Source: Muribaculaceae bacterium (GTDB lineage Bacteria; Bacteroidota; Bacteroidia; Bacteroidales; Muribaculaceae). Taken from it: a stretch of 59,962 nucleotides of DNA. The stretch lies in NCBI GenBank assembly GCA_022509145.1, contig JAFLTX010000003.1, positions 1 through 59,962 on the forward strand, given 5' to 3'. Every line of letters starts with the position of its first letter. Position 1 is the first letter of the stretch. This document shows positions 1-59,962 of this stretch, in pieces. Under the pieces are notes generated by a model. It did not search any database and was not told where the DNA came from. It was given only the letters and a program-made list of their open reading frames with translations. The position numbers were made by a program, and so were the translations under genes.

Positions 1-6
1 AATTAC

Positions 7-777
7 GTGGATTCTTCCATCGATATTACCGTTCTCGGCTCCGGAACGTCAAAAGGGATTCCGGAAATTGGATGCAATTGCAGGGTGTGCAACTCTACCG
101 ATCCCCACGACCGTCGCCTCCGCTGCTCGGTGCTCCTCGAGACAATGGGCCAGAAAATTCTGATAGACGCCTCGCCCGATTTCCGGGAGCAGGCGCTGAG
201 AAACGACATCCAAAGCATCGACGCCCTCGTGCTTACGCATGTGCATTACGACCACGTGGGAGGCATCGACGACCTTCGCCCGTTCTGCCTCAATCTGGAC
301 ATCCCCGTTTATTGCAGGAAAGATGTTGAGGAAGATCTCAAACGCCGGATCGATTACTGTTTCCGCGACCATCGCTACCCGGGCGTCCCGGCTTTCGAAA
401 CCAAAATCATCGACAATGCACCGTTCTTCGTCAATGGCGTCAGATTCATCCCCGTTTCCGTGAACCATGGCCGTCTCCCCATCGTGGGTTATCGCATAGG
501 AAACTTCGCCTACATCACTGATTGCAAGGAAATCAGCGACGTAGAAAAGGGGAAACTGCAGGATCTTGACGTGCTTATTGTCAACGCATTGCGCGACAGG
601 GACCATTTTGCCCACCACACAATCGAAGAAGCAGTAAAGCTAATCGAGGAATTGAAGCCGAAGCGTGCCTTCCTCACGCATCTGTGCCACGAAGCTGGAA
701 CCGATGCCGAACTCCGTGCCCGGCTCCCCGAAGGGATTCTTCCTGCCTATGATGGTCAAAAAATAAGAATTCAATAA
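7..777 (+). CDS. PhnP-like metallo-beta-lactamase-fold hydrolase
   Basis: A 256-residue metal-dependent hydrolase of the PhnP/RNase Z-like branch of the metallo-beta-lactamase fold, probably cytoplasmic. The signature HVHYDH is at residues 78-83, a later His lies in VSVNHGR, and Asp is in YITDCKE. The early cluster CNCRVC (23-28) is typical of PhnP-like proteins, which carry an extra structural metal site. Family members act on cyclic or di-nucleotide phosphodiesters; the substrate here is not known. The start used is GTG at position 7. The frame stays open to the window edge, so a start just outside is possible, but the N-terminus already lines up with the family (ITVLGSGTS close to the start). 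Confidence 0.82.
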   Translation: MDSSIDITVLGSGTSKGIPEIGCNCRVCNSTDPHDRRLRCSVLLETMGQKILIDASPDFREQALRNDIQSIDALVLTHVHYDHVGGIDDLRPFCLNLDIPVYCRKDVEEDLKRRIDYCFRDHRYPGVPAFETKIIDNAPFFVNGVRFIPVSVNHGRLPIVGYRIGNFAYITDCKEISDVEKGKLQDLDVLIVNALRDRDHFAHHTIEEAVKLIEELKPKRAFLTHLCHEAGTDAELRARLPEGILPAYDGQKIRIQ

Positions 778-969
778 TTTAAAGGATAACAGCCCTGGCA
801 ATCTCTCTGTTAACTCCTACTCCCAAAAGCTCATTCCGAGTCACACGGAGCACGCAGCAGCACCTCTATTTTTGCTATTAAGAAGAATTTTTCTAATTTT
901 GTAGACACTTAGAATATACGAGAGCAACCTCATCAAAACGATATAACAACTCTACACAAAGAATTCAAT

Positions 970-2352
970 ATGGTTAGCGGAAATTTAGCTATTAAGATTC
1001 GTCTTTCGGTGATGAATTTCATCGAATTTGCCGTCTGGGGCGCTTACCTCATCTCTATGGGTATGTATCTGGGCTCCAACGGATTGGGCGATATGGTCTT
1101 TTGGTTCTACACGGTCCAGGGCCTCGTTTCCATCTTTATGCCGGCGCTCATCGGCATCGTGGCCGACAGATGGATTCCCGCACAAAAGACTCTGAGCCTC
1201 TGCCACCTTCTGGCCGGCGGTTTCATGATCGCAACTGGTATCGTGGCCTCCGGGTTCGGATCAGACCTTCCGTTCGGTCTCATCTTCACGCTCTACACAA
1301 TTTCCGTAGCCTTCTTCATGCCTACGATTGGCCTATCCAACTCGGTGGCCTTCAACGTTTTGGAGCAGAACAAGATGAGCACTATCACCGACTTCCCGCC
1401 AATCCGCGTATTTGGTACGGTCGGGTTCATCGCTGCTGAAATCTTCGTAAACTTCGTTGCGATCGACGGCGTTACAATCCAACACAGCTACTATCAGTTC
1501 TATCTTTCGGGTCTGCTAAGCGTAATCCTCGCTATTTACTCGCTGACCCTCCCCAACTGCCCGGTGAAGAAGGACCAGAAAGCCTCCTCGATTTCGGAAG
1601 CTCTCGGACTCAACGCCTTCAAGCTGTTCAAATCCAAACAGATGGCGATCTTCTTCATCTTCAGTATGTTGCTCGGTGTTTCCCTGCAGATTACAAACAG
1701 CTATGGCACCAGCTTCATCAACGCTTTCCAATCTGTAGAGCAGTTCGCAGGCGACTTCTGGGCCAAAAACCCGACTTTCCTCATCTCTATATCGCAGTGT
1801 GCGGAAGCCTTGTGTATCCTGATGATTCCGTTCTGCCTCAAGAGGTTCGGTATCAAAGGGGTGATGCTAATGGCCATGACGGCATGGGTCTTCAGGTTCG
1901 GTTTCTTCGGCATAGGCGACACCGCAACCCCCGGATTTATCCTGCTCATCCTCTCCTGCATAGTCTACGGTGTTGCCTTCGACTTCTTCAATGTCTCCGG
2001 AGGTCTTTACGTAGACCAGCAAACCGACACCTCGATGCGCTCCTCAGCACAGGGTCTCTTCATGCTGATGACAAACGGCATCGGAGCCTCCCTGGGTACA
2101 TTTATAGCCGGTAAGTTTGTAGTAAACAAACTCGTCTACAACCCCGCGATAGAGGCCGATCCTGCCGCGCAGCTGAGCGGTTGGCACATCTCATGGCTGA
2201 TTTTCGCAGCTTACGCGCTGATTGTGGCCATCCTCTTTGCTATCGTCTTCAAAGACACCAAGAAACCTGCTCCCGAAATTTCAACTGCCGAGGCTGTCGA
2301 CAACATCGGTGGCGGCGATGATTTCGTGGGCGAAAACACTTCGGCTCTTTAA
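970..2352 (+). CDS. MFS nucleoside permease (NupG/XapB-like)
   Basis: A 460-residue inner-membrane transporter with about 12 hydrophobic helices. The N-terminal region (KIRLSVMNFIEFAVWGAYL), the FxP and ADRW segment after helix 2, and the overall length fit the nucleoside:H+ symporter family of the major facilitator superfamily, whose members import nucleosides with protons. The C-terminal tail is short and acidic. It lies 46 bases upstream of rsmE on the same strand and may be cotranscribed with it, though the functions are not obviously linked. Exact substrate specificity cannot be read from the sequence. Confidence 0.85.
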   Translation: MVSGNLAIKIRLSVMNFIEFAVWGAYLISMGMYLGSNGLGDMVFWFYTVQGLVSIFMPALIGIVADRWIPAQKTLSLCHLLAGGFMIATGIVASGFGSDLPFGLIFTLYTISVAFFMPTIGLSNSVAFNVLEQNKMSTITDFPPIRVFGTVGFIAAEIFVNFVAIDGVTIQHSYYQFYLSGLLSVILAIYSLTLPNCPVKKDQKASSISEALGLNAFKLFKSKQMAIFFIFSMLLGVSLQITNSYGTSFINAFQSVEQFAGDFWAKNPTFLISISQCAEALCILMIPFCLKRFGIKGVMLMAMTAWVFRFGFFGIGDTATPGFILLILSCIVYGVAFDFFNVSGGLYVDQQTDTSMRSSAQGLFMLMTNGIGASLGTFIAGKFVVNKLVYNPAIEADPAAQLSGWHISWLIFAAYALIVAILFAIVFKDTKKPAPEISTAEAVDNIGGGDDFVGENTSAL

Positions 2353-2398
2353 TTTAAGAATGACGGTTTCTCTCTAATTTACGGCTGACGATACAGGG

Positions 2399-3118
2399 AT
2401 GATTCAATTCTATGCCCCCGAAATAAAAGCAACGGGTAGACTTCCGCAAGAGGAGTCTGCCCATTGCATTAGAGTGCTCAGGAAGCGTGCGGGCGACAGG
2501 ATTTTCGTCACCGACGGCATAGGGAACCGGTTCGAGTGTCTCATCACAGATGCCAACCCTAAGCAGGCAGCCGTCAAGATCGTTGCTGAAGAATCGATTT
2601 CTCCGACGCGCAACTTCTCGATCACCTTGCTCGTGGCTCCCACCAAGAATGCCGACCGCATGGCGTGGCTAGTAGAGAAAGCCGTGGAAATAGGGGTGGA
2701 CAGGATCATATTCTGCTCGTGCCGGCACTCCGAGCGCAAGAATGTAAATGTAGACCGTCTTCGCAAGATTACCGTGTCGGCAATGAATCAAAGTCTGAAA
2801 ACTCGCCTCCCGGAAGTGGAAGGGATGGTGCCGCTGTCTGACGTTCTTTCAGTAAAAGGGGAGAAGTATTTCGGTTATTGCGACGCCAACCATCCCCGCA
2901 CCCCTTTTGTGGACCTCTACACTCCCGATGCCGACGTAGCCATCGCAATCGGACCGGAAGGTGATTTCTCTCAGGATGAGGTGGAAAAGATGATTGCTTC
3001 GGGGTTCAAACCCGTGACCTTCGGCAACGAACGACTGCGAACCGAGACGGCGGCTCTTTATGCCGTGACTGCCGTCCACGTGTTGGCCGAACTTAAAAAA
3101 GAATCTCAAAGCCTTTAA
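2399..3118 (+). CDS. rsmE: 16S rRNA (uracil-1498-N3)-methyltransferase RsmE
   Basis: A 239-residue SPOUT-class methyltransferase that, in the family, methylates N3 of U1498 in 16S rRNA using S-adenosylmethionine. The N-terminal PUA-like part is followed by the knotted SPOUT domain. The diagnostic motifs are visible: GPEGDFS near residue 185 and LRTETAAL near the C-terminus, with the expected spacing. Length is normal for the family. The ATG at 2399 gives the expected N-terminus (MIQFYAPE). It sits between the permease and the TPR gene on the plus strand. Confidence 0.93.
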   Translation: MIQFYAPEIKATGRLPQEESAHCIRVLRKRAGDRIFVTDGIGNRFECLITDANPKQAAVKIVAEESISPTRNFSITLLVAPTKNADRMAWLVEKAVEIGVDRIIFCSCRHSERKNVNVDRLRKITVSAMNQSLKTRLPEVEGMVPLSDVLSVKGEKYFGYCDANHPRTPFVDLYTPDADVAIAIGPEGDFSQDEVEKMIASGFKPVTFGNERLRTETAALYAVTAVHVLAELKKESQSL

Positions 3119-3158
3119 ACTTTACGGTTTCAGGCTGCTCAAATAAGATAAACATTAC

Positions 3159-4703
3159 ATGAAGATGAAAAATATTTTGGCAAAAGCCGTCATGGCGACC
3201 CTTATGCTGTCCGGCGCTCTTATGGCCGGTGCACAGCAAATCAACCCCGTCACCGAAGCCGTGCTCAACAGCTATAACGAAGCTCTCTCAGAAGACCCCA
3301 AAGATTACGTGACTCTCTTCGACCGTGCCTCGCTTTACGTGGATATGGGCGAATACAACAGGGCCCTTTCCGACATCGACATGGCTATCGAATACACTCC
3401 CGCAAAGGAGAGCGATTACCGCATGGCGGAATACTCCTTGAAGGCCGATATCCTTTCTTCGATGAAGGAATACGACAAGGCCGTGGCCGCTCTCGAGGCT
3501 GCCCTTAAAATCAACCCCTCTTCACAACCCGAGCTTTACAAAGCCGGCAACCTTTATCTTCTGGCCAACAAACCGAAAGAGGCACTCGAAATCTTCAAGC
3601 GTCTGCAAAGGGAGAATTCCCGCAGCCAGGAGGCTTTCTACGGCATGGCCAAGGCAAACGTCATGCTCGGCAACAACGACGAGGCATCCAAGCTGATCGA
3701 AGAGATTGAGAATCTCGGAAAGCAATCTTTCATCACATACACCCGCATAGGCGACCTCTATGCCGATATGGAGAAATATGTAGAGGCTACCAAAAACTAC
3801 GTCATCGCCTACACCATGACCGAGGAGAACAGCCGTCCGCTGCAGTCGCTCAAACATATATCCGCCAAGGCCCCGGAAACGGTGCTCTCTACTCTTGAAG
3901 GGATTATAGAATCGCAGCCCGACAACGTTCAGCTCAACTATGTAAAAGCTATCCTATCTTATGACGCCGGCCGTTACGACCGCGCTGAGAAGGCATGCCA
4001 GGACCTCGCGAAAGGCCTTGAGGAGGAATCTCCTGCCGTCTATCGCATGATGGCCATGAGCCAGCTGGCTCAGGCGAAGCAGACTGAGGCGCTCCAGAGC
4101 ATCGACAAGGCCGAATCGTTGGCTCCGGGCTCTGTAGGGGTTATCCTCGACAAGGCCGACATTCTCCTCTCTTCCGACCCTGCAAAAGCTCTTGAGTATG
4201 CCGACAAAGCCCTTAAGATTGCTCCCGACGACGAGTCGGCCCTCATACTCAAGGCCAAGGCCGCAATTCTTGCCGGTAAAAGCAACGAGGCTCTCGACGC
4301 TCTCAACAATGTGATAATGATGGATCCCTCCAACTCGCAGGCGCTTCTGCTCAAAGGGCATCTCAATGCTGAACTCCTCAAGGACGAAAAAGCTGCCGCA
4401 ACCGAGTATGCCAAAGCTGGCGACATGAAGGGCGACGGCGTAACCTCATTGGTCTATGCAGCTCTTGGGAAAGCCAAAGCCGGGAAGAAACTCGATGCCG
4501 ACGGTTACATCAACGAAGCGATAAACAAAGCAGGCAACGACAAGGATTACCTTTATCTCATCGCCGTTTACTATGCCCAGACCGGCAATACGGCCAAGGC
4601 TAAAGAATTCCTCCAGAAAGCCATCGCCAACGGCTACAACAACCAATATAACCTCAAGCTCAACCGCGAGCCGCTCCTCAACCTGCAGCCCATCCGCAAC
4701 TGA
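3159..4703 (+). CDS. Exported tetratricopeptide-repeat protein
   Basis: A 514-residue protein with a cleavable signal peptide (basic MKMKN, hydrophobic core, likely cleavage after AGAQ). The rest is a string of about ten TPR-like helical pairs, for example segments ending in AAALEAALKINPSSQP, ALEYADKALKIAPDD and ALDALNNVIMMDPSN. Such proteins act as periplasmic or outer-membrane-associated scaffolds; no catalytic motif is present and no specific partner can be named. It is the last gene before the first terminator hairpin at 4748-4789. Confidence 0.85.
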   Translation: MKMKNILAKAVMATLMLSGALMAGAQQINPVTEAVLNSYNEALSEDPKDYVTLFDRASLYVDMGEYNRALSDIDMAIEYTPAKESDYRMAEYSLKADILSSMKEYDKAVAALEAALKINPSSQPELYKAGNLYLLANKPKEALEIFKRLQRENSRSQEAFYGMAKANVMLGNNDEASKLIEEIENLGKQSFITYTRIGDLYADMEKYVEATKNYVIAYTMTEENSRPLQSLKHISAKAPETVLSTLEGIIESQPDNVQLNYVKAILSYDAGRYDRAEKACQDLAKGLEEESPAVYRMMAMSQLAQAKQTEALQSIDKAESLAPGSVGVILDKADILLSSDPAKALEYADKALKIAPDDESALILKAKAAILAGKSNEALDALNNVIMMDPSNSQALLLKGHLNAELLKDEKAAATEYAKAGDMKGDGVTSLVYAALGKAKAGKKLDADGYINEAINKAGNDKDYLYLIAVYYAQTGNTAKAKEFLQKAIANGYNNQYNLKLNREPLLNLQPIRN

Positions 4704-4747
4704 CCCACAGCCACACTCAATCCATCAAGGATTCCAACTGATAAAAC

Positions 4748-4795
4748 ATTACCCCTTCAAGGCTCTCACGTCGCCATTGAAGGGGTAATTTTTTG
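4748..4795 (+). terminator. Rho-independent terminator, flanking copy 1
   Basis: Perfect 13-base arms (ATTACCCCTTCAA at 4748-4760 and its complement at 4777-4789) enclose a 16-base loop and are followed by a run of T. It would end the TPR gene transcript. The hairpin and about 28 bases before it recur at 5648-5723, with the loop inverted (see findings). Confidence 0.85.
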
Positions 4796-4817
4796 TCACA
4801 TTTCAAAAAATTCGACA

Positions 4818-4854
4818 AAATATTTTATTTAAAAGTAAAATATTTATATTTTTG
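4818..4854 (+). promoter_or_regulatory. AT-rich palindrome and -7 element of the toxin-antitoxin pair
   Basis: Arms AAATATTTTA (4818-4827) and TAAAATATTT (4836-4845) form a 10-base inverted repeat with an 8-base spacer. It lies immediately upstream of TATTTTTG (4847-4854), which matches the Bacteroidota -7 consensus TAnnTTTG; no clear -33 box is seen. This is a good position for autorepression by the downstream HTH antitoxin, but that role is inferred. Confidence 0.5.
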
Positions 4855-4882
4855 AAACGTTATATTTTAAAATGCAAAAGCA

Positions 4883-5353
4883 ATGAGCGAAGTAGAATTG
4901 ATTTTATTGAATGAAGGGAGAAATTGCACATTATATACGATTCAGTTTATATCTGATGACGAGGCAGAATACGAAAAATTCTATAATAAATTTATAGAGG
5001 ATGCCAAACTTAATCAAGATTTGCTGAAAATAGTGCAAGTTATTGACAATATCGCTGAAAAAGGAGCTCTGGAAAGATATTTTCGATACGAGGGTAAGGT
5101 GTCAGATTCCGTAGTAGCTCTTCCCACTCTTTCTTCAAAGTTAAGGCTATATTGCCTGCGTCTCTCCGACGGTATCCTTATCTTGGGTAATGGTGGCATT
5201 AAAAAATCACAGACCTATGAAGAAGATGATTCGTTGCGTGGATATGTATTAGACTTGCAGACTTTTGAACGGATATTGAAAGAAGAGGTAAAAGCCGGCA
5301 ATGTGGTGATTACAGAACGTAAAATCGAAACTGATCAAACTTTTGAGATATGA
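4883..5353 (+). CDS. Putative HigB/RelE-like toxin
   Basis: A 156-residue protein. Its centre (RLYCLRLSDGILILGNGGIKKSQ, split here as RLYCLRLSDG around residue 93 and ILILGNGGIK just after) resembles the phage-Gp49/HigB branch of RelE-like RNases, where a strand pair containing 'LRL..GILIL..GG' is common. It is followed with a 4-base overlap (ATGA) by a small XRE-type HTH gene, the toxin-first order of HigBA-like modules. Family toxins cleave mRNA on the ribosome; activity here is not shown. The sequence is clearly more AT-rich than the neighbours, which suggests transfer. It could instead be a non-toxic accessory protein. Confidence 0.6.
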   Translation: MSEVELILLNEGRNCTLYTIQFISDDEAEYEKFYNKFIEDAKLNQDLLKIVQVIDNIAEKGALERYFRYEGKVSDSVVALPTLSSKLRLYCLRLSDGILILGNGGIKKSQTYEEDDSLRGYVLDLQTFERILKEEVKAGNVVITERKIETDQTFEI

Positions 5354-5616
5354 AGGAGGCTAAAAATAAGTATAAAGAAATGGTAGCTTCGGTACCTGAC
5401 TCTATTAAAAGGGAGGTGAATCTGTGCTTCGATATCTCTGATAAGATTTATCAACTTATGCAGGAACGAGGGCTCTCAAAGAAACAGTTCGCCGACGCAA
5501 TTGGAAAACGGCCATGTGAGATTACAAAATGGCTGAGCGGCCAACATAACTTCACCATTTCAACCCTCTCTATGATCTCGTCTTTCTTCAATTGCCAGAT
5601 TGTTTCTGTGAATTAA
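5350..5616 (+). CDS. XRE-family HTH antitoxin (HigA-like)
   Basis: An 88-residue protein with a helix-turn-helix at about residues 36-80: LMQERGLSKKQFADAIGKRP, then ITKWLSGQHNFTISTLSMIS, which is the usual XRE pattern of recognition helix plus 'tls.l..I'. It overlaps the preceding toxin-like gene by four bases, so the two are translationally coupled. In HigBA-type pairs the HTH protein both neutralises the toxin and represses the operon; the palindrome at 4818-4845 is a candidate operator. The assignment as an antitoxin rests on domain and order. Confidence 0.75.
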   Translation: MKEAKNKYKEMVASVPDSIKREVNLCFDISDKIYQLMQERGLSKKQFADAIGKRPCEITKWLSGQHNFTISTLSMISSFFNCQIVSVN

Positions 5617-5675
5617 GACCGAACTACTCATTCCTGCCATATCCAATATCCATCAAGGATTTCGACTGATAAAAC

Positions 5676-5723
5676 ATTACCCCTTCAAGGACGATGTGAG
5701 AGCCTTGAAGGGGTAATGTTTTT
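5676..5723. terminator. Bidirectional terminator, flanking copy 2
   Basis: Arms ATTACCCCTTCAA (5676-5688) and its complement (5705-5717), extendable by two pairs, enclose a 16-base loop. There is a T run on the plus side and an A-rich stretch before it, so it can serve the plus-strand HTH gene and the minus-strand M23 gene. It is a near copy of 4748-4795 with the loop reversed. Confidence 0.8.
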
Positions 5724-5762
5724 GCTGTCGCTGGAGATAGGGGAGTTGTAGCTCCCGTCGAG

Positions 5763-6521
5763 TTATCTCTTGGGCGCGTAGTTGCGCGCTTCGGTGTACG
5801 TCTTTTTGGTAAATGTGTATTCGTCAGTGTGTGTGCAATGGTTTGCAAAGTCGAATATAGCGGCCGGGTTGATGGGATATCCCATAAAGCGGGTCTCGAA
5901 ATGAAGGTGAGGACCGGTGGAACGTCCAGTGCTTCCACCGAGGCCGATCGGCTGACCGGCTGTAACCACTTGATTCTCCTTTACCAACTGTTTGTTCAAG
6001 TGACCGTAAACGGTTTCAAGGCCGTTGGGATGGCGGATGATAACGTAATTGCCATAGCCGTTACCCTCATAATTCACCACTCTCACTTTCCCTGAGAATG
6101 CAGCCACCACCGTGTCGTTTGAATTGAGCTTCAGGTCAACACCCTTGTGCATGCGTCCGAATTTGGGGCGGTAGCCATAATTCGAGGTCACGTGTCCCGG
6201 AACGGGCATCACGTAGTTGGTAACGTTGATCACAAACCTGTCGGGCACTTCGTTCTCGTTAAACGGATTTACTCTGCGGGAGTTCCATCCTTCCGTGTAG
6301 ATGTCGAGTTCAGGCTCCAGGTTGTCGTTGAAGTCGATGAATGAAGACTCTTTGAGTAATTTGATCTTATCTTTGTTGCGCGATTGCGAGGCAATCAGGT
6401 TGCGGTGTGCTTTCTGATGGAAGCTGCTCTTGCTCTTGCTCTGCGCATAAACGCCGACACCTGTGGTCGAAAGCGCTACAAGCAGCAATGCCGCTACCTT
6501 TCTATACATCTTAAAGTTCAT
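5763..6521 (-). CDS. Exported M23 family metallopeptidase (LytM-like)
   Basis: A 252-residue peptidoglycan endopeptidase candidate. An N-terminal signal peptide (YRKVAALLLVALSTTGVGVYA) is followed by a basic region and a C-terminal M23 domain. Zinc-binding and catalytic motifs are intact: HKGVD near residue 124 (HxxxD), GHLNK in the middle and HLHFE near 205 (HxH). Family enzymes cut peptide cross-links in the cell wall or activate amidases; intact motifs favour an active enzyme. Its start codon lies inside the 3' end of ndk (11-base overlap), so it should be expressed from the ndk promoter. Confidence 0.88.
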   Translation of the reverse strand: MNFKMYRKVAALLLVALSTTGVGVYAQSKSKSSFHQKAHRNLIASQSRNKDKIKLLKESSFIDFNDNLEPELDIYTEGWNSRRVNPFNENEVPDRFVINVTNYVMPVPGHVTSNYGYRPKFGRMHKGVDLKLNSNDTVVAAFSGKVRVVNYEGNGYGNYVIIRHPNGLETVYGHLNKQLVKENQVVTAGQPIGLGGSTGRSTGPHLHFETRFMGYPINPAAIFDFANHCTHTDEYTFTKKTYTEARNYAPKR

Positions 6522-6972
6522 TGTCTCCGTAAAAAGATTTCACATTTTCGGGAAGATAATCGAATACCTCCTCGTCTTTAAAGAATCTTGCAATTTCAAT
6601 TTTGGCATTCTCCACGCTGTCGCTGGCGTGCACGATGTTGGTTTGCCCGCTCATGCAGAAGTCTCCGCGCAGGGTTCCCGGCTGGGCGTTGCGCCCGTTG
6701 GTTACGCCTGTCATCTCTCTGAACACTCTAACGGCTTCCACACCTGCCAGGCAACCCACGATCACCGGAGTGGCGGTCATAGATTCAACGATAGAAGGGA
6801 AGAACGGCTTATCCACCAAGTGAGCATAATGCTCGCGAAGAAGCTCCTCTGTAAGCTGCATCATCTTGAGCCCTGCTATCACAAATCCTTTATCTTCTAT
6901 CCTTGAAATAATACGCCCTACCAATCGGCGGTCGATTGCCGAAGGTTTGAATATTACAAGTGTCTTTTCCAT
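6511..6972 (-). CDS. ndk: Nucleoside diphosphate kinase
   Basis: A 153-residue cytoplasmic enzyme that transfers the gamma phosphate between nucleoside triphosphates and diphosphates through a phospho-histidine. The start chosen is the ATG at 6972 (MEKTLVIFKP), which matches the family; an upstream in-frame ATG at 7011 would add 13 residues and lies inside the promoter. The active-site motif NIVHASDS gives His115. The family motif FKPSAIDR is at 8-15. It heads a two-gene operon with the M23 peptidase and has a good promoter just upstream. Confidence 0.96.
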   Translation of the reverse strand: MEKTLVIFKPSAIDRRLVGRIISRIEDKGFVIAGLKMMQLTEELLREHYAHLVDKPFFPSIVESMTATPVIVGCLAGVEAVRVFREMTGVTNGRNAQPGTLRGDFCMSGQTNIVHASDSVENAKIEIARFFKDEEVFDYLPENVKSFYGDNEL

Positions 6973-7008
6973 TTTAATATTTTTTAATATTTGCGGTTTT
7001 TCTACTAT

Positions 7009-7040
7009 CAAATGTAACTCTTTCGCCTTAATTCTTCAAA
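7009..7040 (-). promoter_or_regulatory. Promoter of the ndk operon
   Basis: Read on the minus strand, TTTG (7037-7040) is followed after exactly 20 bases by TACATTTG (7009-7016). This matches the Bacteroidota promoter (TTTG, 19-21 bases, TAnnTTTG). It lies 36 bases from the ndk ATG. Confidence 0.7.
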
Positions 7041-7352
7041 ATTTTCAATCAATTTTTTTACTATTTTTCATCCCTCGACTCTTCTCCTATAAACATTATT
7101 CAACTGATTACAAGTCGTTTATAACTTTTAAACCCCGTAACCAGCCTTAATTTTGCAGTCGCACACTCTCGCGCTGTTTGTGCAATTTTAATTCCCTTTG
7201 AATGTTAATTTATGTTAAGGCTTGTGTAGGAAAATTTGAACTAAATCTCCTCTTCAATTGTAATTAAAATAGAAGCTTTCCTTCCTTAATCTTCAATCGG
7301 GTTTGAAGGCAGAAGGAGGGGAGCCGCCACTATTTAGAACTGAGCATTAATT
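7041..7352. other. AT-rich intergenic region
   Basis: About 310 bases between the divergent ndk promoter and the MscS-type gene. It is AT-rich with short poly-T tracts and no open frame with coding character. I see no repeat, RNA gene or clear promoter for the downstream channel gene. Confidence 0.6.
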
Positions 7353-8840
7353 ATGATTCCCACCGATACCATTCCCAGCGCAGCAGCACCGGTAGATTTC
7401 CCGACGGTTCATCTGCAAAGCGAAGCAGCCGAGCATTACTGGTCCATTGCAAAATGGATTATGAAACTCGCATACGGCATCCTCTCCTGGTTTCACGCTG
7501 AAAACGACAAGGAGCTCTTCATCTTCGTTTATGCCGTCCTGGTCTTCATAATCTCGTTCGGCGTAGGTTTGATCTTACAGTGGATCATCGTCAGGGTCGT
7601 GACGAGGCTCTCGCATCGGTGGAAAAGCGATATCTACAACAATCTCGTGGGCGACAAATTCTTCAGCCGCATCTGCCGCCTGATTCCCGCGATTCTTTTC
7701 CTTATTTTTATCCAGTTCACCCTGACATCGCACGCCACTCTCTCCAACTGGCTCACGCGCCTCACTTGGATTTACATCATAGTGCTCCTCGCCATCGCCC
7801 TCTGCTCATTGGTCGACGTTACCTGGATGCACATCGACAGCCGGGAAAACAAACGCAAGCTCCCGCTCAAGGGGGTGGTTTCGCTCACCAAAGGGATCAT
7901 ATGGATTGTGGCCCTGGTGGTGATTCTGGCCATTATCTTCAACAAATCCCCGGGTTCGCTGATTGCCGGTATCGGTGCGTTTGCTGCCGTTATTATGTTG
8001 ATTTTCAAAGACTCCATTCTCGGAGTGGTAGCCGGGGTGCAACTCTCGGAGAACGACTCTCTGCACGTAGGCGACTGGATCAAGGTCGGAGACGCCAACG
8101 GGATTGTTCAGGAGGTCACGCTTACACAGGTGAAGGTGCTCAACTGGGACAAGACGGTAACTACGGTGCCTCCCTACAGCCTGGTGAGCAGCGGTTTCAC
8201 CAACTACCGCAGCATGCAGGAGAGCGGCACAAGAAGGGTGGAGCGGTCTTACCTTATCGATTCCGACAGCGTCGTCGCCACAACCGACGAGATGCTCGAC
8301 GAATTTGCCAAGATTCCTCTGCTCACCGAGTGGATCACGAAGAAACGCGCCCAGCAGGCTGCCGGAAAGGTTGAAAACGTATTTAATTCAGAAGGTTTGG
8401 TCGACGGCTCCATCGAGACGAACCTCGGCGTGTTCCGCGCTTATCTCGCTCTCTACCTGCTTAACCATCCGAACGTCGACAAAAATACCGACGGCACCAC
8501 CTTGACCTTCATCACTACGTTGCCTCAGACTTCCGCCGGCATACCGATTCAGCTTTATTTCTTTACCTCCACATCTAAATGGGCTCCTTACGAGGCCATA
8601 ACGGCTGGAATTTTCGAGCATATCGCCGTGATGCTGTCGAAGTTCAAGCTCTATACGTTTGAATACCCCACGGGGCGCGACACCATGATCGAAGGTTACC
8701 TCAGCCCAGGGAAAACGCCGAATTCCGTGTTTGGTGTGCCTATGGGACTGTTCCCTACGGCGCCAGAAAAAGGGGATGTCCCGACGTCGCAGGCACCCCC
8801 TGTAAAAGCTAATCCTGATGTAGATTCCAGTGTCTTGTAA
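7353..8840 (+). CDS. MscS family mechanosensitive channel (YbdG-like)
   Basis: A 495-residue inner-membrane protein. Several membrane helices in the first 220 residues end in the MscS pore helix (GSLIAGIGAFAAVIMLIFKD). The beta domain follows (GVVAGVQLSEND, LHVGDWIKVGDANGIVQEV), then a soluble C-terminal region. The large size, the helix pattern and the VGDWI motif followed by an extended C-terminus resemble YbdG, a small-conductance osmotic channel. It probably releases solutes on hypo-osmotic shock. It stands alone between divergent ndk and convergent tnaA. Confidence 0.9.
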   Translation: MIPTDTIPSAAAPVDFPTVHLQSEAAEHYWSIAKWIMKLAYGILSWFHAENDKELFIFVYAVLVFIISFGVGLILQWIIVRVVTRLSHRWKSDIYNNLVGDKFFSRICRLIPAILFLIFIQFTLTSHATLSNWLTRLTWIYIIVLLAIALCSLVDVTWMHIDSRENKRKLPLKGVVSLTKGIIWIVALVVILAIIFNKSPGSLIAGIGAFAAVIMLIFKDSILGVVAGVQLSENDSLHVGDWIKVGDANGIVQEVTLTQVKVLNWDKTVTTVPPYSLVSSGFTNYRSMQESGTRRVERSYLIDSDSVVATTDEMLDEFAKIPLLTEWITKKRAQQAAGKVENVFNSEGLVDGSIETNLGVFRAYLALYLLNHPNVDKNTDGTTLTFITTLPQTSAGIPIQLYFFTSTSKWAPYEAITAGIFEHIAVMLSKFKLYTFEYPTGRDTMIEGYLSPGKTPNSVFGVPMGLFPTAPEKGDVPTSQAPPVKANPDVDSSVL

Positions 8841-8878
8841 CAGACCTTTCTATATCTTACGGATTTCTATGTTCTGAT

Positions 8879-10255
8879 TTATTCTACCGGTTTCAGTTTC
8901 ACGGTGAAGTGGCGCATAAGCTCAGCTTCCCAAACGATTTCCACGCCTTTCTTGATTTCGTCTCTGCGGTCGAAGACGTTCTTGAGAGCGGCTGCAATCA
9001 CTCTGATGTGGTTGTCGGTGTAAACTCTGCGCGGGATGCAAAGGCGAACGAAGTCGTTGCCGCCGAAGCGGTTTTCGCGAGTCACGGGATCTCTGTCGGC
9101 GAGGATGTAACCGATCTCACAGCCGCGGATACCGGCTTCCTTATATAACTCGATGGTAAGGGTCTGAGCCGGGAACTGCTCCTTCGGAATCTGAGGAAGC
9201 ACCTTGAGGGCGTCTACAAACACTGCGTGGCCGCCGATGGGACGCTGGTAGGGGATGCCGTACTCGTCGAGCAGGGAGGCGAGGAGCTGCAGCTGGTGGA
9301 TGCGGGTGTCGAGGTTGTCGAATTCAGTGTTTTCGTCAAGACCGACGGCGAGGGCTGCCATGTCTCGGCCGTTCATACCACCGTAGGTGAGATAACCTTC
9401 AAAAGGAATCACGAATGCCTTGGCAGCTTCATACCAGTCTTCCCAACGGGTGGCGATGAAACCGCCCATGTTTACGATACCGTCTTTCTTAGCCGACATT
9501 GTCATGCCGTCTGCCAGGTCAAACATCTCTTTGCAGATCTCCTTGATGGTCTTGTCGGCATATCCTTCCTCGCGGGTCTTGATGAAGTAGGCGTTTTCTG
9601 CGAAACGTGCGCTGTCCAATACCACGCGCTTGCCATACTTGTCTGCCAGAGCTCTAACGTCACGAAGGTTCTGCATAGATACGGGCTGACCACCTGCTGT
9701 GTTGTTGGTAACCGTTACGATGATGAAGGGGATTTTGTCCTTATGTTCTTCGAGAACTTTCTCAAGTTTGGTGATATCTACGTTACCTTTGAAGGGGAGT
9801 TCCTTCTGGGTGTCTTTGGCATCGTCGATGGTGCAGTCTACTGCAAATGCCTTGCGGAATTCGATATGACCCTTGGTGGTGTCGAAGTGAGAGTTGCCGG
9901 GCACATAGTCGCCTTCATGCACGAGGGCGGAGAAGAGCACGTTCTCAGCTGCACGGCCCTGGTGGGTCGGGATCACATATTTGAAACCTGTGATTCTCTC
10001 GATTGTGTCTCTCAGTTCGTAGAACGAACGGGCACCTGCATAAGATTCGTCACCCATCATCAGGGCTGCCCACTGGCGGTCGCTCATAGCGCCTGTACCT
10101 GAGTCGGTAAGGCAATCGATGTACACCTGGTCAGCTCTCAGCTGGAATACGTTGTATCCGGCTTCCTTGATCCAAGCTTCTCTCTGTTCACGGGTGCTTT
10201 TGGTGATCGGTTCCACCATCTTGATTTTCCACGATTCTGCAAACGGTAATTTCAT
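8879..10255 (-). CDS. tnaA: Tryptophanase
   Basis: A 458-residue PLP-dependent beta-eliminating lyase that splits tryptophan into indole, pyruvate and ammonia. The PLP lysine is Lys257 in SAKKD. DSARFAENAYFIK and THQGRAAEN are family hallmarks. It is called tryptophanase and not tyrosine phenol-lyase because the substrate-selective Arg of the latter (VRSMERG) is replaced by IRGCEIG, as in TnaA, and because of the DSARFAEN form. I see no upstream tnaC-like leader peptide or permease gene; the gene seems monocistronic. Indole production would be relevant in the gut. Confidence 0.92.
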   Translation of the reverse strand: MKLPFAESWKIKMVEPITKSTREQREAWIKEAGYNVFQLRADQVYIDCLTDSGTGAMSDRQWAALMMGDESYAGARSFYELRDTIERITGFKYVIPTHQGRAAENVLFSALVHEGDYVPGNSHFDTTKGHIEFRKAFAVDCTIDDAKDTQKELPFKGNVDITKLEKVLEEHKDKIPFIIVTVTNNTAGGQPVSMQNLRDVRALADKYGKRVVLDSARFAENAYFIKTREEGYADKTIKEICKEMFDLADGMTMSAKKDGIVNMGGFIATRWEDWYEAAKAFVIPFEGYLTYGGMNGRDMAALAVGLDENTEFDNLDTRIHQLQLLASLLDEYGIPYQRPIGGHAVFVDALKVLPQIPKEQFPAQTLTIELYKEAGIRGCEIGYILADRDPVTRENRFGGNDFVRLCIPRRVYTDNHIRVIAAALKNVFDRRDEIKKGVEIVWEAELMRHFTVKLKPVE

Positions 10256-10297
10256 GTCTATATTGGTTTAAGGTTGTTTTTTCTGTTTTATTTTGCC

Positions 10298-10328
10298 CAA
10301 AATTACGACAAATTTCGCTTTCCTACAA
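10298..10328 (-). promoter_or_regulatory. Promoter of tnaA
   Basis: On the minus strand TTG (10326-10328) is followed after 20 bases by TAATTTTG (10298-10305), matching the Bacteroidota consensus. It is about 43 bases from the tnaA ATG. Confidence 0.65.
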
Positions 10329-10570
10329 TAATTCTTTGTTTTTTTATCTCGTTGAATATTATTCTCTTTGCTCTCAAAATTGCATTTTTATACAATTCCT
10401 ACTCTCGCCTTAATTTCCCGATTTCTTCTTAAGCATACAATTTCAAAATATTTCTCTCCAAAACCGATATTCCGTTTTTAGCTTTTGCGAATAATGATTA
10501 AATAGATATCTATTTTTATTTTTTGTTATTCTTTACGAAAATTATTATTAATTTTGCACATAGAAAGGAT
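10329..10570. other. Intergenic region between divergent tnaA and HU operon
   Basis: Very AT-rich, without coding signs. A -7-like TAATTTTG sits at 10549-10556, 15 bases before the HU start, but the nearest TTTG is 23 bases upstream (10522-10525), longer than the usual spacing. AGAAAGG just before the ATG at 10571 is a plausible ribosome binding site. Confidence 0.5.
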
Positions 10571-10852
10571 ATGGACAATAAAACGTTCCTCGAAAGCGTG
10601 AGCGCGGCGGCTGAACTCGACCTTCAGTCCTGCTCTCTGTTGCTTGAAAAGTTTACTGATATCCTCGAAGACGCTATCTCTTCGGGCGACAGTGTCTCTA
10701 TCCCTTCATTCGGCAATTTCGAATCAAAGAAGCGCAACGAGAGGGTGATGTCTCATCCCTCGTCGCCCGGCACAAAGATTCTCGTTCCGCCTAAAGTCGT
10801 TGTCAACTTCAAGGCCTCACCTATTTTAAAAGAGAGGGTAAACAAGGGATGA
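10571..10852 (+). CDS. HU/IHF family DNA-binding protein
   Basis: A 93-residue nucleoid protein. The start is taken at ATG 10571 (MDNKTFLESV), preceded by AGAAAGG; the frame extends upstream only through promoter-like sequence. It shows the HU pattern of two helices, then SIPSFGNFESKKR (the beta-saddle start), the DNA-binding arm with SPGTKILVPPK, and a final strand and helix (VNFKASPILKERV). It overlaps the next gene by four bases (ATGA), so the small soluble HU and the large membrane HU protein are likely made together. Confidence 0.88.
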   Translation: MDNKTFLESVSAAAELDLQSCSLLLEKFTDILEDAISSGDSVSIPSFGNFESKKRNERVMSHPSSPGTKILVPPKVVVNFKASPILKERVNKG

Positions 10853-12399
10853 AGATTTTGATGCCGCAATTGGTCACGATGCTTGCCGAGCAGTCGGGGA
10901 AGCAGAAGAGGCAGGCCGAAGCCTTCCTCAAGGCTTTCTTCTCTGTGGTAACCTCAGCCCTTGAGGACCACGACAACGTGAAAATCAAAGAGTTCGGTAC
11001 TTTTAAGGCCACACGTGTGGAGGCGCGCAAAAGCGTGAACATCTCCACGGGTAGCGAGGTCAATATTCCGGCTCACTACAAGATCAATTTCACTCCCTCC
11101 AAGACGATGGCCGAGAAGGTAAACCGCGAATTCTCGTGGCTCGACATCGTCAATCTCTCCCAGCCGCAACCTCAACCCCAGGCACAACCTGAACCACAGC
11201 CGCAACCCCAGCCTGTGGCTCAGCCTCAAGCTCCGGCACAACCGGAACCGCAACCCCAGCCGCAGGTTCAGCCTCAAGCACAACCGCAAGCAGCTCCTGC
11301 AGCCGCTCCGGCTCCTCAGCCTGAAGTTGTAATTCCTGCCCCTCAACCCGTCGTTGCTCCGCAATCCCAGCCTCAACCGGCTCCAGCTCCTCAACCGGTA
11401 GCTGCGCCGACGCCTCAGCCTCAACCCGCAGTTGTTCCTGCTCCGGTAGTGCAGCCCCAAGCGGCTCCTGCACCCCAACCGGCTCCTGCCGCTCAGGCAC
11501 AACCCCCGGTTCAACCTGTACCGCAGCAACAACCAGTCACACAAGAAACTCCAGATCCTCAACACCAACATAACCAATCTGTTGATATGTCTATTTTTAG
11601 AAATAAACAAGAATCTGAAGGAGAACGCCTCGGAGAAGAATTGGAGAAAGATTTCGGCGAAATCCAACCCGTCGAACCGTTCGGTCCCATAGAGCCCGAT
11701 TCGCCCGACGACTCTGCGTTATCCCGGGACAACGCCAATTCTGAAACTGGAATTCCCGTCCCTCCGCCGGGTGTTTTCTACGTTACTAAAGAGGAGTTCT
11801 CAAACCTCATCACCAAAAACGACATGCGCACCGTGCAGAAAGCTATCCGCAGGGTGCGTGGCAACGTAGATGAGCTTGATGCAAAAGGGAAGAAACGCAT
11901 GCGCAATGCTATCTTCTGGTCTGTCCTGCTGAGTGTCGCGCTTACCACGGGCGGCTTTTTCATTTTTTATCAGATCCTTCTCGACAAATTCATCCTCACC
12001 CCGCGTGTAGAGCAGGTAGATGCCGAAGCCGACGATTCCGAACACGAATCAATGGATGAATTCACCGACAACGCACCCACTACGGCCGAACTCTCCGCGC
12101 CGTCTAAATCTTCCAACGGTCCTGCGGCCCCCACAACTCCCTCCGACATCAAAGCTACCGATAAGGTTACAAACACCCGATATCTCACCACAATGGCCAA
12201 GGAGCATTACGGTAACTATAACTTCTGGCCTTATATCTATCTTGAAAACGAGGCAAAACTCGGCCATCCCGACCGCATTAAGCCCGGCACGGTGGTTGTT
12301 ATCCCGTACCTTGACAAATACGACATCGACCCGACCGATCCGGCCGATATCGAGAAAGCCAAACAGGCTGGCATAGAAATTTATAAGAAATACCAATAA
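10849..12399 (+). CDS. HU domain - Pro/Gln linker - membrane helix - LysM-like domain protein
   Basis: A 516-residue multidomain protein. Residues 1-92 form an HU-type DNA-binding domain (KIKEFGTFKATR, IPAHYKINFTPSK). Residues 104-236 are a low-complexity linker of PQ, PQP, PAP and AQ units. An acidic and then basic segment (KGKKRMR, 347-352) precedes one membrane helix at about 354-379. The C-terminal part (about 444-487; YLTTMAKEHYGNYNFWPYI, KPGTVVVIPYL) looks like a LysM domain. The positive-inside rule puts HU in the cytoplasm and the LysM-like part in the periplasm. It could tie DNA to the envelope; this is inference. HU proteins with membrane or periplasmic parts are known in Bacteroidota. 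Confidence 0.82.
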   Translation: MKILMPQLVTMLAEQSGKQKRQAEAFLKAFFSVVTSALEDHDNVKIKEFGTFKATRVEARKSVNISTGSEVNIPAHYKINFTPSKTMAEKVNREFSWLDIVNLSQPQPQPQAQPEPQPQPQPVAQPQAPAQPEPQPQPQVQPQAQPQAAPAAAPAPQPEVVIPAPQPVVAPQSQPQPAPAPQPVAAPTPQPQPAVVPAPVVQPQAAPAPQPAPAAQAQPPVQPVPQQQPVTQETPDPQHQHNQSVDMSIFRNKQESEGERLGEELEKDFGEIQPVEPFGPIEPDSPDDSALSRDNANSETGIPVPPPGVFYVTKEEFSNLITKNDMRTVQKAIRRVRGNVDELDAKGKKRMRNAIFWSVLLSVALTTGGFFIFYQILLDKFILTPRVEQVDAEADDSEHESMDEFTDNAPTTAELSAPSKSSNGPAAPTTPSDIKATDKVTNTRYLTTMAKEHYGNYNFWPYIYLENEAKLGHPDRIKPGTVVVIPYLDKYDIDPTDPADIEKAKQAGIEIYKKYQ

Positions 12400-14411
12400 T
12401 GGTATCTTTGAAGATCAGACTTCTATTATCCGCCTTTCTCATTTTTTCGCCTTTCTTCAATATTCTTGCCGACGACACCATTCCCTCATCTTTTGAAGAC
12501 TTCACCCTCGACGAAGTCGTAGTAAAATCCAAAGGCGTAAAAAAACTGAATTTCGGAGCCACCGACAGCGAACTAATTACTGCCGTTGAACTCACACGTG
12601 CCGCCTGCTGCAACCTCGGCGAAAGTTTCTCCACCAATCCTTCTGTCGACGTAAATTACGCAGATGCCGCCACCGGAGCCAAGCAGATCAAGCTCCTTGG
12701 CCTCTCCGGCACCTATGTGCAGCTCCTCAACGAAAACACTCCCGCCATGCGCGGAATAGCCGCCAATTACGGCCTTGACTACATCCCGGGACCTTGGATT
12801 CAATCGATTCAGGTGTCTAAGGGAGCAAGCTCTGTAAAAAACGGTTTTGAGTCAATCACAGGCCAGATCAACGTGGAGCTTAATAAGCCACAGCTCCCGA
12901 AAAAACTCAATCTGAACGCCTACTTCGACAGCGACGGTAAGCTGGAATTCAACGCCGCCGGCAATCTCCATTTCGGCCAGCGCTGGAGCGGCGCCCTCCT
13001 CGTTCACGGCGCCAACTCCTTCTGGACCCACGACGCCAACGACGACGGCTTCGTAGATATGCCAAAAGTCAAGCGCCTCTCGCTCGTCAACCGATGGGCC
13101 TATATGGGGGAACGTTACGTTTTCCAGATCTACGCCAAAGGGTTGCTCGAGAAACGCACTTCCGGTCAGATAGGTAAACATTCCTCCCATCTCGCCGATC
13201 CTTACGTCATCGACATTTTCTCAAAACGTCTCGAGCTCTTCACAAAAAATGCCTATATAATCTCAAAAGAGAACGACGTCAACATAGCTCTTATCCTTTC
13301 CGGCTCCGTGCAGGATCTCAATTCAAACTTCGGGCTTAAACTCTACGACGCTTTGCAATACGACGGCTATGCATCTCTGATGTTCGAGCGTAAATGGACG
13401 GAGATGCACGCCCTCAGCGTGGGGCTAAGCTACCAGTATGACGCCTACCGACAGCACTACCGCCTGCTGGCCGACGAATCCTCACCTCTGAAAGATTATA
13501 CCCACGAAGGTGTCAACGGTCTTTACGGCCAATATACCCTCAATCTCGACGACAAGTTCATCGCTATGGGAGGCCTGAGATACGATTACAGCTCGCTCTA
13601 CGGCAGCTTCGTAACCCCTCGCATCCATCTGCGCTACAACCCGTCAGACCTTTGGTCCCTCCACGGCTCGGCTGGCATGGGCTACCGCTCGCCGCATCCG
13701 TTGGCGGAGTTCAACTACCTCCTGGCTTCCTCACGCAACTGGCATCTCCCCGAAAAACTGAGGATGGAGAAAGGTTTCAACACAGGCCTCGGGTTCACGT
13801 TCACTTCCACGATTGCCGACCGCGCCATAACTGTCTCCTCTGAATACTACTTCACCAAATTTTTCAACCAACTTGCGGCCGACCTCGACCAACCCCACAC
13901 TGTGCGCCTCACAACCGATTCCAAAGGATACAGCCATAATGTGCAGGCTGAGGTAACGGTTGATCCCATCGACGACCTCACTGTTACGGCTGCATATCGG
14001 TTTACCGATGTGATGGTGAACTACGGCACCGGTTACCAACGTAAACCCCTCACTTCGCGCCATAAAGGCCTCATCACGATCGGCTATTCGCCGTTTATAG
14101 GGAAATGGCAATTCGACGCCACTTTCACCGTCAATGGTGGAGGCGTGATGCCCTCGCCCTATATTACTGCTAACGGCAAACCGTCTTGGCAAGAGAAATA
14201 CCCCGCTTTCTGCGGCCTCAACCTGCAGATTACGCGGAACTTCCGCTTCTGGAGCATCTATCTGGGAGGGGAAAACCTCACAAACTATCGTCAGAAAAAT
14301 CCTATCATCGACGCCTCCGATCCCTGGGGTAAAGACTTCGATGCCACTATGGTATGGGGCCCGCTGCAAGGTGCGATGGTCTATTTCGGCGTTCGCATCA
14401 ACCTCCAATAG
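12399..14411 (+). CDS. TonB-dependent outer-membrane receptor
   Basis: A 670-residue receptor with a signal peptide (LKIRLLLSAFLIFSPFFNILA). An N-terminal plug domain follows (VDVNYADAATGAKQIKLLGL, then WIQSIQVSKGASSVKNGFESITGQINVEL), and then a beta-barrel rich in alternating aromatic strands, ending in the barrel-closing aromatic GAMVYFGVRINLQ. There is no SusC-type carboxypeptidase-like N-terminal extension, so it is a simple FecA/BtuB-like receptor. The ATG overlaps the stop of the HU-LysM gene by one base. The small HMA protein downstream suggests a metal ion or metal chelate as ligand, which is an inference from context. Confidence 0.9.
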   Translation: MVSLKIRLLLSAFLIFSPFFNILADDTIPSSFEDFTLDEVVVKSKGVKKLNFGATDSELITAVELTRAACCNLGESFSTNPSVDVNYADAATGAKQIKLLGLSGTYVQLLNENTPAMRGIAANYGLDYIPGPWIQSIQVSKGASSVKNGFESITGQINVELNKPQLPKKLNLNAYFDSDGKLEFNAAGNLHFGQRWSGALLVHGANSFWTHDANDDGFVDMPKVKRLSLVNRWAYMGERYVFQIYAKGLLEKRTSGQIGKHSSHLADPYVIDIFSKRLELFTKNAYIISKENDVNIALILSGSVQDLNSNFGLKLYDALQYDGYASLMFERKWTEMHALSVGLSYQYDAYRQHYRLLADESSPLKDYTHEGVNGLYGQYTLNLDDKFIAMGGLRYDYSSLYGSFVTPRIHLRYNPSDLWSLHGSAGMGYRSPHPLAEFNYLLASSRNWHLPEKLRMEKGFNTGLGFTFTSTIADRAITVSSEYYFTKFFNQLAADLDQPHTVRLTTDSKGYSHNVQAEVTVDPIDDLTVTAAYRFTDVMVNYGTGYQRKPLTSRHKGLITIGYSPFIGKWQFDATFTVNGGGVMPSPYITANGKPSWQEKYPAFCGLNLQITRNFRFWSIYLGGENLTNYRQKNPIIDASDPWGKDFDATMVWGPLQGAMVYFGVRINLQ

Positions 14412-14473
14412 ACTTTCTCCTTATATAATATATTCTCTCTAAAATTGTTAATTAAAAAAATCGCGATATAAAG

Positions 14474-14761
14474 ATGAAAAAGACAATTCTCATAGGCGCA
14501 TTCCTCCTCATTTGCGGGTCGGGTGTAGCCGAAAATAAAACCGTTCGCTTTGCTGTCAACCCTCCTTTGGTGTGCAACAATTGCGAAAACCGTGTGAAAG
14601 ATAATTTCCGCTTCGAGAAGGGGATTAAGTCGATCAAGCCCTCCGCAAAGAAAGGGGAGGTGGTGATCACATACGACGACGCCAAAACCGATATCCCTAC
14701 AATCTCGGCCGGCTTCGAGCGCATCGGCTACCAGCCCGAGCTCCTCGATTCGATCCAGTAA
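14474..14761 (+). CDS. Exported heavy-metal-associated (HMA-like) domain protein
   Basis: A 95-residue protein with a short signal peptide (MKKTILIGAFLLICGSGVA) and one ferredoxin-like HMA domain. The metal-binding motif is reduced to CNNC (residues about 34-37) after NPPLV, and the pattern continues with KSIKPSAKKGEVVITYDDAKT and GFERIGYQ. Such proteins bind copper or similar soft metals. It lies 62 bases after the TonB-dependent receptor and probably shares its transcript. It likely works in the periplasm, handing metal from or to the receptor; this is inferred from position. Confidence 0.82.
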   Translation: MKKTILIGAFLLICGSGVAENKTVRFAVNPPLVCNNCENRVKDNFRFEKGIKSIKPSAKKGEVVITYDDAKTDIPTISAGFERIGYQPELLDSIQ

Positions 14762-14780
14762 AACAACTCCCACTAATACA

Positions 14781-14822
14781 AGCAGCGCAATGCCGTTATC
14801 GACACTGCGCTGCTTTATTATT
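14781..14822 (+). terminator. Terminator of the HU-TonB receptor operon
   Basis: Arms AGCAGCGCA (14781-14789) and TGCGCTGCT (14806-14814) pair perfectly and are followed by TTATTATTATT. Confidence 0.75.
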
Positions 14823-14839
14823 ATTCTCTGTTCCGGAGC

Positions 14840-17800
14840 TTAACGCACCACTATCTTGGAAACTTCTTTCTTACCTCTGAGGATGTAAACTCCAGGCGCC
14901 AATTCCGACGCGAGACTTCCTACCTCAGCGTTCCGCTTGATGAGCATACCCTCCAGCGAATACACATCGGCAAACGGTTCTGTGAAATCAGCCAGCGGAT
15001 ACTCGACACCCGTGGGGAGGGCCACCGCACCGCCGATTGCATACAGCGTTTCCTTCTCTGCCGCTGGAGTTGAGATCCACGCGTTGCTCACCTTCATTGT
15101 TCCCAAAGGATTGCAGCCCTTTTGGAGCGACAGTTTAATTATGGAAGCCGGTGCTGTCGGCAGCAGAGCGTTTCTCAATGATGTCACCACTACGCGGTAA
15201 TTCCCGTTGTTGAGCCTCTTCCAAGACAATCTGTGTGAAGAAACGTTGTCGAGTTCAATGTCAGAAATCTCAACGTTGTCGGGACAGATGATGTCAGCCT
15301 GAAGCGCCGTCACGTCGTCTGCAGTTTCAAGCCCTATATAGCTAACGGCAGTTTCCGAATTTTCAAACCAGATTTCGCCGAAATTCAAAACGTTAGCTTC
15401 GTTGCCTTCCTCTGTCGGTCTTATACGCATCCGGCTAACTTCGCTTCCTTCCGAATCCATCATATTCTTCTCCAAGGTTTCTCCCTGGTCAAGGATAAAC
15501 TGAATCGTCGTGCTGATATCCGAAATGGTTATGTCGCCGTCGCCGTTCGCATCGGCGTTCCCTTCATTGAATCTCTCGTGGGTATCACCCATTATATGGT
15601 TGGCGATCGCCACCACGTCAGCCACCGTAATGGGAGCGTCGAGATTTTCTTCATCAAGTGCCTTTCCGGGGCGTTTGTCTACCGTCACAGTGACAGCGCA
15701 CTTTGCCGAAGCGTTACCTCTGTAAGCCCTGCAGGTGATGGTGGCGGTCCCGGCTCCTACGGCCGTAACGCCTCCGACCTCAGATACGGTCGCAACTGCC
15801 GTGTTGCTGCTCTCCCACGTCAGATAGTCGTCTGCTGTCTGCTCGGGAGTGGTGGTTGCCACTATTTCAAACGTCTCGTTCGCCTTGAGGGTCTTTTCGG
15901 TAGGTGAAAGTGTGATAGTTTTTATCACGTCTGCCGTTGCCACCACATTAAACGGTATCATGCAGCTCAACCCGGGTTGCAGGAAGTTTATCATCAGCGA
16001 CCCTTCTCCAGTCTCCACGGGTGTCATCTCTAAAATCACCTCGCCTGTTTCCTCATATCCCTCATAAGTCACCACTTTAGTTGTGGCCAAAACTTTATAC
16101 CAATTATTTACGGCAAGCATGTTGCTTATCTGCGGGTAGCCGAGCGTGGATTCGAACTTAATCTTAACTTCCGTTATCTCGCTGAGATAAGGATCCCCAT
16201 CCCATTCCCACGTGGGAGGTTGTAACAAATCATATAGATGCGAACCCTCGGGCATCATCTTTTCATACTCAGGCCTCAGGGCCGGCTCGATGAAGAATCC
16301 AGTATGGAGCGACTGCGTCGCAATCTTCCTTACGAATTCTTCAGGAAGCACACCATTGAAGAGACAGCAGGTGAAACCGCTGCAGCCACTGAAGGCATCG
16401 TCTCCCAATTCTATTTCCGAATTAATGGAGATGTTGGTAAAACTTTCGCAATTCATGAAAGCGCCATCTCCTATATAAGCAAGGGTCTCCGGGAACTGCA
16501 ACCAGTAATCTGCATTAAGAGGTCTGCTGTAATGAAACTCTCTATTTTCCGCAAATGCGTAGGCTCCAATCCTTTCGAGAGCTGGCGGGAAGGCTCCGAG
16601 CGTCTTCACACCGCTGTTGTAATATGCATATTCGCCGATCTCCTTGATATTGGATGTAAGGTTTGCTGAGCTTATTGAAGTCCCCTCGTAAGCATGGGCC
16701 CCGATTCTCTTTACGTTTGCGCCTCCTGTGATTGAAGTGATGCTATTGACGCCACAGAAGGCATAGTCTGCTACCTCTATCACAGTATAGTCAAGACCCG
16801 AAACCTTGATTGCGCTCGGAATCACCACCCTGGTCATGGTGTATTCTTCACCCTCCATCGGCGGTATCAGCTTGGCCTCGAAATTATCGGTCAACTCATA
16901 CCAGATCTCGTTGTCTTTCACATATTTTTGATTGTTGATAGGGTAGGAGCTGCTGAAATTTTTCCATACAGCTGCTTTTTTATACGACGCGGACGATTCT
17001 TCCGGCACAAACAGCGGCGCGTTTTTGTAGGTATAGCTTGAGAAACTTTCGTCAAATGCCGTAGGCGGCTCTATGGCCGAGCATATCACCATCTTGACAT
17101 TGGCGTTGTTGAAGGCATTGTCGCCAATCTGCTTTATCGTCGAAGGCAATATCAATTTCTCTATCGGGCAGCCCCGGAAGCAGTCATCTCCAATTTTCTC
17201 AAGGCCGTCGGGCAGTTCTACCGATGTGAGACCTGAATACTGGAATGTTTTGTTGTTAAGCACTTTCAAGCTGCTCGGTATCTTGATAGATTTCAGCGCT
17301 TTACAGTCGCTAAACGAACCGCCACCAAGAAATTCCAATCCCTCGGGCAGGTTGATTTCTTCCAGCAAAGAGCACCTCCCGAACGAGGAGCCTGCAATCA
17401 TTTTCACCGAAGGGGGAATAACCACTTTCGTGATCTTCGAGTTGTCAAACATAAACGCGTTAGAGATCTCGGTAAGCGTATATGATTTCCCATTTATCTC
17501 CACAGTTTCGGGCAACGTGAGCTCTCCGCTATACGAATAGCCGTTTCGTTTAACAACGGCCACAGTTTTCTTCTCCTCGGAGGTTATCACGAATTTAAAA
17601 TCGTCAACAATAGCCCCGTTGTTGCTGTTGGCTATCTCGAAGGGGATTCTCTTGCTATATTTTATGTTCTTGTCAGCACTGTTTGTAACCTCGAGATCAA
17701 ACACGCCACCCATATTGTTCATGGTAGGGAGTCCAAGATTGAATGTACCCTTCATCCCGGGTTCCAACACAAGATTTGTTCTGTAACTTGTGTTTACCGC

Positions 17801-19525
17801 CAATTCATCTGAATTATGTTTATACACCCATACATTTACCGACTGAATGATGGTGTTGCCACGGTTTTCACCATCCATGTCGAATCCGAGGTTCGACCCG
17901 GTTATGAGCGTGGTCTGGCTACGGAAATTGGTAAATTCTATATCGTTGTTGGCATCGGTTCCGGTTTCTGACTTTTCTATCTCTCCGTTTTTGATTGTGA
18001 TCTTCACATATCTTTGCCCCATCAAGGTGCAATATACGGGATAAAACTCATCATACCCGCCGGGGTTTATCGTCTCGTCATCAACCAACTTGGCTACCGG
18101 TCGCAATATATATTCACCATCCGGCAGTGCTGAAAAATCAACTTCATACGAGATGCTCTGCTTCATCGAGCTCCCGTCGGCTATCTCCATAGACTGCCCG
18201 CTCTTCTCTTCCAGTTCAGTTTTTTCACCGTTCTCCTGATTGATTGCCAACACGCCGGGATAGATTACATTCTGACCTCCGAGGCAATTCAACGTATTGA
18301 TGCTGAATAGTTTACTCTCTTTGTCGAAGTCTACGCCGTTCGCTACAAACAGAGGAGTTGGCACATTCTTATCAGGGTGGCGTAATCCTCTGATTATATA
18401 TTGGTTTACGCTGTAAATATCGTCGGAATTTGAACCTGTGCCACCGCCTCCCGGACGCAACACGTTGAGGCTGAAGTATCCGTCGGCGTCACCATACCAT
18501 CCCCAGTTTATATGAAACAGTCCCTCCTTATATCCGTCTATAACAAAGGCATGGCCTCCGGTGCCCACGGTACCACCACCGCGATAAACCACCGGGCGGT
18601 CGTTCGCAAGCTCTTCATACACCAATCTGTCCCATTCTTCAGGCGTGAAGTATTCCCTGCTTAAGAGTGCGAGACCTTCAGACGGGTAATTGAAATAATT
18701 GCGGAATGCCGAAGCCGAGAGGTCGGCCGCAGTCCCGTCGACACGGTATTCGCTTTTTACCGACATTCCTGCTGCAAGGCAAAGCTCGGCGGCGGCATTT
18801 ATCTCATAATCCTCCTCATCGCCCGCATAATATGGGAGCATATTGTCGTAGTCAAACTCAACAGCCGAGAAATCGTAACTCAACGGCTGGCCGTCATAAT
18901 GATTCGTATATGAAACCGAACCCGTACCTGTAGGCGGATATTGCTGATAACACATCGCCATCGCCATTGCGATCCCCACGCATCCCGCGGGAGCATGCAT
19001 ATACTCAATTATAGGAGTCTTACGATTGAAGGGTTCGTCCTGACCCCAAAAGAGCTCTACTTTCTCCTCGATAGCAGGGTAGTAGGTCTCGGGTTCTTCG
19101 GCCACCGCCTGAATCTCAGCGCTGCCGGTTGCATAATAATTGCTTATGGCTGTTTTATAGTCGCCTATCCACTCCCTCAACCCTTCGGGCAGCGCTTCCA
19201 CGCTTTCGAAATCACCTTTGTCGGTATATCCCAATACGGGCACCAGCCGGTCGTCGGCCGAAGCTATCACAAACCCACCGTCGTTTCCGCGTGAGAAGAT
19301 GTAGAAGAGGGGAGAAGCCCCGGCGTCACTGACGGTCTGCTTCAAAGTAAGCTGAGCCGGTGCGGCGCTCAGTGCCGCCGCTTTCTTCCCGCTTCTCGCT
19401 TTTGCCAAGGCCGTCATGGCATTCTGCCTGGCCGTCTCCGCACTTATCTGTTTCGAGTGTGCCGCAGGAACCGCCATAGACACCATAAGTACAGAAGCCA
19501 ATATATGTTTTAAAATCCCTTTCAT
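14840..19525 (-). CDS. Large secreted C10 (streptopain-like) cysteine protease with LRR, Ig-like and dockerin-like domains
   Basis: A 1561-residue exported protein. Signal peptide 1-24; a Spi-like propeptide (about 26-140); and a C10 peptidase domain with Cys182 (PAGCVGIAMA), His325 (GGHAFVIDGY) and HINWGWYG. BspA-like leucine-rich repeats occur at roughly 678-805 and 905-1045 (repeating 'IPSSLK.L...F..' units). A BIG2 Ig-like domain is near 1198-1282 and a dockerin-like pair of calcium-loop segments (DANGDGDITISD) near 1295-1345. A C-terminal sorting-type tail follows (VYSLEGMLIK, LAPGVYILRG, KIVVR). All catalytic residues are present. It probably degrades proteins outside the cell or at its surface, exported perhaps by type IX secretion. 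It lies 57 bases downstream of a second C10 gene. Confidence 0.88.
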   Translation of the reverse strand: MKGILKHILASVLMVSMAVPAAHSKQISAETARQNAMTALAKARSGKKAAALSAAPAQLTLKQTVSDAGASPLFYIFSRGNDGGFVIASADDRLVPVLGYTDKGDFESVEALPEGLREWIGDYKTAISNYYATGSAEIQAVAEEPETYYPAIEEKVELFWGQDEPFNRKTPIIEYMHAPAGCVGIAMAMAMCYQQYPPTGTGSVSYTNHYDGQPLSYDFSAVEFDYDNMLPYYAGDEEDYEINAAAELCLAAGMSVKSEYRVDGTAADLSASAFRNYFNYPSEGLALLSREYFTPEEWDRLVYEELANDRPVVYRGGGTVGTGGHAFVIDGYKEGLFHINWGWYGDADGYFSLNVLRPGGGGTGSNSDDIYSVNQYIIRGLRHPDKNVPTPLFVANGVDFDKESKLFSINTLNCLGGQNVIYPGVLAINQENGEKTELEEKSGQSMEIADGSSMKQSISYEVDFSALPDGEYILRPVAKLVDDETINPGGYDEFYPVYCTLMGQRYVKITIKNGEIEKSETGTDANNDIEFTNFRSQTTLITGSNLGFDMDGENRGNTIIQSVNVWVYKHNSDELAVNTSYRTNLVLEPGMKGTFNLGLPTMNNMGGVFDLEVTNSADKNIKYSKRIPFEIANSNNGAIVDDFKFVITSEEKKTVAVVKRNGYSYSGELTLPETVEINGKSYTLTEISNAFMFDNSKITKVVIPPSVKMIAGSSFGRCSLLEEINLPEGLEFLGGGSFSDCKALKSIKIPSSLKVLNNKTFQYSGLTSVELPDGLEKIGDDCFRGCPIEKLILPSTIKQIGDNAFNNANVKMVICSAIEPPTAFDESFSSYTYKNAPLFVPEESSASYKKAAVWKNFSSSYPINNQKYVKDNEIWYELTDNFEAKLIPPMEGEEYTMTRVVIPSAIKVSGLDYTVIEVADYAFCGVNSITSITGGANVKRIGAHAYEGTSISSANLTSNIKEIGEYAYYNSGVKTLGAFPPALERIGAYAFAENREFHYSRPLNADYWLQFPETLAYIGDGAFMNCESFTNISINSEIELGDDAFSGCSGFTCCLFNGVLPEEFVRKIATQSLHTGFFIEPALRPEYEKMMPEGSHLYDLLQPPTWEWDGDPYLSEITEVKIKFESTLGYPQISNMLAVNNWYKVLATTKVVTYEGYEETGEVILEMTPVETGEGSLMINFLQPGLSCMIPFNVVATADVIKTITLSPTEKTLKANETFEIVATTTPEQTADDYLTWESSNTAVATVSEVGGVTAVGAGTATITCRAYRGNASAKCAVTVTVDKRPGKALDEENLDAPITVADVVAIANHIMGDTHERFNEGNADANGDGDITISDISTTIQFILDQGETLEKNMMDSEGSEVSRMRIRPTEEGNEANVLNFGEIWFENSETAVSYIGLETADDVTALQADIICPDNVEISDIELDNVSSHRLSWKRLNNGNYRVVVTSLRNALLPTAPASIIKLSLQKGCNPLGTMKVSNAWISTPAAEKETLYAIGGAVALPTGVEYPLADFTEPFADVYSLEGMLIKRNAEVGSLASELAPGVYILRGKKEVSKIVVR

Positions 19526-19582
19526 AATCGTTAGGTCTTTTTATATGTTAGGATTATTCGTTTTTATCTGTTTCTCAATTGA

Positions 19583-22102
19583 TTAGCGCACCATTATCTT
19601 CAAGGCTTTCCCCTCTGATCTCAGGATATACAATCCCGGATTGAGCGAACTCTTTACCTCTTCAAACTTGACATGGCTCTTCACCAACATCCCTGCCACG
19701 CTATATACGTCTACCTCAGCGCCATCTAACCCTTCAACTTCGGAAATCGAGGTCGGCAAGCCTAAAGTCACCAGGCATTCCGACGAATCAAGGTTCTCGT
19801 CTTTATAGACGCTGCCGTCTTGTGCGGAGAGTTTCACATCAGAAACGCTGATGATTCCTCCCTTGAAATTCGAGGCTGATTTGAACGTCATGCTGAGTAT
19901 CGAAGAATTTCCTAAGGGGTAGGAGGTGTTGCTCAAAGAATACGTCACCACAGTATAGGAATTGTCATTTTTCACTTCGCTGTAGGTGGCGTCATAGTCC
20001 TTAGCCTCAAGGGTTTCCGGAACGTTTACAGCCGTTAGTTGCAATCCGGCAGGGAGCGTCACTTTGAACTGGCACCCGTAGTAATTCTGAGTGCTTTCCA
20101 GATTTACCAATGTCGTCGCCGAGTCGCCGGGAGTTATTGAAAAAGCCATTATATTCAGTGCGTCCGAACCTTCGGCGTCCACTTCATAATTGAATCCTTC
20201 CCAAACCGGCGCCTCTTTATATAATTCGAGGCTCCCTTCAGGCACAGTTATCTTTGCCGTCTCCACCACATTGCTGTCGAAGGCGGCGGTATGCAAGATC
20301 GGGGGAGTCGTAGCATCCACTTTTATCTCGGAGATATTGTCGCAACCTCCGAAGGCGCCCACGTCAATTTTCTTCACTGTAGCGGGGATGGTGATGCTTG
20401 TGATATCTTTCCTGCCGTAAAGCAACCGCGGTCCGAGCTCAGCTATCTTATATTCTTTCCCGTTAATGACGGCTGTCGGCTGTATCACTGCGCTTCCTTC
20501 ATCCTCATCAATGTTGGCTGCCGACGTAAGTGGCATCAGTATCATCGCTTCGTCGCCGTCGGGTGTCAGCGGCATATAGCGGTATGAGGAACCCTCTATG
20601 GTGGTTATCTCGCTGCTGCTGTGATATATTACTCTGATTGGATCGCTCAACACCTCTTTGGAAGACGGGTCGTATATCACCAAGTCATATTCACCCGGAT
20701 CGGCAGTATTCGGTATCCCCAAGGGTATCGTCTTGCTTTCTCCGGGCGCAAGACTTTCGTTATAACTCGTATTCCTCACCTCTTCGGTTGTGCCTGGTTT
20801 GCAAAATCTTATCCCCAGGCGCGTTATGGTGGTGTTGCCGGTGTTTTCTGCAAATACTGTAAACCCGTATCCGTACCTCTCTCCCTTGATGTAGGTTGAG
20901 GCCGGAGTGTACTCCGATATCGACACATTTACCTCGATATCCGACCCTTCTTTCGGGTTTATGATCTGGTTTGAAGTTATCTGGGCGGTGTAATATCGCG
21001 TCTTGACGATATTGCAATATACGGGGAATGAGGTAGTTGTATCTATCTCGTCTGCAAGCTTATATATCGGTCGGATGGTATAATTTCCGTCTTCGATACC
21101 GGTCAGTTCCACCGTGTAATCAACGGTGGTGTTGCCGCGATTTATAATCGCCGTCTTTGATGACCATATTTCATATTCACGGTTGTTGTCGTTGTTTATG
21201 AGTCTTACTCCGGGGTAAATTTTAGTATTGTTTACGTAACAAGAGATGTTGACGAGCGAGAACAATTCCTCGGATGGGTCGTATTGGAAGGTAGAAGCGG
21301 TTGCAAGCGGTTTCGGAGCGGGGTCATTCTCAAGCCTAACGCCCCGGATGATGCGCTGCGACGAATTCATCGACCATAGTCCGTCTTTCCCCACTCTCTC
21401 GGTCAGCAGGTTCGAGAGGGGGAGGTAGGCGTTCTTCTCGCCATACCATCCCAGATTCATATGGAACTTCCCGTCTTTGTAGCCGTCACACAGAAACACG
21501 TGGCTCGACGTTATGTTCCCGCCCATATAGAGCACCGGGCGTTTCGCCGCAAGTTCCTCATACACTATCTCTTCCCATTCCTCTAAAGTGAAATAATCCT
21601 TCAGAAGCAGACCCATACCGTCAATTGGGTATAGAAACCACTCGTTGAGTGCTCCGGGTATCATTCCGAAATTACCCGAAGAGGCCTCCACGCCGTAATC
21701 CATATTTACCGTCACGCCGCAGGCATACATCAGCGTTCCTACCTCGACTACAGATGGATCGGAAGGATCGGCCGCCCTGTCATACGTCGGTTTCATCTTT
21801 GAATAATCAAAGGTATGGCCCGCAAAATCGAAACTGAAGTTGTCAAAGGTAAAGGTTGCCTGCTTCCCCTGTTTCGGGTATTGATGGTAATATAACAGCT
21901 GCGACATAGCAGTGGCCACACATCCCGTCTTGGCATGTTCCCCGTTGATTATCGGCGTCTTGTAATAGAAGGGGGCTTGCTGACCCCACTCCGTCTTTGT
22001 CAAGGGTGCGATCTCGGCACGCTCGGTTGCGCTTTGCCCCATAATGCTGGTGGAGCAAATGGCCGCAATTGCCAAAGAGAGTGTGTAGAAATATCTTTTC
22101 AT
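19583..22102 (-). CDS. Secreted C10 cysteine protease without an evident propeptide
   Basis: An 839-residue protein. ATG 22102 is chosen because MKRYFYTLSLAIAAICSTSIMG is a clean signal peptide (about 1-22); an upstream in-frame start would add 24 uncharged residues. The catalytic domain begins almost directly after it: WGQQAPFYYKTP, Cys61 in KTGCVATAMSQ, His201 in SSHVFLCDGY and HMNLGWYG. Unlike the neighbouring C10 protease it lacks a Spi-like propeptide. A few LRR-type units (TIPATVKKIDVGAFGGC), a cohesin-like C-terminal region and a sorting tail (VYSVAGMLVK, LNPGLYILRS, KIMVR) follow. The pair is probably one transcript. Confidence 0.86.
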   Translation of the reverse strand: MKRYFYTLSLAIAAICSTSIMGQSATERAEIAPLTKTEWGQQAPFYYKTPIINGEHAKTGCVATAMSQLLYYHQYPKQGKQATFTFDNFSFDFAGHTFDYSKMKPTYDRAADPSDPSVVEVGTLMYACGVTVNMDYGVEASSGNFGMIPGALNEWFLYPIDGMGLLLKDYFTLEEWEEIVYEELAAKRPVLYMGGNITSSHVFLCDGYKDGKFHMNLGWYGEKNAYLPLSNLLTERVGKDGLWSMNSSQRIIRGVRLENDPAPKPLATASTFQYDPSEELFSLVNISCYVNNTKIYPGVRLINNDNNREYEIWSSKTAIINRGNTTVDYTVELTGIEDGNYTIRPIYKLADEIDTTTSFPVYCNIVKTRYYTAQITSNQIINPKEGSDIEVNVSISEYTPASTYIKGERYGYGFTVFAENTGNTTITRLGIRFCKPGTTEEVRNTSYNESLAPGESKTIPLGIPNTADPGEYDLVIYDPSSKEVLSDPIRVIYHSSSEITTIEGSSYRYMPLTPDGDEAMILMPLTSAANIDEDEGSAVIQPTAVINGKEYKIAELGPRLLYGRKDITSITIPATVKKIDVGAFGGCDNISEIKVDATTPPILHTAAFDSNVVETAKITVPEGSLELYKEAPVWEGFNYEVDAEGSDALNIMAFSITPGDSATTLVNLESTQNYYGCQFKVTLPAGLQLTAVNVPETLEAKDYDATYSEVKNDNSYTVVTYSLSNTSYPLGNSSILSMTFKSASNFKGGIISVSDVKLSAQDGSVYKDENLDSSECLVTLGLPTSISEVEGLDGAEVDVYSVAGMLVKSHVKFEEVKSSLNPGLYILRSEGKALKIMVR

Positions 22103-22451
22103 AATCGTACGATGTTGGTTCAAATAATCGTGAGTTCCAAAATAATTCTTCCTCACAAATCCAATAAAACTCACCGTGCGTCTCCGCCCGAAAAGTTCCT
22201 CTCCAAAATTACTAATTTTATTTCATTCCTCCAACTCTTCCTTCATTTTGCCTCCCAAAATTTCTCCGGCAGCCCCTCCCGAAATTTCTCCGACAGAACC
22301 TCCCAAAAATCCCTCTCCCAAATATCGTCTCTTCTCCGGCTCCAATTCTCCTCAGCTTCCGCCTCATTGTTTGTTTCCGGAGCGGTCCGCAGGGCCGCTC
22401 CATTTGTCCCCCAAGGTTTTTCCCTAAGGACAATCACCCCCTGCAAGCAAA
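22103..22451. other. Intergenic region with a 24-base repeat
   Basis: About 350 bases with no convincing gene. Three units beginning CTCCCRAAA start at 22252, 22276 and 22300, exactly 24 bases apart; the third is diverged. The rest is plain. Open frames across it are translations of the repeat and are not believable proteins. Confidence 0.6.
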
Positions 22452-22475
22452 AAGGTGAGCCTTTTAGCTCACCTT
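22452..22475 (-). terminator. Terminator of tRNA-Cys
   Basis: AAGGTGAGC (22452-22460) and GCTCACCTT (22467-22475) form a perfect 9-base stem with a 6-base loop. Read on the minus strand it ends in CTTTTTG, eight bases after the tRNA 3' end. Confidence 0.75.
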
Positions 22476-22482
22476 CCTTTTG

Positions 22483-22553
22483 AGGTTCCAACCAGATTCG
22501 AACTGGTGTGAACGGTTTTGCAGACCGGTACCTAACCACTCGGACATGGAACC
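22483..22553 (-). tRNA. tRNA-Cys (anticodon GCA)
   Basis: On the minus strand the acceptor arm GGTTCCA (22547-22553) pairs with TGGAACC (22484-22490). The T arm is ACCAG-TTCGAAT-CTGGT and the anticodon loop is CTGCAAA, giving GCA. The discriminator base is U (position 22483), as expected for tRNA-Cys. CCA is not encoded. The length is 71 bases. Confidence 0.93.
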
Positions 22554-22683
22554 CTTTCGTTTTCGTTGCAAAAATAATAAATTTTCCAATATCAACAAAA
22601 TCTTCTTCAACTTTTTTCCCAATTTTCCAATTTTCCCCTCAACCATAACCTGCCGAAGGCACCTCGACAGTCGCAGAGACCAT

Positions 22684-24420
22684 TCACCGACGCTGCGGTT
22701 TCTTATACCAGAAGAAGTATTCTTTCTGCTTCTCTTTCTCCCTCGGGCTGCGGGCTGTCCAGACTTTCTCTCCGGTGTAGGGATTGATACCTGCATAATA
22801 CATCTCCGTGGCCAAGGTCATCGGCGTAGGCGTGAAATCCTGCACCTGCTCAAGCCGGAAATTCAGCTTCCTGGTCTTCGCTGCCAAGTTTGCCATATCC
22901 TTGTCGGTACACCCGGGATGCGAGGAGATGAAGTAGGGTATCAACTGCTGGTTCAGCTTATATTTACCATTCACGCTTTTGAAGATCCTGTTGAATTCCT
23001 CAAACTGTTCAAAGCTCGGTTTCCTCATGAGGTTCAACACTTTATCTTCCGTATGTTCAGGTGCTACTTTAAGTCGCCCGCTCACGTGGCGGCTGATCAG
23101 CTGTTCGATATATTCCCGGTTGGTCTTATCTTTCTTTCGGTCGCCTGTGGGTGCCATTGCCAAGTCGTATCTCACCCCGCTACCGACGAATGCCTTCTTT
23201 ATTTCCGGAAGGGCATCCACCTCCTTGTACAGATCCAAAAGCTTACGATGATCGGTGTCGAGATTCTTGCAAACGGTAGGATGGAGGCACGATGGCTTTG
23301 TGCATTTCTCGCATATCTCCTTGCGCTTCCCTCCGGTCATATACATATTGGCCGACGGACCACCGAGGTCCGAGACATACCCTTTGAACCCCGGTATTTC
23401 CGCTATCTTCTTCACCTCGTCAATCACCGACTCTTTCGACCGCGATGAAATCGTCTTCCCTTGATGGGCCGCTATGGTGCAGAAAGCACAGCCTCCGTAA
23501 CATCCGCGGTGCATCGTCACCGAATCTTTTATCATCTCGAAAGCCGGTATGGTTTTCCCTTTATATCGCGGATGGGGTAGCCGGGTGTATGGTAGTTTGT
23601 AGATTTTATCCAACGCCTCCGTCGATATCGGAGGAAAGGGTGGATTGATTTTCAACATCTTCCCATTCGTTTCCTGCCAGATAGTTTTCCCTACTGGCTT
23701 ATTCGATTCTATCTCGACGAGTTTAAAGTTCTCGATTTGCTTCTTTTTACTCTTCAGGCACTCCGCATAAGGCGCCAGCACAATGTCGTCTTCTCCGGGC
23801 TTCTCGGTGGTGAAGAGTGCGGTCTGCCTCACGTCTTTCAGCGCCTCTATCGGCTCCCCGGCATCAAGGCGACGCGCTATTTCAGCTATCGGTCTCTCGC
23901 CCATGCCGTATATCAACATGTCGGCATCGGAATCTTGCAATATGGATGGGCGCAGGCGGTCTTCCCAATAATCATAATGTGCCACCCGCCTGAGAGAGGC
24001 TTCTATTCCTCCGAGCACCACCGGAACATCGGGGTAGAGGTCTTTCAGTATCTTGGTGTAGACAATCGAGGGATAATCCGGGCGTCGTCCATGCTTACCT
24101 CCGGCTGTATAGGCGTCGTCATGGCGCAGGCGCCGGGCAGCGGTGTAGTGGTTCACCATCGAGTCCATCGCTCCAGGCGACACTCCGAAGAAGAGCCGCG
24201 GTTTCCCCAGCTTCTTGAAATCCCGCAAGTCGTCCTGCCAGTTCGGCTGCGGCACTATAGCCACTTTATACCCTTCGGCCTGAAGCACCCGCCCGATCAC
24301 CGCCGCTCCGAAGGAGGGATGGTCCACGTAAGCATCTCCCGAAAACAATATGATGTCCGGGCGCTCCCAGCCCAATCTCTTTATCTCGTCGGCTGTTGTG
24401 GGCAGAAATTCAGGTGTCAT
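22684..24420 (-). CDS. YgiQ family radical SAM protein
   Basis: A 578-residue protein of the YgiQ family. The radical SAM cluster motif CYGGCAFC lies near residue 306, preceded by the family segments DIILFSGDAYVDHPSFG at the N-terminus (a cobalamin-binding-like fold) and VVLGGIEASLRRVAHYDYW. The cellular reaction of the family is not established. ATG 24420 is preferred; a TTG at 24426 overlapping the uvrB stop would add two residues. It is directly downstream of uvrB and likely cotranscribed. The C-terminus is basic. Confidence 0.9.
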   Translation of the reverse strand: MTPEFLPTTADEIKRLGWERPDIILFSGDAYVDHPSFGAAVIGRVLQAEGYKVAIVPQPNWQDDLRDFKKLGKPRLFFGVSPGAMDSMVNHYTAARRLRHDDAYTAGGKHGRRPDYPSIVYTKILKDLYPDVPVVLGGIEASLRRVAHYDYWEDRLRPSILQDSDADMLIYGMGERPIAEIARRLDAGEPIEALKDVRQTALFTTEKPGEDDIVLAPYAECLKSKKKQIENFKLVEIESNKPVGKTIWQETNGKMLKINPPFPPISTEALDKIYKLPYTRLPHPRYKGKTIPAFEMIKDSVTMHRGCYGGCAFCTIAAHQGKTISSRSKESVIDEVKKIAEIPGFKGYVSDLGGPSANMYMTGGKRKEICEKCTKPSCLHPTVCKNLDTDHRKLLDLYKEVDALPEIKKAFVGSGVRYDLAMAPTGDRKKDKTNREYIEQLISRHVSGRLKVAPEHTEDKVLNLMRKPSFEQFEEFNRIFKSVNGKYKLNQQLIPYFISSHPGCTDKDMANLAAKTRKLNFRLEQVQDFTPTPMTLATEMYYAGINPYTGEKVWTARSPREKEKQKEYFFWYKKPQRR

Positions 24421-24422
24421 CT

Positions 24423-26522
24423 TCAATTCTGGGATATTGCGGCAATTTTATCTTTCACGTTGAGCAGCTCATCCCTGAGCTGGGCCGCCTCGATAAAGTC
24501 TGTGCGTATGGCTGCGTCGCGGATGGCCTTCTCCAGCTGTTTCTCACGATGCTGCAACTCAGGAAGCGACAGGTATTCATACAGCGGGTCGGCAGCGATG
24601 GAGTTTTCCTCGCTCTCCACATACGGTCTCGGCTCTTTGTTGAGCGTGGGCACCTGCTGCTTCGGAAGCCGCGGGGAGAGGCGTTTCTCGTCGGGAGTCC
24701 TCTCTTTGTTCTTCTTACCGGCCTCGTATATCTCTATTAGATCGTTCTCGGTGCGCTTCACAATTGGGGTAGGAGTGATGCCGTGCGCCTCGTTGTAGGC
24801 CATCTGTTTCTTGCGACGCCTGTTGGTCTCGTCTATGGTCAGCTGCATCGAGTCGGTTATCTTGTCGGCATACATTATCACTTTCCCGTTCACGTTTCGG
24901 GCGGCACGTCCGGCCGTCTGCGTGAGCGACCGGTGGTTGCGCAGGAACCCCTCTTTGTCGGCGTCGAGTATGGCCACAAGGCTTACTTGCGGCAAATCCA
25001 ATCCTTCCCTCAGAAGGTTTACGCCAATCAATACGTCATACACCCCCTCGCGAAGATTCTCCAATATCTGTATCCTCTCGAGCGTGTCAACGTCGCTGTG
25101 GATATAGGCGCTCTTCACGCCCCATTTCAACAGATGGTCGTTGAGTTCCTCTGCCATCCGCTTCGTCAGAGTGGTCACCAATGTACGCTCGCCGGCCTCG
25201 ATTCTCAACCTTATCTCTTCCATCAGGTCGTCTATCTGATTGAGTGTCGGTTTCACTTCAATTTCGGGGTCGAGCAAACCGGTGGGGCGTATCACCTGCT
25301 CGGTGAAGATTCCCTCGCTCTGCTGAAGCTCGAACTCACCCGGAGTGGCGCTCACGAATATGATCTGGTTGGAAAGACGGTCGAACTCGTCAAACTTCAG
25401 CGGTCTGTTGTCAATGGCAGCCGGGAGGCGGAACCCGTAATCCACCAGGTTGATTTTCCTCGAGATATCGCCTCCGTACATCGCCCTGATCTGAGGCAGC
25501 GTCACGTGGCTTTCGTCAATGATAGTCAGGTAATCTTTCGGGAAATAGTCGAGCAGGCAGAACGGTCTTGCCCCCGGTTCGCGCCCGTCGAAATATCGTG
25601 AGTAATTCTCTATTCCGCTGCAATGGCCGAGCTCTTTTATCATCTCGAGGTCATAGTTCACTCTCTCTTTAAGGCGCTCTGCCTCAAGAAGTTTCCCTTC
25701 ACTTTCAAAGAAACGGCACTGCTCCCCGAGGTCGAGGGCTATCTGGTTCACGGCGTTGTTGGTGCGCTCCTTAGAAGCCACAAAGATATTGGCCGGATAT
25801 ATGTTGAAGCTCTCAAGCTCGGTCAGCACTCTGCCGGAGTCGGGCTCGATGGTCTGGATTTTCTCTATCTCGTCGCCCCAGAAGATTACTCTGAGCTGTA
25901 TCATCTCAAAAGATAGAAGTATGTCTACCGTGTCGCCTTTCACTCTGAACTGGCCGGGATGCAACTCAAGCTCCGTGCGCGAATAGAGCGATTCCACCAG
26001 CCTGCGTATAAAGGCGTTGCGCGTTATTGTGTTGCCTTTTTTGATGCTCACCACCGTCTGCCGGAAATCCTCTGGATTCCCCATACCGTAGATGCAGCTC
26101 ACCGACGACACCACTATCACGTCTCTCCGACCCGACATCAATGCAGCGGCCGTGGAAAGCCGCAACTTCTCTATCTGGTCGTTTATCATCAGATCTTTCT
26201 CTATATACTTGTCGCTCGACGGAATGTAGGCCTCCGGTTGATAATAATCGTAATAACTCACGAAGTATTGCACTGAATTCTCGGGGAAAAATGCCTTGAA
26301 TTCAGAGTATAGCTGGGCCGCCAGAGTCTTGTTGTGCGAGAGGATCAGGGTAGGGCGCTGCACTTTATGGATCACGTTTGCCATCGTGAAGGTCTTCCCC
26401 GATCCGGTAACACCAAGCAGGGTCTGACGCGGCTGACCGCTCTCAATCCCTTTTACAAGCTCGGCTATAGCTTCCGGCTGGTCGCCCGTAGGTTTATATT
26501 CTGACGTCAATTTGAAATCCAT
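24423..26522 (-). CDS. uvrB: Excinuclease ABC subunit B
   Basis: A 699-residue nucleotide-excision-repair protein. Walker A GVTGSGKT is at 37-44; the beta-hairpin region YYDYYQPEAYIP follows; helicase motifs DESHVTLPQI and INLLREGLDLPQVSL are intact; a C-terminal UVR motif (LEKAIRDAAIRTDFIEAAQLRDE, split region near 665-690) binds UvrC. It verifies damage handed over by UvrA and recruits UvrC. Length is normal. It is divergent from tpiA; TATTTTTG (26572-26579 on the minus strand) is a likely -7 element. Confidence 0.97.
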   Translation of the reverse strand: MDFKLTSEYKPTGDQPEAIAELVKGIESGQPRQTLLGVTGSGKTFTMANVIHKVQRPTLILSHNKTLAAQLYSEFKAFFPENSVQYFVSYYDYYQPEAYIPSSDKYIEKDLMINDQIEKLRLSTAAALMSGRRDVIVVSSVSCIYGMGNPEDFRQTVVSIKKGNTITRNAFIRRLVESLYSRTELELHPGQFRVKGDTVDILLSFEMIQLRVIFWGDEIEKIQTIEPDSGRVLTELESFNIYPANIFVASKERTNNAVNQIALDLGEQCRFFESEGKLLEAERLKERVNYDLEMIKELGHCSGIENYSRYFDGREPGARPFCLLDYFPKDYLTIIDESHVTLPQIRAMYGGDISRKINLVDYGFRLPAAIDNRPLKFDEFDRLSNQIIFVSATPGEFELQQSEGIFTEQVIRPTGLLDPEIEVKPTLNQIDDLMEEIRLRIEAGERTLVTTLTKRMAEELNDHLLKWGVKSAYIHSDVDTLERIQILENLREGVYDVLIGVNLLREGLDLPQVSLVAILDADKEGFLRNHRSLTQTAGRAARNVNGKVIMYADKITDSMQLTIDETNRRRKKQMAYNEAHGITPTPIVKRTENDLIEIYEAGKKNKERTPDEKRLSPRLPKQQVPTLNKEPRPYVESEENSIAADPLYEYLSLPELQHREKQLEKAIRDAAIRTDFIEAAQLRDELLNVKDKIAAISQN

Positions 26523-26571
26523 CCTTGTTCCTTTCCTTTATTCTTACCTTTTCCTCTTAGCAAATCTTTTG

Positions 26572-26631
26572 CAAAAATAAGCATTTTTCCGCTCCTTATA
26601 GGTATCTTTTCAAAGTTTTTGAGTAAATTTG
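26572..26631. promoter_or_regulatory. Divergent uvrB/tpiA promoter elements
   Basis: Minus-strand TATTTTTG (26572-26579) for uvrB and plus-strand TAAATTTG (26624-26631) for tpiA both match TAnnTTTG. Neither has a clear TTTG at the ideal distance. Confidence 0.5.
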
Positions 26632-26661
26632 CACTCTGAATTTGGTAAAATATCTTAAACA

Positions 26662-27417
26662 ATGAGAAAGAATATTGTTGCAGGCAACTGGAAAATGAAC
26701 ACCACCCTCGACGAAGGAGTGGAGCTCGCCAATGAAATCAACGCAAAGGTAAAAGAGACAGCTCATAATTGCGACGTAATAATCTGCGTTCCCTTTACCC
26801 ACCTCACCTCCGTCAACGCTATGATCGAGCCCGACGTAGTGGCTCTCGGTGCCGAGAACTGCTCGGAGCACGACAAAGGTGCTTACACCGGCGAAGTGAG
26901 CGCTGCTATGGTGAAATCCACAGGCGCAACCCACGTGATCCTTGGCCACAGCGAACGCCGGCAATACTTCGGCGAAAACAACGAGCAACTCCTTGCCAAG
27001 ACCCGTCAGGCCCTCGCCAACGGCCTCACACCCATCTTCTGCGTGGGCGAAGTGCTCGAAGACCGCGAAAACGGCTCTTACAACGACGTGGTGCAAGCAC
27101 AGGTGGAAGCTCTTTTCCAGCTCTCTAAAGAAGACTTTGAAAAATTAATAATAGCCTACGAACCCGTTTGGGCCATCGGAACCGGCAAGACCGCTACTGC
27201 GGAGCAGGCACAGGATATGCACGCCCATATCCGCAAAGTGATAGCTGAGAAATACGGCAAGGAAACAGCCGACTCCACTTCAATTCTCTACGGTGGAAGC
27301 TGCAAGCCCGAAAACGCCCGCGAGCTCTTCTCGAAGCCCGACGTCGACGGCGGTCTTATCGGCGGCGCTGCCCTCAAGGCCGACTCGTTCTTAGGCATAA
27401 TTGAAGCATTTAATTGA
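26662..27417 (+). CDS. tpiA: Triosephosphate isomerase
   Basis: A 251-residue glycolytic enzyme interconverting dihydroxyacetone phosphate and glyceraldehyde 3-phosphate. Active-site residues are visible: Lys11 (NWKMN), His96 (LGHSERR) and Glu167 ([11 protein letters not shown], which also forms the closing loop). The phosphate-binding YGGS and GGALK near the end are intact. The length is standard. It leads an operon with a SPOR-domain gene that overlaps it by four bases and with folE. Confidence 0.97.
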
Positions 27418-27953
27418 AAACCTACCGTTTACCTCATCTCTTCGCAGGGATTATCATTCTCTCCTCGCTCCTGATCCCAGCCTTCGCCAAGGCTCAATCA
27501 GAAGACGAAGTCCCCACTGAAGAAATCAACGCTATCCTCAGAATAATTGAAGAGGAAAGCGCCATCGCCACATACGACATCCCCGGAGACATCCTCGAGA
27601 ATCTCACCAAAAATCCGGCCAACCTCAAGAGGCCCGGAGAAGGGAAAAAACGTGTGGGCACAGCTGCCGTCAAAAAGCTGCAGGGATATCGCATCCAGGT
27701 GTTCAGCGACGGCCGCAACCCCTCCACACTCCAGTCGCGCGCACGCGCCAGGGGTAACGCCGTTGTGGCACGGTTTCCTAAGTATCGGGGTCAGATTTAC
27801 TCCTTCTCCTCATCTCCCAACTGGTATACCCGCATCGGCAACTTCCCGACAATCAAAGAAGCCAATGACGCCCTGGCCGAGCTCAAAGCCGCATTCCCGG
27901 CTTTCGCTCCCGAGATGAGAGTTGTAAAAAGCCCTATCACAATCATAAGATAA
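27414..27953 (+). CDS. Exported SPOR-domain protein, TTG start
   Basis: A 179-residue protein. A signal peptide ([23 protein letters not shown]) leads into a short acidic region and a C-terminal SPOR-like domain (about 90-175; [33 protein letters not shown]). SPOR domains bind denuded septal peptidoglycan. The start must be TTG at 27414: no in-frame ATG or GTG precedes the signal peptide, and the only later ATG is near the C-terminus. The TTGA overlap with the tpiA stop indicates translational coupling. The role in division or wall upkeep is inferred from the domain. Confidence 0.85.
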
Positions 27954-27956
27954 AGA

Positions 27957-28535
27957 ATGGAAAACCAAAACTCCATCGAAGAACGCACACGGCTCATAGC
28001 CGAACACTATCGTGAAATACTGAAGCTGATAGGGGAGGACCCTTCCCGCGAAGGACTCCTCAAGACCCCCGAACGTGCAGCCAAAGCGCTGGTGGCAATC
28101 ACCTCCGGATATACATCTGACCCCGTGGCGATCGCGCACAAAGCGATATTCAACCACACAGGCTCGCGCATCGTGGTAGTGAAAGACATTGAATTCTACA
28201 GCATGTGCGAGCACCACATCCTGCCGTTCTTCGGACACATCTCCGTGGGCTACATCCCGAAAGGGAAAATCATCGGCCTCTCGAAGCTGCCGAGGATCAT
28301 CGACTGCTTCGCACGCAGACTGCAAGTGCAGGAAAACCTTACAGCAGAAATCTGCAACTTCCTGACCAAAGAGATACCGAACGAAGGAGTGATCGTGACC
28401 TGCGATGCCCAGCACCTCTGCATGAAGATGCGCGGTGTAGAGAAGCAAGACTCATCCACACTCACCTACGACTGCTCCGGCAACTTCCTCACCGACCCCT
28501 CCCTCCGCTCCGAATTCTTCCGCCTCCTCTCCTAA
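27957..28535 (+). CDS. folE: GTP cyclohydrolase I
   Basis: A 192-residue enzyme catalysing the first step from GTP to dihydroneopterin triphosphate in folate (tetrahydropterin) synthesis. Zinc ligands Cys84 and His87 (CEHHILPFFG) and Cys155 (CDAQHLCMKMRG) are present, as is GLSKLPRI of the GTP pocket. Length fits the type IA enzyme. It begins three bases after the SPOR gene, so it is the third gene of the tpiA operon, an arrangement with no obvious metabolic logic. Confidence 0.96.
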   Translation: MENQNSIEERTRLIAEHYREILKLIGEDPSREGLLKTPERAAKALVAITSGYTSDPVAIAHKAIFNHTGSRIVVVKDIEFYSMCEHHILPFFGHISVGYIPKGKIIGLSKLPRIIDCFARRLQVQENLTAEICNFLTKEIPNEGVIVTCDAQHLCMKMRGVEKQDSSTLTYDCSGNFLTDPSLRSEFFRLLS

Positions 28536-28592
28536 CCCCCCCACAAAGTGGATGGATGCGTCCAACTAACTCAGTGGGCACATCAAGCTAAG

Positions 28593-28627
28593 AGCAGGAG
28601 GACTCCCTGAATTGGAATCATCCTGCT
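28593..28627. repeat. Imperfect inverted repeat between convergent folE and MBL genes
   Basis: AGCAGGA (28593-28599) and TCCTGCT (28621-28627) pair, with further partial pairing inside (GGACTCC with GGAATC). No T run follows, so it may be a weak bidirectional transcription end or nothing. Confidence 0.35.
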
Positions 28628-28659
28628 ACTGTCACTAAAATTTAATTACTTGGGGATTT

Positions 28660-29304
28660 TCAACCTCTGACGAAGGGGTTGCTCTGCTTCTCGCGGCCTA
28701 TGGTGGTGGGGCCTCCGTGACCGGGATAGACCACGGTATCGTCGGGGAGGGTATACAGCCGCTTCTTTATCGAATACAGCAGTTTGGCCATGTCGCCTCC
28801 GGGCAGGTCGGTGCGCCCGATGCTCCCTTCAAACAGTGAATCGCCCGAGATGATAAAGCCGTCGGCCTTGTCATACAGCACGATCCCGCCCGGAGAATGT
28901 CCGGGTGTGTGGATCACCTCCAATTCTCCGTTTCCCACTTTTATCTTATCACCGTCTTTCAGGTCTTTGCTTACACCGGCGCTCTCTATCTTGAACGGCA
29001 GCCCGAACTGCTGCGCCTGCTCCAGCATCCTGGTTCCGAGAAATGCATCGTCGGGGTGAGCCAAGACATCCGCGTCGTATTTCCTGGCCAACCCGGTGTT
29101 GGCCAAAGCATGGTCAATATGCAGATGCGTGTTGATTATCCCCACTACCTTGAGCTGGTTCTCGGCCAAAAATTCATCAATGGTGTCGATCTCGCGGTTG
29201 TCTACTATTCCGGGGTCTACAATTACAGCCTCCTTGCCTTCAGGATCGTATACCACGTAACAATTTACTCCGAAAAGCAGCAATGGGAAGGTCTTGACTT
29301 TCAT
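28660..29304 (-). CDS. Glyoxalase II-like metallo-beta-lactamase hydrolase
   Basis: A 214-residue metal hydrolase. The signature HLHIDH is at 60-65. The later metal ligands are in HTPGHSPGG (near 135) and the Asp in ISGDSLFEGSIGRTD. The final His is in YPGHGGPT. This is the pattern of YcbL-type small glyoxalase II-like thioesterases; the true substrate is unknown. The start codon overlaps the rsmG stop by four bases. It is the last gene of the minus-strand operon that starts with dapA. Confidence 0.88.
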   Translation of the reverse strand: MKVKTFPLLLFGVNCYVVYDPEGKEAVIVDPGIVDNREIDTIDEFLAENQLKVVGIINTHLHIDHALANTGLARKYDADVLAHPDDAFLGTRMLEQAQQFGLPFKIESAGVSKDLKDGDKIKVGNGELEVIHTPGHSPGGIVLYDKADGFIISGDSLFEGSIGRTDLPGGDMAKLLYSIKKRLYTLPDDTVVYPGHGGPTTIGREKQSNPFVRG

Positions 29305-29933
29305 AACGGTGCGAATATTATCTTCTTGGTTTTAAAGTATTCTTCGTTGAAATAGGTAGAAATATCCACCACCTCACACGGCGTGCCTGCGGCCGCTACC
29401 TCCTCGGCCACGTCGCCACCCTTGAGCGCTATGAGACCGTTGGATATGGCATTCACCGACACCGGTTTGATGTTGCGCCTTGCGAGCTTTACCAGCTCCG
29501 GAAGGGGCATCACGGCCCGGCTCACCACAAAATCGGCCATCATCTTGCACTCCCGAAAGTCTCCGTGCTGGAATGTCACGTTCTTGAGGCCGCATTCGTC
29601 TGCGATGGCTGCTGCCACTCCGAGCTTCTTCCTGATACGGTCAACCAGATGAAACTTCACTTCAGGGAAAAATATCGCGAGCGGCAAAGCCGGGAAACCG
29701 CCCCCTGTGCCAAGATCGATTACCGTCGTGCCGGGCTCAAACTTGATAAACTTCGCTATCGCGAGCGAGTGGAGGATATGGTTTACCTCAATGTTGTCGA
29801 TATCTTTCCTGCTTATTACGTTGATCTTCTCGTTCCAGCGCATACAGGTGTAAGCCAGCTGATTAAGCTGCTCTTTCTGCCTGCCCGTTAAGTCGGGAAA
29901 GTATTGCGTTATGGTGTTGAAATATTCTATCAT
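29301..29933 (-). CDS. rsmG: 16S rRNA (guanine-527-N7)-methyltransferase RsmG
   Basis: A 210-residue Rossmann-fold methyltransferase that methylates G527 of 16S rRNA. The SAM-binding motif VIDLGTGGGFP is at 71-81, followed by LPLAIFFPEVKFHLVDRIRKK, which is characteristic of the family, and FVVSRAVMPLPELV further on. Length is normal. It is in a tight minus-strand operon, starting right at the stop of the ABC permease and overlapping the next gene. Confidence 0.95.
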   Translation of the reverse strand: MIEYFNTITQYFPDLTGRQKEQLNQLAYTCMRWNEKINVISRKDIDNIEVNHILHSLAIAKFIKFEPGTTVIDLGTGGGFPALPLAIFFPEVKFHLVDRIRKKLGVAAAIADECGLKNVTFQHGDFRECKMMADFVVSRAVMPLPELVKLARRNIKPVSVNAISNGLIALKGGDVAEEVAAAGTPCEVVDISTYFNEEYFKTKKIIFAPL

Positions 29934-30842
29934 TTAACGTGTTTTTAGCATGGTTCCAATTTCGCGCAGTCCTATCTTCTTACCCCTCAGCAAGATGGAG
30001 GAGGTGTAAATCTTCCCTGACAACACCACCGCACCTCCCGCAAAGAGAAAAAGCGACGCCAATCCGCACAAGCTGAGCCAGAGCGGTGCCTCTTTTGAGG
30101 CCGAAATCACGGTCAGAAGCGTCGGGGCAGTGAAAGGGATGAAGCTGCAGGCCATCGCAAGGCCTCCTCCGGCGTGGTCTACGGCATATTCTCCAATGTA
30201 GAAAGAGGCGAGCAGAAGCATCGTAAGCAGCGTTACGTAGCCTTGATTCTCGTTATTCTTGTCGGTCATCGCGCCCACGGCTGCAAAAAGCGACGCATAA
30301 AATATGTAACCTCCTATGAAATAAAGGAAAGACCAGACAAACGCCATCCAGAGGGTAGGGTTCAACAAATAATTCCACGGCAACCCATGGCCCGAAACCA
30401 ACATAAGCAAGACGGCAAACACCACAATCATCGCCATCCAGATCAAGAGCTGGAAGAGCCCTACGATCCCCACAGAGATTATCTTTGCGAGCATCATCGT
30501 GCGCCCGTCTACACACGTCGCCAGAATCTCCACTATACGGTTCCCTTTCTCGGTCTTCACTTTATTAAAAACCATGGCGCCGTATATCATCAGAAAGATT
30601 ACGGGAAATATCCCCAGCATCATGGCAAGCGCCTTGAGAGGAGTCATCTCGTCGGCCGACGGTCCGGCGTTCATCCCCTCCGACATCTTCATCAGCGAGT
30701 CGGAATCAGCCATCAGAAACCCTACGCATATACCAAACACGGCCAACAACACCGGAATGAGAAAAGTAGTTATCCAAAACGACTTTGCCATCACGTCGGT
30801 CTTGACTTCGTTTGCTATTATGATGCGTAATTTCGACTTCAT
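29934..30842 (-). CDS. ABC transporter permease (NatB-like)
   Basis: A 302-residue inner-membrane protein with one N-terminal helix (SFWITTFLIPVLLAVFGICVGFL), a periplasmic stretch, and five more helices. The start (SKLRIIIANEVKTDVMAKSFWIT) is typical of ABC-2 type permeases paired with NatA. The gene is shorter than many NatB proteins, which have around 400 residues. It pairs with the ATPase gene 72 bases upstream. Its substrate (sodium, drug or other) cannot be read from sequence. Confidence 0.82.
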   Translation of the reverse strand: MKSKLRIIIANEVKTDVMAKSFWITTFLIPVLLAVFGICVGFLMADSDSLMKMSEGMNAGPSADEMTPLKALAMMLGIFPVIFLMIYGAMVFNKVKTEKGNRIVEILATCVDGRTMMLAKIISVGIVGLFQLLIWMAMIVVFAVLLMLVSGHGLPWNYLLNPTLWMAFVWSFLYFIGGYIFYASLFAAVGAMTDKNNENQGYVTLLTMLLLASFYIGEYAVDHAGGGLAMACSFIPFTAPTLLTVISASKEAPLWLSLCGLASLFLFAGGAVVLSGKIYTSSILLRGKKIGLREIGTMLKTR

Positions 30843-30914
30843 CCTTCCTTCTTTTTGCCGCTTGTTTCTTTTATCTCATCAAATTTTCCAACATATCTTG
30901 CTTGGGTGCTCCGT

Positions 30915-31913
30915 TTATTGTCTCCTAAATTCACTTGCGCCAGCATCATCCACACCTTCAAGCGATGCTTTAACAGGCCTGCCTGAAGCAGTGAGTTTCA
31001 GGAATATATCCGTAAGAGAGGGGAGAGCTTCCTCAAAATGAAGTATCTCGCTTTGATACGAAGCAAGGTTCAAAACTTTGTAGTTTGACACTCCCTCTTT
31101 TTTATCGATTTTATAAGCATACCCTTTCCGGTTTCCACGTTCTCCCTGACTCTCCATGGCGTTTACCAGGCCGCTCGAGATGAAACTCTCGGTGTGAAGC
31201 GGGGTGGCTGTTGTGAGCAGTAGCGTGTCTTCTTTAAATGAGTCTTTGATGTTGGTTATGCTGTCGTGTACGAGGAGTTCTCCCTTGTTGATCAACGCTA
31301 TATCGCGGCAAATCTCCTCGATCGCACTCATGTTGTGCGACGATATCACCACGGTCGCGCCCTTATCATGCAGCAATGTGATCAAGTCTTTCAACACCGC
31401 CCCGTTGATAGGGTCAAACCCGCTGAAAGGCTCGTCGAGTATCACCAATTCCGGCTCATGCACTATCGTGGCGATTATCTGCACTTTCTGCTGATTCCCC
31501 TTCGACAGCTCCTTGATACGCCGGCGCCTGTCGTTTTGCAAGGAAAACATCTCCAGATATTCACCCATGGCGCGGCGCAGTTTTCTGTCGTCTCCGCCTC
31601 GCAATCGCCCGAAAAACATTATCTGGTCTTCTATGCGCATCTTGTCATAGAGGCCTCTCTCTTCAGGCATATACCCGATGTGCGCAGCCGAAGCATAAGA
31701 CACTCTGTTCCCGTTTAGGAGCACCTCACCGCGGTCGGCAGTCATTATGGAGTTGACGATACGCAGCAGCGTAGTCTTCCCGGCGCCGTTTGGGCCCAAC
31801 AGTCCGCAGATGCTCCCGCGCTCCACGTCGAGCGACACCCCGTTTAACGCCCTTACGTTCGCAAACTGCTTTTCGACGTCTTTTACCCTTAATATAGCGT
31901 CGTCGGTCTTCAT
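30915..31913 (-). CDS. ABC transporter ATP-binding protein (NatA-like)
   Basis: A 332-residue ATPase. Walker A GPNGAGKT is at 40-47, the signature LSKGNQQKVQ near 142 and Walker B LVILDEPFSGFD follow, and the His switch is in VVISSHNMS. The extra C-terminal part (about 230-332) is like the NatA family. It partners with the downstream permease. The stop is 72 bases before that gene, and its start overlaps the dnaG stop by four bases. Confidence 0.92.
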   Translation of the reverse strand: MKTDDAILRVKDVEKQFANVRALNGVSLDVERGSICGLLGPNGAGKTTLLRIVNSIMTADRGEVLLNGNRVSYASAAHIGYMPEERGLYDKMRIEDQIMFFGRLRGGDDRKLRRAMGEYLEMFSLQNDRRRRIKELSKGNQQKVQIIATIVHEPELVILDEPFSGFDPINGAVLKDLITLLHDKGATVVISSHNMSAIEEICRDIALINKGELLVHDSITNIKDSFKEDTLLLTTATPLHTESFISSGLVNAMESQGERGNRKGYAYKIDKKEGVSNYKVLNLASYQSEILHFEEALPSLTDIFLKLTASGRPVKASLEGVDDAGASEFRRQ

Positions 31914-34063
31914 CGGGGGGCAATTATTCTGTCGCCGAGGTTCTCGGCCAACTTTGAACGGAAGTGGTGCAGCTTCGTCAGCTGTTCCATCAGCTCCTTC
32001 TGAGCCTCCACATCGTTGGCCTCAACTGCCTCGATCACTTTTTTCTGAAGCTCCTGCACCTGCCTGTTCACAATCTCGGCACGCAGTTCCGAAAGCGCGC
32101 GCGGCACAAGCTCTTCAAGCTTATCCTCCTCGGCTATCGGGCGCTCTGCGTTTCGGGTAAAGATCACGCTCAATGTGTGGCGTTCGGCCACCAGTTCCGT
32201 AGCCAGCTGCCTCACCTCATCATCCTCATGGTTAAGAAGATACCCTACGGAATATTCAATTGCAAACTCCTTGAGCATCTCTGCGCGACTCGCTTCTTCG
32301 CGTCTCGCAAACTTCTTCTCCTCACTCCTGATTTTGGCCATCGAGCCGCCTTCCTCCATCAGCCGGTTGCGAAATGCCTCCCGCTCTGCAGCCAATTTCT
32401 CTTCGGCGCTCTTCTTGTAATGCTCCAGTTCCTCGTTGAAAGCAGCATGATTCGCCCTGATCAGATCAAAGACTCTCTCATGCACTGGCGATGTAAACCG
32501 TATCCCGTCGGCTTTGAACTCCTCGTCAACGAAGTTTATCACCGAAATCTGCTCCTCGTCAAACGTCATCTGCAGATACCCGTATCTGATGCAATATTTA
32601 AGCAGCTCACGCTCCTGCTTTATATAGAGTTCGGGCACTTTCTCCTTCCCGCCGTCCTTCTCGCCGTCAGCGGGAGCAAGCTGCTCGGCCGCGCTTCTCT
32701 CTCCGGCCACCTGCTGCCCAACTTCACGCTGCGGCCGCTGAGTATAGACGTTCCGCGCGTCTGGAGTCTGGCGCTGGGCTATCCCCACTTGCCTCGCAAT
32801 TACACTCTCGTCTATCTTCGTGAGCTCGGCACACTCCTTGATATACGTTATCCGCTCGATCTCGTCGGGAATATGCGCGATGGAGGTAACCACACTCCTT
32901 ACCGCTTCCGAAATCGCCTGCGGATTGTTTCCCGCGCTTTGCAGCAACGCCTGTATCTTGTAGCGGATAAAGTCGGTCTGATGGGTCTCGATATAGTTTA
33001 AAAACTCCTCGGGGGTATGTTTCTTGGCAAACGAGTCGGGGTCTTCGCCGTCGGGCAAGAGGAGCACCTTTACGTGCAACCCCTGCGAAAGCAACATATC
33101 TATCCCCCTGAGCGAAGCTTTTATCCCGGCGGCGTCGCCGTCATATATAAGCGTTACATTCTCTGTAAAACGGTGAATCAGAGACACCTGGCTCTCGGTC
33201 AACGCTGTTCCCGAGGACGCCACAACATTTTGCAGCCCCGCCTGCGCCGAGCTGATCACGTCAAGATATCCCTCCATTAGAAACACGCGGTCGAGCCTTA
33301 TCATCTCCGGCTTCGCCTCATAGATGCCGTATAGTTCGTTGCTCTTGATGTATATCGGTGTCTCTGCCGTGTTGATATATTTCGCCGCCTCGCCTCTGAG
33401 CGCACGTCCTCCGAAGGCCACCGGCTTCCCCGAAGTGTTACGGATAGGGAAGATCACCCTCCCTCTGAATTTCTCATACTGTTTCCCTTGTGCCCAGACC
33501 CCGGTGATTCCGATCTTATTGAATACCTCAAGCTCAAAGCCGCTATTGCGTGCTTTCTCGATCAGATCCCGGCCCGATTCCAGAGAATACCCCAGCTTAT
33601 ATTTCTTGATGGCTGCGTCGGTGATGCCCCGATGATAAAGGTAAGCCAGCCCCACATTGCGTCCCTCTTCGGTATTATAAAGGGTGTCGTGGAAGTAATT
33701 CATCGCCCATTCGCTGGCCACCAGCATCTCCTCGCGCTCGCTCATGCGCCGGCGCTCCTCGTCGGTCAGCTCGCGCTCCCTTACCGGGATGTTATATTTT
33801 TTTGCAAGCAGCAGCAGCGCTTCCGTGTAGCTTATCCCTTCCTTCTCCATCAGGAAGTTCACCGGTGAACCGCCCTTCTTGCAGGAGAAGCAATGGCAAA
33901 AATTCTTCTTCGGGCTCACCGAGAAAGAGGGCGTCCGCTCGTTGTGAAACGGGCAGAGTCCCATGTAGTTGGCGCCCCTGCGTGTAAGCCGCACGTAGTC
34001 GCCCACCACCTCCACAATATTGGCAGCGTCTTTGATGCGCTGCTGAGTTTCCCGGTCTATCAC
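31910..34063 (-). CDS. dnaG: DNA primase
   Basis: A 717-residue replication primase that makes RNA primers at the fork. A CHC2 zinc finger uses Cys37, His40, Cys58 and Cys61 (CPFHNERTPS, CHCFSC). The RNA-polymerase TOPRIM domain shows MEGYLDVISSAQAG and YDGDAAG. The C-terminal third, with a long charged coiled-coil-like stretch (AEREAFRNRLMEEGG), is longer than in the E. coli enzyme, as is common in Bacteroidota, and should bind DnaB. It is 9 bases after dapA. Confidence 0.96.
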   Translation of the reverse strand: MIDRETQQRIKDAANIVEVVGDYVRLTRRGANYMGLCPFHNERTPSFSVSPKKNFCHCFSCKKGGSPVNFLMEKEGISYTEALLLLAKKYNIPVRERELTDEERRRMSEREEMLVASEWAMNYFHDTLYNTEEGRNVGLAYLYHRGITDAAIKKYKLGYSLESGRDLIEKARNSGFELEVFNKIGITGVWAQGKQYEKFRGRVIFPIRNTSGKPVAFGGRALRGEAAKYINTAETPIYIKSNELYGIYEAKPEMIRLDRVFLMEGYLDVISSAQAGLQNVVASSGTALTESQVSLIHRFTENVTLIYDGDAAGIKASLRGIDMLLSQGLHVKVLLLPDGEDPDSFAKKHTPEEFLNYIETHQTDFIRYKIQALLQSAGNNPQAISEAVRSVVTSIAHIPDEIERITYIKECAELTKIDESVIARQVGIAQRQTPDARNVYTQRPQREVGQQVAGERSAAEQLAPADGEKDGGKEKVPELYIKQERELLKYCIRYGYLQMTFDEEQISVINFVDEEFKADGIRFTSPVHERVFDLIRANHAAFNEELEHYKKSAEEKLAAEREAFRNRLMEEGGSMAKIRSEEKKFARREEASRAEMLKEFAIEYSVGYLLNHEDDEVRQLATELVAERHTLSVIFTRNAERPIAEEDKLEELVPRALSELRAEIVNRQVQELQKKVIEAVEANDVEAQKELMEQLTKLHHFRSKLAENLGDRIIAPR

Positions 34064-34072
34064 TCTTTTCTC

Positions 34073-34948
34073 TTATAAGGCAGCGTATTCTGCATCGATG
34101 GTCTGCGCCACTTCTTCCGAAACGGGCACCAGCGGCAGACGCAATATATTCTTGCAAAGCCCCATCTTCGAGAGCAGGTATTTGATGCCGCAGGGATTGC
34201 CGTCGGCAAAGACAGCTTTGGTCAAAAGCTTGAGCTTCAGATGGGTGTCTTTGGCCTCGTCAATGTCGATCACCTTGGTGTCGGCTATGCAGCACACTTC
34301 CTTCGGCAGCGCGTTGGCCATGACGGAGATCACACCGTCGGCCCCGGCGTTCACCAGATGGAAAGTCAAGGCATCGTCGCCCGAATAGAGCTTGAATCCG
34401 GCCGGACGCCTGTAGATTATCTCTTCGATTTGGAACAGTTTTCCCGAGGCTTCTTTGATGCCGATGATATTCGGATTTTTGGCCAGCGAGAGGGTAGTGG
34501 CCGGCTCCATGTTGATACCCGTGCGCCCGGGCACGTTGTATAGGATTATCGGACGTGGAGCAGCTGCCGCCAGCGCGGTGTAGTGTTCATACAGACCTTT
34601 CTGCGTGGGCTTTACGTAGTAGGGCGTTACCGTCAGCAACGCGTCTATGCCGTTGTAGTCATAATTTTCAAACCCTTCGATCAACTCTGCGGTTGAAATC
34701 CCGCCGTAGCCCAACACGATGGGCACACGGTTGGCCGCAACCTCCTTTACGAAGGCTATCACAGCCAGGCGCTCCTTAAGCGTAAGCAACGCCGTCTCGC
34801 CCGTGGTGCCGAGCACCACCAGGAAGTCGGCGCCTGCCGTGATTACGTGGTTTACAATCCGGGAGAGGGAATCGAAATCTATCGAAAGGTCTTCGTTAAA
34901 CGGCGTCACAAGCGCCACGCCGTTACCTGAAATCTGCTCGTATCTCAT
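34073..34948 (-). CDS. dapA: 4-hydroxy-tetrahydrodipicolinate synthase
   Basis: A 291-residue lyase of the lysine and diaminopimelate pathway, condensing pyruvate with aspartate semialdehyde. The start is placed at ATG 34948 (MRYEQISGNG); an open frame continues upstream to 35017 but that sequence (LRREEGRTEAQK) is unlike the family. The Schiff-base Lys165 is in GIKEASG, Tyr137 in ILYNVPGRTG and Thr49 in LGTTGE. Leading gene of the dapA-dnaG-ABC-rsmG-MBL operon. TAAATTTG (35043-35050, minus strand) is a probable -7 element. Confidence 0.94.
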   Translation of the reverse strand: MRYEQISGNGVALVTPFNEDLSIDFDSLSRIVNHVITAGADFLVVLGTTGETALLTLKERLAVIAFVKEVAANRVPIVLGYGGISTAELIEGFENYDYNGIDALLTVTPYYVKPTQKGLYEHYTALAAAAPRPIILYNVPGRTGINMEPATTLSLAKNPNIIGIKEASGKLFQIEEIIYRRPAGFKLYSGDDALTFHLVNAGADGVISVMANALPKEVCCIADTKVIDIDEAKDTHLKLKLLTKAVFADGNPCGIKYLLSKMGLCKNILRLPLVPVSEEVAQTIDAEYAAL

Positions 34949-35042
34949 CTTGAAATCTATTTTGCAAGTTTTCTGCGCCTCGGTGCGCCCCTCTTCCCTT
35001 CGCAGAAGAAAGCCCACACCGACTCAAACTTAAATTCAAAAG

Positions 35043-35050
35043 CAAATTTA
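35043..35050 (-). promoter_or_regulatory. -7 element upstream of dapA
   Basis: TAAATTTG on the minus strand matches the Bacteroidota -7 consensus and lies 95 bases from the dapA ATG. I see no good TTTG at 19-21 bases upstream. Confidence 0.4.
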
Positions 35051-35190
35051 CAAATTTTTTATCAAAATCCCACCACCTCTCCTCCCCAAATCCAAAAAGA
35101 CCCGTCGGTCGCCCCCGACCCGCAAACTCACTCCCATCTCAACCCAACTTAAAAGCATTGATGATAACCGGCTTCAAATCAACAACCCCT

Positions 35191-35302
35191 AATCGCAGAA
35201 ATTTGTAAAATTCACATCTATAATCGCAATTTTTTGTAAAAATCAAGCTTATAATCGCAGAAATTTGTAAATTTGTAAGTGCATAATCGTAATTTTTTGT
35301 AA
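35191..35302 (+). repeat. Four 18-base repeats in 31-32 base phase before the AbiEi-Fic gene
   Basis: Units at 35191-35208 and 35253-35270 are identical (AATCGCAGAAATTTGTAA). Units at 35222-35239 and 35285-35302 are variants (AATCGCAATTTTTTGTAA and the same with CGT for CGC). The starts are 31, 31 and 32 bases apart, close to three helical turns. The two types alternate. The last unit ends on the A of the start codon. The spacers of 13-14 bases differ. Most likely they are operator sites for the protein encoded next. The region 34949-35190 holds no other gene. Confidence 0.8.
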
Positions 35303-36795
35303 TGAAGGCAAAATTAGACACTCAAAAAGAAATTTTATTCGGTTCCTCTGATCCGAATATATCTCGATTGTTGAGTCAAAAGGAGAAAAACGGGGAACTC
35401 AAAAAAATTGCTCCTCGCATTTATACTACCAACCTAAAAGACAATCCGGAAAACATAGTGCGGCGTAATTTAATCGACATACTTAATTATCGTTATCCCA
35501 AGGCAATCATAAGCCATCGGAGTGCAAAAGAAATGAGACCAACTCCGACCGGTGATTTTTTCCTCACAAACTCAACTTCTCGAAGAGTAACTGACCTTCC
35601 GGGTATAAAACTCAATTTCGTTAAAGGGCCGAAAGCCATTGCTTCAGACATACCCTTTATGGGAATATATATATCTGGAGAATATCGATACATGCTTGAG
35701 AACATGCAGCTATCAAGAAAGACTGGGAGTGAATCCCGCGTATTGCCTATCGAAACTGTTGAAAATAAACTCGAACAAATTCTTTTGACTGGCGGTGAAG
35801 ACCGACTTAACCAATATAGAGACGAATTAAGGAAAGCAGCGGAAGAATTGGGAATGCAACCGGAATTCGTAAAAATCAACAATTTGATTTCGGCACTCCT
35901 TTCCACTCATGAAGCAAGCGTCTTATCTACCGACTCAGCCAAGGCTCTTGCTGCAGGCAATCCATTTGACCCTAAACGACTTGAGTTGTTTGAAATTCTT
36001 TACGACGCTCTTAAAGATCGATATTTCATTGTTCGAAATAACAGAAATATAGAGGAGGAATCTTTCAGGCTTTTTTCATTCTTTGAAAGCTACTTTTCAA
36101 ATTATATTGAAGGTACTGAATTCGATATAGCTGAGGCAAAAGCTATAGTGGATTCCGGAATACCTATTCCAAGGAGAGACGAGGACTCACACGATATTCT
36201 GGGCACCTTCAAAATTCTGTCAAACCGTTCGGAAATGATGCGGACTCCCACATCACCGGATAAGCTTTTCTCCATCCTTAGCCACAGGCATTCCATTCTT
36301 TTGGAAGGGCGACCGCATTTATCCCCTGGAATATTTAAAATGAAGAACAATCGTGCAGGTCAGACTGAATTTGTAGATTATAAACTTGTAAAAGGAACCC
36401 TCTCACAAGGATTTAAATACTATTCTGCGCTTACCGACCCATTTGCTCGTGCCATTTTTATGATGTTCATGATTAGTGAAGTGCATCCGTTCAATGACGG
36501 CAATGGTCGAATAGCTCGTATAATGATGAATGCTGAACTCGTTAAAGCAGGCCAATCAAGAATTATAGTGCCGACCGTTTTCCGTGAAGACTATCTCCTT
36601 GCCCTGCGCAAACTGACTCGTCAGAAAGATCCTTCGGCTTATATCAATGTAATGACCAAGCTTCATCAGTTTAGCGAAAATCTTTATGGTAATGATTTTG
36701 CTGAATTAAAAAATTATCTTGGAGCTTGCAATGCGTATGAAGAGCCATCTCAGGCCAAACTCAAAATCATTGACCGCTCCTTTACAGATATATAA
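35302..36795 (+). CDS. AbiEi-like winged-helix domain fused to a Fic domain
   Basis: A 497-residue protein. The first part (about 1-190) resembles the AbiEi family of antitoxin-type winged helices (SRLLSQKEKNGELKKIAPRIY, then NIVRRNLIDILNYRYP and AIISHRSA). The C-terminal half is a Fic domain with a complete catalytic motif HPFNDGNGRIAR at 395-406. The preceding SNYIEG (266-271) fits the inhibitory motif [S/T]xxxEG, so activity is probably self-restrained. Fic enzymes usually transfer AMP to a protein. The fusion puts a DNA-binding regulator and an enzyme on one chain, so it may act as an autoregulated toxin or stress switch. Codon use is AT-rich. No partner gene is adjacent. Confidence 0.85.
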   Translation: MKAKLDTQKEILFGSSDPNISRLLSQKEKNGELKKIAPRIYTTNLKDNPENIVRRNLIDILNYRYPKAIISHRSAKEMRPTPTGDFFLTNSTSRRVTDLPGIKLNFVKGPKAIASDIPFMGIYISGEYRYMLENMQLSRKTGSESRVLPIETVENKLEQILLTGGEDRLNQYRDELRKAAEELGMQPEFVKINNLISALLSTHEASVLSTDSAKALAAGNPFDPKRLELFEILYDALKDRYFIVRNNRNIEEESFRLFSFFESYFSNYIEGTEFDIAEAKAIVDSGIPIPRRDEDSHDILGTFKILSNRSEMMRTPTSPDKLFSILSHRHSILLEGRPHLSPGIFKMKNNRAGQTEFVDYKLVKGTLSQGFKYYSALTDPFARAIFMMFMISEVHPFNDGNGRIARIMMNAELVKAGQSRIIVPTVFREDYLLALRKLTRQKDPSAYINVMTKLHQFSENLYGNDFAELKNYLGACNAYEEPSQAKLKIIDRSFTDI

Positions 36796-36871
36796 TTAAT
36801 AAGAAGGAAGCCGATGGCTTTGCCGGTAAAGCGGATTTCCCATAGCTTCCAACCAAGTGTTGCGATAAATT

Positions 36872-36905
36872 AAGCGCCCCCAAATTGTCTCGGGAGCGCT
36901 TTCTT
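36872..36905. terminator. Terminator between fic and the beta-barrel gene
   Basis: AAGCGCCCCC (36872-36881) and GGGAGCGCTT (36892-36901) pair with one mismatch, and TTCTT follows. It sits between convergent genes and may serve both. Confidence 0.65.
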
Positions 36906-36911
36906 AAATTT

Positions 36912-37805
36912 TCAGAACCTTACATTTATTCCTAAGTGGAGTGAGAATGGGTTTAGTCGGCTTTTCGTTACATAGTCACTGAGCGCCTTCACCTGCTGCC
37001 CCTCCGCTACCGTGTAAGTCACCGGTGCCGATTCAGCATTGATTTCAGACAATTTATCAGTATCATAACGCCCGGTGAAGACGTCGGTCAGGCCGGCGTT
37101 GTATCTGATTCCTAAATCTATAGAAACCGGACCCGCCACATAGAATTCCAAGCCGGCGCCTGCCATGAAAGAAGCGGAGAACCCCTTGATTTCTGATTTA
37201 CCCGTTTCTGCTTCGTCAAGATAAGTCTCTCCGAAATCATTCAGATAGTCTGCCTTGATCACCAATTGATCATATTCTTGATACACGCCATAGCTGTTTG
37301 CAATGCCGGTAGTAGAGCCTTCTTTCCCGCTGCATTTAAACCCGAGTCCGAACCCTAAATCTGCATGTACTCCGAGCCATTTCGTTGCTCTGAATTGGTA
37401 TTGCAGATAAATTGGAATCTTAAAATACCCGAGGTTTATCTTCTGGTTTACGTCATTCAGTGTCGTGTAGCGCTGATAGGGATTTCCATCTACATCGGCT
37501 GAAGCTGGTGCGGCATAATTATAACTTAGCTCAGCGACGTCAAAAGAAACGGAAGTTGCGCTGTACCCCACGCCGATATTGGCCTCGAGAGAATTGGCCC
37601 CTTGTTTCCAAAATGTATAGCCAAAGTCTACTCCGAATGAATTGGCTGAAGATTTGGAACTCATTCCCGGTAGAGCCGTGGTCAAAGAGAAAGCGTTGCC
37701 AAGCCCGATATCACCGTAAGCTTTTACCACAAGATTTTGAGCTGTTGCCTGCGATGCGAAAGCACCGCAAGCAACGATAATGAACGAATATTTTATCTTT
37801 TTCAT
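36912..37805 (-). CDS. Outer-membrane beta-barrel protein
   Basis: A 297-residue protein with a signal peptide (KKIKYSFIIVACGAFASQATAQ). Alternating strands rich in Gly, Tyr and Phe follow (LVVKAYGDIGLGNAFSL, SIDLGIRYNAGLTDVF), and it ends in an aromatic barrel signal (FSLHLGINVRF). The family is the PorT/OMP-b-barrel type; function is unknown. It starts two bases after the stop of the LRR/Ig protein, so the two are likely coexpressed and both envelope-located. Confidence 0.8.
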   Translation of the reverse strand: MKKIKYSFIIVACGAFASQATAQNLVVKAYGDIGLGNAFSLTTALPGMSSKSSANSFGVDFGYTFWKQGANSLEANIGVGYSATSVSFDVAELSYNYAAPASADVDGNPYQRYTTLNDVNQKINLGYFKIPIYLQYQFRATKWLGVHADLGFGLGFKCSGKEGSTTGIANSYGVYQEYDQLVIKADYLNDFGETYLDEAETGKSEIKGFSASFMAGAGLEFYVAGPVSIDLGIRYNAGLTDVFTGRYDTDKLSEINAESAPVTYTVAEGQQVKALSDYVTKSRLNPFSLHLGINVRF

Positions 37806-37807
37806 TG

Positions 37808-40786
37808 TTATTTGATTATTTTGTATGAGGAGTTGGTAGTTTTAATTATATAGATTCCGGATTCCAACACGTCAATATCCCTTCCCATGTATTGGCCATC
37901 TTTGTTATAAATCCCCACGATATGCTCTCCGCTTCTCGATCTGTTGCCGATGAAATCCAAGGGATTGAAATCATCGTCGACGCTTCCGTCAAGATGGCGA
38001 CGGGAGCTGACGTGCATCTTTCCTTCATCATCAATATAATAGGCGAACACCCAGAAGTCGTTGGCGCTCTTCCAATAGATGTTTTCCGTAGTGAAGGTAT
38101 AACGCCAGGGCGTATCTCCGAGAGTGACGTCACCTTCGGCAGCATTTGAATATCCAAATACGTAATGATAGCCATCGGCTTCAAGCACATTGTCGCTCTT
38201 CTCCATCATCACCACGAATGTATGGCTCGCGCCGTCGCCCTTGCGCAGAAGTTGAGTCGGAGTATCAGCCGGCGATACGACTGGGTCGGGATCGGGACCG
38301 GGAGTAGGTTCATCCGGAGTCACAACGGTCACTTCGCAGGTTGCCTTTACTTCCTTCCCATTCACAGTGGCTGAGGCAGTGATAGTGGCCTCGCCGAGGG
38401 CAATGGCAGTCACTAACCCTGCATCTGTAACCGAGACAGTCTTGTCGTCTGAAGATGTCCAGTTGATCACTTCCGGCAAAACGTAACCTTCCATTGCTTT
38501 TGGAACGAACTGATAGGTGTCGCCAATATAGAGGCTGATTCCTTCCTTACCTCCCATTACAGATTCATCAAACTCAAACTCGAAGTCCTCGTCTATGGGA
38601 GCGGTGACTGTCACTGTGCTTGTGGCGCTCAGTCCGCTGCCGTCAAGAGCCGTTGCGGTGATGATTGTCTGCCCCTGACCAAGAGGCGTTACTAAACCAG
38701 TATTTGAAACGGTAGCTACAGACGGCTGACTGCTTGACCAATCAAACTCTGTCATTGTGGCCCCGTCCGGAGTCACGATGGCTTTTAACTGAACTGACTG
38801 CGCGTTCTGCGCAAGAGTAAGTTCGGCCGGATCGAGGTGAACACTCTTCATCGTTACTTCTGCAACGACGTTCACTTTGCCAGAGAAAAGTTCCACTCCG
38901 TTGAGAGTTACAATATAACTGGTATTGCCTATCGATACCCCGGTAAAGGTTGCCGAAAGAGTGTTTGGTGACGGGTTAAGGGTTACAAACATTTCTCCTC
39001 CTTGCGCCAGAGACCAAGTCAAGGTCGGAGCTTCGGAGATTCCTTCCGGCAGTTCGATATTTATTGTTATGGAACGGTTCACGTGAACCATAACGTCCTT
39101 TCCGTCAACGAAGCCATTGTCTCCATCTTCTCCCGAGTCGTCGCCTGTCCCTGCACCTGGCTTGACTGTGATGTCACCACCATCTTTGACAGTAACGATA
39201 CAGCTTGCAGATACATTGTCGACGGTCGCTGTTATGGTTGCCACTCCTGCTGCAAGAGCTGTTACTTTCCCTGACTGATTGACAGAAACAATAGATTTCC
39301 CGGCCTCATCAACCGACCACTCAATGATAGCAGAACTATATTGTGGGACAATGTCCACTTCTAATGTTTCCTCTTGACCGATTAATAAGTTTAAATTCGA
39401 TTTGTTTAAGGAGATTTCAGATATTTCTATAGGGTTGATATTTGAAAAACGACGCCAATAATAATTAGATTTATAAAGATCAATAGATTCTTTTGGTACA
39501 AATAAATCTTTTTGATATAAGTCATAAAAAGTACCTAAAGATATATAGGGTGGAGAAGCCGATAAAGATATTACATTCTTGAAATTTACACTGTAATCGA
39601 ATGTATTACTTTGCATACTCTGTACTTTTTCCCCTAAAATTAAAGATCCGGTGAAACCCGAACAATCATAAAAAGCACGCTCTCCGATTGATTCAACATT
39701 GTTGCCGATTATAAGTGAACCCGTAAAGCCGGAACAACCGTAGAAAGCAGAAGTTCTAATTGAAGTAACCGATTCAGGAATGGTCAACGAGCCGGTAAAG
39801 CCGGAACAGTCTCTGAAAGCACGCTCCCCGATTGAAGTAACTGAATTTGGAATGGTCAGCGTGCCGGTAAAGCCGGAACAGCCATCGAAAGCAGACTCTC
39901 CAATTGTATGTACAGAATTTGGAATTGTCAGCGAACCGGTAAAGCCTTTACAGCCATAAAAAGTATTCTCTTCGATTTCTTGTACTGAATTAGGAATAGT
40001 AAGAGAGCCGGTAAAACCGCAGTCATAGAAAGCAGCCTGTCCGATTGACTCAACATTCTTTCCAAGAGTAAGCGAGCCATTAAAGCCGGTGCATCCAAAA
40101 AAAGCCCAGTTTCCAATATCTTGGGCATCTATAGTCAGGGAACCCGTAAAGCCTGAACAATCCTCAAAAGCTCTTTCCCCGATTGTTTGGATATTATCTC
40201 CGATAGTTAGGGAACCATTAAAGCCGGTGCATTCACGGAAAGCCGATTTCCCGATCGTCCGGAGATTATTGTCCAAATTCAGAGAGCCGTTTAAAGCGTA
40301 CAATCGATAGAAAGCTGAGTCACCTATTTCTTCAATATTGTTACCGATAGTGAGCGAGCCGTTCAAACCGGTGCATCTAACGAAAGCGGAGTTGCCGATT
40401 CTCGTAACATTATCTCCTATTACTAAAGAACCTGTAATTTGATTGCAACCATAGAATGCCCATTTCCCAATCGAAATTAGAGTATTGGGTAAACTTAACG
40501 GACCTGTAATTGAATTGTAACTAAAGGAAAAATCGCCAATTTCTACTACAGTATATTCTCGATCTTCATAATATACCTTTTCTGGCAATATCAGCTCGCC
40601 TTTGATATTATTACCCCACGCTACACTAAATCCAACAGATGTAGGGGTATATGAACCTGCTTTGGTGCGACAGGTTCTCTCTGCTTCGCTTATAACCGTA
40701 TAGTTTACTCCATAAAAGGTAAAATCTTGGCAATAAGCAGCTATTTGAACAGAAAGTAAGAGTAAAAGTAAAAGTTTGTTTCTCAT
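37808..40786 (-). CDS. BspA-like leucine-rich-repeat protein with three BIG2 domains
   Basis: A 992-residue secreted or surface protein. Signal peptide 1-19. A long LRR_5 region (about 60-420) consists of near-identical 24-residue units of the type 'GFTGSLTIPNSVTSIGERAFRDC'-like, visible in DNA as 72-base repeats. Three Ig-like BIG2 domains follow (ISLNKSNLNLLIGQEETLEV; VHLDPAELTLAQNAQSVQL; ISLYIGDTYQFVPK), then a proline-rich linker (TPGPDPDPV). The C-terminus has a sorting-type tail (VGIYNKDGQYMGRDIDVLES, IYIIKT). Such proteins bind host or partner surfaces; the ligand is unknown. Confidence 0.88.
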   Translation of the reverse strand: MRNKLLLLLLLSVQIAAYCQDFTFYGVNYTVISEAERTCRTKAGSYTPTSVGFSVAWGNNIKGELILPEKVYYEDREYTVVEIGDFSFSYNSITGPLSLPNTLISIGKWAFYGCNQITGSLVIGDNVTRIGNSAFVRCTGLNGSLTIGNNIEEIGDSAFYRLYALNGSLNLDNNLRTIGKSAFRECTGFNGSLTIGDNIQTIGERAFEDCSGFTGSLTIDAQDIGNWAFFGCTGFNGSLTLGKNVESIGQAAFYDCGFTGSLTIPNSVQEIEENTFYGCKGFTGSLTIPNSVHTIGESAFDGCSGFTGTLTIPNSVTSIGERAFRDCSGFTGSLTIPESVTSIRTSAFYGCSGFTGSLIIGNNVESIGERAFYDCSGFTGSLILGEKVQSMQSNTFDYSVNFKNVISLSASPPYISLGTFYDLYQKDLFVPKESIDLYKSNYYWRRFSNINPIEISEISLNKSNLNLLIGQEETLEVDIVPQYSSAIIEWSVDEAGKSIVSVNQSGKVTALAAGVATITATVDNVSASCIVTVKDGGDITVKPGAGTGDDSGEDGDNGFVDGKDVMVHVNRSITINIELPEGISEAPTLTWSLAQGGEMFVTLNPSPNTLSATFTGVSIGNTSYIVTLNGVELFSGKVNVVAEVTMKSVHLDPAELTLAQNAQSVQLKAIVTPDGATMTEFDWSSSQPSVATVSNTGLVTPLGQGQTIITATALDGSGLSATSTVTVTAPIDEDFEFEFDESVMGGKEGISLYIGDTYQFVPKAMEGYVLPEVINWTSSDDKTVSVTDAGLVTAIALGEATITASATVNGKEVKATCEVTVVTPDEPTPGPDPDPVVSPADTPTQLLRKGDGASHTFVVMMEKSDNVLEADGYHYVFGYSNAAEGDVTLGDTPWRYTFTTENIYWKSANDFWVFAYYIDDEGKMHVSSRRHLDGSVDDDFNPLDFIGNRSRSGEHIVGIYNKDGQYMGRDIDVLESGIYIIKTTNSSYKIIK
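39630..40450 (-). repeat. 72-base coding repeats of the LRR region
   Basis: The DNA of the LRR region repeats with a period of 72 bases (24 codons); for example GCCGGTAAAGCCGG recurs at 39791 and 39863. Roughly ten units are recognisable, with several nearly identical in the first half. This favours slippage or recombination that changes the repeat number. Confidence 0.8.
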
Positions 40787-40908
40787 ATAATATCAGTTTT
40801 TCAATTTTATTAACTTAATAATTAAATTAATATGGAATTGGCGTCTTTCATGATTTCAAACAAATTTCTATAGACACCACAGAAAGATTATTTGAAAATA
40901 TCTTGAAG

Positions 40909-42186
40909 TTAATAGATTTCAATTATTTGTGTTAACTTGGTGTCTGCATCTTCGGTTACCTCAAAAACACGTCTTTTATCGTAATACAACCAGACTCTTA
41001 TACCCGGGAAGGGATGACCATAGCTGTTTGTTAGTCCGAACGAATAAAAATAGTTGGGCACTTTCGGAAATTCCTCTGTCAAGTCTGTGCTGAAATTGTG
41101 TTTCGAGCCATGGTGAGGCACCTGAATTAAACCTAAATTTTCTGCTAACCCTTTTAGTTCTTTGAAGAGAAATCTACAAGTGGTTTCAGAGCCAATAATC
41201 TTGTTGAGGTTTATGTCTCCTGTATATAAAGCCGCAACCAATTTATCCCTTCTAACCTTGTGCCAATTCGATTGGCTTAAATCCCGCTCTTTCGTTATTG
41301 ACTTAACAAAGCAATCTGAATTGCGTCCGGAAACATTATCATTTACTGGACCGGAATAGACAATCAAAGAAGAGTCGTTACGATTGGAAAGTGTTTCCGA
41401 GTTTTCTTTGATATATACGTCATAAACCGGTTTCAATCTTCCCTTAATCTCAACCCAATCCGCAAATAGATTATCTGACTCCTTCTCCGAATATTCTTTA
41501 CCATAAATCTTTATCAAATCCTTAAGCGAATTAAATAATGCCGGATCTGTAATTTGGAGAAATTTTTCAAACCCTTCGTATTCAGAATCATCGCAAATAT
41601 TGAAAGGTATATAACACCATTTTGGAATTAAACCGACTCCGAGCGGAGTGCCACTCCTGATTACTTCCAGCTCCTTTTTCCCATTATTATCAACAACTTT
41701 AATTGGCCGGTTTTCATTGTTATTTTGTGGCTCGTTGGGGGAAAGGGGCCGGGAGCGATTATCCGCAGGATTCACTCTATCTATTTCGATTATTTTCTCT
41801 ATATTATAGTTCTGTTTAAAGGCTCGGATATTGAAAAGGTCTACCTTGCAATTAAGGAAAACAATTATTTTTTGTGCAGGCGAAAGCAGTGGCATTACAC
41901 AGCATTTTATCCGTTTAACCCTCTTGCTGAGATAATCAATGCCATTAATATGGTCCTCATCGAAATGGCTTATAAAGAGAATATCAACCTTAGAGGTGAC
42001 AGGAAAAGCATAATCTATTTTTTTATGAAGCAAATTCCGGTTAAAAGAACCACAATCATATACTACGTTATATAATACAGAATCTTTAAAATCCGCCTGA
42101 TTATATAAAAGTTGTTCGGTATAAAATGCTCCTTGACCTACAGGGTGAAGGGTGCGTTGCATCAAAACTTCGGGCCTCTTAATCAT
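40909..42186 (-). CDS. ComEC-like metallo-beta-lactamase-fold protein
   Basis: A 425-residue protein if translation starts at ATG 42186 (MIKRPEVLM). Other starts are ATG 42162 (MQRTLHPVGQGAF), 42195, or 42387, which would add 67 Cys- and His-rich residues read through a structured leader. The metal motif HFDEDHINGI has the HxDxDH form of ComEC-type domains. YTGDIN and VPHHGSKHN, both typical of ComEC, occur in the second half. There are no membrane helices, so it is a soluble nuclease- or phosphodiesterase-like protein. Similar domains occur in bacterial conflict systems; here no partner is known. Confidence 0.8.
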   Translation of the reverse strand: MIKRPEVLMQRTLHPVGQGAFYTEQLLYNQADFKDSVLYNVVYDCGSFNRNLLHKKIDYAFPVTSKVDILFISHFDEDHINGIDYLSKRVKRIKCCVMPLLSPAQKIIVFLNCKVDLFNIRAFKQNYNIEKIIEIDRVNPADNRSRPLSPNEPQNNNENRPIKVVDNNGKKELEVIRSGTPLGVGLIPKWCYIPFNICDDSEYEGFEKFLQITDPALFNSLKDLIKIYGKEYSEKESDNLFADWVEIKGRLKPVYDVYIKENSETLSNRNDSSLIVYSGPVNDNVSGRNSDCFVKSITKERDLSQSNWHKVRRDKLVAALYTGDINLNKIIGSETTCRFLFKELKGLAENLGLIQVPHHGSKHNFSTDLTEEFPKVPNYFYSFGLTNSYGHPFPGIRVWLYYDKRRVFEVTEDADTKLTQIIEIY

Positions 42187-42189
42187 AAT

Positions 42190-42400
42190 TCCCATCTTGC
42201 CGTCGGCCTCTCCTCGTTGGCACATAGATACAAAAAGAAAAGCGTGAGAGTCTGTATCTCTACTCGTCTCACAAACTGAGGCCCTGGAATGCCTTTCGGA
42301 ATGAAACGAGCAGTAGAGCCTCACGCAGATATGTGAATATAGCATCTCCTCGCGGAGATACCGGAAGTATTCACATTCGAAAGGCATCCATCACTGCTCC
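42190..42400 (-). other. Highly structured leader or ncRNA upstream of the ComEC-like gene
   Basis: On the minus strand this region folds into long stems. ATGCCTTTCG (42289-42298) pairs with 42378-42387, and AATG (42300-42303) with 42374-42377. ATGTGAATA (42331-42339) pairs with 42368-42376. ATCTCC (42344-42349) pairs with 42354-42359, closing a minus-strand GCGA tetraloop (GNRA type). GCGTGAG (42242-42248) pairs with 42320-42326, and GAGCAGT (42308-42314) with 42393-42399. An open frame across it (67 codons) is Cys- and His-rich and may be spurious. Confidence 0.5.
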
Positions 42401-42522
42401 ATTTGACTCCGATTGAAATTTTCCAGATTTCTATTTTGTCAAATGAGCGATAATAAACGCTTCTTTACCAATATGTCTTGCGGAATGACTGTTGCCAACC
42501 TTGACTTCGGCCAATCCACATT

Positions 42523-42530
42523 GCAAAGTT
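42523..42530 (-). promoter_or_regulatory. -7 element of the structured leader
   Basis: TAACTTTG on the minus strand matches TAnnTTTG. A start here would give a leader of about 330 bases before the ComEC-like ATG. The -33 box is not clear. Confidence 0.45.
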
Positions 42531-42630
42531 AAAAAATAATTCCGAAAAATTAAGGCCACATTCAATAAAAACAGTTTCAAATTGAAAATAGCCGTGCATA
42601 ACGTTCATATTGGGAGGGATGTTGGGGGAT

Positions 42631-42655
42631 TTGCTGGAAAATATATACTTTTGTC
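42631..42655 (+). promoter_or_regulatory. Promoter of the regulator-like gene
   Basis: TACTTTTG (42648-42655) matches the -7 element, 21 bases before the ATG. A TTG lies about 21 bases upstream of it. The 42401-42630 stretch between the two divergent promoters has no other feature I recognise. Confidence 0.45.
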
Positions 42656-42675
42656 GCGGATAAACCGGGAAGCTT

Positions 42676-43236
42676 ATGTTGAATCAGGAAATCATTAAGA
42701 AGATTGAGGAGAAATTCGGGAAGAAATTGCAATACAGCCATGACTGCGAGGCTCTTTCGGAAGCCATTGCAGAAACCGTGGGGGAGCGCATTTCCGTTGC
42801 CACTCTGAAGCGGATGGCCGGGATGGTGTCAAAAAAATGTCAACCTCGCCTCTCAACAATGGATATCATCGCACAATACATCGGATATCCGAATTATCAG
42901 TTGCTGGCGCAGGATATCGACGACGACACTGAAATTTCTGAGTTTGCCTGGGTGGAGGAACTGGAATCCAAGTCTCTGAAAGAGGGGACACAGCTGCAGA
43001 TAACGTATGACCCCGGACGTGTGTTGGTGTTGACTTATCTCGGCAACGACACATTTATCGTCAACGAATCCTACAAGAGCAAACTGCAGCAGGGAGACGT
43101 GGTGACCATAAGCCATTTCACCAAAGGGTTCGAACTGTTGGTGGCTGATGTGGTGCGCAACGGCGAATCGATTGGCTCATACCAAGCCGCAAAAGCAGGC
43201 GGACTCACAAGCATAGAGTTATTCCTGACGGATTGA
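42676..43236 (+). CDS. Putative HTH-like regulator, function unknown
   Basis: A 186-residue protein I do not recognise by name. The N-terminal 75 residues are helical with a pattern resembling a divergent HTH (ISVATLKRMAG, then RLSTMDIIAQYIGYPNYQLL), common in Bacteroidota regulators. The rest is beta-rich (LQITYDPGRVLVLTYLGND, SKLQQGDVVTISHFTKGFELL). No catalytic motif is seen. It stands between the ComEC-like gene and the kinase gene; it could regulate either neighbour. It is convergent with the kinase gene. Confidence 0.6.
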   Translation: MLNQEIIKKIEEKFGKKLQYSHDCEALSEAIAETVGERISVATLKRMAGMVSKKCQPRLSTMDIIAQYIGYPNYQLLAQDIDDDTEISEFAWVEELESKSLKEGTQLQITYDPGRVLVLTYLGNDTFIVNESYKSKLQQGDVVTISHFTKGFELLVADVVRNGESIGSYQAAKAGGLTSIELFLTD

Positions 43237-43283
43237 TTCAAAGGTCTGTGGAGACACTTTATTCCGACCTCCGCTGAGAATCG

Positions 43284-44597
43284 TCAGTCCGGTATTCTGC
43301 CCGAGAGTCGACGCGTGGCTTCTTCCACTTTCTTTGTCAATGAAATAAAAACCGGCGAGTCTGCCACCTTGAGCTGGGCTTCAGTAGGGGAGATGTCGGG
43401 ATAGAGGTTCCTACATATTCCGTAAGAATCGTGAAGCAAGTCGAGATATCTTTCCGTAATTATGGTGACGGATTGACGTTGCTGGGCTTCATCGAGTTCG
43501 CAGTTTTCGTATTGCCGCATAGTATTCTCCACATATTCCAGCAATGGCTTGAAATGCGCCTTCAACTCCCGGTCTAACTTGGCTGATTGTTGAGCCGTTT
43601 TAGAAACTGCCGCCTCTACAGGTGCCGAAGTTTCAGCTGTAGTTTCCGCAGCGGGAATATCTTTTATCTTTCCCGGCACGGAATCAGTGATCACAGGTAT
43701 TGGCTCTGTGGAGACAGACTCGGTTTGCTCATTTCTCAATTTGACAAAAAATCCGATGAAAACTATTGCCAGGCAACCCACGAAGATTAATATCAGCAGG
43801 CGGTAGTATCTGCGGCCTTCATCATTTTTCCGTCCCCGCCTCTCTTCCCGAGCGGACGATGAACCGGCAAGCAAAATTGTCTTTAACTCTTCGGCTGTAA
43901 CGCCGGGCTTTTTGCACTCCTTGCTGAATCTTGCGATTCTCTTCTTTACAGCCGCCGATTTTACCTTTTCGGCAAGGTGCCCGGCTATGAGCCCTAAACC
44001 GGCGAAGTCGATGTCTGTGTTTCGTTTATCCGTTTCCGCGAGTCCGTATTTGATAGCCGAACCCGATGTGTCAGCCAGATGGGAGGTGTAAACTTTGTCA
44101 AGGTCTACCAAGGCCACATTGTTCCCAGCGTATGTAAGCAGAACGTTATCGGATTTGATATCGCAGTGAATCACGCCTTTACGGTGCAGATACTCCAGAA
44201 CTTCAAGCAGCTGTTCAATCACCTTGGCAGCGTTCTTCCCGTCTGCCAGCCATTCATCTTCCGTTGCCAACATCTCGGCGAGTGTGCGGCCGTCGATGTA
44301 ATTCATCACGATGTAATCGCCTTGGAAGTCGATGTAAACGGGGAGAGCCGGATGCGAGAGTCCGACACCAATTTCATACTCCTTCTCAAACGCGGCACGA
44401 TGACGCGCACTGTTTCTATACTTCTCCTTCAGCCTTTTCACAAAGACCTTGCGATGCTTCAGCTCGGTGACGTAAGCGTCGCAAGTGCTTCCCGTCGTAT
44501 TCAGTCTTTTGGCCCGAGAGAAGTCGACGCCAGAGCTGGCCTCACTTGGGTTGAAGTCAGGAGTGAAATCAGAGGAAAAGTTCTCGTTATCGCCCAT
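43284..44597 (-). CDS. Membrane-anchored Hanks-type Ser/Thr kinase, degenerate DFG
   Basis: A 437-residue protein. The cytoplasmic kinase domain (about 28-245) has Lys54 (VFVKRL), Glu73 (helix C) and HCDIKSDN (144-151) with Asp146, Lys148 and Asn151, so the catalytic loop is of the non-RD type (Cys instead of Arg). The DFG motif is DLD (165-167), and the Gly-rich loop is poor. It may be weakly active, use a different mechanism or be a pseudokinase. One membrane helix (about 266-286) leads to a periplasmic tail rich in Thr and Ala, then helices. The start lies inside the WYL gene by 11 bases, so they form an operon. Confidence 0.85.
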   Translation of the reverse strand: MGDNENFSSDFTPDFNPSEASSGVDFSRAKRLNTTGSTCDAYVTELKHRKVFVKRLKEKYRNSARHRAAFEKEYEIGVGLSHPALPVYIDFQGDYIVMNYIDGRTLAEMLATEDEWLADGKNAAKVIEQLLEVLEYLHRKGVIHCDIKSDNVLLTYAGNNVALVDLDKVYTSHLADTSGSAIKYGLAETDKRNTDIDFAGLGLIAGHLAEKVKSAAVKKRIARFSKECKKPGVTAEELKTILLAGSSSAREERRGRKNDEGRRYYRLLILIFVGCLAIVFIGFFVKLRNEQTESVSTEPIPVITDSVPGKIKDIPAAETTAETSAPVEAAVSKTAQQSAKLDRELKAHFKPLLEYVENTMRQYENCELDEAQQRQSVTIITERYLDLLHDSYGICRNLYPDISPTEAQLKVADSPVFISLTKKVEEATRRLSGRIPD

Positions 44598-45639
44598 TAT
44601 TCTTATCCTGATCGGCTATGGCTGCCGGGTCGTATTTCTTCAGTGCCTCGTGGAAAATCTTACGCAGATGCCTCACGGCGCTTTTTGGGGCCAGTATCTG
44701 AATGCCGTCGCCGAAGCTCAGGAAGGCCTTGTAAAGTTCGGTGTTAAGCAATATATCGACAAGCTCAAACGTCATCGAGCCGTCTTCCTTATTCTTGGAA
44801 ATGAGCTTCTGGGAGGAATGGATAGGCTTTGTGAGGATGTAGCTGGCGTGCTGGTTGTTGGCGATGAAGCGCACGGTGGCTTTCTCAAGTCGGTCGTGTT
44901 TCGTAACTCCCACCACATCGTCGAAATAATCGTCGCCGAAGTCAGGGTTATCCTTGAACGGGATGTCGGCACAGGGATGGAAATCCTCGATTCTGTCGAG
45001 AGCGAGATTGAAGAGCTTCATATCGCCGGCACGGCTGCCGAAAAGAAACCAGCGGTTGTTAAACTCCTTCAGCAGATAGGGAAACAAGATAAACTCGCTT
45101 GCCTGGCGGGCGTTGAACGAACGGTAATTGATATTGACGGTGGTTCGCGAGGCGATTATGTCGTAAAGCGGATTGAGAAACTGAATCCCCTTCAAATCCG
45201 GATTACGCTCGAAAGAGACAATCCTTCTTCGTTGGGAAGCAGCTGCTATTTTATCCTGAAGGCGGTTCACGACGTCGGCCATCTCGTGCATGGGGTCGAA
45301 CTCGTCGAAATCGCGCAGAAGGTCGATGGTGCGGTTAAGCACGTTGATGTCTTCCTGCGAGAGCTGGCGGTTGCTGATGGAGTATTCGGGATCGGCATAG
45401 CGATAATACTTGCGGTCATATACCTCTATCGGAGCTTCGTAACCGAGTTTGTCGCTGCGCATCATCTCGATGTCGCGCTGCACGCTTCGCACACTCACCA
45501 GGTCTTGCTTCCCCTCGTATTCATACAGCGCGTCGCTGCAGGCGTCCACAAGGTCCTGAAGAGTCCATCGCCGCCCGGTGTTTCTCAAACATCGGTCGAT
45601 GGTCCGGTAGCGTAGCAGCGCGTTCTTATTCTGCGGCAT
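44587..45639 (-). CDS. WYL-domain transcriptional regulator
   Basis: A 350-residue protein. ATG 45639 (MPQNKNALLRY) is preferred to a TTG at 45654. The N-terminal winged helix (about 1-80; RYRTIDRCLRN, SVRSVQRDIEMMRS) is of the DeoR/YafY type. The WYL domain (about 150-235) has INYRSFNARQASEFILFPYLLKEFNNRWFLFG, where the tryptophan-tyrosine-leucine is W-F-L. A C-terminal extension follows. WYL proteins bind nucleotides or nucleic acid and act as regulators, often in defence or RNA-damage loci. It is divergent from rtcB, with a palindrome between them. Confidence 0.9.
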   Translation of the reverse strand: MPQNKNALLRYRTIDRCLRNTGRRWTLQDLVDACSDALYEYEGKQDLVSVRSVQRDIEMMRSDKLGYEAPIEVYDRKYYRYADPEYSISNRQLSQEDINVLNRTIDLLRDFDEFDPMHEMADVVNRLQDKIAAASQRRRIVSFERNPDLKGIQFLNPLYDIIASRTTVNINYRSFNARQASEFILFPYLLKEFNNRWFLFGSRAGDMKLFNLALDRIEDFHPCADIPFKDNPDFGDDYFDDVVGVTKHDRLEKATVRFIANNQHASYILTKPIHSSQKLISKNKEDGSMTFELVDILLNTELYKAFLSFGDGIQILAPKSAVRHLRKIFHEALKKYDPAAIADQDKNNGR

Positions 45640-45670
45640 AACATTTTTTTGCAAATTTAATAAAATTTTT

Positions 45671-45699
45671 GTTATTACGCCAAAACATGGCGTAATGAC
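45671..45699. promoter_or_regulatory. Palindromic operator between WYL gene and rtcB
   Basis: ATTACGCC (45674-45681) and GGCGTAAT (45689-45696) are perfect arms with a 7-base centre; with one G-T wobble they extend to 11 bases (45671-45699). The -7-like TAATTTCG of rtcB is at 45703-45710, so the palindrome covers the -33 region. Likely the WYL protein's binding site; inferred. Confidence 0.65.
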
Positions 45700-45738
45700 G
45701 CTCTAATTTCGCAGCATAAATGATAAAAAAGCAGAATT

Positions 45739-46911
45739 ATGGAAGTAAAAACTATCAACGGAGTCATCGTGAAAAACTGGGCGACCCAGCTCGATCAGCA
45801 CGCCCAGGAGGAAATCGAAAACTTGTGCCGGTTGCCCTTCATCCACCATCATCTCGCCTTGATGCCTGACGCTCACGGCGGGAAGGGGATGCCTATCGGG
45901 GGAGTTTTGGCTACAAAAGGAGTGGTGGTGCCTAACGCTGTAGGCGTCGACATCGGTTGTGGTATGTGCGCGGTGAAGACATCTGTCAAAGTATCTGACT
46001 TGACCCCTGATCTGCTCCGAAAGGGAATCTTGCGCGGTATTCGCAAACGTGTACCCCTCGGCCGTGAGCACCACAAGAAGGCGCAGGACGAGAATTTCAT
46101 GCCCCAAGGTTTCGACATCGACTCGATGACAATAGTGAAGCGCCAGTATGAGTCGGCCAAGAAGCAGATAGGGACTCTTGGCGGAGGGAACCATTTCATC
46201 GAGCTTCAGAAGGACGACGAAGGGAATATGTGGATAATGATTCATTCCGGGTCCCGAAATCTCGGCAAGCAGGTTGGTGACTACTACAACGAAAAGGCAG
46301 CTGCCTTGAACCGTCGCTGGTATTCTTCGGTGGCTCCGGAACTCAACTTGCCGTTCCTTCCTGTTAGAACCGACGAGTTTAAGCAATACTGGGCCGAGAT
46401 GGAATATTGCGTGGAATTTGCACTTTGCAACCGGCGGCTTATGATGGAGCGCATTCAGGAAGCAATTCTCGAAGTGTTGCCTGAAACGACCTTTGAACCG
46501 ATGATTAACATCGCCCATAACTATGCCGCGTGGGAGGAGCATTACGGAGAACATTGCATAGTTCACCGGAAGGGAGCCACGTTGGCTACGACAGGAACCG
46601 TCGGCATCATACCGGGTTCGCAGGGCACCTGCTCCTACATCACCGAGGGCCTCGGCAACCCTGAGTCGTTCAACTCCTGCTCCCACGGTGCCGGAAGAAG
46701 ACTCTCACGCACTCAAGCGCGTCTCGAACTCTCGCTTGAAGAGGAAGTTGCCCGACTGGAGCAGATGGGAATAGTCCATGCCGTCCGCTACAAAGCAGAC
46801 CTTGACGAAGCCACCGGCGCATACAAGAACATCGACGAAGTGATGGCTGCACAGTCCGACCTGGTGAAAATCCGCACCAAGCTCCTCCCCATCGCCGTCA
46901 TCAAAGGATAA
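45739..46911 (+). CDS. rtcB: RtcB family RNA-splicing ligase
   Basis: A 390-residue Mn- and GTP-dependent RNA ligase that joins 2',3'-cyclic phosphate to 5'-OH ends. Motifs: DAHGGKGMPIGGVL (44-57), GVDIGCGM with Cys74 as a metal ligand, GGGNHFIEL (148-156), HSGSRNLG (169-176), NIAHNYA, IPGSQGTCSYI and SCSHGAGR with the guanylylated His316. The length is short for RtcB but all motifs remain. No archease or PrfH gene is adjacent. It is divergent from the WYL-kinase operon and may be controlled by it. Confidence 0.92.
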   Translation: MEVKTINGVIVKNWATQLDQHAQEEIENLCRLPFIHHHLALMPDAHGGKGMPIGGVLATKGVVVPNAVGVDIGCGMCAVKTSVKVSDLTPDLLRKGILRGIRKRVPLGREHHKKAQDENFMPQGFDIDSMTIVKRQYESAKKQIGTLGGGNHFIELQKDDEGNMWIMIHSGSRNLGKQVGDYYNEKAAALNRRWYSSVAPELNLPFLPVRTDEFKQYWAEMEYCVEFALCNRRLMMERIQEAILEVLPETTFEPMINIAHNYAAWEEHYGEHCIVHRKGATLATTGTVGIIPGSQGTCSYITEGLGNPESFNSCSHGAGRRLSRTQARLELSLEEEVARLEQMGIVHAVRYKADLDEATGAYKNIDEVMAAQSDLVKIRTKLLPIAVIKG

Positions 46912-47036
46912 AACCAGATTGACTACGCAGAAGAATTGACCCGAATGTTCATAGGCTAAATGAAAATTTTAAGGAATTCGCATCTTAATTCTGAGTAACT
47001 TATAAAAATTACGTAAACCAAAATCAAACAATAGAT

Positions 47037-47975
47037 ATGAGAAACAGAAACACCGAACCGGAATTCAATAAGTACCACTTCTTCGCATCTGACGGAGAGA
47101 AGGGGATGACCGCCACGTCTGCCAACAAACTTGCAAATCTTGCAAAGGAGCGCAACCGCGAGGACATGCTCCTCATCCAGAACGTTCGCTTCTACAACGA
47201 GGTGATGACGCTGCTCGTCAAACCTTCGGAAAAGGTTGTCCTGAGCGAAGGGATGAACGGCAGCCAGCAAGAGTTTGACAAACTCCGCGAAGCACTTCTG
47301 CGCACGGCACGCTTCAACGCTTTCATCTCATGGGTGCGCGAGGCTATTGCAGCAAAGGAGGCTCTTATTAAGGAGGTGAACGATACCGAGGTTTGCTCCT
47401 GGTGCAAGAAGCAGGGAATCGAATATCCTACCGCGCCCGAAAACGAGGTGGATAAGGAGATGCACGAATCGCGTTCGGCTGCACAAGCCACTATCGACGA
47501 GATGGCCCGCTATTTCGCCAATCAGTCAATGGCGTCTGTTTTGGGTCAGGCAATCCATCCGGAAGGGCCGATCGACGAAGCGCGACGCGCCCTGATTGAG
47601 GCTACAATGGCTCCGTCACAAACCGAGGGTTATGGTCAGGATACCGTGATCAAGACGAAAGAGGCAACGGCGACAACTGACGCTGTAACAGCTTTTTACA
47701 TGGCTCTTCAGGCTGAGTGGAGACATGCGGAAGCGGCAGTCAACGAAGCCAAAGGGAAGTGGCAGTCGGCCGATAAGGAAAGGCTTATCGAATTGGTCAA
47801 CGAATACGACGCCAAAAAACGCGATTATAATCTGAAATTAGCTAAAATCGAGGCCGATTTCGGACAATGGCAGCTGCAAGAGACGCGTCGGCTCGGCAAG
47901 CTTAAGATTCGTGTTCCGGCCGCCTTGCAGCCGGTGCTTGACGAGTTGCTGACCTTAGGTAAAGCAGAGCAATGA
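47037..47975 (+). CDS. Unrecognised protein downstream of rtcB
   Basis: A 312-residue soluble protein without a family I recognise. The N-terminal part is helical (ATSANKLANLAKERNREDML, IQNVRFYNEVMTLL). The middle has CSWCKKQ (CxxC). The C-terminal third is a probable coiled coil (EAAVNEAKGKWQSADKERL, LAKIEADFGQWQLQETRR). No signal peptide or membrane helix is present. It lies 125 bases after rtcB on the same strand; whether they share a transcript is uncertain. Downstream is a long stretch without genes. Confidence 0.65.
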   Translation: MRNRNTEPEFNKYHFFASDGEKGMTATSANKLANLAKERNREDMLLIQNVRFYNEVMTLLVKPSEKVVLSEGMNGSQQEFDKLREALLRTARFNAFISWVREAIAAKEALIKEVNDTEVCSWCKKQGIEYPTAPENEVDKEMHESRSAAQATIDEMARYFANQSMASVLGQAIHPEGPIDEARRALIEATMAPSQTEGYGQDTVIKTKEATATTDAVTAFYMALQAEWRHAEAAVNEAKGKWQSADKERLIELVNEYDAKKRDYNLKLAKIEADFGQWQLQETRRLGKLKIRVPAALQPVLDELLTLGKAEQ

Positions 47976-48879
47976 TAAGAACAGGTGTCCGGGTGCCGTG
48001 AGTATCTGATTTGATTCTTGCGGCTCCGTGTCGGAAAGAGGAAAGTCATAATTTGGGAAAACCAATGCCGTAATTTCTCCGTAGAACGAAGAAAGCGGCA
48101 CAAGGTTTAAGTTAAAATATGTATTATTTAACTTTTTAAAAATTTTTGACTTCATCTGTCGAGGGGGATAAACTGGCGGTTTATCTACAGGCTCCCCACC
48201 AGACGTTACGCGGAATATGGAGCCAAACTGACTTCGACTTTAATGGCAGATGAAGGTCTTCGACATCGCTTTCAACCTCGAATTAATACTTTCCCATTCC
48301 GATGACCGGACACTTTTTTCATCGACTCTCGCGGCCCTGTCCCGGAGAAAGGAATTGTTTCATTTTGAAATGAACGAAGTGAACTGAGGAAATATCAAAA
48401 TATCTCCATAATTTTGTCCTGGCAAAGGAAGAGACCCACGCCAGATCCTTCTTGTTGAAATCGCTCTAAAAGTTCACTTCTATGAAGTGGTTTAATTATT
48501 TTGGATAATTCGTCGAAAATATATAATTTTGGAGCGTCGTTCAGATTCCAAGCGAGGAATACTAAGAATGGCATCATAAAATAAAGCGTTACTTAACGTT
48601 TCGATTCTGACTCTTTGAAACTTCGCAACTTTCAAAAATGGAATTGTCAGAATGAAGCAAAGGTAGGCGCTCATAAATATGTGGGAACAAACTGTCCGGA
48701 AGATTGAGATGATATTCGGGCTGTTTTGATCAGACATATGGCGTGGGTCATCTGCTTTGCTCGTTCTTCAATTCCGGGCAATGCGAAGGCCTCAAAGAGT
48801 GGAACGGGCGAGAGTTCGGCACCACGCTTTTTTTGTTAACCGTCGTCTTTGGTGCCAAGACGAATAAAACATTTAAACA
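47976..48879. other. About 900 bases without a convincing gene
   Basis: No frame has convincing coding character. Short minus-strand frames (48395-48577 and 48492-48737) overlap and match nothing I know; they may be remnants. Inverted repeats: AAGTTAAA (48109-48116) with TTTAACTT (48127-48134), followed by T-rich sequence, a possible end of the upstream transcript; and GATAAAC (48167-48173) with GTTTATC (48179-48185). Confidence 0.5.
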
Positions 48880-49389
48880 ATGAAAAAAAACATTTTTATG
48901 ATTCTGAGTTTGTCAATCTTATGTTTGATGACCTCTTGTGGCGGCGGTGATATTAAACCGGCGGATCCTCCTATAACTTACGATGCATATAAATCTAATT
49001 CATATTATAAATATGAAGATATGCCGGTGAAAGGTTGTTTCGAAATTGAGAAAGTTGGGGCAACTTTAATTCCAGATGAAGATTACTCAAATATTTATTC
49101 TGACATTCAAGCCACTGTAAAAGTGAAGGTATTGAAGACCCCAGATCCTTCAAAAGAACGTACTACGAGCACATTAGGGATTCAACTTCTAGATAAAGAT
49201 GAAGCTGTGTTAGCAACAATAACATGGCGCATAGAGGGTAGATCCGACCTCTTTAATTCGCAGCAAGGTGATATCATTATTTTGACTGGTCACACTGATG
49301 GGATGCCTAACGATAAAGCAGAAGAGATGCTAAAGAAAATTAAATATATACGTTTAGCGGGTGTGGCAATGGGTCGTGAGATAAAATAA
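48880..49389 (+). CDS. Putative lipoprotein
   Basis: A 169-residue protein with a lipoprotein signal (MILSLSILCLMTSC; lipobox LMTSC, modified Cys about residue 20), followed by GGG and a mostly beta-strand body (VKVKVLKTPDPS, GIQLLDKDEAVLATITWRIEG). The function is unknown; it should be attached to a membrane, in Bacteroidota often exposed. AT-rich coding sequence. It is followed by a strong terminator, so it is a single-gene transcript. Confidence 0.75.
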   Translation: MKKNIFMILSLSILCLMTSCGGGDIKPADPPITYDAYKSNSYYKYEDMPVKGCFEIEKVGATLIPDEDYSNIYSDIQATVKVKVLKTPDPSKERTTSTLGIQLLDKDEAVLATITWRIEGRSDLFNSQQGDIIILTGHTDGMPNDKAEEMLKKIKYIRLAGVAMGREIK

Positions 49390-49400
49390 AATTATATTTT

Positions 49401-49446
49401 GAGTGAATATCCTTAAATCTCATAACCAGGATATTCACTCTTTTTT
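49401..49446 (+). terminator. Strong terminator after the first lipoprotein gene
   Basis: GAGTGAATATCC (49401-49412) pairs perfectly over 12 bases with GGATATTCACTC (49429-49440), followed by TTTTTT. Confidence 0.85.
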
Positions 49447-49658
49447 AATATATGATGACAGATAATTAATTGACTGATTGTTTGATCAACACTAATATGC
49501 TAAATATAAAAGATATACGCCTCTATTATCATTAAAAATATAAAAACTTAATCTTTCCAACGGGTAATAATGATAGAGTTTTATAAATTTTTTCTTATTT
49601 TCGTAGTGTTTTTACTTTGAAGATAGAAAATGTATACTAACACTAAATTCAAAAGATT

Positions 49659-50510
49659 ATGAAAATAATTAAGATGTTTAAAAGTTTTCCCATAATGGGA
49701 ATGATTGCCTTGACAATTGTATTGTCATCATGTGGAGATGACGAGTCTAAGAAAGCCAAGGAATTTGCTGCTAAGGTTTCTGATTTTGTTACTCAACAGC
49801 AGATTGATTCCGTTCGGGCCTATTATCCCTCAATGGAATTCGATTCTATCGGATTTATAAACCCCGTTGGAGAAATAACGGTTAAAGAAATTCAGGTAGG
49901 TAGACCTATCAAAGTCGATATGGGAAATGGAGCTTGGATAACACTGGAGACCTCGGATAACGGTTTTATCATTTCGCAGTCTCATGGTTTAGGTGCATTC
50001 CCGGCTGAAAAAATGGAATTTGCTACCGCAACCGGAATGTGGGATGAAGAGACAACAGACAATATGTTGGCTGGAAGACTCAAGGATGATAATTTTGTGG
50101 AATGGCTCAAAGATAAAACCTATGAAGACTACGGGGGAAGCGTGGAGATGATTTTGGGTGAAAAGAAGAAAAAAACCAGTCCTTACCACGAAGGACTCGA
50201 TATTACATATCCAGTTACGGTTAAAAACAACGGTTCTACTCCTATCGACGGTAAGACGTACAAAATAGTTTATACTGAACGTTATGCACGTTCTTCAGAT
50301 GGCTCGACTCCTGACGGCTACCGAAACCTTAAAATGGATGGTGTAGATCTTCTTCCAGGCGAAAGCAAGGAAATTGTTATCAAAAGGGTAGCTAGCGAAG
50401 ATATTGCTGATCCCCGCCTTGAATTCAATGTTTCGAGAGAAGACTGTTTCAAAGAGAACTTTAAGCCAACCGGTTCAGAATTCAACGAGTATAAGAACTC
50501 GGTCAAATAA
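49659..50510 (+). CDS. Putative lipoprotein with Ser- and Lys-rich N-terminus
   Basis: A 283-residue protein. The lipoprotein signal (KSFPIMGMIALTIVLSSC, lipobox LSSC) is followed by GDDESKKAKE. The rest has no known domain; the C-terminal half (LDITYPVTVKNNGSTPIDGK, PDGYRNLKMDGVDLLPGESKEI) looks like an Ig-like or transthyretin-like fold. No function is assigned. It may be cotranscribed with the next gene, 109 bases downstream. Coding sequence is AT-rich. Confidence 0.72.
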   Translation: MKIIKMFKSFPIMGMIALTIVLSSCGDDESKKAKEFAAKVSDFVTQQQIDSVRAYYPSMEFDSIGFINPVGEITVKEIQVGRPIKVDMGNGAWITLETSDNGFIISQSHGLGAFPAEKMEFATATGMWDEETTDNMLAGRLKDDNFVEWLKDKTYEDYGGSVEMILGEKKKKTSPYHEGLDITYPVTVKNNGSTPIDGKTYKIVYTERYARSSDGSTPDGYRNLKMDGVDLLPGESKEIVIKRVASEDIADPRLEFNVSREDCFKENFKPTGSEFNEYKNSVK

Positions 50511-50619
50511 GAGGTTCTTGCTGAACACCCGGTTTCTTCTCAAAATGGGTGGTAACCATATGGCAGACCCTTTTCAACTCCGCAAAAAATAAGGTATAAA
50601 TAAATAATCATTTATTATT

Positions 50620-51033
50620 ATGAAAAAATTGATCACTCTTCTGGTCTCCGGATTAATTATGATGTCGGGATCTTTCTTTTCAGAGAATTCAGGTCAGGCG
50701 TTTGCTCAAAAAAAGACAACTCGCACCACCACTACAAAACATTCCAGCAGTAAAAAGAAATCCTCTTCATCAGCCAGTGCGTCAGGAGTCTCCAAGGCCA
50801 CTATAGATAAGAAATTGAAGAAATACGAAGCACTTGTTGATGAAGTCCACAACGACTATTATTACGACGGCGAATATTTTCCGCCTGCAGGTTCGGGCTG
50901 GGGTATGTTTATTGCCCCGGTGGTAGAAATGAAAAATGAATTAAGCGGGATGGAAAATGATATGACGACAGAGCAAAAAAATAAATTTAATTCTCTGACC
51001 AGAAAAATAAAAGAAGTGTTCACAAAGAGATAA
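50620..51033 (+). CDS. Small exported protein with Lys/Ser/Thr-rich region
   Basis: A 137-residue protein: signal peptide (MKKLITLLVSGLIMMSGSFF, continuing to the AFAQ cleavage site), a low-complexity stretch of Thr, Ser and Lys (about 32-60), then a helical segment (SKATIDKKLKKYEALVDEV) and a short Tyr-rich part (NDYYYDGEYFPPAGSGW). Not recognised; possibly periplasmic. It is third of the three small exported proteins in this AT-rich patch and is followed by a strong terminator. Confidence 0.7.
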   Translation: MKKLITLLVSGLIMMSGSFFSENSGQAFAQKKTTRTTTTKHSSSKKKSSSSASASGVSKATIDKKLKKYEALVDEVHNDYYYDGEYFPPAGSGWGMFIAPVVEMKNELSGMENDMTTEQKNKFNSLTRKIKEVFTKR

Positions 51034-51127
51034 AAGTATAATCCTAATCGAATTCAGAATGTTAATGCAGCGGCAAGACTGCTAACATTTCTTATCGAAT
51101 CGTTCCAGGTTTATAATTATTACGATT

Positions 51128-51167
51128 AAAGGGAGGGCAACCTGTTTGGCTGCCCTCCCTTTCAATT
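51128..51167. terminator. Bidirectional terminator between the exported protein and dnaK
   Basis: AAAGGGAGGGCA (51128-51139) pairs perfectly with TGCCCTCCCTTT (51151-51162). It lies between convergent genes. Confidence 0.85.
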
Positions 51168-51189
51168 TCAATGCTTACTTTCTATTTCG

Positions 51190-53091
51190 TTATTTCACTT
51201 CTTCGAAGTCGACGTCGGTGATGTCTTTCTCATCGTTGCCGCTCGGCTGCTCATAGCTTCCGGGCTGGGGGCCGGCTTGGGCGCCTGCGCCTTGCTGGGC
51301 TGCTGCGATGTCTTGGGCAGCTGCCTGGAAGGCATCCTGCACTGCCTTTTCGGCTGAGTCGATATCTTCGATAAACTGGTTCTTGTGAACTTCTTTAAGC
51401 CTGTCGAGAGCTGCTTCGATAGCTGCCTTGCGGTCGGCAGGAATCTTATCGCCAAGTTCGTTGAGCTGCTTCTCGGTCTGGAAGATCACGCTGTCGGCAC
51501 GATTCAGCTTGTCGGCTCTTTCGCGAGCTGCCTTGTCGGCTGCTTCGTTGGCCTTGGCTTCTTCACGCATCCTGTTGATCTCTTCCTCGGTAAGGCCGCT
51601 CGAAGCCTCGATTCTGATCGACTGCTCTTTACCGGTAGCCTTATCTTTGGCCGATACATTCAAGATACCGTTGGCGTCTACCTCGAAGGTCACCTCGATC
51701 TGCGGAACGCCTCTCGGTGCCGGGTTGATGCCGGTAAGGTTGAACTCGCCAAGGAGCTTGTCGTCGGCTGCCATCGGACGTTCGCCCTGAAGCACTCTTA
51801 CGGTTACTTCCGGCTGGTTGTCGGCTGCGGTCGAGAAGGTCTCGCTCTTGCGGGTAGGGATGGTGGTGTTGGCCTCGATCATCTTGGTCATCACGCCGCC
51901 CAGAGTCTCGATACCGATCGAGAGGGGCACTACGTCGAGCAGAAGCACGTCTTTCACGTCGCCGCTCAATACGCCGCCCTGGATGGCTGCACCCACTGCC
52001 ACTACCTCGTCGGGGTTCACGCCCTTGTTAGGCTCTTTGCCGAAGATCTCTTTCACCTTGTCCTGGATTGCCGGGATACGGGTAGAACCGCCCACGAGAA
52101 TCACCTCGTCAATCTCGGCTGCCGTAAGTTTGGCGTCTTCCAGAGCTTTCATACACGGAGCCTGCACTTTGTCGATGAGCTCATGTGCGAGCTGCTCAAA
52201 CTTGGCGCGGGTCAAGGTCTTTACCAAGTGCTTCGGGCCGGTCTGGTTGGCGGTGATGTAGGGGAGGTTGATCTCCGTTGAAGTCGAGCTCGAGAGCTCA
52301 ATCTTAGCCTTCTCGGCTGCTTCTTTCAGACGCTGCATCGCCATCGGGTCCTGACGGAGGTCCATACCCTCGTCGTTCTTGAATTCGTTGGCAAGCCAGT
52401 CGATAATCACGTTGTCGAAGTCGTCGCCGCCAAGGTGGGTGTCACCGTTGGTCGATTTCACTTCAAACACACCGTCGCCCAACTCAAGGATGGAGATATC
52501 AAATGTACCGCCACCAAGGTCAAACACTGCTATCTTCTGTTCTTTCTGGCTCTTGTCAAGGCCGTAAGCCAGGGCTGCTGCCGTAGGCTCGTTGATGATT
52601 CGGCGCACTTTGAGACCGGCAATCTCCCCGGCTTCCTTGGTGGCCTGACGCTGTGAGTCGTCAAAGTAGGCAGGCACTGTGATCACAGCTTCTGAAACCT
52701 GCTGGCCAAGGTAATCTTCGGCGGTCTTCTTCATCTTCTGAAGTATCATCGCTGATATCTCCTGAGGTGTGTAGTCGCGGCCGTCGATGTCTACTTTCGG
52801 CATATCGTTCTGGCATACCACTTTATAAGGCACGCGCTTGATCTCGTCTTCCACTTGGTTGCATTTCTCGCCCATGAATCTCTTGATGGAGTAGATGGTG
52901 CGGGTAGGGTTGGTTACGGCCTGACGCTTTGCGGGATCACCCACTTTGCGCTCGCCGCCGTCTACAAATGCAACTACCGAAGGGGTCGTGTTGCGCCCTT
53001 CGTTGTTGGGTATAACAACGGGGTCTTTACCCTCGAGAACTGCCACACAGCTGTTCGTCGTACCCAAGTCAATTCCAATAATCTTTCCCAT
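51190..53091 (-). CDS. dnaK: Chaperone DnaK (Hsp70)
   Basis: A 633-residue Hsp70 ATPase that folds and protects proteins with DnaJ and GrpE. The N-terminal [14 protein letters not shown], the phosphate motif [13 protein letters not shown], the linker [12 protein letters not shown] and the C-terminal [16 protein letters not shown] acidic tail are all typical. Length is normal. No dnaJ or grpE is next to it and no CIRCE element is visible upstream. The groEL-groES operon begins 250 bases further along the same strand but is separate. Confidence 0.98.
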
Positions 53092-53284
53092 AGTATTTCT
53101 AATTTAAGTTAATATTCTTCTTTTTTGCAGAGGCCGTCATTTTTAAGACCTCTTACGTTTTATTAACAAATGTCGTGCCAAATGGTTTTTCAGTATTCTC
53201 TTTTTCTCCTTAAAAAATTACCGTCTTTCCCAAAACCCCTTTTCACCTCCCGTACCAGTAATAAATAAAGCCCTTCTCATACCA

Positions 53285-53328
53285 AAAAAATCGGCCCTCG
53301 GAGTCTCCTCCTCAGACCGATTTTTATA
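53285..53328 (-). terminator. Terminator of groEL
   Basis: AAAAAATCGG (53285-53294) and CCGATTTTT (53317-53325) pair, with partial inner pairing between CTCGGAG and CTCCTC. Read on the minus strand it ends in a T run. Confidence 0.75.
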
Positions 53329-53344
53329 TTTCGGATGCAGTTTC

Positions 53345-54982
<1,638 letters not shown>

Positions 54983-55014
54983 TTAAAAAATTAAGACTTA
55001 AAGGTTTAGGTTGG

Positions 55015-55287
55015 TTAAACGAGTTTTGCCAATACGTCGCTCTGACGCATCATCAGATATTTCTTTCCGTCAAGCTCAATCTCTGTACCGGCATATTTTC
55101 CGTAAAGCACTGAGTCGCCTGCCTTGAGCACCATCTCTTCGTCTTTGGTGCCGTTCCCTACGGCAAGCACTGTGCCGCGGAGGGGTTTCTCTTTTGCAGA
55201 ATCGGGGATGATGATCCCGCTCGCTGTCACTTCTTCAGCAGCCGTCGGCTCGATGAGCACGCGGTCTGATAAGGGTTGAATCTTCAT
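55015..55287 (-). CDS. groES: Co-chaperonin GroES (Hsp10)
   Basis: A 90-residue lid of the GroEL chamber. It starts with [13 protein letters not shown], with the mobile loop [18 protein letters not shown] and the C-terminal SDVLAKLV strand. Full length for the family. It is directly upstream of groEL on the minus strand. Confidence 0.97.
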
Positions 55288-55372
55288 AATCGATTTAAAG
55301 TTAATCTGTTATTTTGGTTTTTCGTTTATTTTCTTTACCTGTTGGTTTTGTCTGCAATTTTTATGCCAATTT

Positions 55373-56830
55373 TCAATTGTTGCCGGCATATATTATATAT
55401 GTCTGCTCAGGCTCAACGGTGCCGGTGAGTTTGCCGTTTTTCACCTTGAAGCTTCTTTTATACACGGCATCTTTATATTTCCCGTTCGGCAGGGTAGTGG
55501 GAAGCTCTATCTTCTGCTTCTTTACGGCCAGGTTGATCAGCGCCGCTCCCTTGTCGCCGCGGTTTACGAGCAGCACGGTGCCGTCGTTGGCAATCTCCAC
55601 GCTCTCTTTCTCTCCGGCAACGGCCCGGCGGAACTTATTTACGGCCACAACTTCAGGATGCATAAACTCGTCGTTGCCGCGCGCCCCGAGCACGTTGTTT
55701 CCCCAATAGCTCTCCCGGGTGCTTCCCGCCGGACGGCTGAAGAAGAGGGGAGTGGCGTTCTGACGTGCGGTGAGAAACACCCAGCCCGTGCGGATCTGAT
55801 CATCTGTCAGATGCGCGCTCTCGTGGGCGTTCGCATACGTGTCGTGGCTCTCCACCCACGACACCAGATATTCAGGCGCCACGCTGTGGTGCCAGTTGAG
55901 TATATCGACGCCGTCGGCACTCCTTTTCTCAAGCATCTCGCGCAGGATATATCCGTAGGTCGAAGCCGTCTGGCCCATATATTCCGCATACTCCAATTCG
56001 GGCACATTGCGGTCTTGCAAGATCTCTCCATATATAAATAAGGAGTCGGCCGGGAGGGCAAGGTTAGTGTCGAGCACGGGTTTTCTGCCGGTCATCACAT
56101 CCCAGAAATCGTTCTCGGTCACTCCGGAAGCTGTGTCCACCGGGTCGGAATGAACCCCGATGTGCTTTGCCGTATCGTAGCGGAAACCTTTCACGCCGAT
56201 GCTGAGAAGGTCGTTTATGAAGTCAAGGAAGTATTTCTGAAAGAGCGGGTTCTCTGTATTTACGTCGGGAAGGCCGCCCATCTCCCAAAGCGTGCACTGC
56301 TCGCGGTCGCTGTAGTCGCGTATCAGGGTAAGCCCGTTGCTGTGAAACATCTTGTCCCTTCCTCCCACGGCCTCGAAAAATTCGGGCGATACGGAGCTGA
56401 TGTCTACCGCAGTATGGTTCGGCAATACGTCGACAAGCACTTTCACTCCATACTTTGCGGCGGAGTCCATCATCGCCACCATCTCTTCTCTTGTGCCGAG
56501 AATAGGGCTCCCGATCTTCCAGTTGGTTGGCTGGTAATAATAGTACCAGTTCCCTTCCACGCGGTTGTCGTCGAAGATCTTCTTCCCGCTCCCTTCAGGG
56601 AAGTAGCACCCTTGCACCGGCGATGTCTGCAGCATCGTGAACCCTGCGTCGGCTATGTTTTTCATATTACGGGCTATCTCCGGGAAATTCCAGCTCCATA
56701 CGTGCATTATGGTCTCTGAATTCGTCGCGTCGGGGTTGTGGACGCTTTTGTCTGTAGCAAACACGTTTGCACACGCAAAAACTGCACCTGTAAGCAAGGC
56801 GCATCTCTTGAAATTACTCTTTTTTATCAT
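55373..56830 (-). CDS. Secreted alpha-amylase-type GH13 glycoside hydrolase
   Basis: A 485-residue protein with a signal peptide (KRCALLTGAVFACANVFA). GH13 catalytic motifs: nucleophile Asp219 in GFRYDTAKHI, acid/base Glu269 in YGEILQ and Asp330 in WVESHDTYAN; VDVLPNHTA is the region I motif. It probably cleaves starch or related alpha-glucans in the periplasm or outside. It stands alone, with no SusC/SusD pair or regulator, so it is not in a typical polysaccharide utilisation locus. Confidence 0.9.
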   Translation of the reverse strand: MIKKSNFKRCALLTGAVFACANVFATDKSVHNPDATNSETIMHVWSWNFPEIARNMKNIADAGFTMLQTSPVQGCYFPEGSGKKIFDDNRVEGNWYYYYQPTNWKIGSPILGTREEMVAMMDSAAKYGVKVLVDVLPNHTAVDISSVSPEFFEAVGGRDKMFHSNGLTLIRDYSDREQCTLWEMGGLPDVNTENPLFQKYFLDFINDLLSIGVKGFRYDTAKHIGVHSDPVDTASGVTENDFWDVMTGRKPVLDTNLALPADSLFIYGEILQDRNVPELEYAEYMGQTASTYGYILREMLEKRSADGVDILNWHHSVAPEYLVSWVESHDTYANAHESAHLTDDQIRTGWVFLTARQNATPLFFSRPAGSTRESYWGNNVLGARGNDEFMHPEVVAVNKFRRAVAGEKESVEIANDGTVLLVNRGDKGAALINLAVKKQKIELPTTLPNGKYKDAVYKRSFKVKNGKLTGTVEPEQTYIIYAGNN

Positions 56831-56984
56831 CTATTTTGCAAGTTTTTGTTTCTCTTTAACCTGTTATAACCTTAACAATTTAGAGGGAGTTATGGTTCAA
56901 ATCTTCAAAAAAATTGCACACTGCCGCTGCATCTGTGCCAATTGCTAAATAATCTTAAAATATTGAAAATGACTATGATGTAAT

Positions 56985-57015
56985 TTTGTATTCTCGCCGT
57001 TTGGTATTAAATTTG
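56985..57015 (+). promoter_or_regulatory. Promoter of the NlpC/P60 gene
   Basis: TTTG (56985-56988), a 19-base spacer and TAAATTTG (57008-57015) match the Bacteroidota consensus exactly. The ATG at 57088 is 72 bases downstream. Confidence 0.8.
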
Positions 57016-57087
57016 CGATATCAAAAACGAAAAAACACGGTCTATGTGTCGGTACTTGCGGCAGAAAGACCCTAAAAATGAGAAAGA

Positions 57088-57702
57088 ATGTTTAAGAAAT
57101 TAGCAACAGTCCTAACAATTATATCAGCAATAACATTCGTGGGCCAAGCGCAAAGCCCGAAAGGGTGGGCCGCCGCTCATCAAAACGCTCATCAGAAAGA
57201 ACAATTAGCAACCAACAAATCTCGCCTCGACGCCTCCGTAATTGAAAGGCAACGCCAAGAAGAGGTGCTGGCAAGAGAAATGATAGAAGCCGGGGTTTCT
57301 CCCGAAACTTCAGCAATGCTCGACGACCTTCTCAGAGAAGCTGCTTCTCACATCGGCAAACGTTACGTTTTCGGAAGCAAGGGTCCCAACCAGTTTGACT
57401 GCTCAGGTTTCTCAGGTTATGTTTACCGCCAGTTCGGATACTCCATCGGCGCTTGCTCGCGCGACCAATACAAGGGCGGACGTGCCATCGACCGTAAGGA
57501 CGTACGAAGAGGCGACCTCGTGTTCTTCACCAGCCGAAGCAGCGGTTCCAACGTGGGCCACGTAGGTATCGTTTGGGAAGTAAACAAGGAAACAGGCGAC
57601 TTCAAGTTTATCCACGCCTCCACCCGTCGCGGTGTAGTGATCAGCGAATTTGAAGGCTACTACGTAAAAAGATTTGTTGGAATCAAGAGGATTATAGAGT
57701 AA
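57088..57702 (+). CDS. Exported NlpC/P60 (C40) endopeptidase
   Basis: A 204-residue exported cysteine peptidase of peptidoglycan. Signal peptide (KLATVLTIISAITFVGQAQ), a charged helical region (about 30-70), and the NlpC/P60 domain with Cys105 (NQFDCSGFSG), His158 (VGHVGIV) and a third polar residue near His176 (FIHAS). All catalytic residues are present. It cleaves peptide stems of the wall, usually between D-Glu and a diamino acid. It is transcribed from its own promoter with a 72-base leader. Confidence 0.92.
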   Translation: MFKKLATVLTIISAITFVGQAQSPKGWAAAHQNAHQKEQLATNKSRLDASVIERQRQEEVLAREMIEAGVSPETSAMLDDLLREAASHIGKRYVFGSKGPNQFDCSGFSGYVYRQFGYSIGACSRDQYKGGRAIDRKDVRRGDLVFFTSRSSGSNVGHVGIVWEVNKETGDFKFIHASTRRGVVISEFEGYYVKRFVGIKRIIE

Positions 57703-57727
57703 TCTCTCTTTCACTCGGAAGTTTACA

Positions 57728-58894
57728 GTGGCACGCCGGGGAATGATCTATCTCCACATTCCCTTCTGCAAAGGGAAGTGTATATACTGCGACTTCTACA
57801 GCGGTAAGAAAACAGACACCGACAGATACATCAAGGCTGCAATTCGAGAGTTTGAACATCGAAAAGATGAACTCCTCGGTTGCAGCCTATCTTCTTTCTA
57901 TATAGGAGGTGGCACCCCGTCGCTTCTGGAGCCCGGCGAACTCGCTCAACTTGTAAACGGCATCCGCGACCTGTTCCCGAAGGCCGATATCGTTCCGGCA
58001 GAAGATATGGAATTCACAATCGAGGTGAATCCGGAAGACGTTTCTCCCGAAAAAATCAAAGCCTGGAAAGAACTCGGTATCAACCGCGTCAGTATGGGTG
58101 TGCAGTCTCTCGACGACAGCGAACTTACGTTTCTGCACCGAAGGCATAATGCACGAAAAGCGGTGGAAGCTTTGACTTTGTTGAAGGATAATATATCCAA
58201 CGTCAGCGTGGATATTATTTTTGCAACACCAAACCAAACAGTGGGCAGTCTGACATCCAGTGTCGAGAAGATTGTAGAGCTTGCGCCGCAGCACATTTCC
58301 GCTTACTCGCTCACCTACGAACCGCACACGGCGCTCAGCTTGCTTAGAGAACGCGGCTCTATCCGCGAATGTGATGAAGACACAGCTGTAAGGTTGGGAA
58401 GAACGGTAGATGAGATTCTCTCTGAAGCAGGTTACTGCCGATATGAGATTTCAAACTGGGCCAAACCGGGATTTCACTCCCGGCACAACACCGGATATTG
58501 GAACGGACTTCCTTATCTGGGACTCGGACCCTCGGCCGCTTCGTTTGACGGTGATGCCTGCAGGCGCACGAATCCGGCCGATTTGAAAAATTATGTCGAC
58601 TTCTGGGAGAAGATTTCGCAAGTTTCTCCGTTCTATGTTGAGGAAAGGTTAGATTTGCAGGCTCGTCAAGACGAGATGCTTTTCCTTACCCTCCGCACGG
58701 CCGATGGCCTCGACTTGAATGCGTTTGCCGCGGAATTTGGTGAGCGGGCGGCGCAGCGTCTGGTAAAGGCGGCCGAAAGATGGGTGAGCAGTGGCAAGAT
58801 GAAATCCGATGGCTCGCGGTTATGCATGGCCCGGGACGGCTTCGAGATCTCGGATTTCATCATCCTCGACCTCTCCGCAACTACCGATCATTGA
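57728..58894 (+). CDS. HemW-like radical SAM protein
   Basis: A 388-residue protein related to oxygen-independent coproporphyrinogen III oxidase. The radical SAM motif CKGKCIYC places Cys14, Cys18 and Cys21, and the family sequence IYLHIPFC precedes it. The HemW type is favoured because there is no N-terminal extension carrying the extra residues of true HemN, and HemW is thought to act as a haem chaperone; the substrate is not fixed. The start is GTG 57728, or ATG 57743, which gives MIYLHIPFC. It is 25 bases after the NlpC/P60 gene and may be cotranscribed. Confidence 0.85.
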   Translation: MARRGMIYLHIPFCKGKCIYCDFYSGKKTDTDRYIKAAIREFEHRKDELLGCSLSSFYIGGGTPSLLEPGELAQLVNGIRDLFPKADIVPAEDMEFTIEVNPEDVSPEKIKAWKELGINRVSMGVQSLDDSELTFLHRRHNARKAVEALTLLKDNISNVSVDIIFATPNQTVGSLTSSVEKIVELAPQHISAYSLTYEPHTALSLLRERGSIRECDEDTAVRLGRTVDEILSEAGYCRYEISNWAKPGFHSRHNTGYWNGLPYLGLGPSAASFDGDACRRTNPADLKNYVDFWEKISQVSPFYVEERLDLQARQDEMLFLTLRTADGLDLNAFAAEFGERAAQRLVKAAERWVSSGKMKSDGSRLCMARDGFEISDFIILDLSATTDH

Positions 58895-58928
58895 TATTTG
58901 ATATTTGTAGATAATTGACATCTGTTCT

Positions 58929-58956
58929 GAAAACTGACAACTGAAAACTGACAACT
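58929..58956 (+). repeat. 14-base tandem direct repeat before lipA
   Basis: GAAAACTGACAACT occurs twice in tandem (58929-58942 and 58943-58956), ending four bases before the lipA ATG, where a ribosome binding site would lie. Confidence 0.85.
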
Positions 58957-58960
58957 CCCT

Positions 58961-59812
58961 ATGGCCCCCGATATTCCCCGCAAGCCCGAATGGCTCAAGA
59001 TAAAACTGCCCCGCGGTTTCAAGACCTCCCAAGTAGTTGGTCTTCTCAATTCCCACGGGCTCAACACCATCTGCTCAAGCGGACTCTGTCCCAACAAGGG
59101 CGAATGTTGGGGCCGCGGCACGGCCACGTTCATGATCGGAGGGAACGTATGCACCCGCAATTGCAAGTTCTGCAATGTGAGCGGCGGGAAACCCCAACCC
59201 CTCAATCCCAAAGAGATTCAAGACATCATTACCTCAATCAAAGATTTGAAGCTGAAACACGCCGTGATCACGTCGGTAGATCGCGACGATCTGCCTGACT
59301 ACGGTGTTTCGCATTGGGAGTCATTGATTAGCGCCATCAAAAAGGAGTGTCCGGGCACCACGATGGAAGTCCTTATACCGGACTTCCGCGGTCGCGAAGA
59401 TTTCATCCGCAGGATTGCCGACCTTCGTCCGGAGGTGATCTCACACAATATGGAGACTGTGAGACGTCTTACCCCGGAAGTGAGGAGCGTGGCGACTTAC
59501 GACACATCGCTGCGCGTGATCCAGACCATAGCGGAGGCCGGTGTCAGAAGCAAGAGCGGCATCATGTTGGGGCTCGGAGAGACGGAAGAAGAAGTGCTTG
59601 AGACGCTTCGCGACCTGCGCGATGTAGGGTGCGAGGTGGTTACGATAGGGCAGTACCTTCAGCCCTCACGCAAGCATTACCCGGTGAAAGAATACATCCG
59701 TCCTGAAAAATTCGAAGAATATAAAGAAGCGGGGAAAGCCATGGGATTTGCCCACGTGGAGAGCGGTCCCTTCGTCCGCTCCAGCTACCACGCCGAAACC
59801 CACATCCTCTGA
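58961..59812 (+). CDS. lipA: Lipoyl synthase
   Basis: A 283-residue radical SAM enzyme that inserts two sulfurs into protein-bound octanoyl groups. Both clusters are visible: the auxiliary cluster with Cys38, Cys43 and Cys49 (CSSGLCPNKGEC) and the radical SAM cluster with Cys64, Cys68 and Cys71 (CTRNCKFC). DRDDLPDYG and the C-terminal RSSYHAE motif, which carries the Ser that ligates the auxiliary cluster, are present. The ATG at 58961 follows the tandem repeat. It is 66 bases after the HemW-like gene. Confidence 0.97.
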   Translation: MAPDIPRKPEWLKIKLPRGFKTSQVVGLLNSHGLNTICSSGLCPNKGECWGRGTATFMIGGNVCTRNCKFCNVSGGKPQPLNPKEIQDIITSIKDLKLKHAVITSVDRDDLPDYGVSHWESLISAIKKECPGTTMEVLIPDFRGREDFIRRIADLRPEVISHNMETVRRLTPEVRSVATYDTSLRVIQTIAEAGVRSKSGIMLGLGETEEEVLETLRDLRDVGCEVVTIGQYLQPSRKHYPVKEYIRPEKFEEYKEAGKAMGFAHVESGPFVRSSYHAETHIL

Positions 59813-59863
59813 CAACCTTTAGTTTGTATGTTTGCACTCTGAATCGGGTGCAAAAATATAAAC

Positions 59864-59962
59864 TTAAAGCGTCAGCAGAGCGATAACCAACTCCAGCAGC
59901 AACGGATACTCTTTCTGCATGGAGTCGATACCTTTCGACTTTGTGTCGAACTCGCGGATGAG
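59864..59962 (-). CDS. 3' end of a probable DNA polymerase III delta subunit gene (partial)
   Basis: The last 32 codons and stop of a minus-strand gene cut by the window edge. The translated end (IREFDTKSKGID, then LLLELVIALLTL) resembles the C-terminus of HolA in Bacteroidota, where 'REYDLKSKG' is followed by a short 'LLKELV' helix. This identification rests on a short stretch. The gene is convergent with lipA. Confidence 0.55.
   Translation of the reverse strand, partial: LIREFDTKSKGIDSMQKEYPLLLELVIALLTL

Follow-up and report, generated by a model that had tools for sequence, protein, structure and literature searches.

Closest described systems

RtcB is an RNA ligase that joins 2',3'-cyclic phosphate or 3'-phosphate ends to 5'-OH RNA. 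Burroughs and Aravind (2016) reportedly described RNA-repair systems that include RtcB, RlaP, TROVE, SPFH/Band-7 and PrfH. Among regulators with a WYL domain, DriD is a Caulobacter activator of an SOS-independent DNA-damage response. In a bidirectional promoter, DriD sites keep a constant distance to the -10 and cover poor -35 elements (PMC12340889). PafBC is a WYL activator that replaces -35 recognition (PMC11804915). For RtcB itself, the rsr-yrlBA-rtcBA operon of Salmonella and E. coli has a divergent or nearby sensor-regulator, RtcR, that induces RtcB, sometimes together with Ro60/Rsr (PMC7790460). We found no published WYL-rtcB link in the literature on RtcB, RNA repair, WYL, RlaP and TROVE, a coverage outside which Burroughs and Aravind (2016) falls. 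The nearest published statement is that cyclic-phosphate RNAs might signal to CARF and WYL factors, RNA repair being under the control of some of them (PMC9503650).

Gene content of the locus

The window, by which we mean the whole stretch of 59,962 nucleotides analysed, comes from a Muribaculaceae assembly of 2.06 Mb that is 88% complete. An earlier note on this DNA described a kinase gene and a WYL-regulator gene facing rtcB and an unrecognised gene, and proposed that a membrane signal, through the kinase, or a damage signal, through the WYL protein, switches RNA repair. Translation confirmed that all four reading frames are open at the positions given there (Table 1), that the kinase and WYL frames overlap by 11 bases (44587-44597), and that the kinase is non-RD, with HCD replacing HRD and DLD replacing DFG. 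A 186-residue gene beyond the kinase gene had been overlooked. The sole tRNA of the window lies at 22482-22553, and an Rfam search of 40000-50000 for non-coding RNA gave one match, far under the cut-off and within a coding region.

Table 1. Features of the WYL-rtcB locus and its flank, in window positions
Feature	Position	Strand	Details
186-residue protein	42676-43236	+	Convergent with the kinase gene
Hanks-type kinase	43284-44597	-	Pfam Pkinase 4.1e-16; predicted membrane segment and tail
WYL-domain transcription regulator, 350 aa	44587-45639	-	ATG start; Pfam WYL 9.8e-10, WCX 5.4e-5
Predicted -7 core of WYL promoter, TAAATTTG	45652-45659	-	Begins +26 from operator centre
Operator palindrome	45671-45699, centre 45685		Two 12-base arms, 5-base spacer
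Predicted -7 core of rtcB promoter, TAATTTCG	45704-45711	+	Begins +19 from operator centre
RtcB RNA ligase, 390 aa	45739-46911	+	Pfam RtcB 3.7e-111
312-residue all-helical protein	47037-47975	+	No Pfam match above cut-off

The Pfam RtcB domain spans residues 26-390 of the ligase, and the motifs DxxCG, GNHF, HxGSR, AHN and HGAGR, which we take to be metal-binding and guanylate-accepting, all align with Pyrococcus RtcB structures. RtcR and RtcA domains were absent from the six neighbouring proteins scanned with Pfam, so this is not an operon of the RtcR type. PrfH is likewise missing near the locus, as the earlier note had said; another contig of the same genome encodes a second RtcB, with an RF-1-domain (PrfH-like) protein coming next (L131).

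The 312-residue protein probably shares an operon with rtcB. It has no family match above the Pfam cut-off, none in NCBIfam or PADLOC at E 0.1 and none by sequence search of the PDB up to E 1. Its model (pLDDT 73.5, pTM 0.51) matched nothing significantly in a fold search, where the best hits were unrelated long-helix proteins (E 0.11, TMq 0.29). A suspected likeness of its N terminus to a Prok-RING_4 protein (746 residues) encoded at related loci did not hold up (hhalign probability 0.4%). Relatives occur in 30 of 297 genomes of the family.

The WYL regulator

The WYL protein has N-terminal helices with a recognition helix at about residues 49-60, a WYL domain at 154-220 and a WCX domain at 252-333, the WCX match sitting exactly at the Pfam cut-off. 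DNA binding at the N terminus, then WYL, then WCX is the domain order of DriD/PafBC-type activators. By sequence profile, the nearest PDB entry is DriD (8tp8, E 1.3e-6), PafBC reaches an E of about 1e-3, and BrxR and CapW went unmatched at E 0.01, which leaves a sequence kinship with these repressors unsupported. In a fold search, PafBC was the best match and DriD among the best, both over the whole length (E 1.6e-12 to 2e-10) with TM scores of only 0.2-0.3, from a structural model that is itself weak (pLDDT 71, pTM 0.35). BrxR and CapW ranked below them and were significant too (E about 1e-8 to 1e-7).

Conserved and unconserved neighbours

Pairing of the WYL gene with rtcB is conserved. Across the 297 family genomes, an RtcB gene lies within 3 kb of 59 of the 80 close WYL homologues, divergently in 45 cases. 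The WYL gene is patchily distributed (79/297 genomes), and RtcB occurs in 71 of the 79 genomes that have it versus 26 of the 218 that do not. The earlier note had asked whether its four genes keep company elsewhere. Three of them do, with WYL, rtcB and a relative of the 312-residue protein all together in G022 and G329; the kinase joins them in the window only.

It is tempting to read the overlap of the kinase and WYL genes, which are probably co-transcribed here, as a relay in which the kinase passes a membrane signal to the WYL protein and hence to RNA repair. There is a precedent of sorts in CapK/CapS, where a kinase acts on the repressor of immune operons, although CapK resembles anti-sigma-factor kinases (PMC13373217). 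However, among the 61 genomes sampled for kinase adjacency, a kinase match adjoins WYL (23 close matches) or RtcB (27 matches) in the window only; in one more case RtcB and kinases are on the same contig, separated by about 30 kb. The kinase instead goes with the 186-residue gene, at whose 30 loci a kinase homologue is present in 26 and convergent in 21, and a WYL gene lies in the stretch at the window's locus alone. The kinase and the 186-residue gene thus appear, from gene order, to be a separate convergent pair outside the WYL/rtcB switch. Because its neighbourhood with WYL or rtcB is not conserved, we judge the kinase to be a passenger and have rejected it as a component of the switch; we give the relay almost no credence, and with it goes the membrane signal of the earlier note.

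A putative operator shared by repair genes

The palindrome reported between the WYL gene and rtcB is there: it reads GTTATTACGCCA-AAACA-TGGCGTAATGAC, with 11 of 12 arm bases paired, and it exceeds chance. The pattern TRCGCMANNNNNTKGCGYA has a single match in the assembly, the operator itself, and a looser palindrome pattern adds one match, within a coding ORF. At its core (45676-45694) the operator carries a symmetric C:G variant, with CGCCA arms in place of the common CGCAA, of the box TRCGCAA-N5-TTGCGYA. This conserved box turns up repeatedly in Bacteroidota ahead of genes for WYL proteins, RtcB of several types, TROVE/Ro60 and RlaP, and ahead of relatives of the 312-residue gene. The box stands upstream of 39 of 99 WYL genes, where shuffling gives an expectation of 0.0, and at 15 of the 30 loci of the 312-residue family.

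Such a count depends on a sequence-specific box, because a generic palindrome scan is weak on its own: at least 8 of 11 bases pair in 65 of 98 WYL upstream regions, and the same level is reached by roughly one shuffle in three and by nearly half of the upstream regions of other genes. The box is not universal. It is missing within 400 bp in 25 of the 50 WYL genes near RtcB, and some sites precede genes with no assigned role or fall inside an ORF (L335, L346, L347).

Could the WYL protein act simply as a local autoregulator for the mobile or defence set that happens to accompany it, the repair genes being one set of many and there being no regulon? The patchy presence of the gene agrees with this, as do distant WYL homologues that adjoin other defence-like sets (L105, L106, L108, L115-L118; seen in gene maps only). 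However, the box also lies ahead of RtcB, TROVE or the 312-residue family at loci that have no adjacent WYL gene (L112, L120, L132, L332, L348), and it marks the genomes that carry this WYL gene: of the 79 genomes with the gene, 70 carry the common box and 9 do not; of the 218 that lack the gene, 31 carry it. Its backwards control is found in 7 of 79 and 26 of 218. In Bacteroides cellulosilyticus DSM 14838, the box lies 55 bp ahead of an RtcB that is 71% identical to that of the window, and a WYL homologue is encoded elsewhere. Predicted sites are few, 0 to 5 in each of 25 named genomes. We therefore regard a purely local role as very improbable.

A further tie between protein and site comes from the variant box. 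Among 83 distinct proteins (82 relatives and that of the window), R55 together with E58 in the recognition helix is confined to the window and L176, and so is the C:G box variant. Helix and box have changed jointly, in these two loci only.

Promoter geometry: activation or repression

At repair genes the box holds a fixed place, usually 19-20 bases from the -7 core, where it covers the -33 place. A TTTG core begins at +19 in 30 of 35 RtcB flanks, and at +19/+20 in all 10 for TROVE, all 6 for RlaP and 4 of 6 for the 312-residue family. TTTG at -33 is found in none of the promoters with a core of RtcB (0/29), TROVE (0/10) or RlaP (0/6), a lack to be read knowing that TTTG there is largely impossible once the spacing is +19, because the box's own letters exclude it; comparison promoters have it in 40 of 264 other and 12 of 26 WYL cases, and among the promoters of the 312-residue family 1 of 5 has it, as do 5 of 22 that belong to other genes. 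The rtcB core of the window has one mismatch to TAnnTTTG, and its promoter has no -33 TTTG at normal spacing. The likely -33 of the WYL promoter (TTTG, 45681-45684, gap 21) lies inside the operator, which overlaps both promoters.

Because WYL-rtcB pairing, the box and the place of the box within promoters are all widespread, the neighbourhood of WYL and rtcB is no peculiarity of this strain, the outcome that the earlier note had said would refute its proposal. Together these comparisons support an action of the WYL regulator on rtcB through the palindrome, and probably on the 312-residue gene as well. This is the part of the proposed RNA-repair switch that stands; the kinase's share does not.

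The direction of the control is a harder question, as fixed spacing alone cannot separate activation from repression. A constant distance from site to -7 over the -33 place is the DriD/PafBC arrangement, activation itself being by analogy. Arms of about 11 bp with a 5-bp spacer over a promoter are equally those of a BrxR/CapW-type operator. On that account the bound WYL protein would block both promoters until a nucleic-acid ligand from damage or infection frees the rtcB, 312-residue and WYL genes. The box dimensions fit those of the BrxR box (11-bp arms, 5-bp spacer; PMC9122601), the box overlaps both promoters, and both repressors are significant fold matches. However, the sequence profile finds neither of them, PafBC and DriD are better fold matches, and a repressor could sit anywhere over a promoter; the +19/+20 spacing is common to unrelated target genes and therefore fits the expectation for an activator. 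Repression seems to us a serious but rather unlikely alternative.

We lean toward the WYL protein being a DriD-like one-component activator of RNA repair and not a kinase-driven switch, a reading that we consider reasonably probable. The WYL sensor-regulator would bind the palindrome that separates its gene from rtcB; with ligand bound, it would assist RNA polymerase at the rtcB promoter, like DriD in Caulobacter. That promoter, with its predicted -7 at the regulon-conserved distance and without a -33 element because the operator fills that place, would be weak until the regulator assists. RtcB would then be induced, along with the 312-residue protein, probably from the same operon. Since the operator covers the likely -33 of the WYL gene, the WYL protein probably limits its own synthesis. 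We infer activation rather than repression, and the ligand may be single-stranded nucleic acid, perhaps broken RNA. The 312-residue protein would have a role in RNA repair.

Implications and comparison with known systems

RtcR is the worked-out switch for induced RNA repair in bacteria, and here we define a candidate switch for Bacteroidota, whose site on the DNA, targets and promoter geometry are given precisely enough for laboratory testing. If it is correct, WYL regulators, so far known mainly from DNA damage and phage defence, would extend to RNA repair, and an unnamed 312-residue protein family would join the pathway. More tentatively, and we would not yet bet on it, there may be a phylum-wide RNA-damage response in Bacteroidota, in which WYL activators of DriD build, tuned to RNA breakage, drive scattered RtcB, RlaP, Ro60/TROVE and perhaps SPFH and other genes via one box, with the 312-residue family as a new repair partner.

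The components of the Burroughs and Aravind RNA-repair systems also occur in the surroundings of this family of WYL genes and of the box. In the RtcR system, the regulator is a CARF and sigma-54 activator that reads cyclic-phosphate tRNA halves, whereas here a WYL regulator takes its place. BrxR and CapW share the inverted repeat and, by fold match, the domain order, but they repress defence genes, and their solved chains have about 270-290 residues versus 350 here. Mycobacterial PafBC, the best fold match, is a heterodimer with DNA-repair targets and a distant sequence profile. DriD is closest by profile and among the closest by fold, and its site geometry equals that found here. For DriD/PafBC-type proteins the activating signal is single-stranded DNA bound by the WYL domain; unlike DriD, the WYL regulator here has RNA-repair genes, in Bacteroidota, as its proposed targets.

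Pairing of the WYL gene with rtcB

The earlier note placed the WYL gene and rtcB in one system, and they are indeed recurring neighbours. Close WYL homologues (profile match at E <= 1e-100) comprise 80 listed genes in 79 of 297 Muribaculaceae genomes, and an RtcB gene lies within 3 kb of 59 of the 80 (divergent in 45 cases, downstream and co-directional in 13, placed otherwise in 1); RtcB is farther off on the contig in 3 and missing from the contig in 18. RtcB is present in 71 of the 79 family genomes with a close WYL homologue, versus 26 of the 218 without. Among named WYL loci (the best 80 of at least 467 confirmed matches), an RtcB gene falls within the fetched stretch at 43, in hosts that range from Bacteroides and Dysgonomonas to Chryseobacterium and Aquimarina. 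Judged by sequence, the partner RtcB is more than one orthologue, since in genome G016 the WYL protein shares 73% identity with the window's, and the RtcB that it faces shares only 32%.

The genes found within 5 kb of WYL include RtcB (51), RlaP (17), TROVE/Ro60 (15), the 312-residue family (6) and a Prok-RING_4 protein (5). These counts cover the best 80 of at least 467 named loci plus the WYL-bearing loci among L096-L118, two sets that overlap slightly (L096 and L171 are one contig; L216 and L235 carry the same WYL protein). The window's own genome has a second RtcB (399 aa, contig C21), flanked by an AAA_14/DUF4143 ATPase and an RF-1-domain, PrfH-like protein; a genome-wide pattern search found no box (see below) at this gene.

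The kinase as a separate module

Re-reading the ORFs and the palindrome in the window confirmed the reported positions of the four genes and the palindrome, and added a 186-residue gene that had not been listed. The proposal that the kinase belongs to the WYL/rtcB system was not supported: in a set of 61 genomes with 23 close WYL matches and 27 RtcB matches, a kinase match adjoins only the window's own genes. At three loci (L127, L128, L133), a kinase homologue and the 186-residue gene lie tail to tail, apart from WYL and rtcB. We inspected 30 loci matching the 186-residue family profile, which has further matches beyond these; 26 contain a kinase homologue, 21 have the two genes adjacent and convergent, and the window's stretch alone includes a WYL gene. 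Because the kinase pairs with the 186-residue gene elsewhere and meets WYL and rtcB in the window only, it is, to go by its gene neighbours, a separate module abutting the WYL gene here. The 11-base overlap of the two genes may couple their expression in the window's strain. The convergent pair recurs in many genomes, and the window's own genome has 7 kinase and 6 186-residue-family matches (window; contigs C13 and C105). Beyond the pair lies a metallo-beta-lactamase-fold protein with a weak resemblance to defence-system MBL proteins.

Positions of genes and promoter elements, in the window unless a locus (L number) is given
Feature	Position	Strand	Details
Metallo-beta-lactamase-fold protein	40909-42387	-	PADLOC LmuA 6.5e-11, RTasMBL 7.1e-11; NCBIfam Avs1a 1.7e-4
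Kinase and 186-residue pair	42676-44597		convergent
186-residue gene	42676-43236	+	convergent with kinase
Kinase gene	43284-44597	-	
WYL gene	44587-45639	-	
Operator	45671-45699, centre 45685		two arms and 5-base spacer: GTTATTACGCCA-AAACA-TGGCGTAATGAC
Predicted WYL -7 core	+26 from operator centre		TAAATTTG; TTTG inside box at gap 21
Predicted rtcB -7 core	+19 from operator centre		TAATTTCG; one mismatch
rtcB	45739-46911	+	
312-residue ORF	47037-47975	+	
WYL between two RtcB genes	L101:9046-12822		
Locus of second RtcB, own genome	L131:6994-10005		
Prok-RING_4-like protein	L192:3457-5697; L333:2337-4583; L334:2679-5111; L338:2784-5021		

A box shared by RNA repair genes

The palindrome is a variant of a box, TRCGCAA-N5-TTGCGYA. 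Of 99 WYL genes, 39 carry its strict form (YRCGCAR-N5-YTGCGYR) in the 400 bp upstream (0.0 in shuffles), namely 25 of the 50 with RtcB within 5 kb and 14 of the 49 without. A slightly looser form has 87 sites in 120 loci (1.54 Mb) and none in 0.85 Mb of shuffled sequence; for 86 of the 87 a gene starts no more than 350 bp away, chiefly WYL (45), RtcB (36), TROVE (10), the 312-residue family (6) and RlaP (6). As these loci were picked for carrying such genes, the box is judged more fairly on whole genomes. Twenty-five named whole genomes contain 44 sites, spread over 20 of them, and 0 sites for the pattern read backwards. In 20 stretches inspected around part of these 44 sites, the box precedes an RtcB 71% identical to the window's (L332), RtcB, RlaP and TROVE together (L345), RlaP (L336), TROVE (L348), a Prok-RING_4 gene (L334) and genes of no assigned family (among others L333, L335, L346 and L350). 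It falls inside an ORF at L347. At L340, L343 and L344 a Band-7/SPFH gene is 0.7-1.6 kb away from it, and in one direction no large gene begins at the box, a conceivable place for a box-controlled non-coding RNA.

Within the family, the strict box is found in 70 of 79 genomes with the close WYL homologue versus 31 of 218 without (backwards control, 7 of 79 and 26 of 218). The window's own genome is among the 70 solely through a match inside an ORF, because the variant box of the window escapes the strict pattern; under the looser pattern, that box is the genome's sole promoter-placed site. The 312-residue family is present in 30 of the 297 genomes, and the box precedes its gene or operon in 15 of 30 loci, of which 8 lack a WYL gene in the stretch inspected, and was not found there in the other 15.

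At seven loci (L177, L185, L188, L190, L279, L280, L281), two boxes ∼68-70 bp apart separate WYL from a divergent repair gene, one near each, and at L101 a single WYL gene (39% identical) sits between two different RtcB genes with a box at each. A ∼746-810-residue protein with a weak Prok-RING_4 match, near a WYL gene or box in Bacteroides and Dysgonomonas, is a candidate further member of the regulon.

Joint change of recognition helix and box

We compared 82 distinct WYL proteins that share 43% identity or more with the window's; 78 of them parse at the recognition helix, with T52 in 77, Q58 in 76 and R55 in none. The window's WYL has S52, R55 and E58, and one of the four unparsed proteins, from L176, has R55 and E58, but T52. 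In the window's box, C:G replaces the common A:T in both arms, and the L176 box carries this variant in one arm only; it is absent from the other 86 box sites compared. Since helix and box are changed jointly in both of these cases, and they are the only two, there is good circumstantial evidence that the window's WYL protein reads the window's box. The two changes may go back to a single shared ancestor.

Promoter geometry and probable mode of action

The Bacteroidota promoter consensus is -33/-7, and the TTTG peak at gap 19-20, seen at core-like sites before other genes, agrees with it. Measured from the box centre, the TTTG core starts at +19 in 30 of 35 RtcB flanks, and at +19 or +20 in TROVE (10/10), RlaP (6/6) and 312-residue family (4/6) flanks. 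WYL flanks have it at +18 to +20 (12/43) or +25 to +27 (15/43). Overall, TAnnTTTG occurs at +18 to +36 in 63 of 171 half-flanks versus 2.65 in shuffles. Among promoters with the core, a normally spaced -33 TTTG accompanies it before RtcB in 0/29, TROVE 0/10, RlaP 0/6, the 312-residue family 1/5, other genes 5/22 and WYL 12/26, compared with 40 of the 264 core-like sites upstream of other genes. At a spacing of +19 the box letters largely preclude a TTTG at the -33 place; what carries weight is therefore that the spacing stays fixed at genes unrelated to one another.

The component parts are known families, and PMC9503650 suggests in general terms a role for WYL factors in sensing RNA ends and regulating RNA repair. 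We met no description of the box, its geometry, the regulon or the 312-residue family in the literature searched, which did not extend to the review closest to the subject (Burroughs and Aravind 2016), so any claim to priority is provisional.

By sequence profile, the solved structures closest to WYL are DriD chains, then PafBC, with no match to BrxR or CapW at E 0.01. The predicted WYL model (pLDDT 71, pTM 0.35) also matches PafBC and DriD best; its fold match to CapW and BrxR is poorer, yet significant. We lean toward WYL being a ligand-triggered activator of RNA repair, with a BrxR-like repressor as the less likely alternative. Precedents for the ligand are single-stranded DNA for DriD and PafBC (PMC12340889, PMC11804915) and tRNA halves for RtcR (PMC7790460). 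DriD sites keep a single distance to the -10, overlie poor -35 elements and sit in a bidirectional promoter (PMC12340889), and PafBC is positioned between sigma domain 4 and DNA (PMC11804915). The box geometry at the Bacteroidota repair genes is of the same kind as that of DriD and PafBC.
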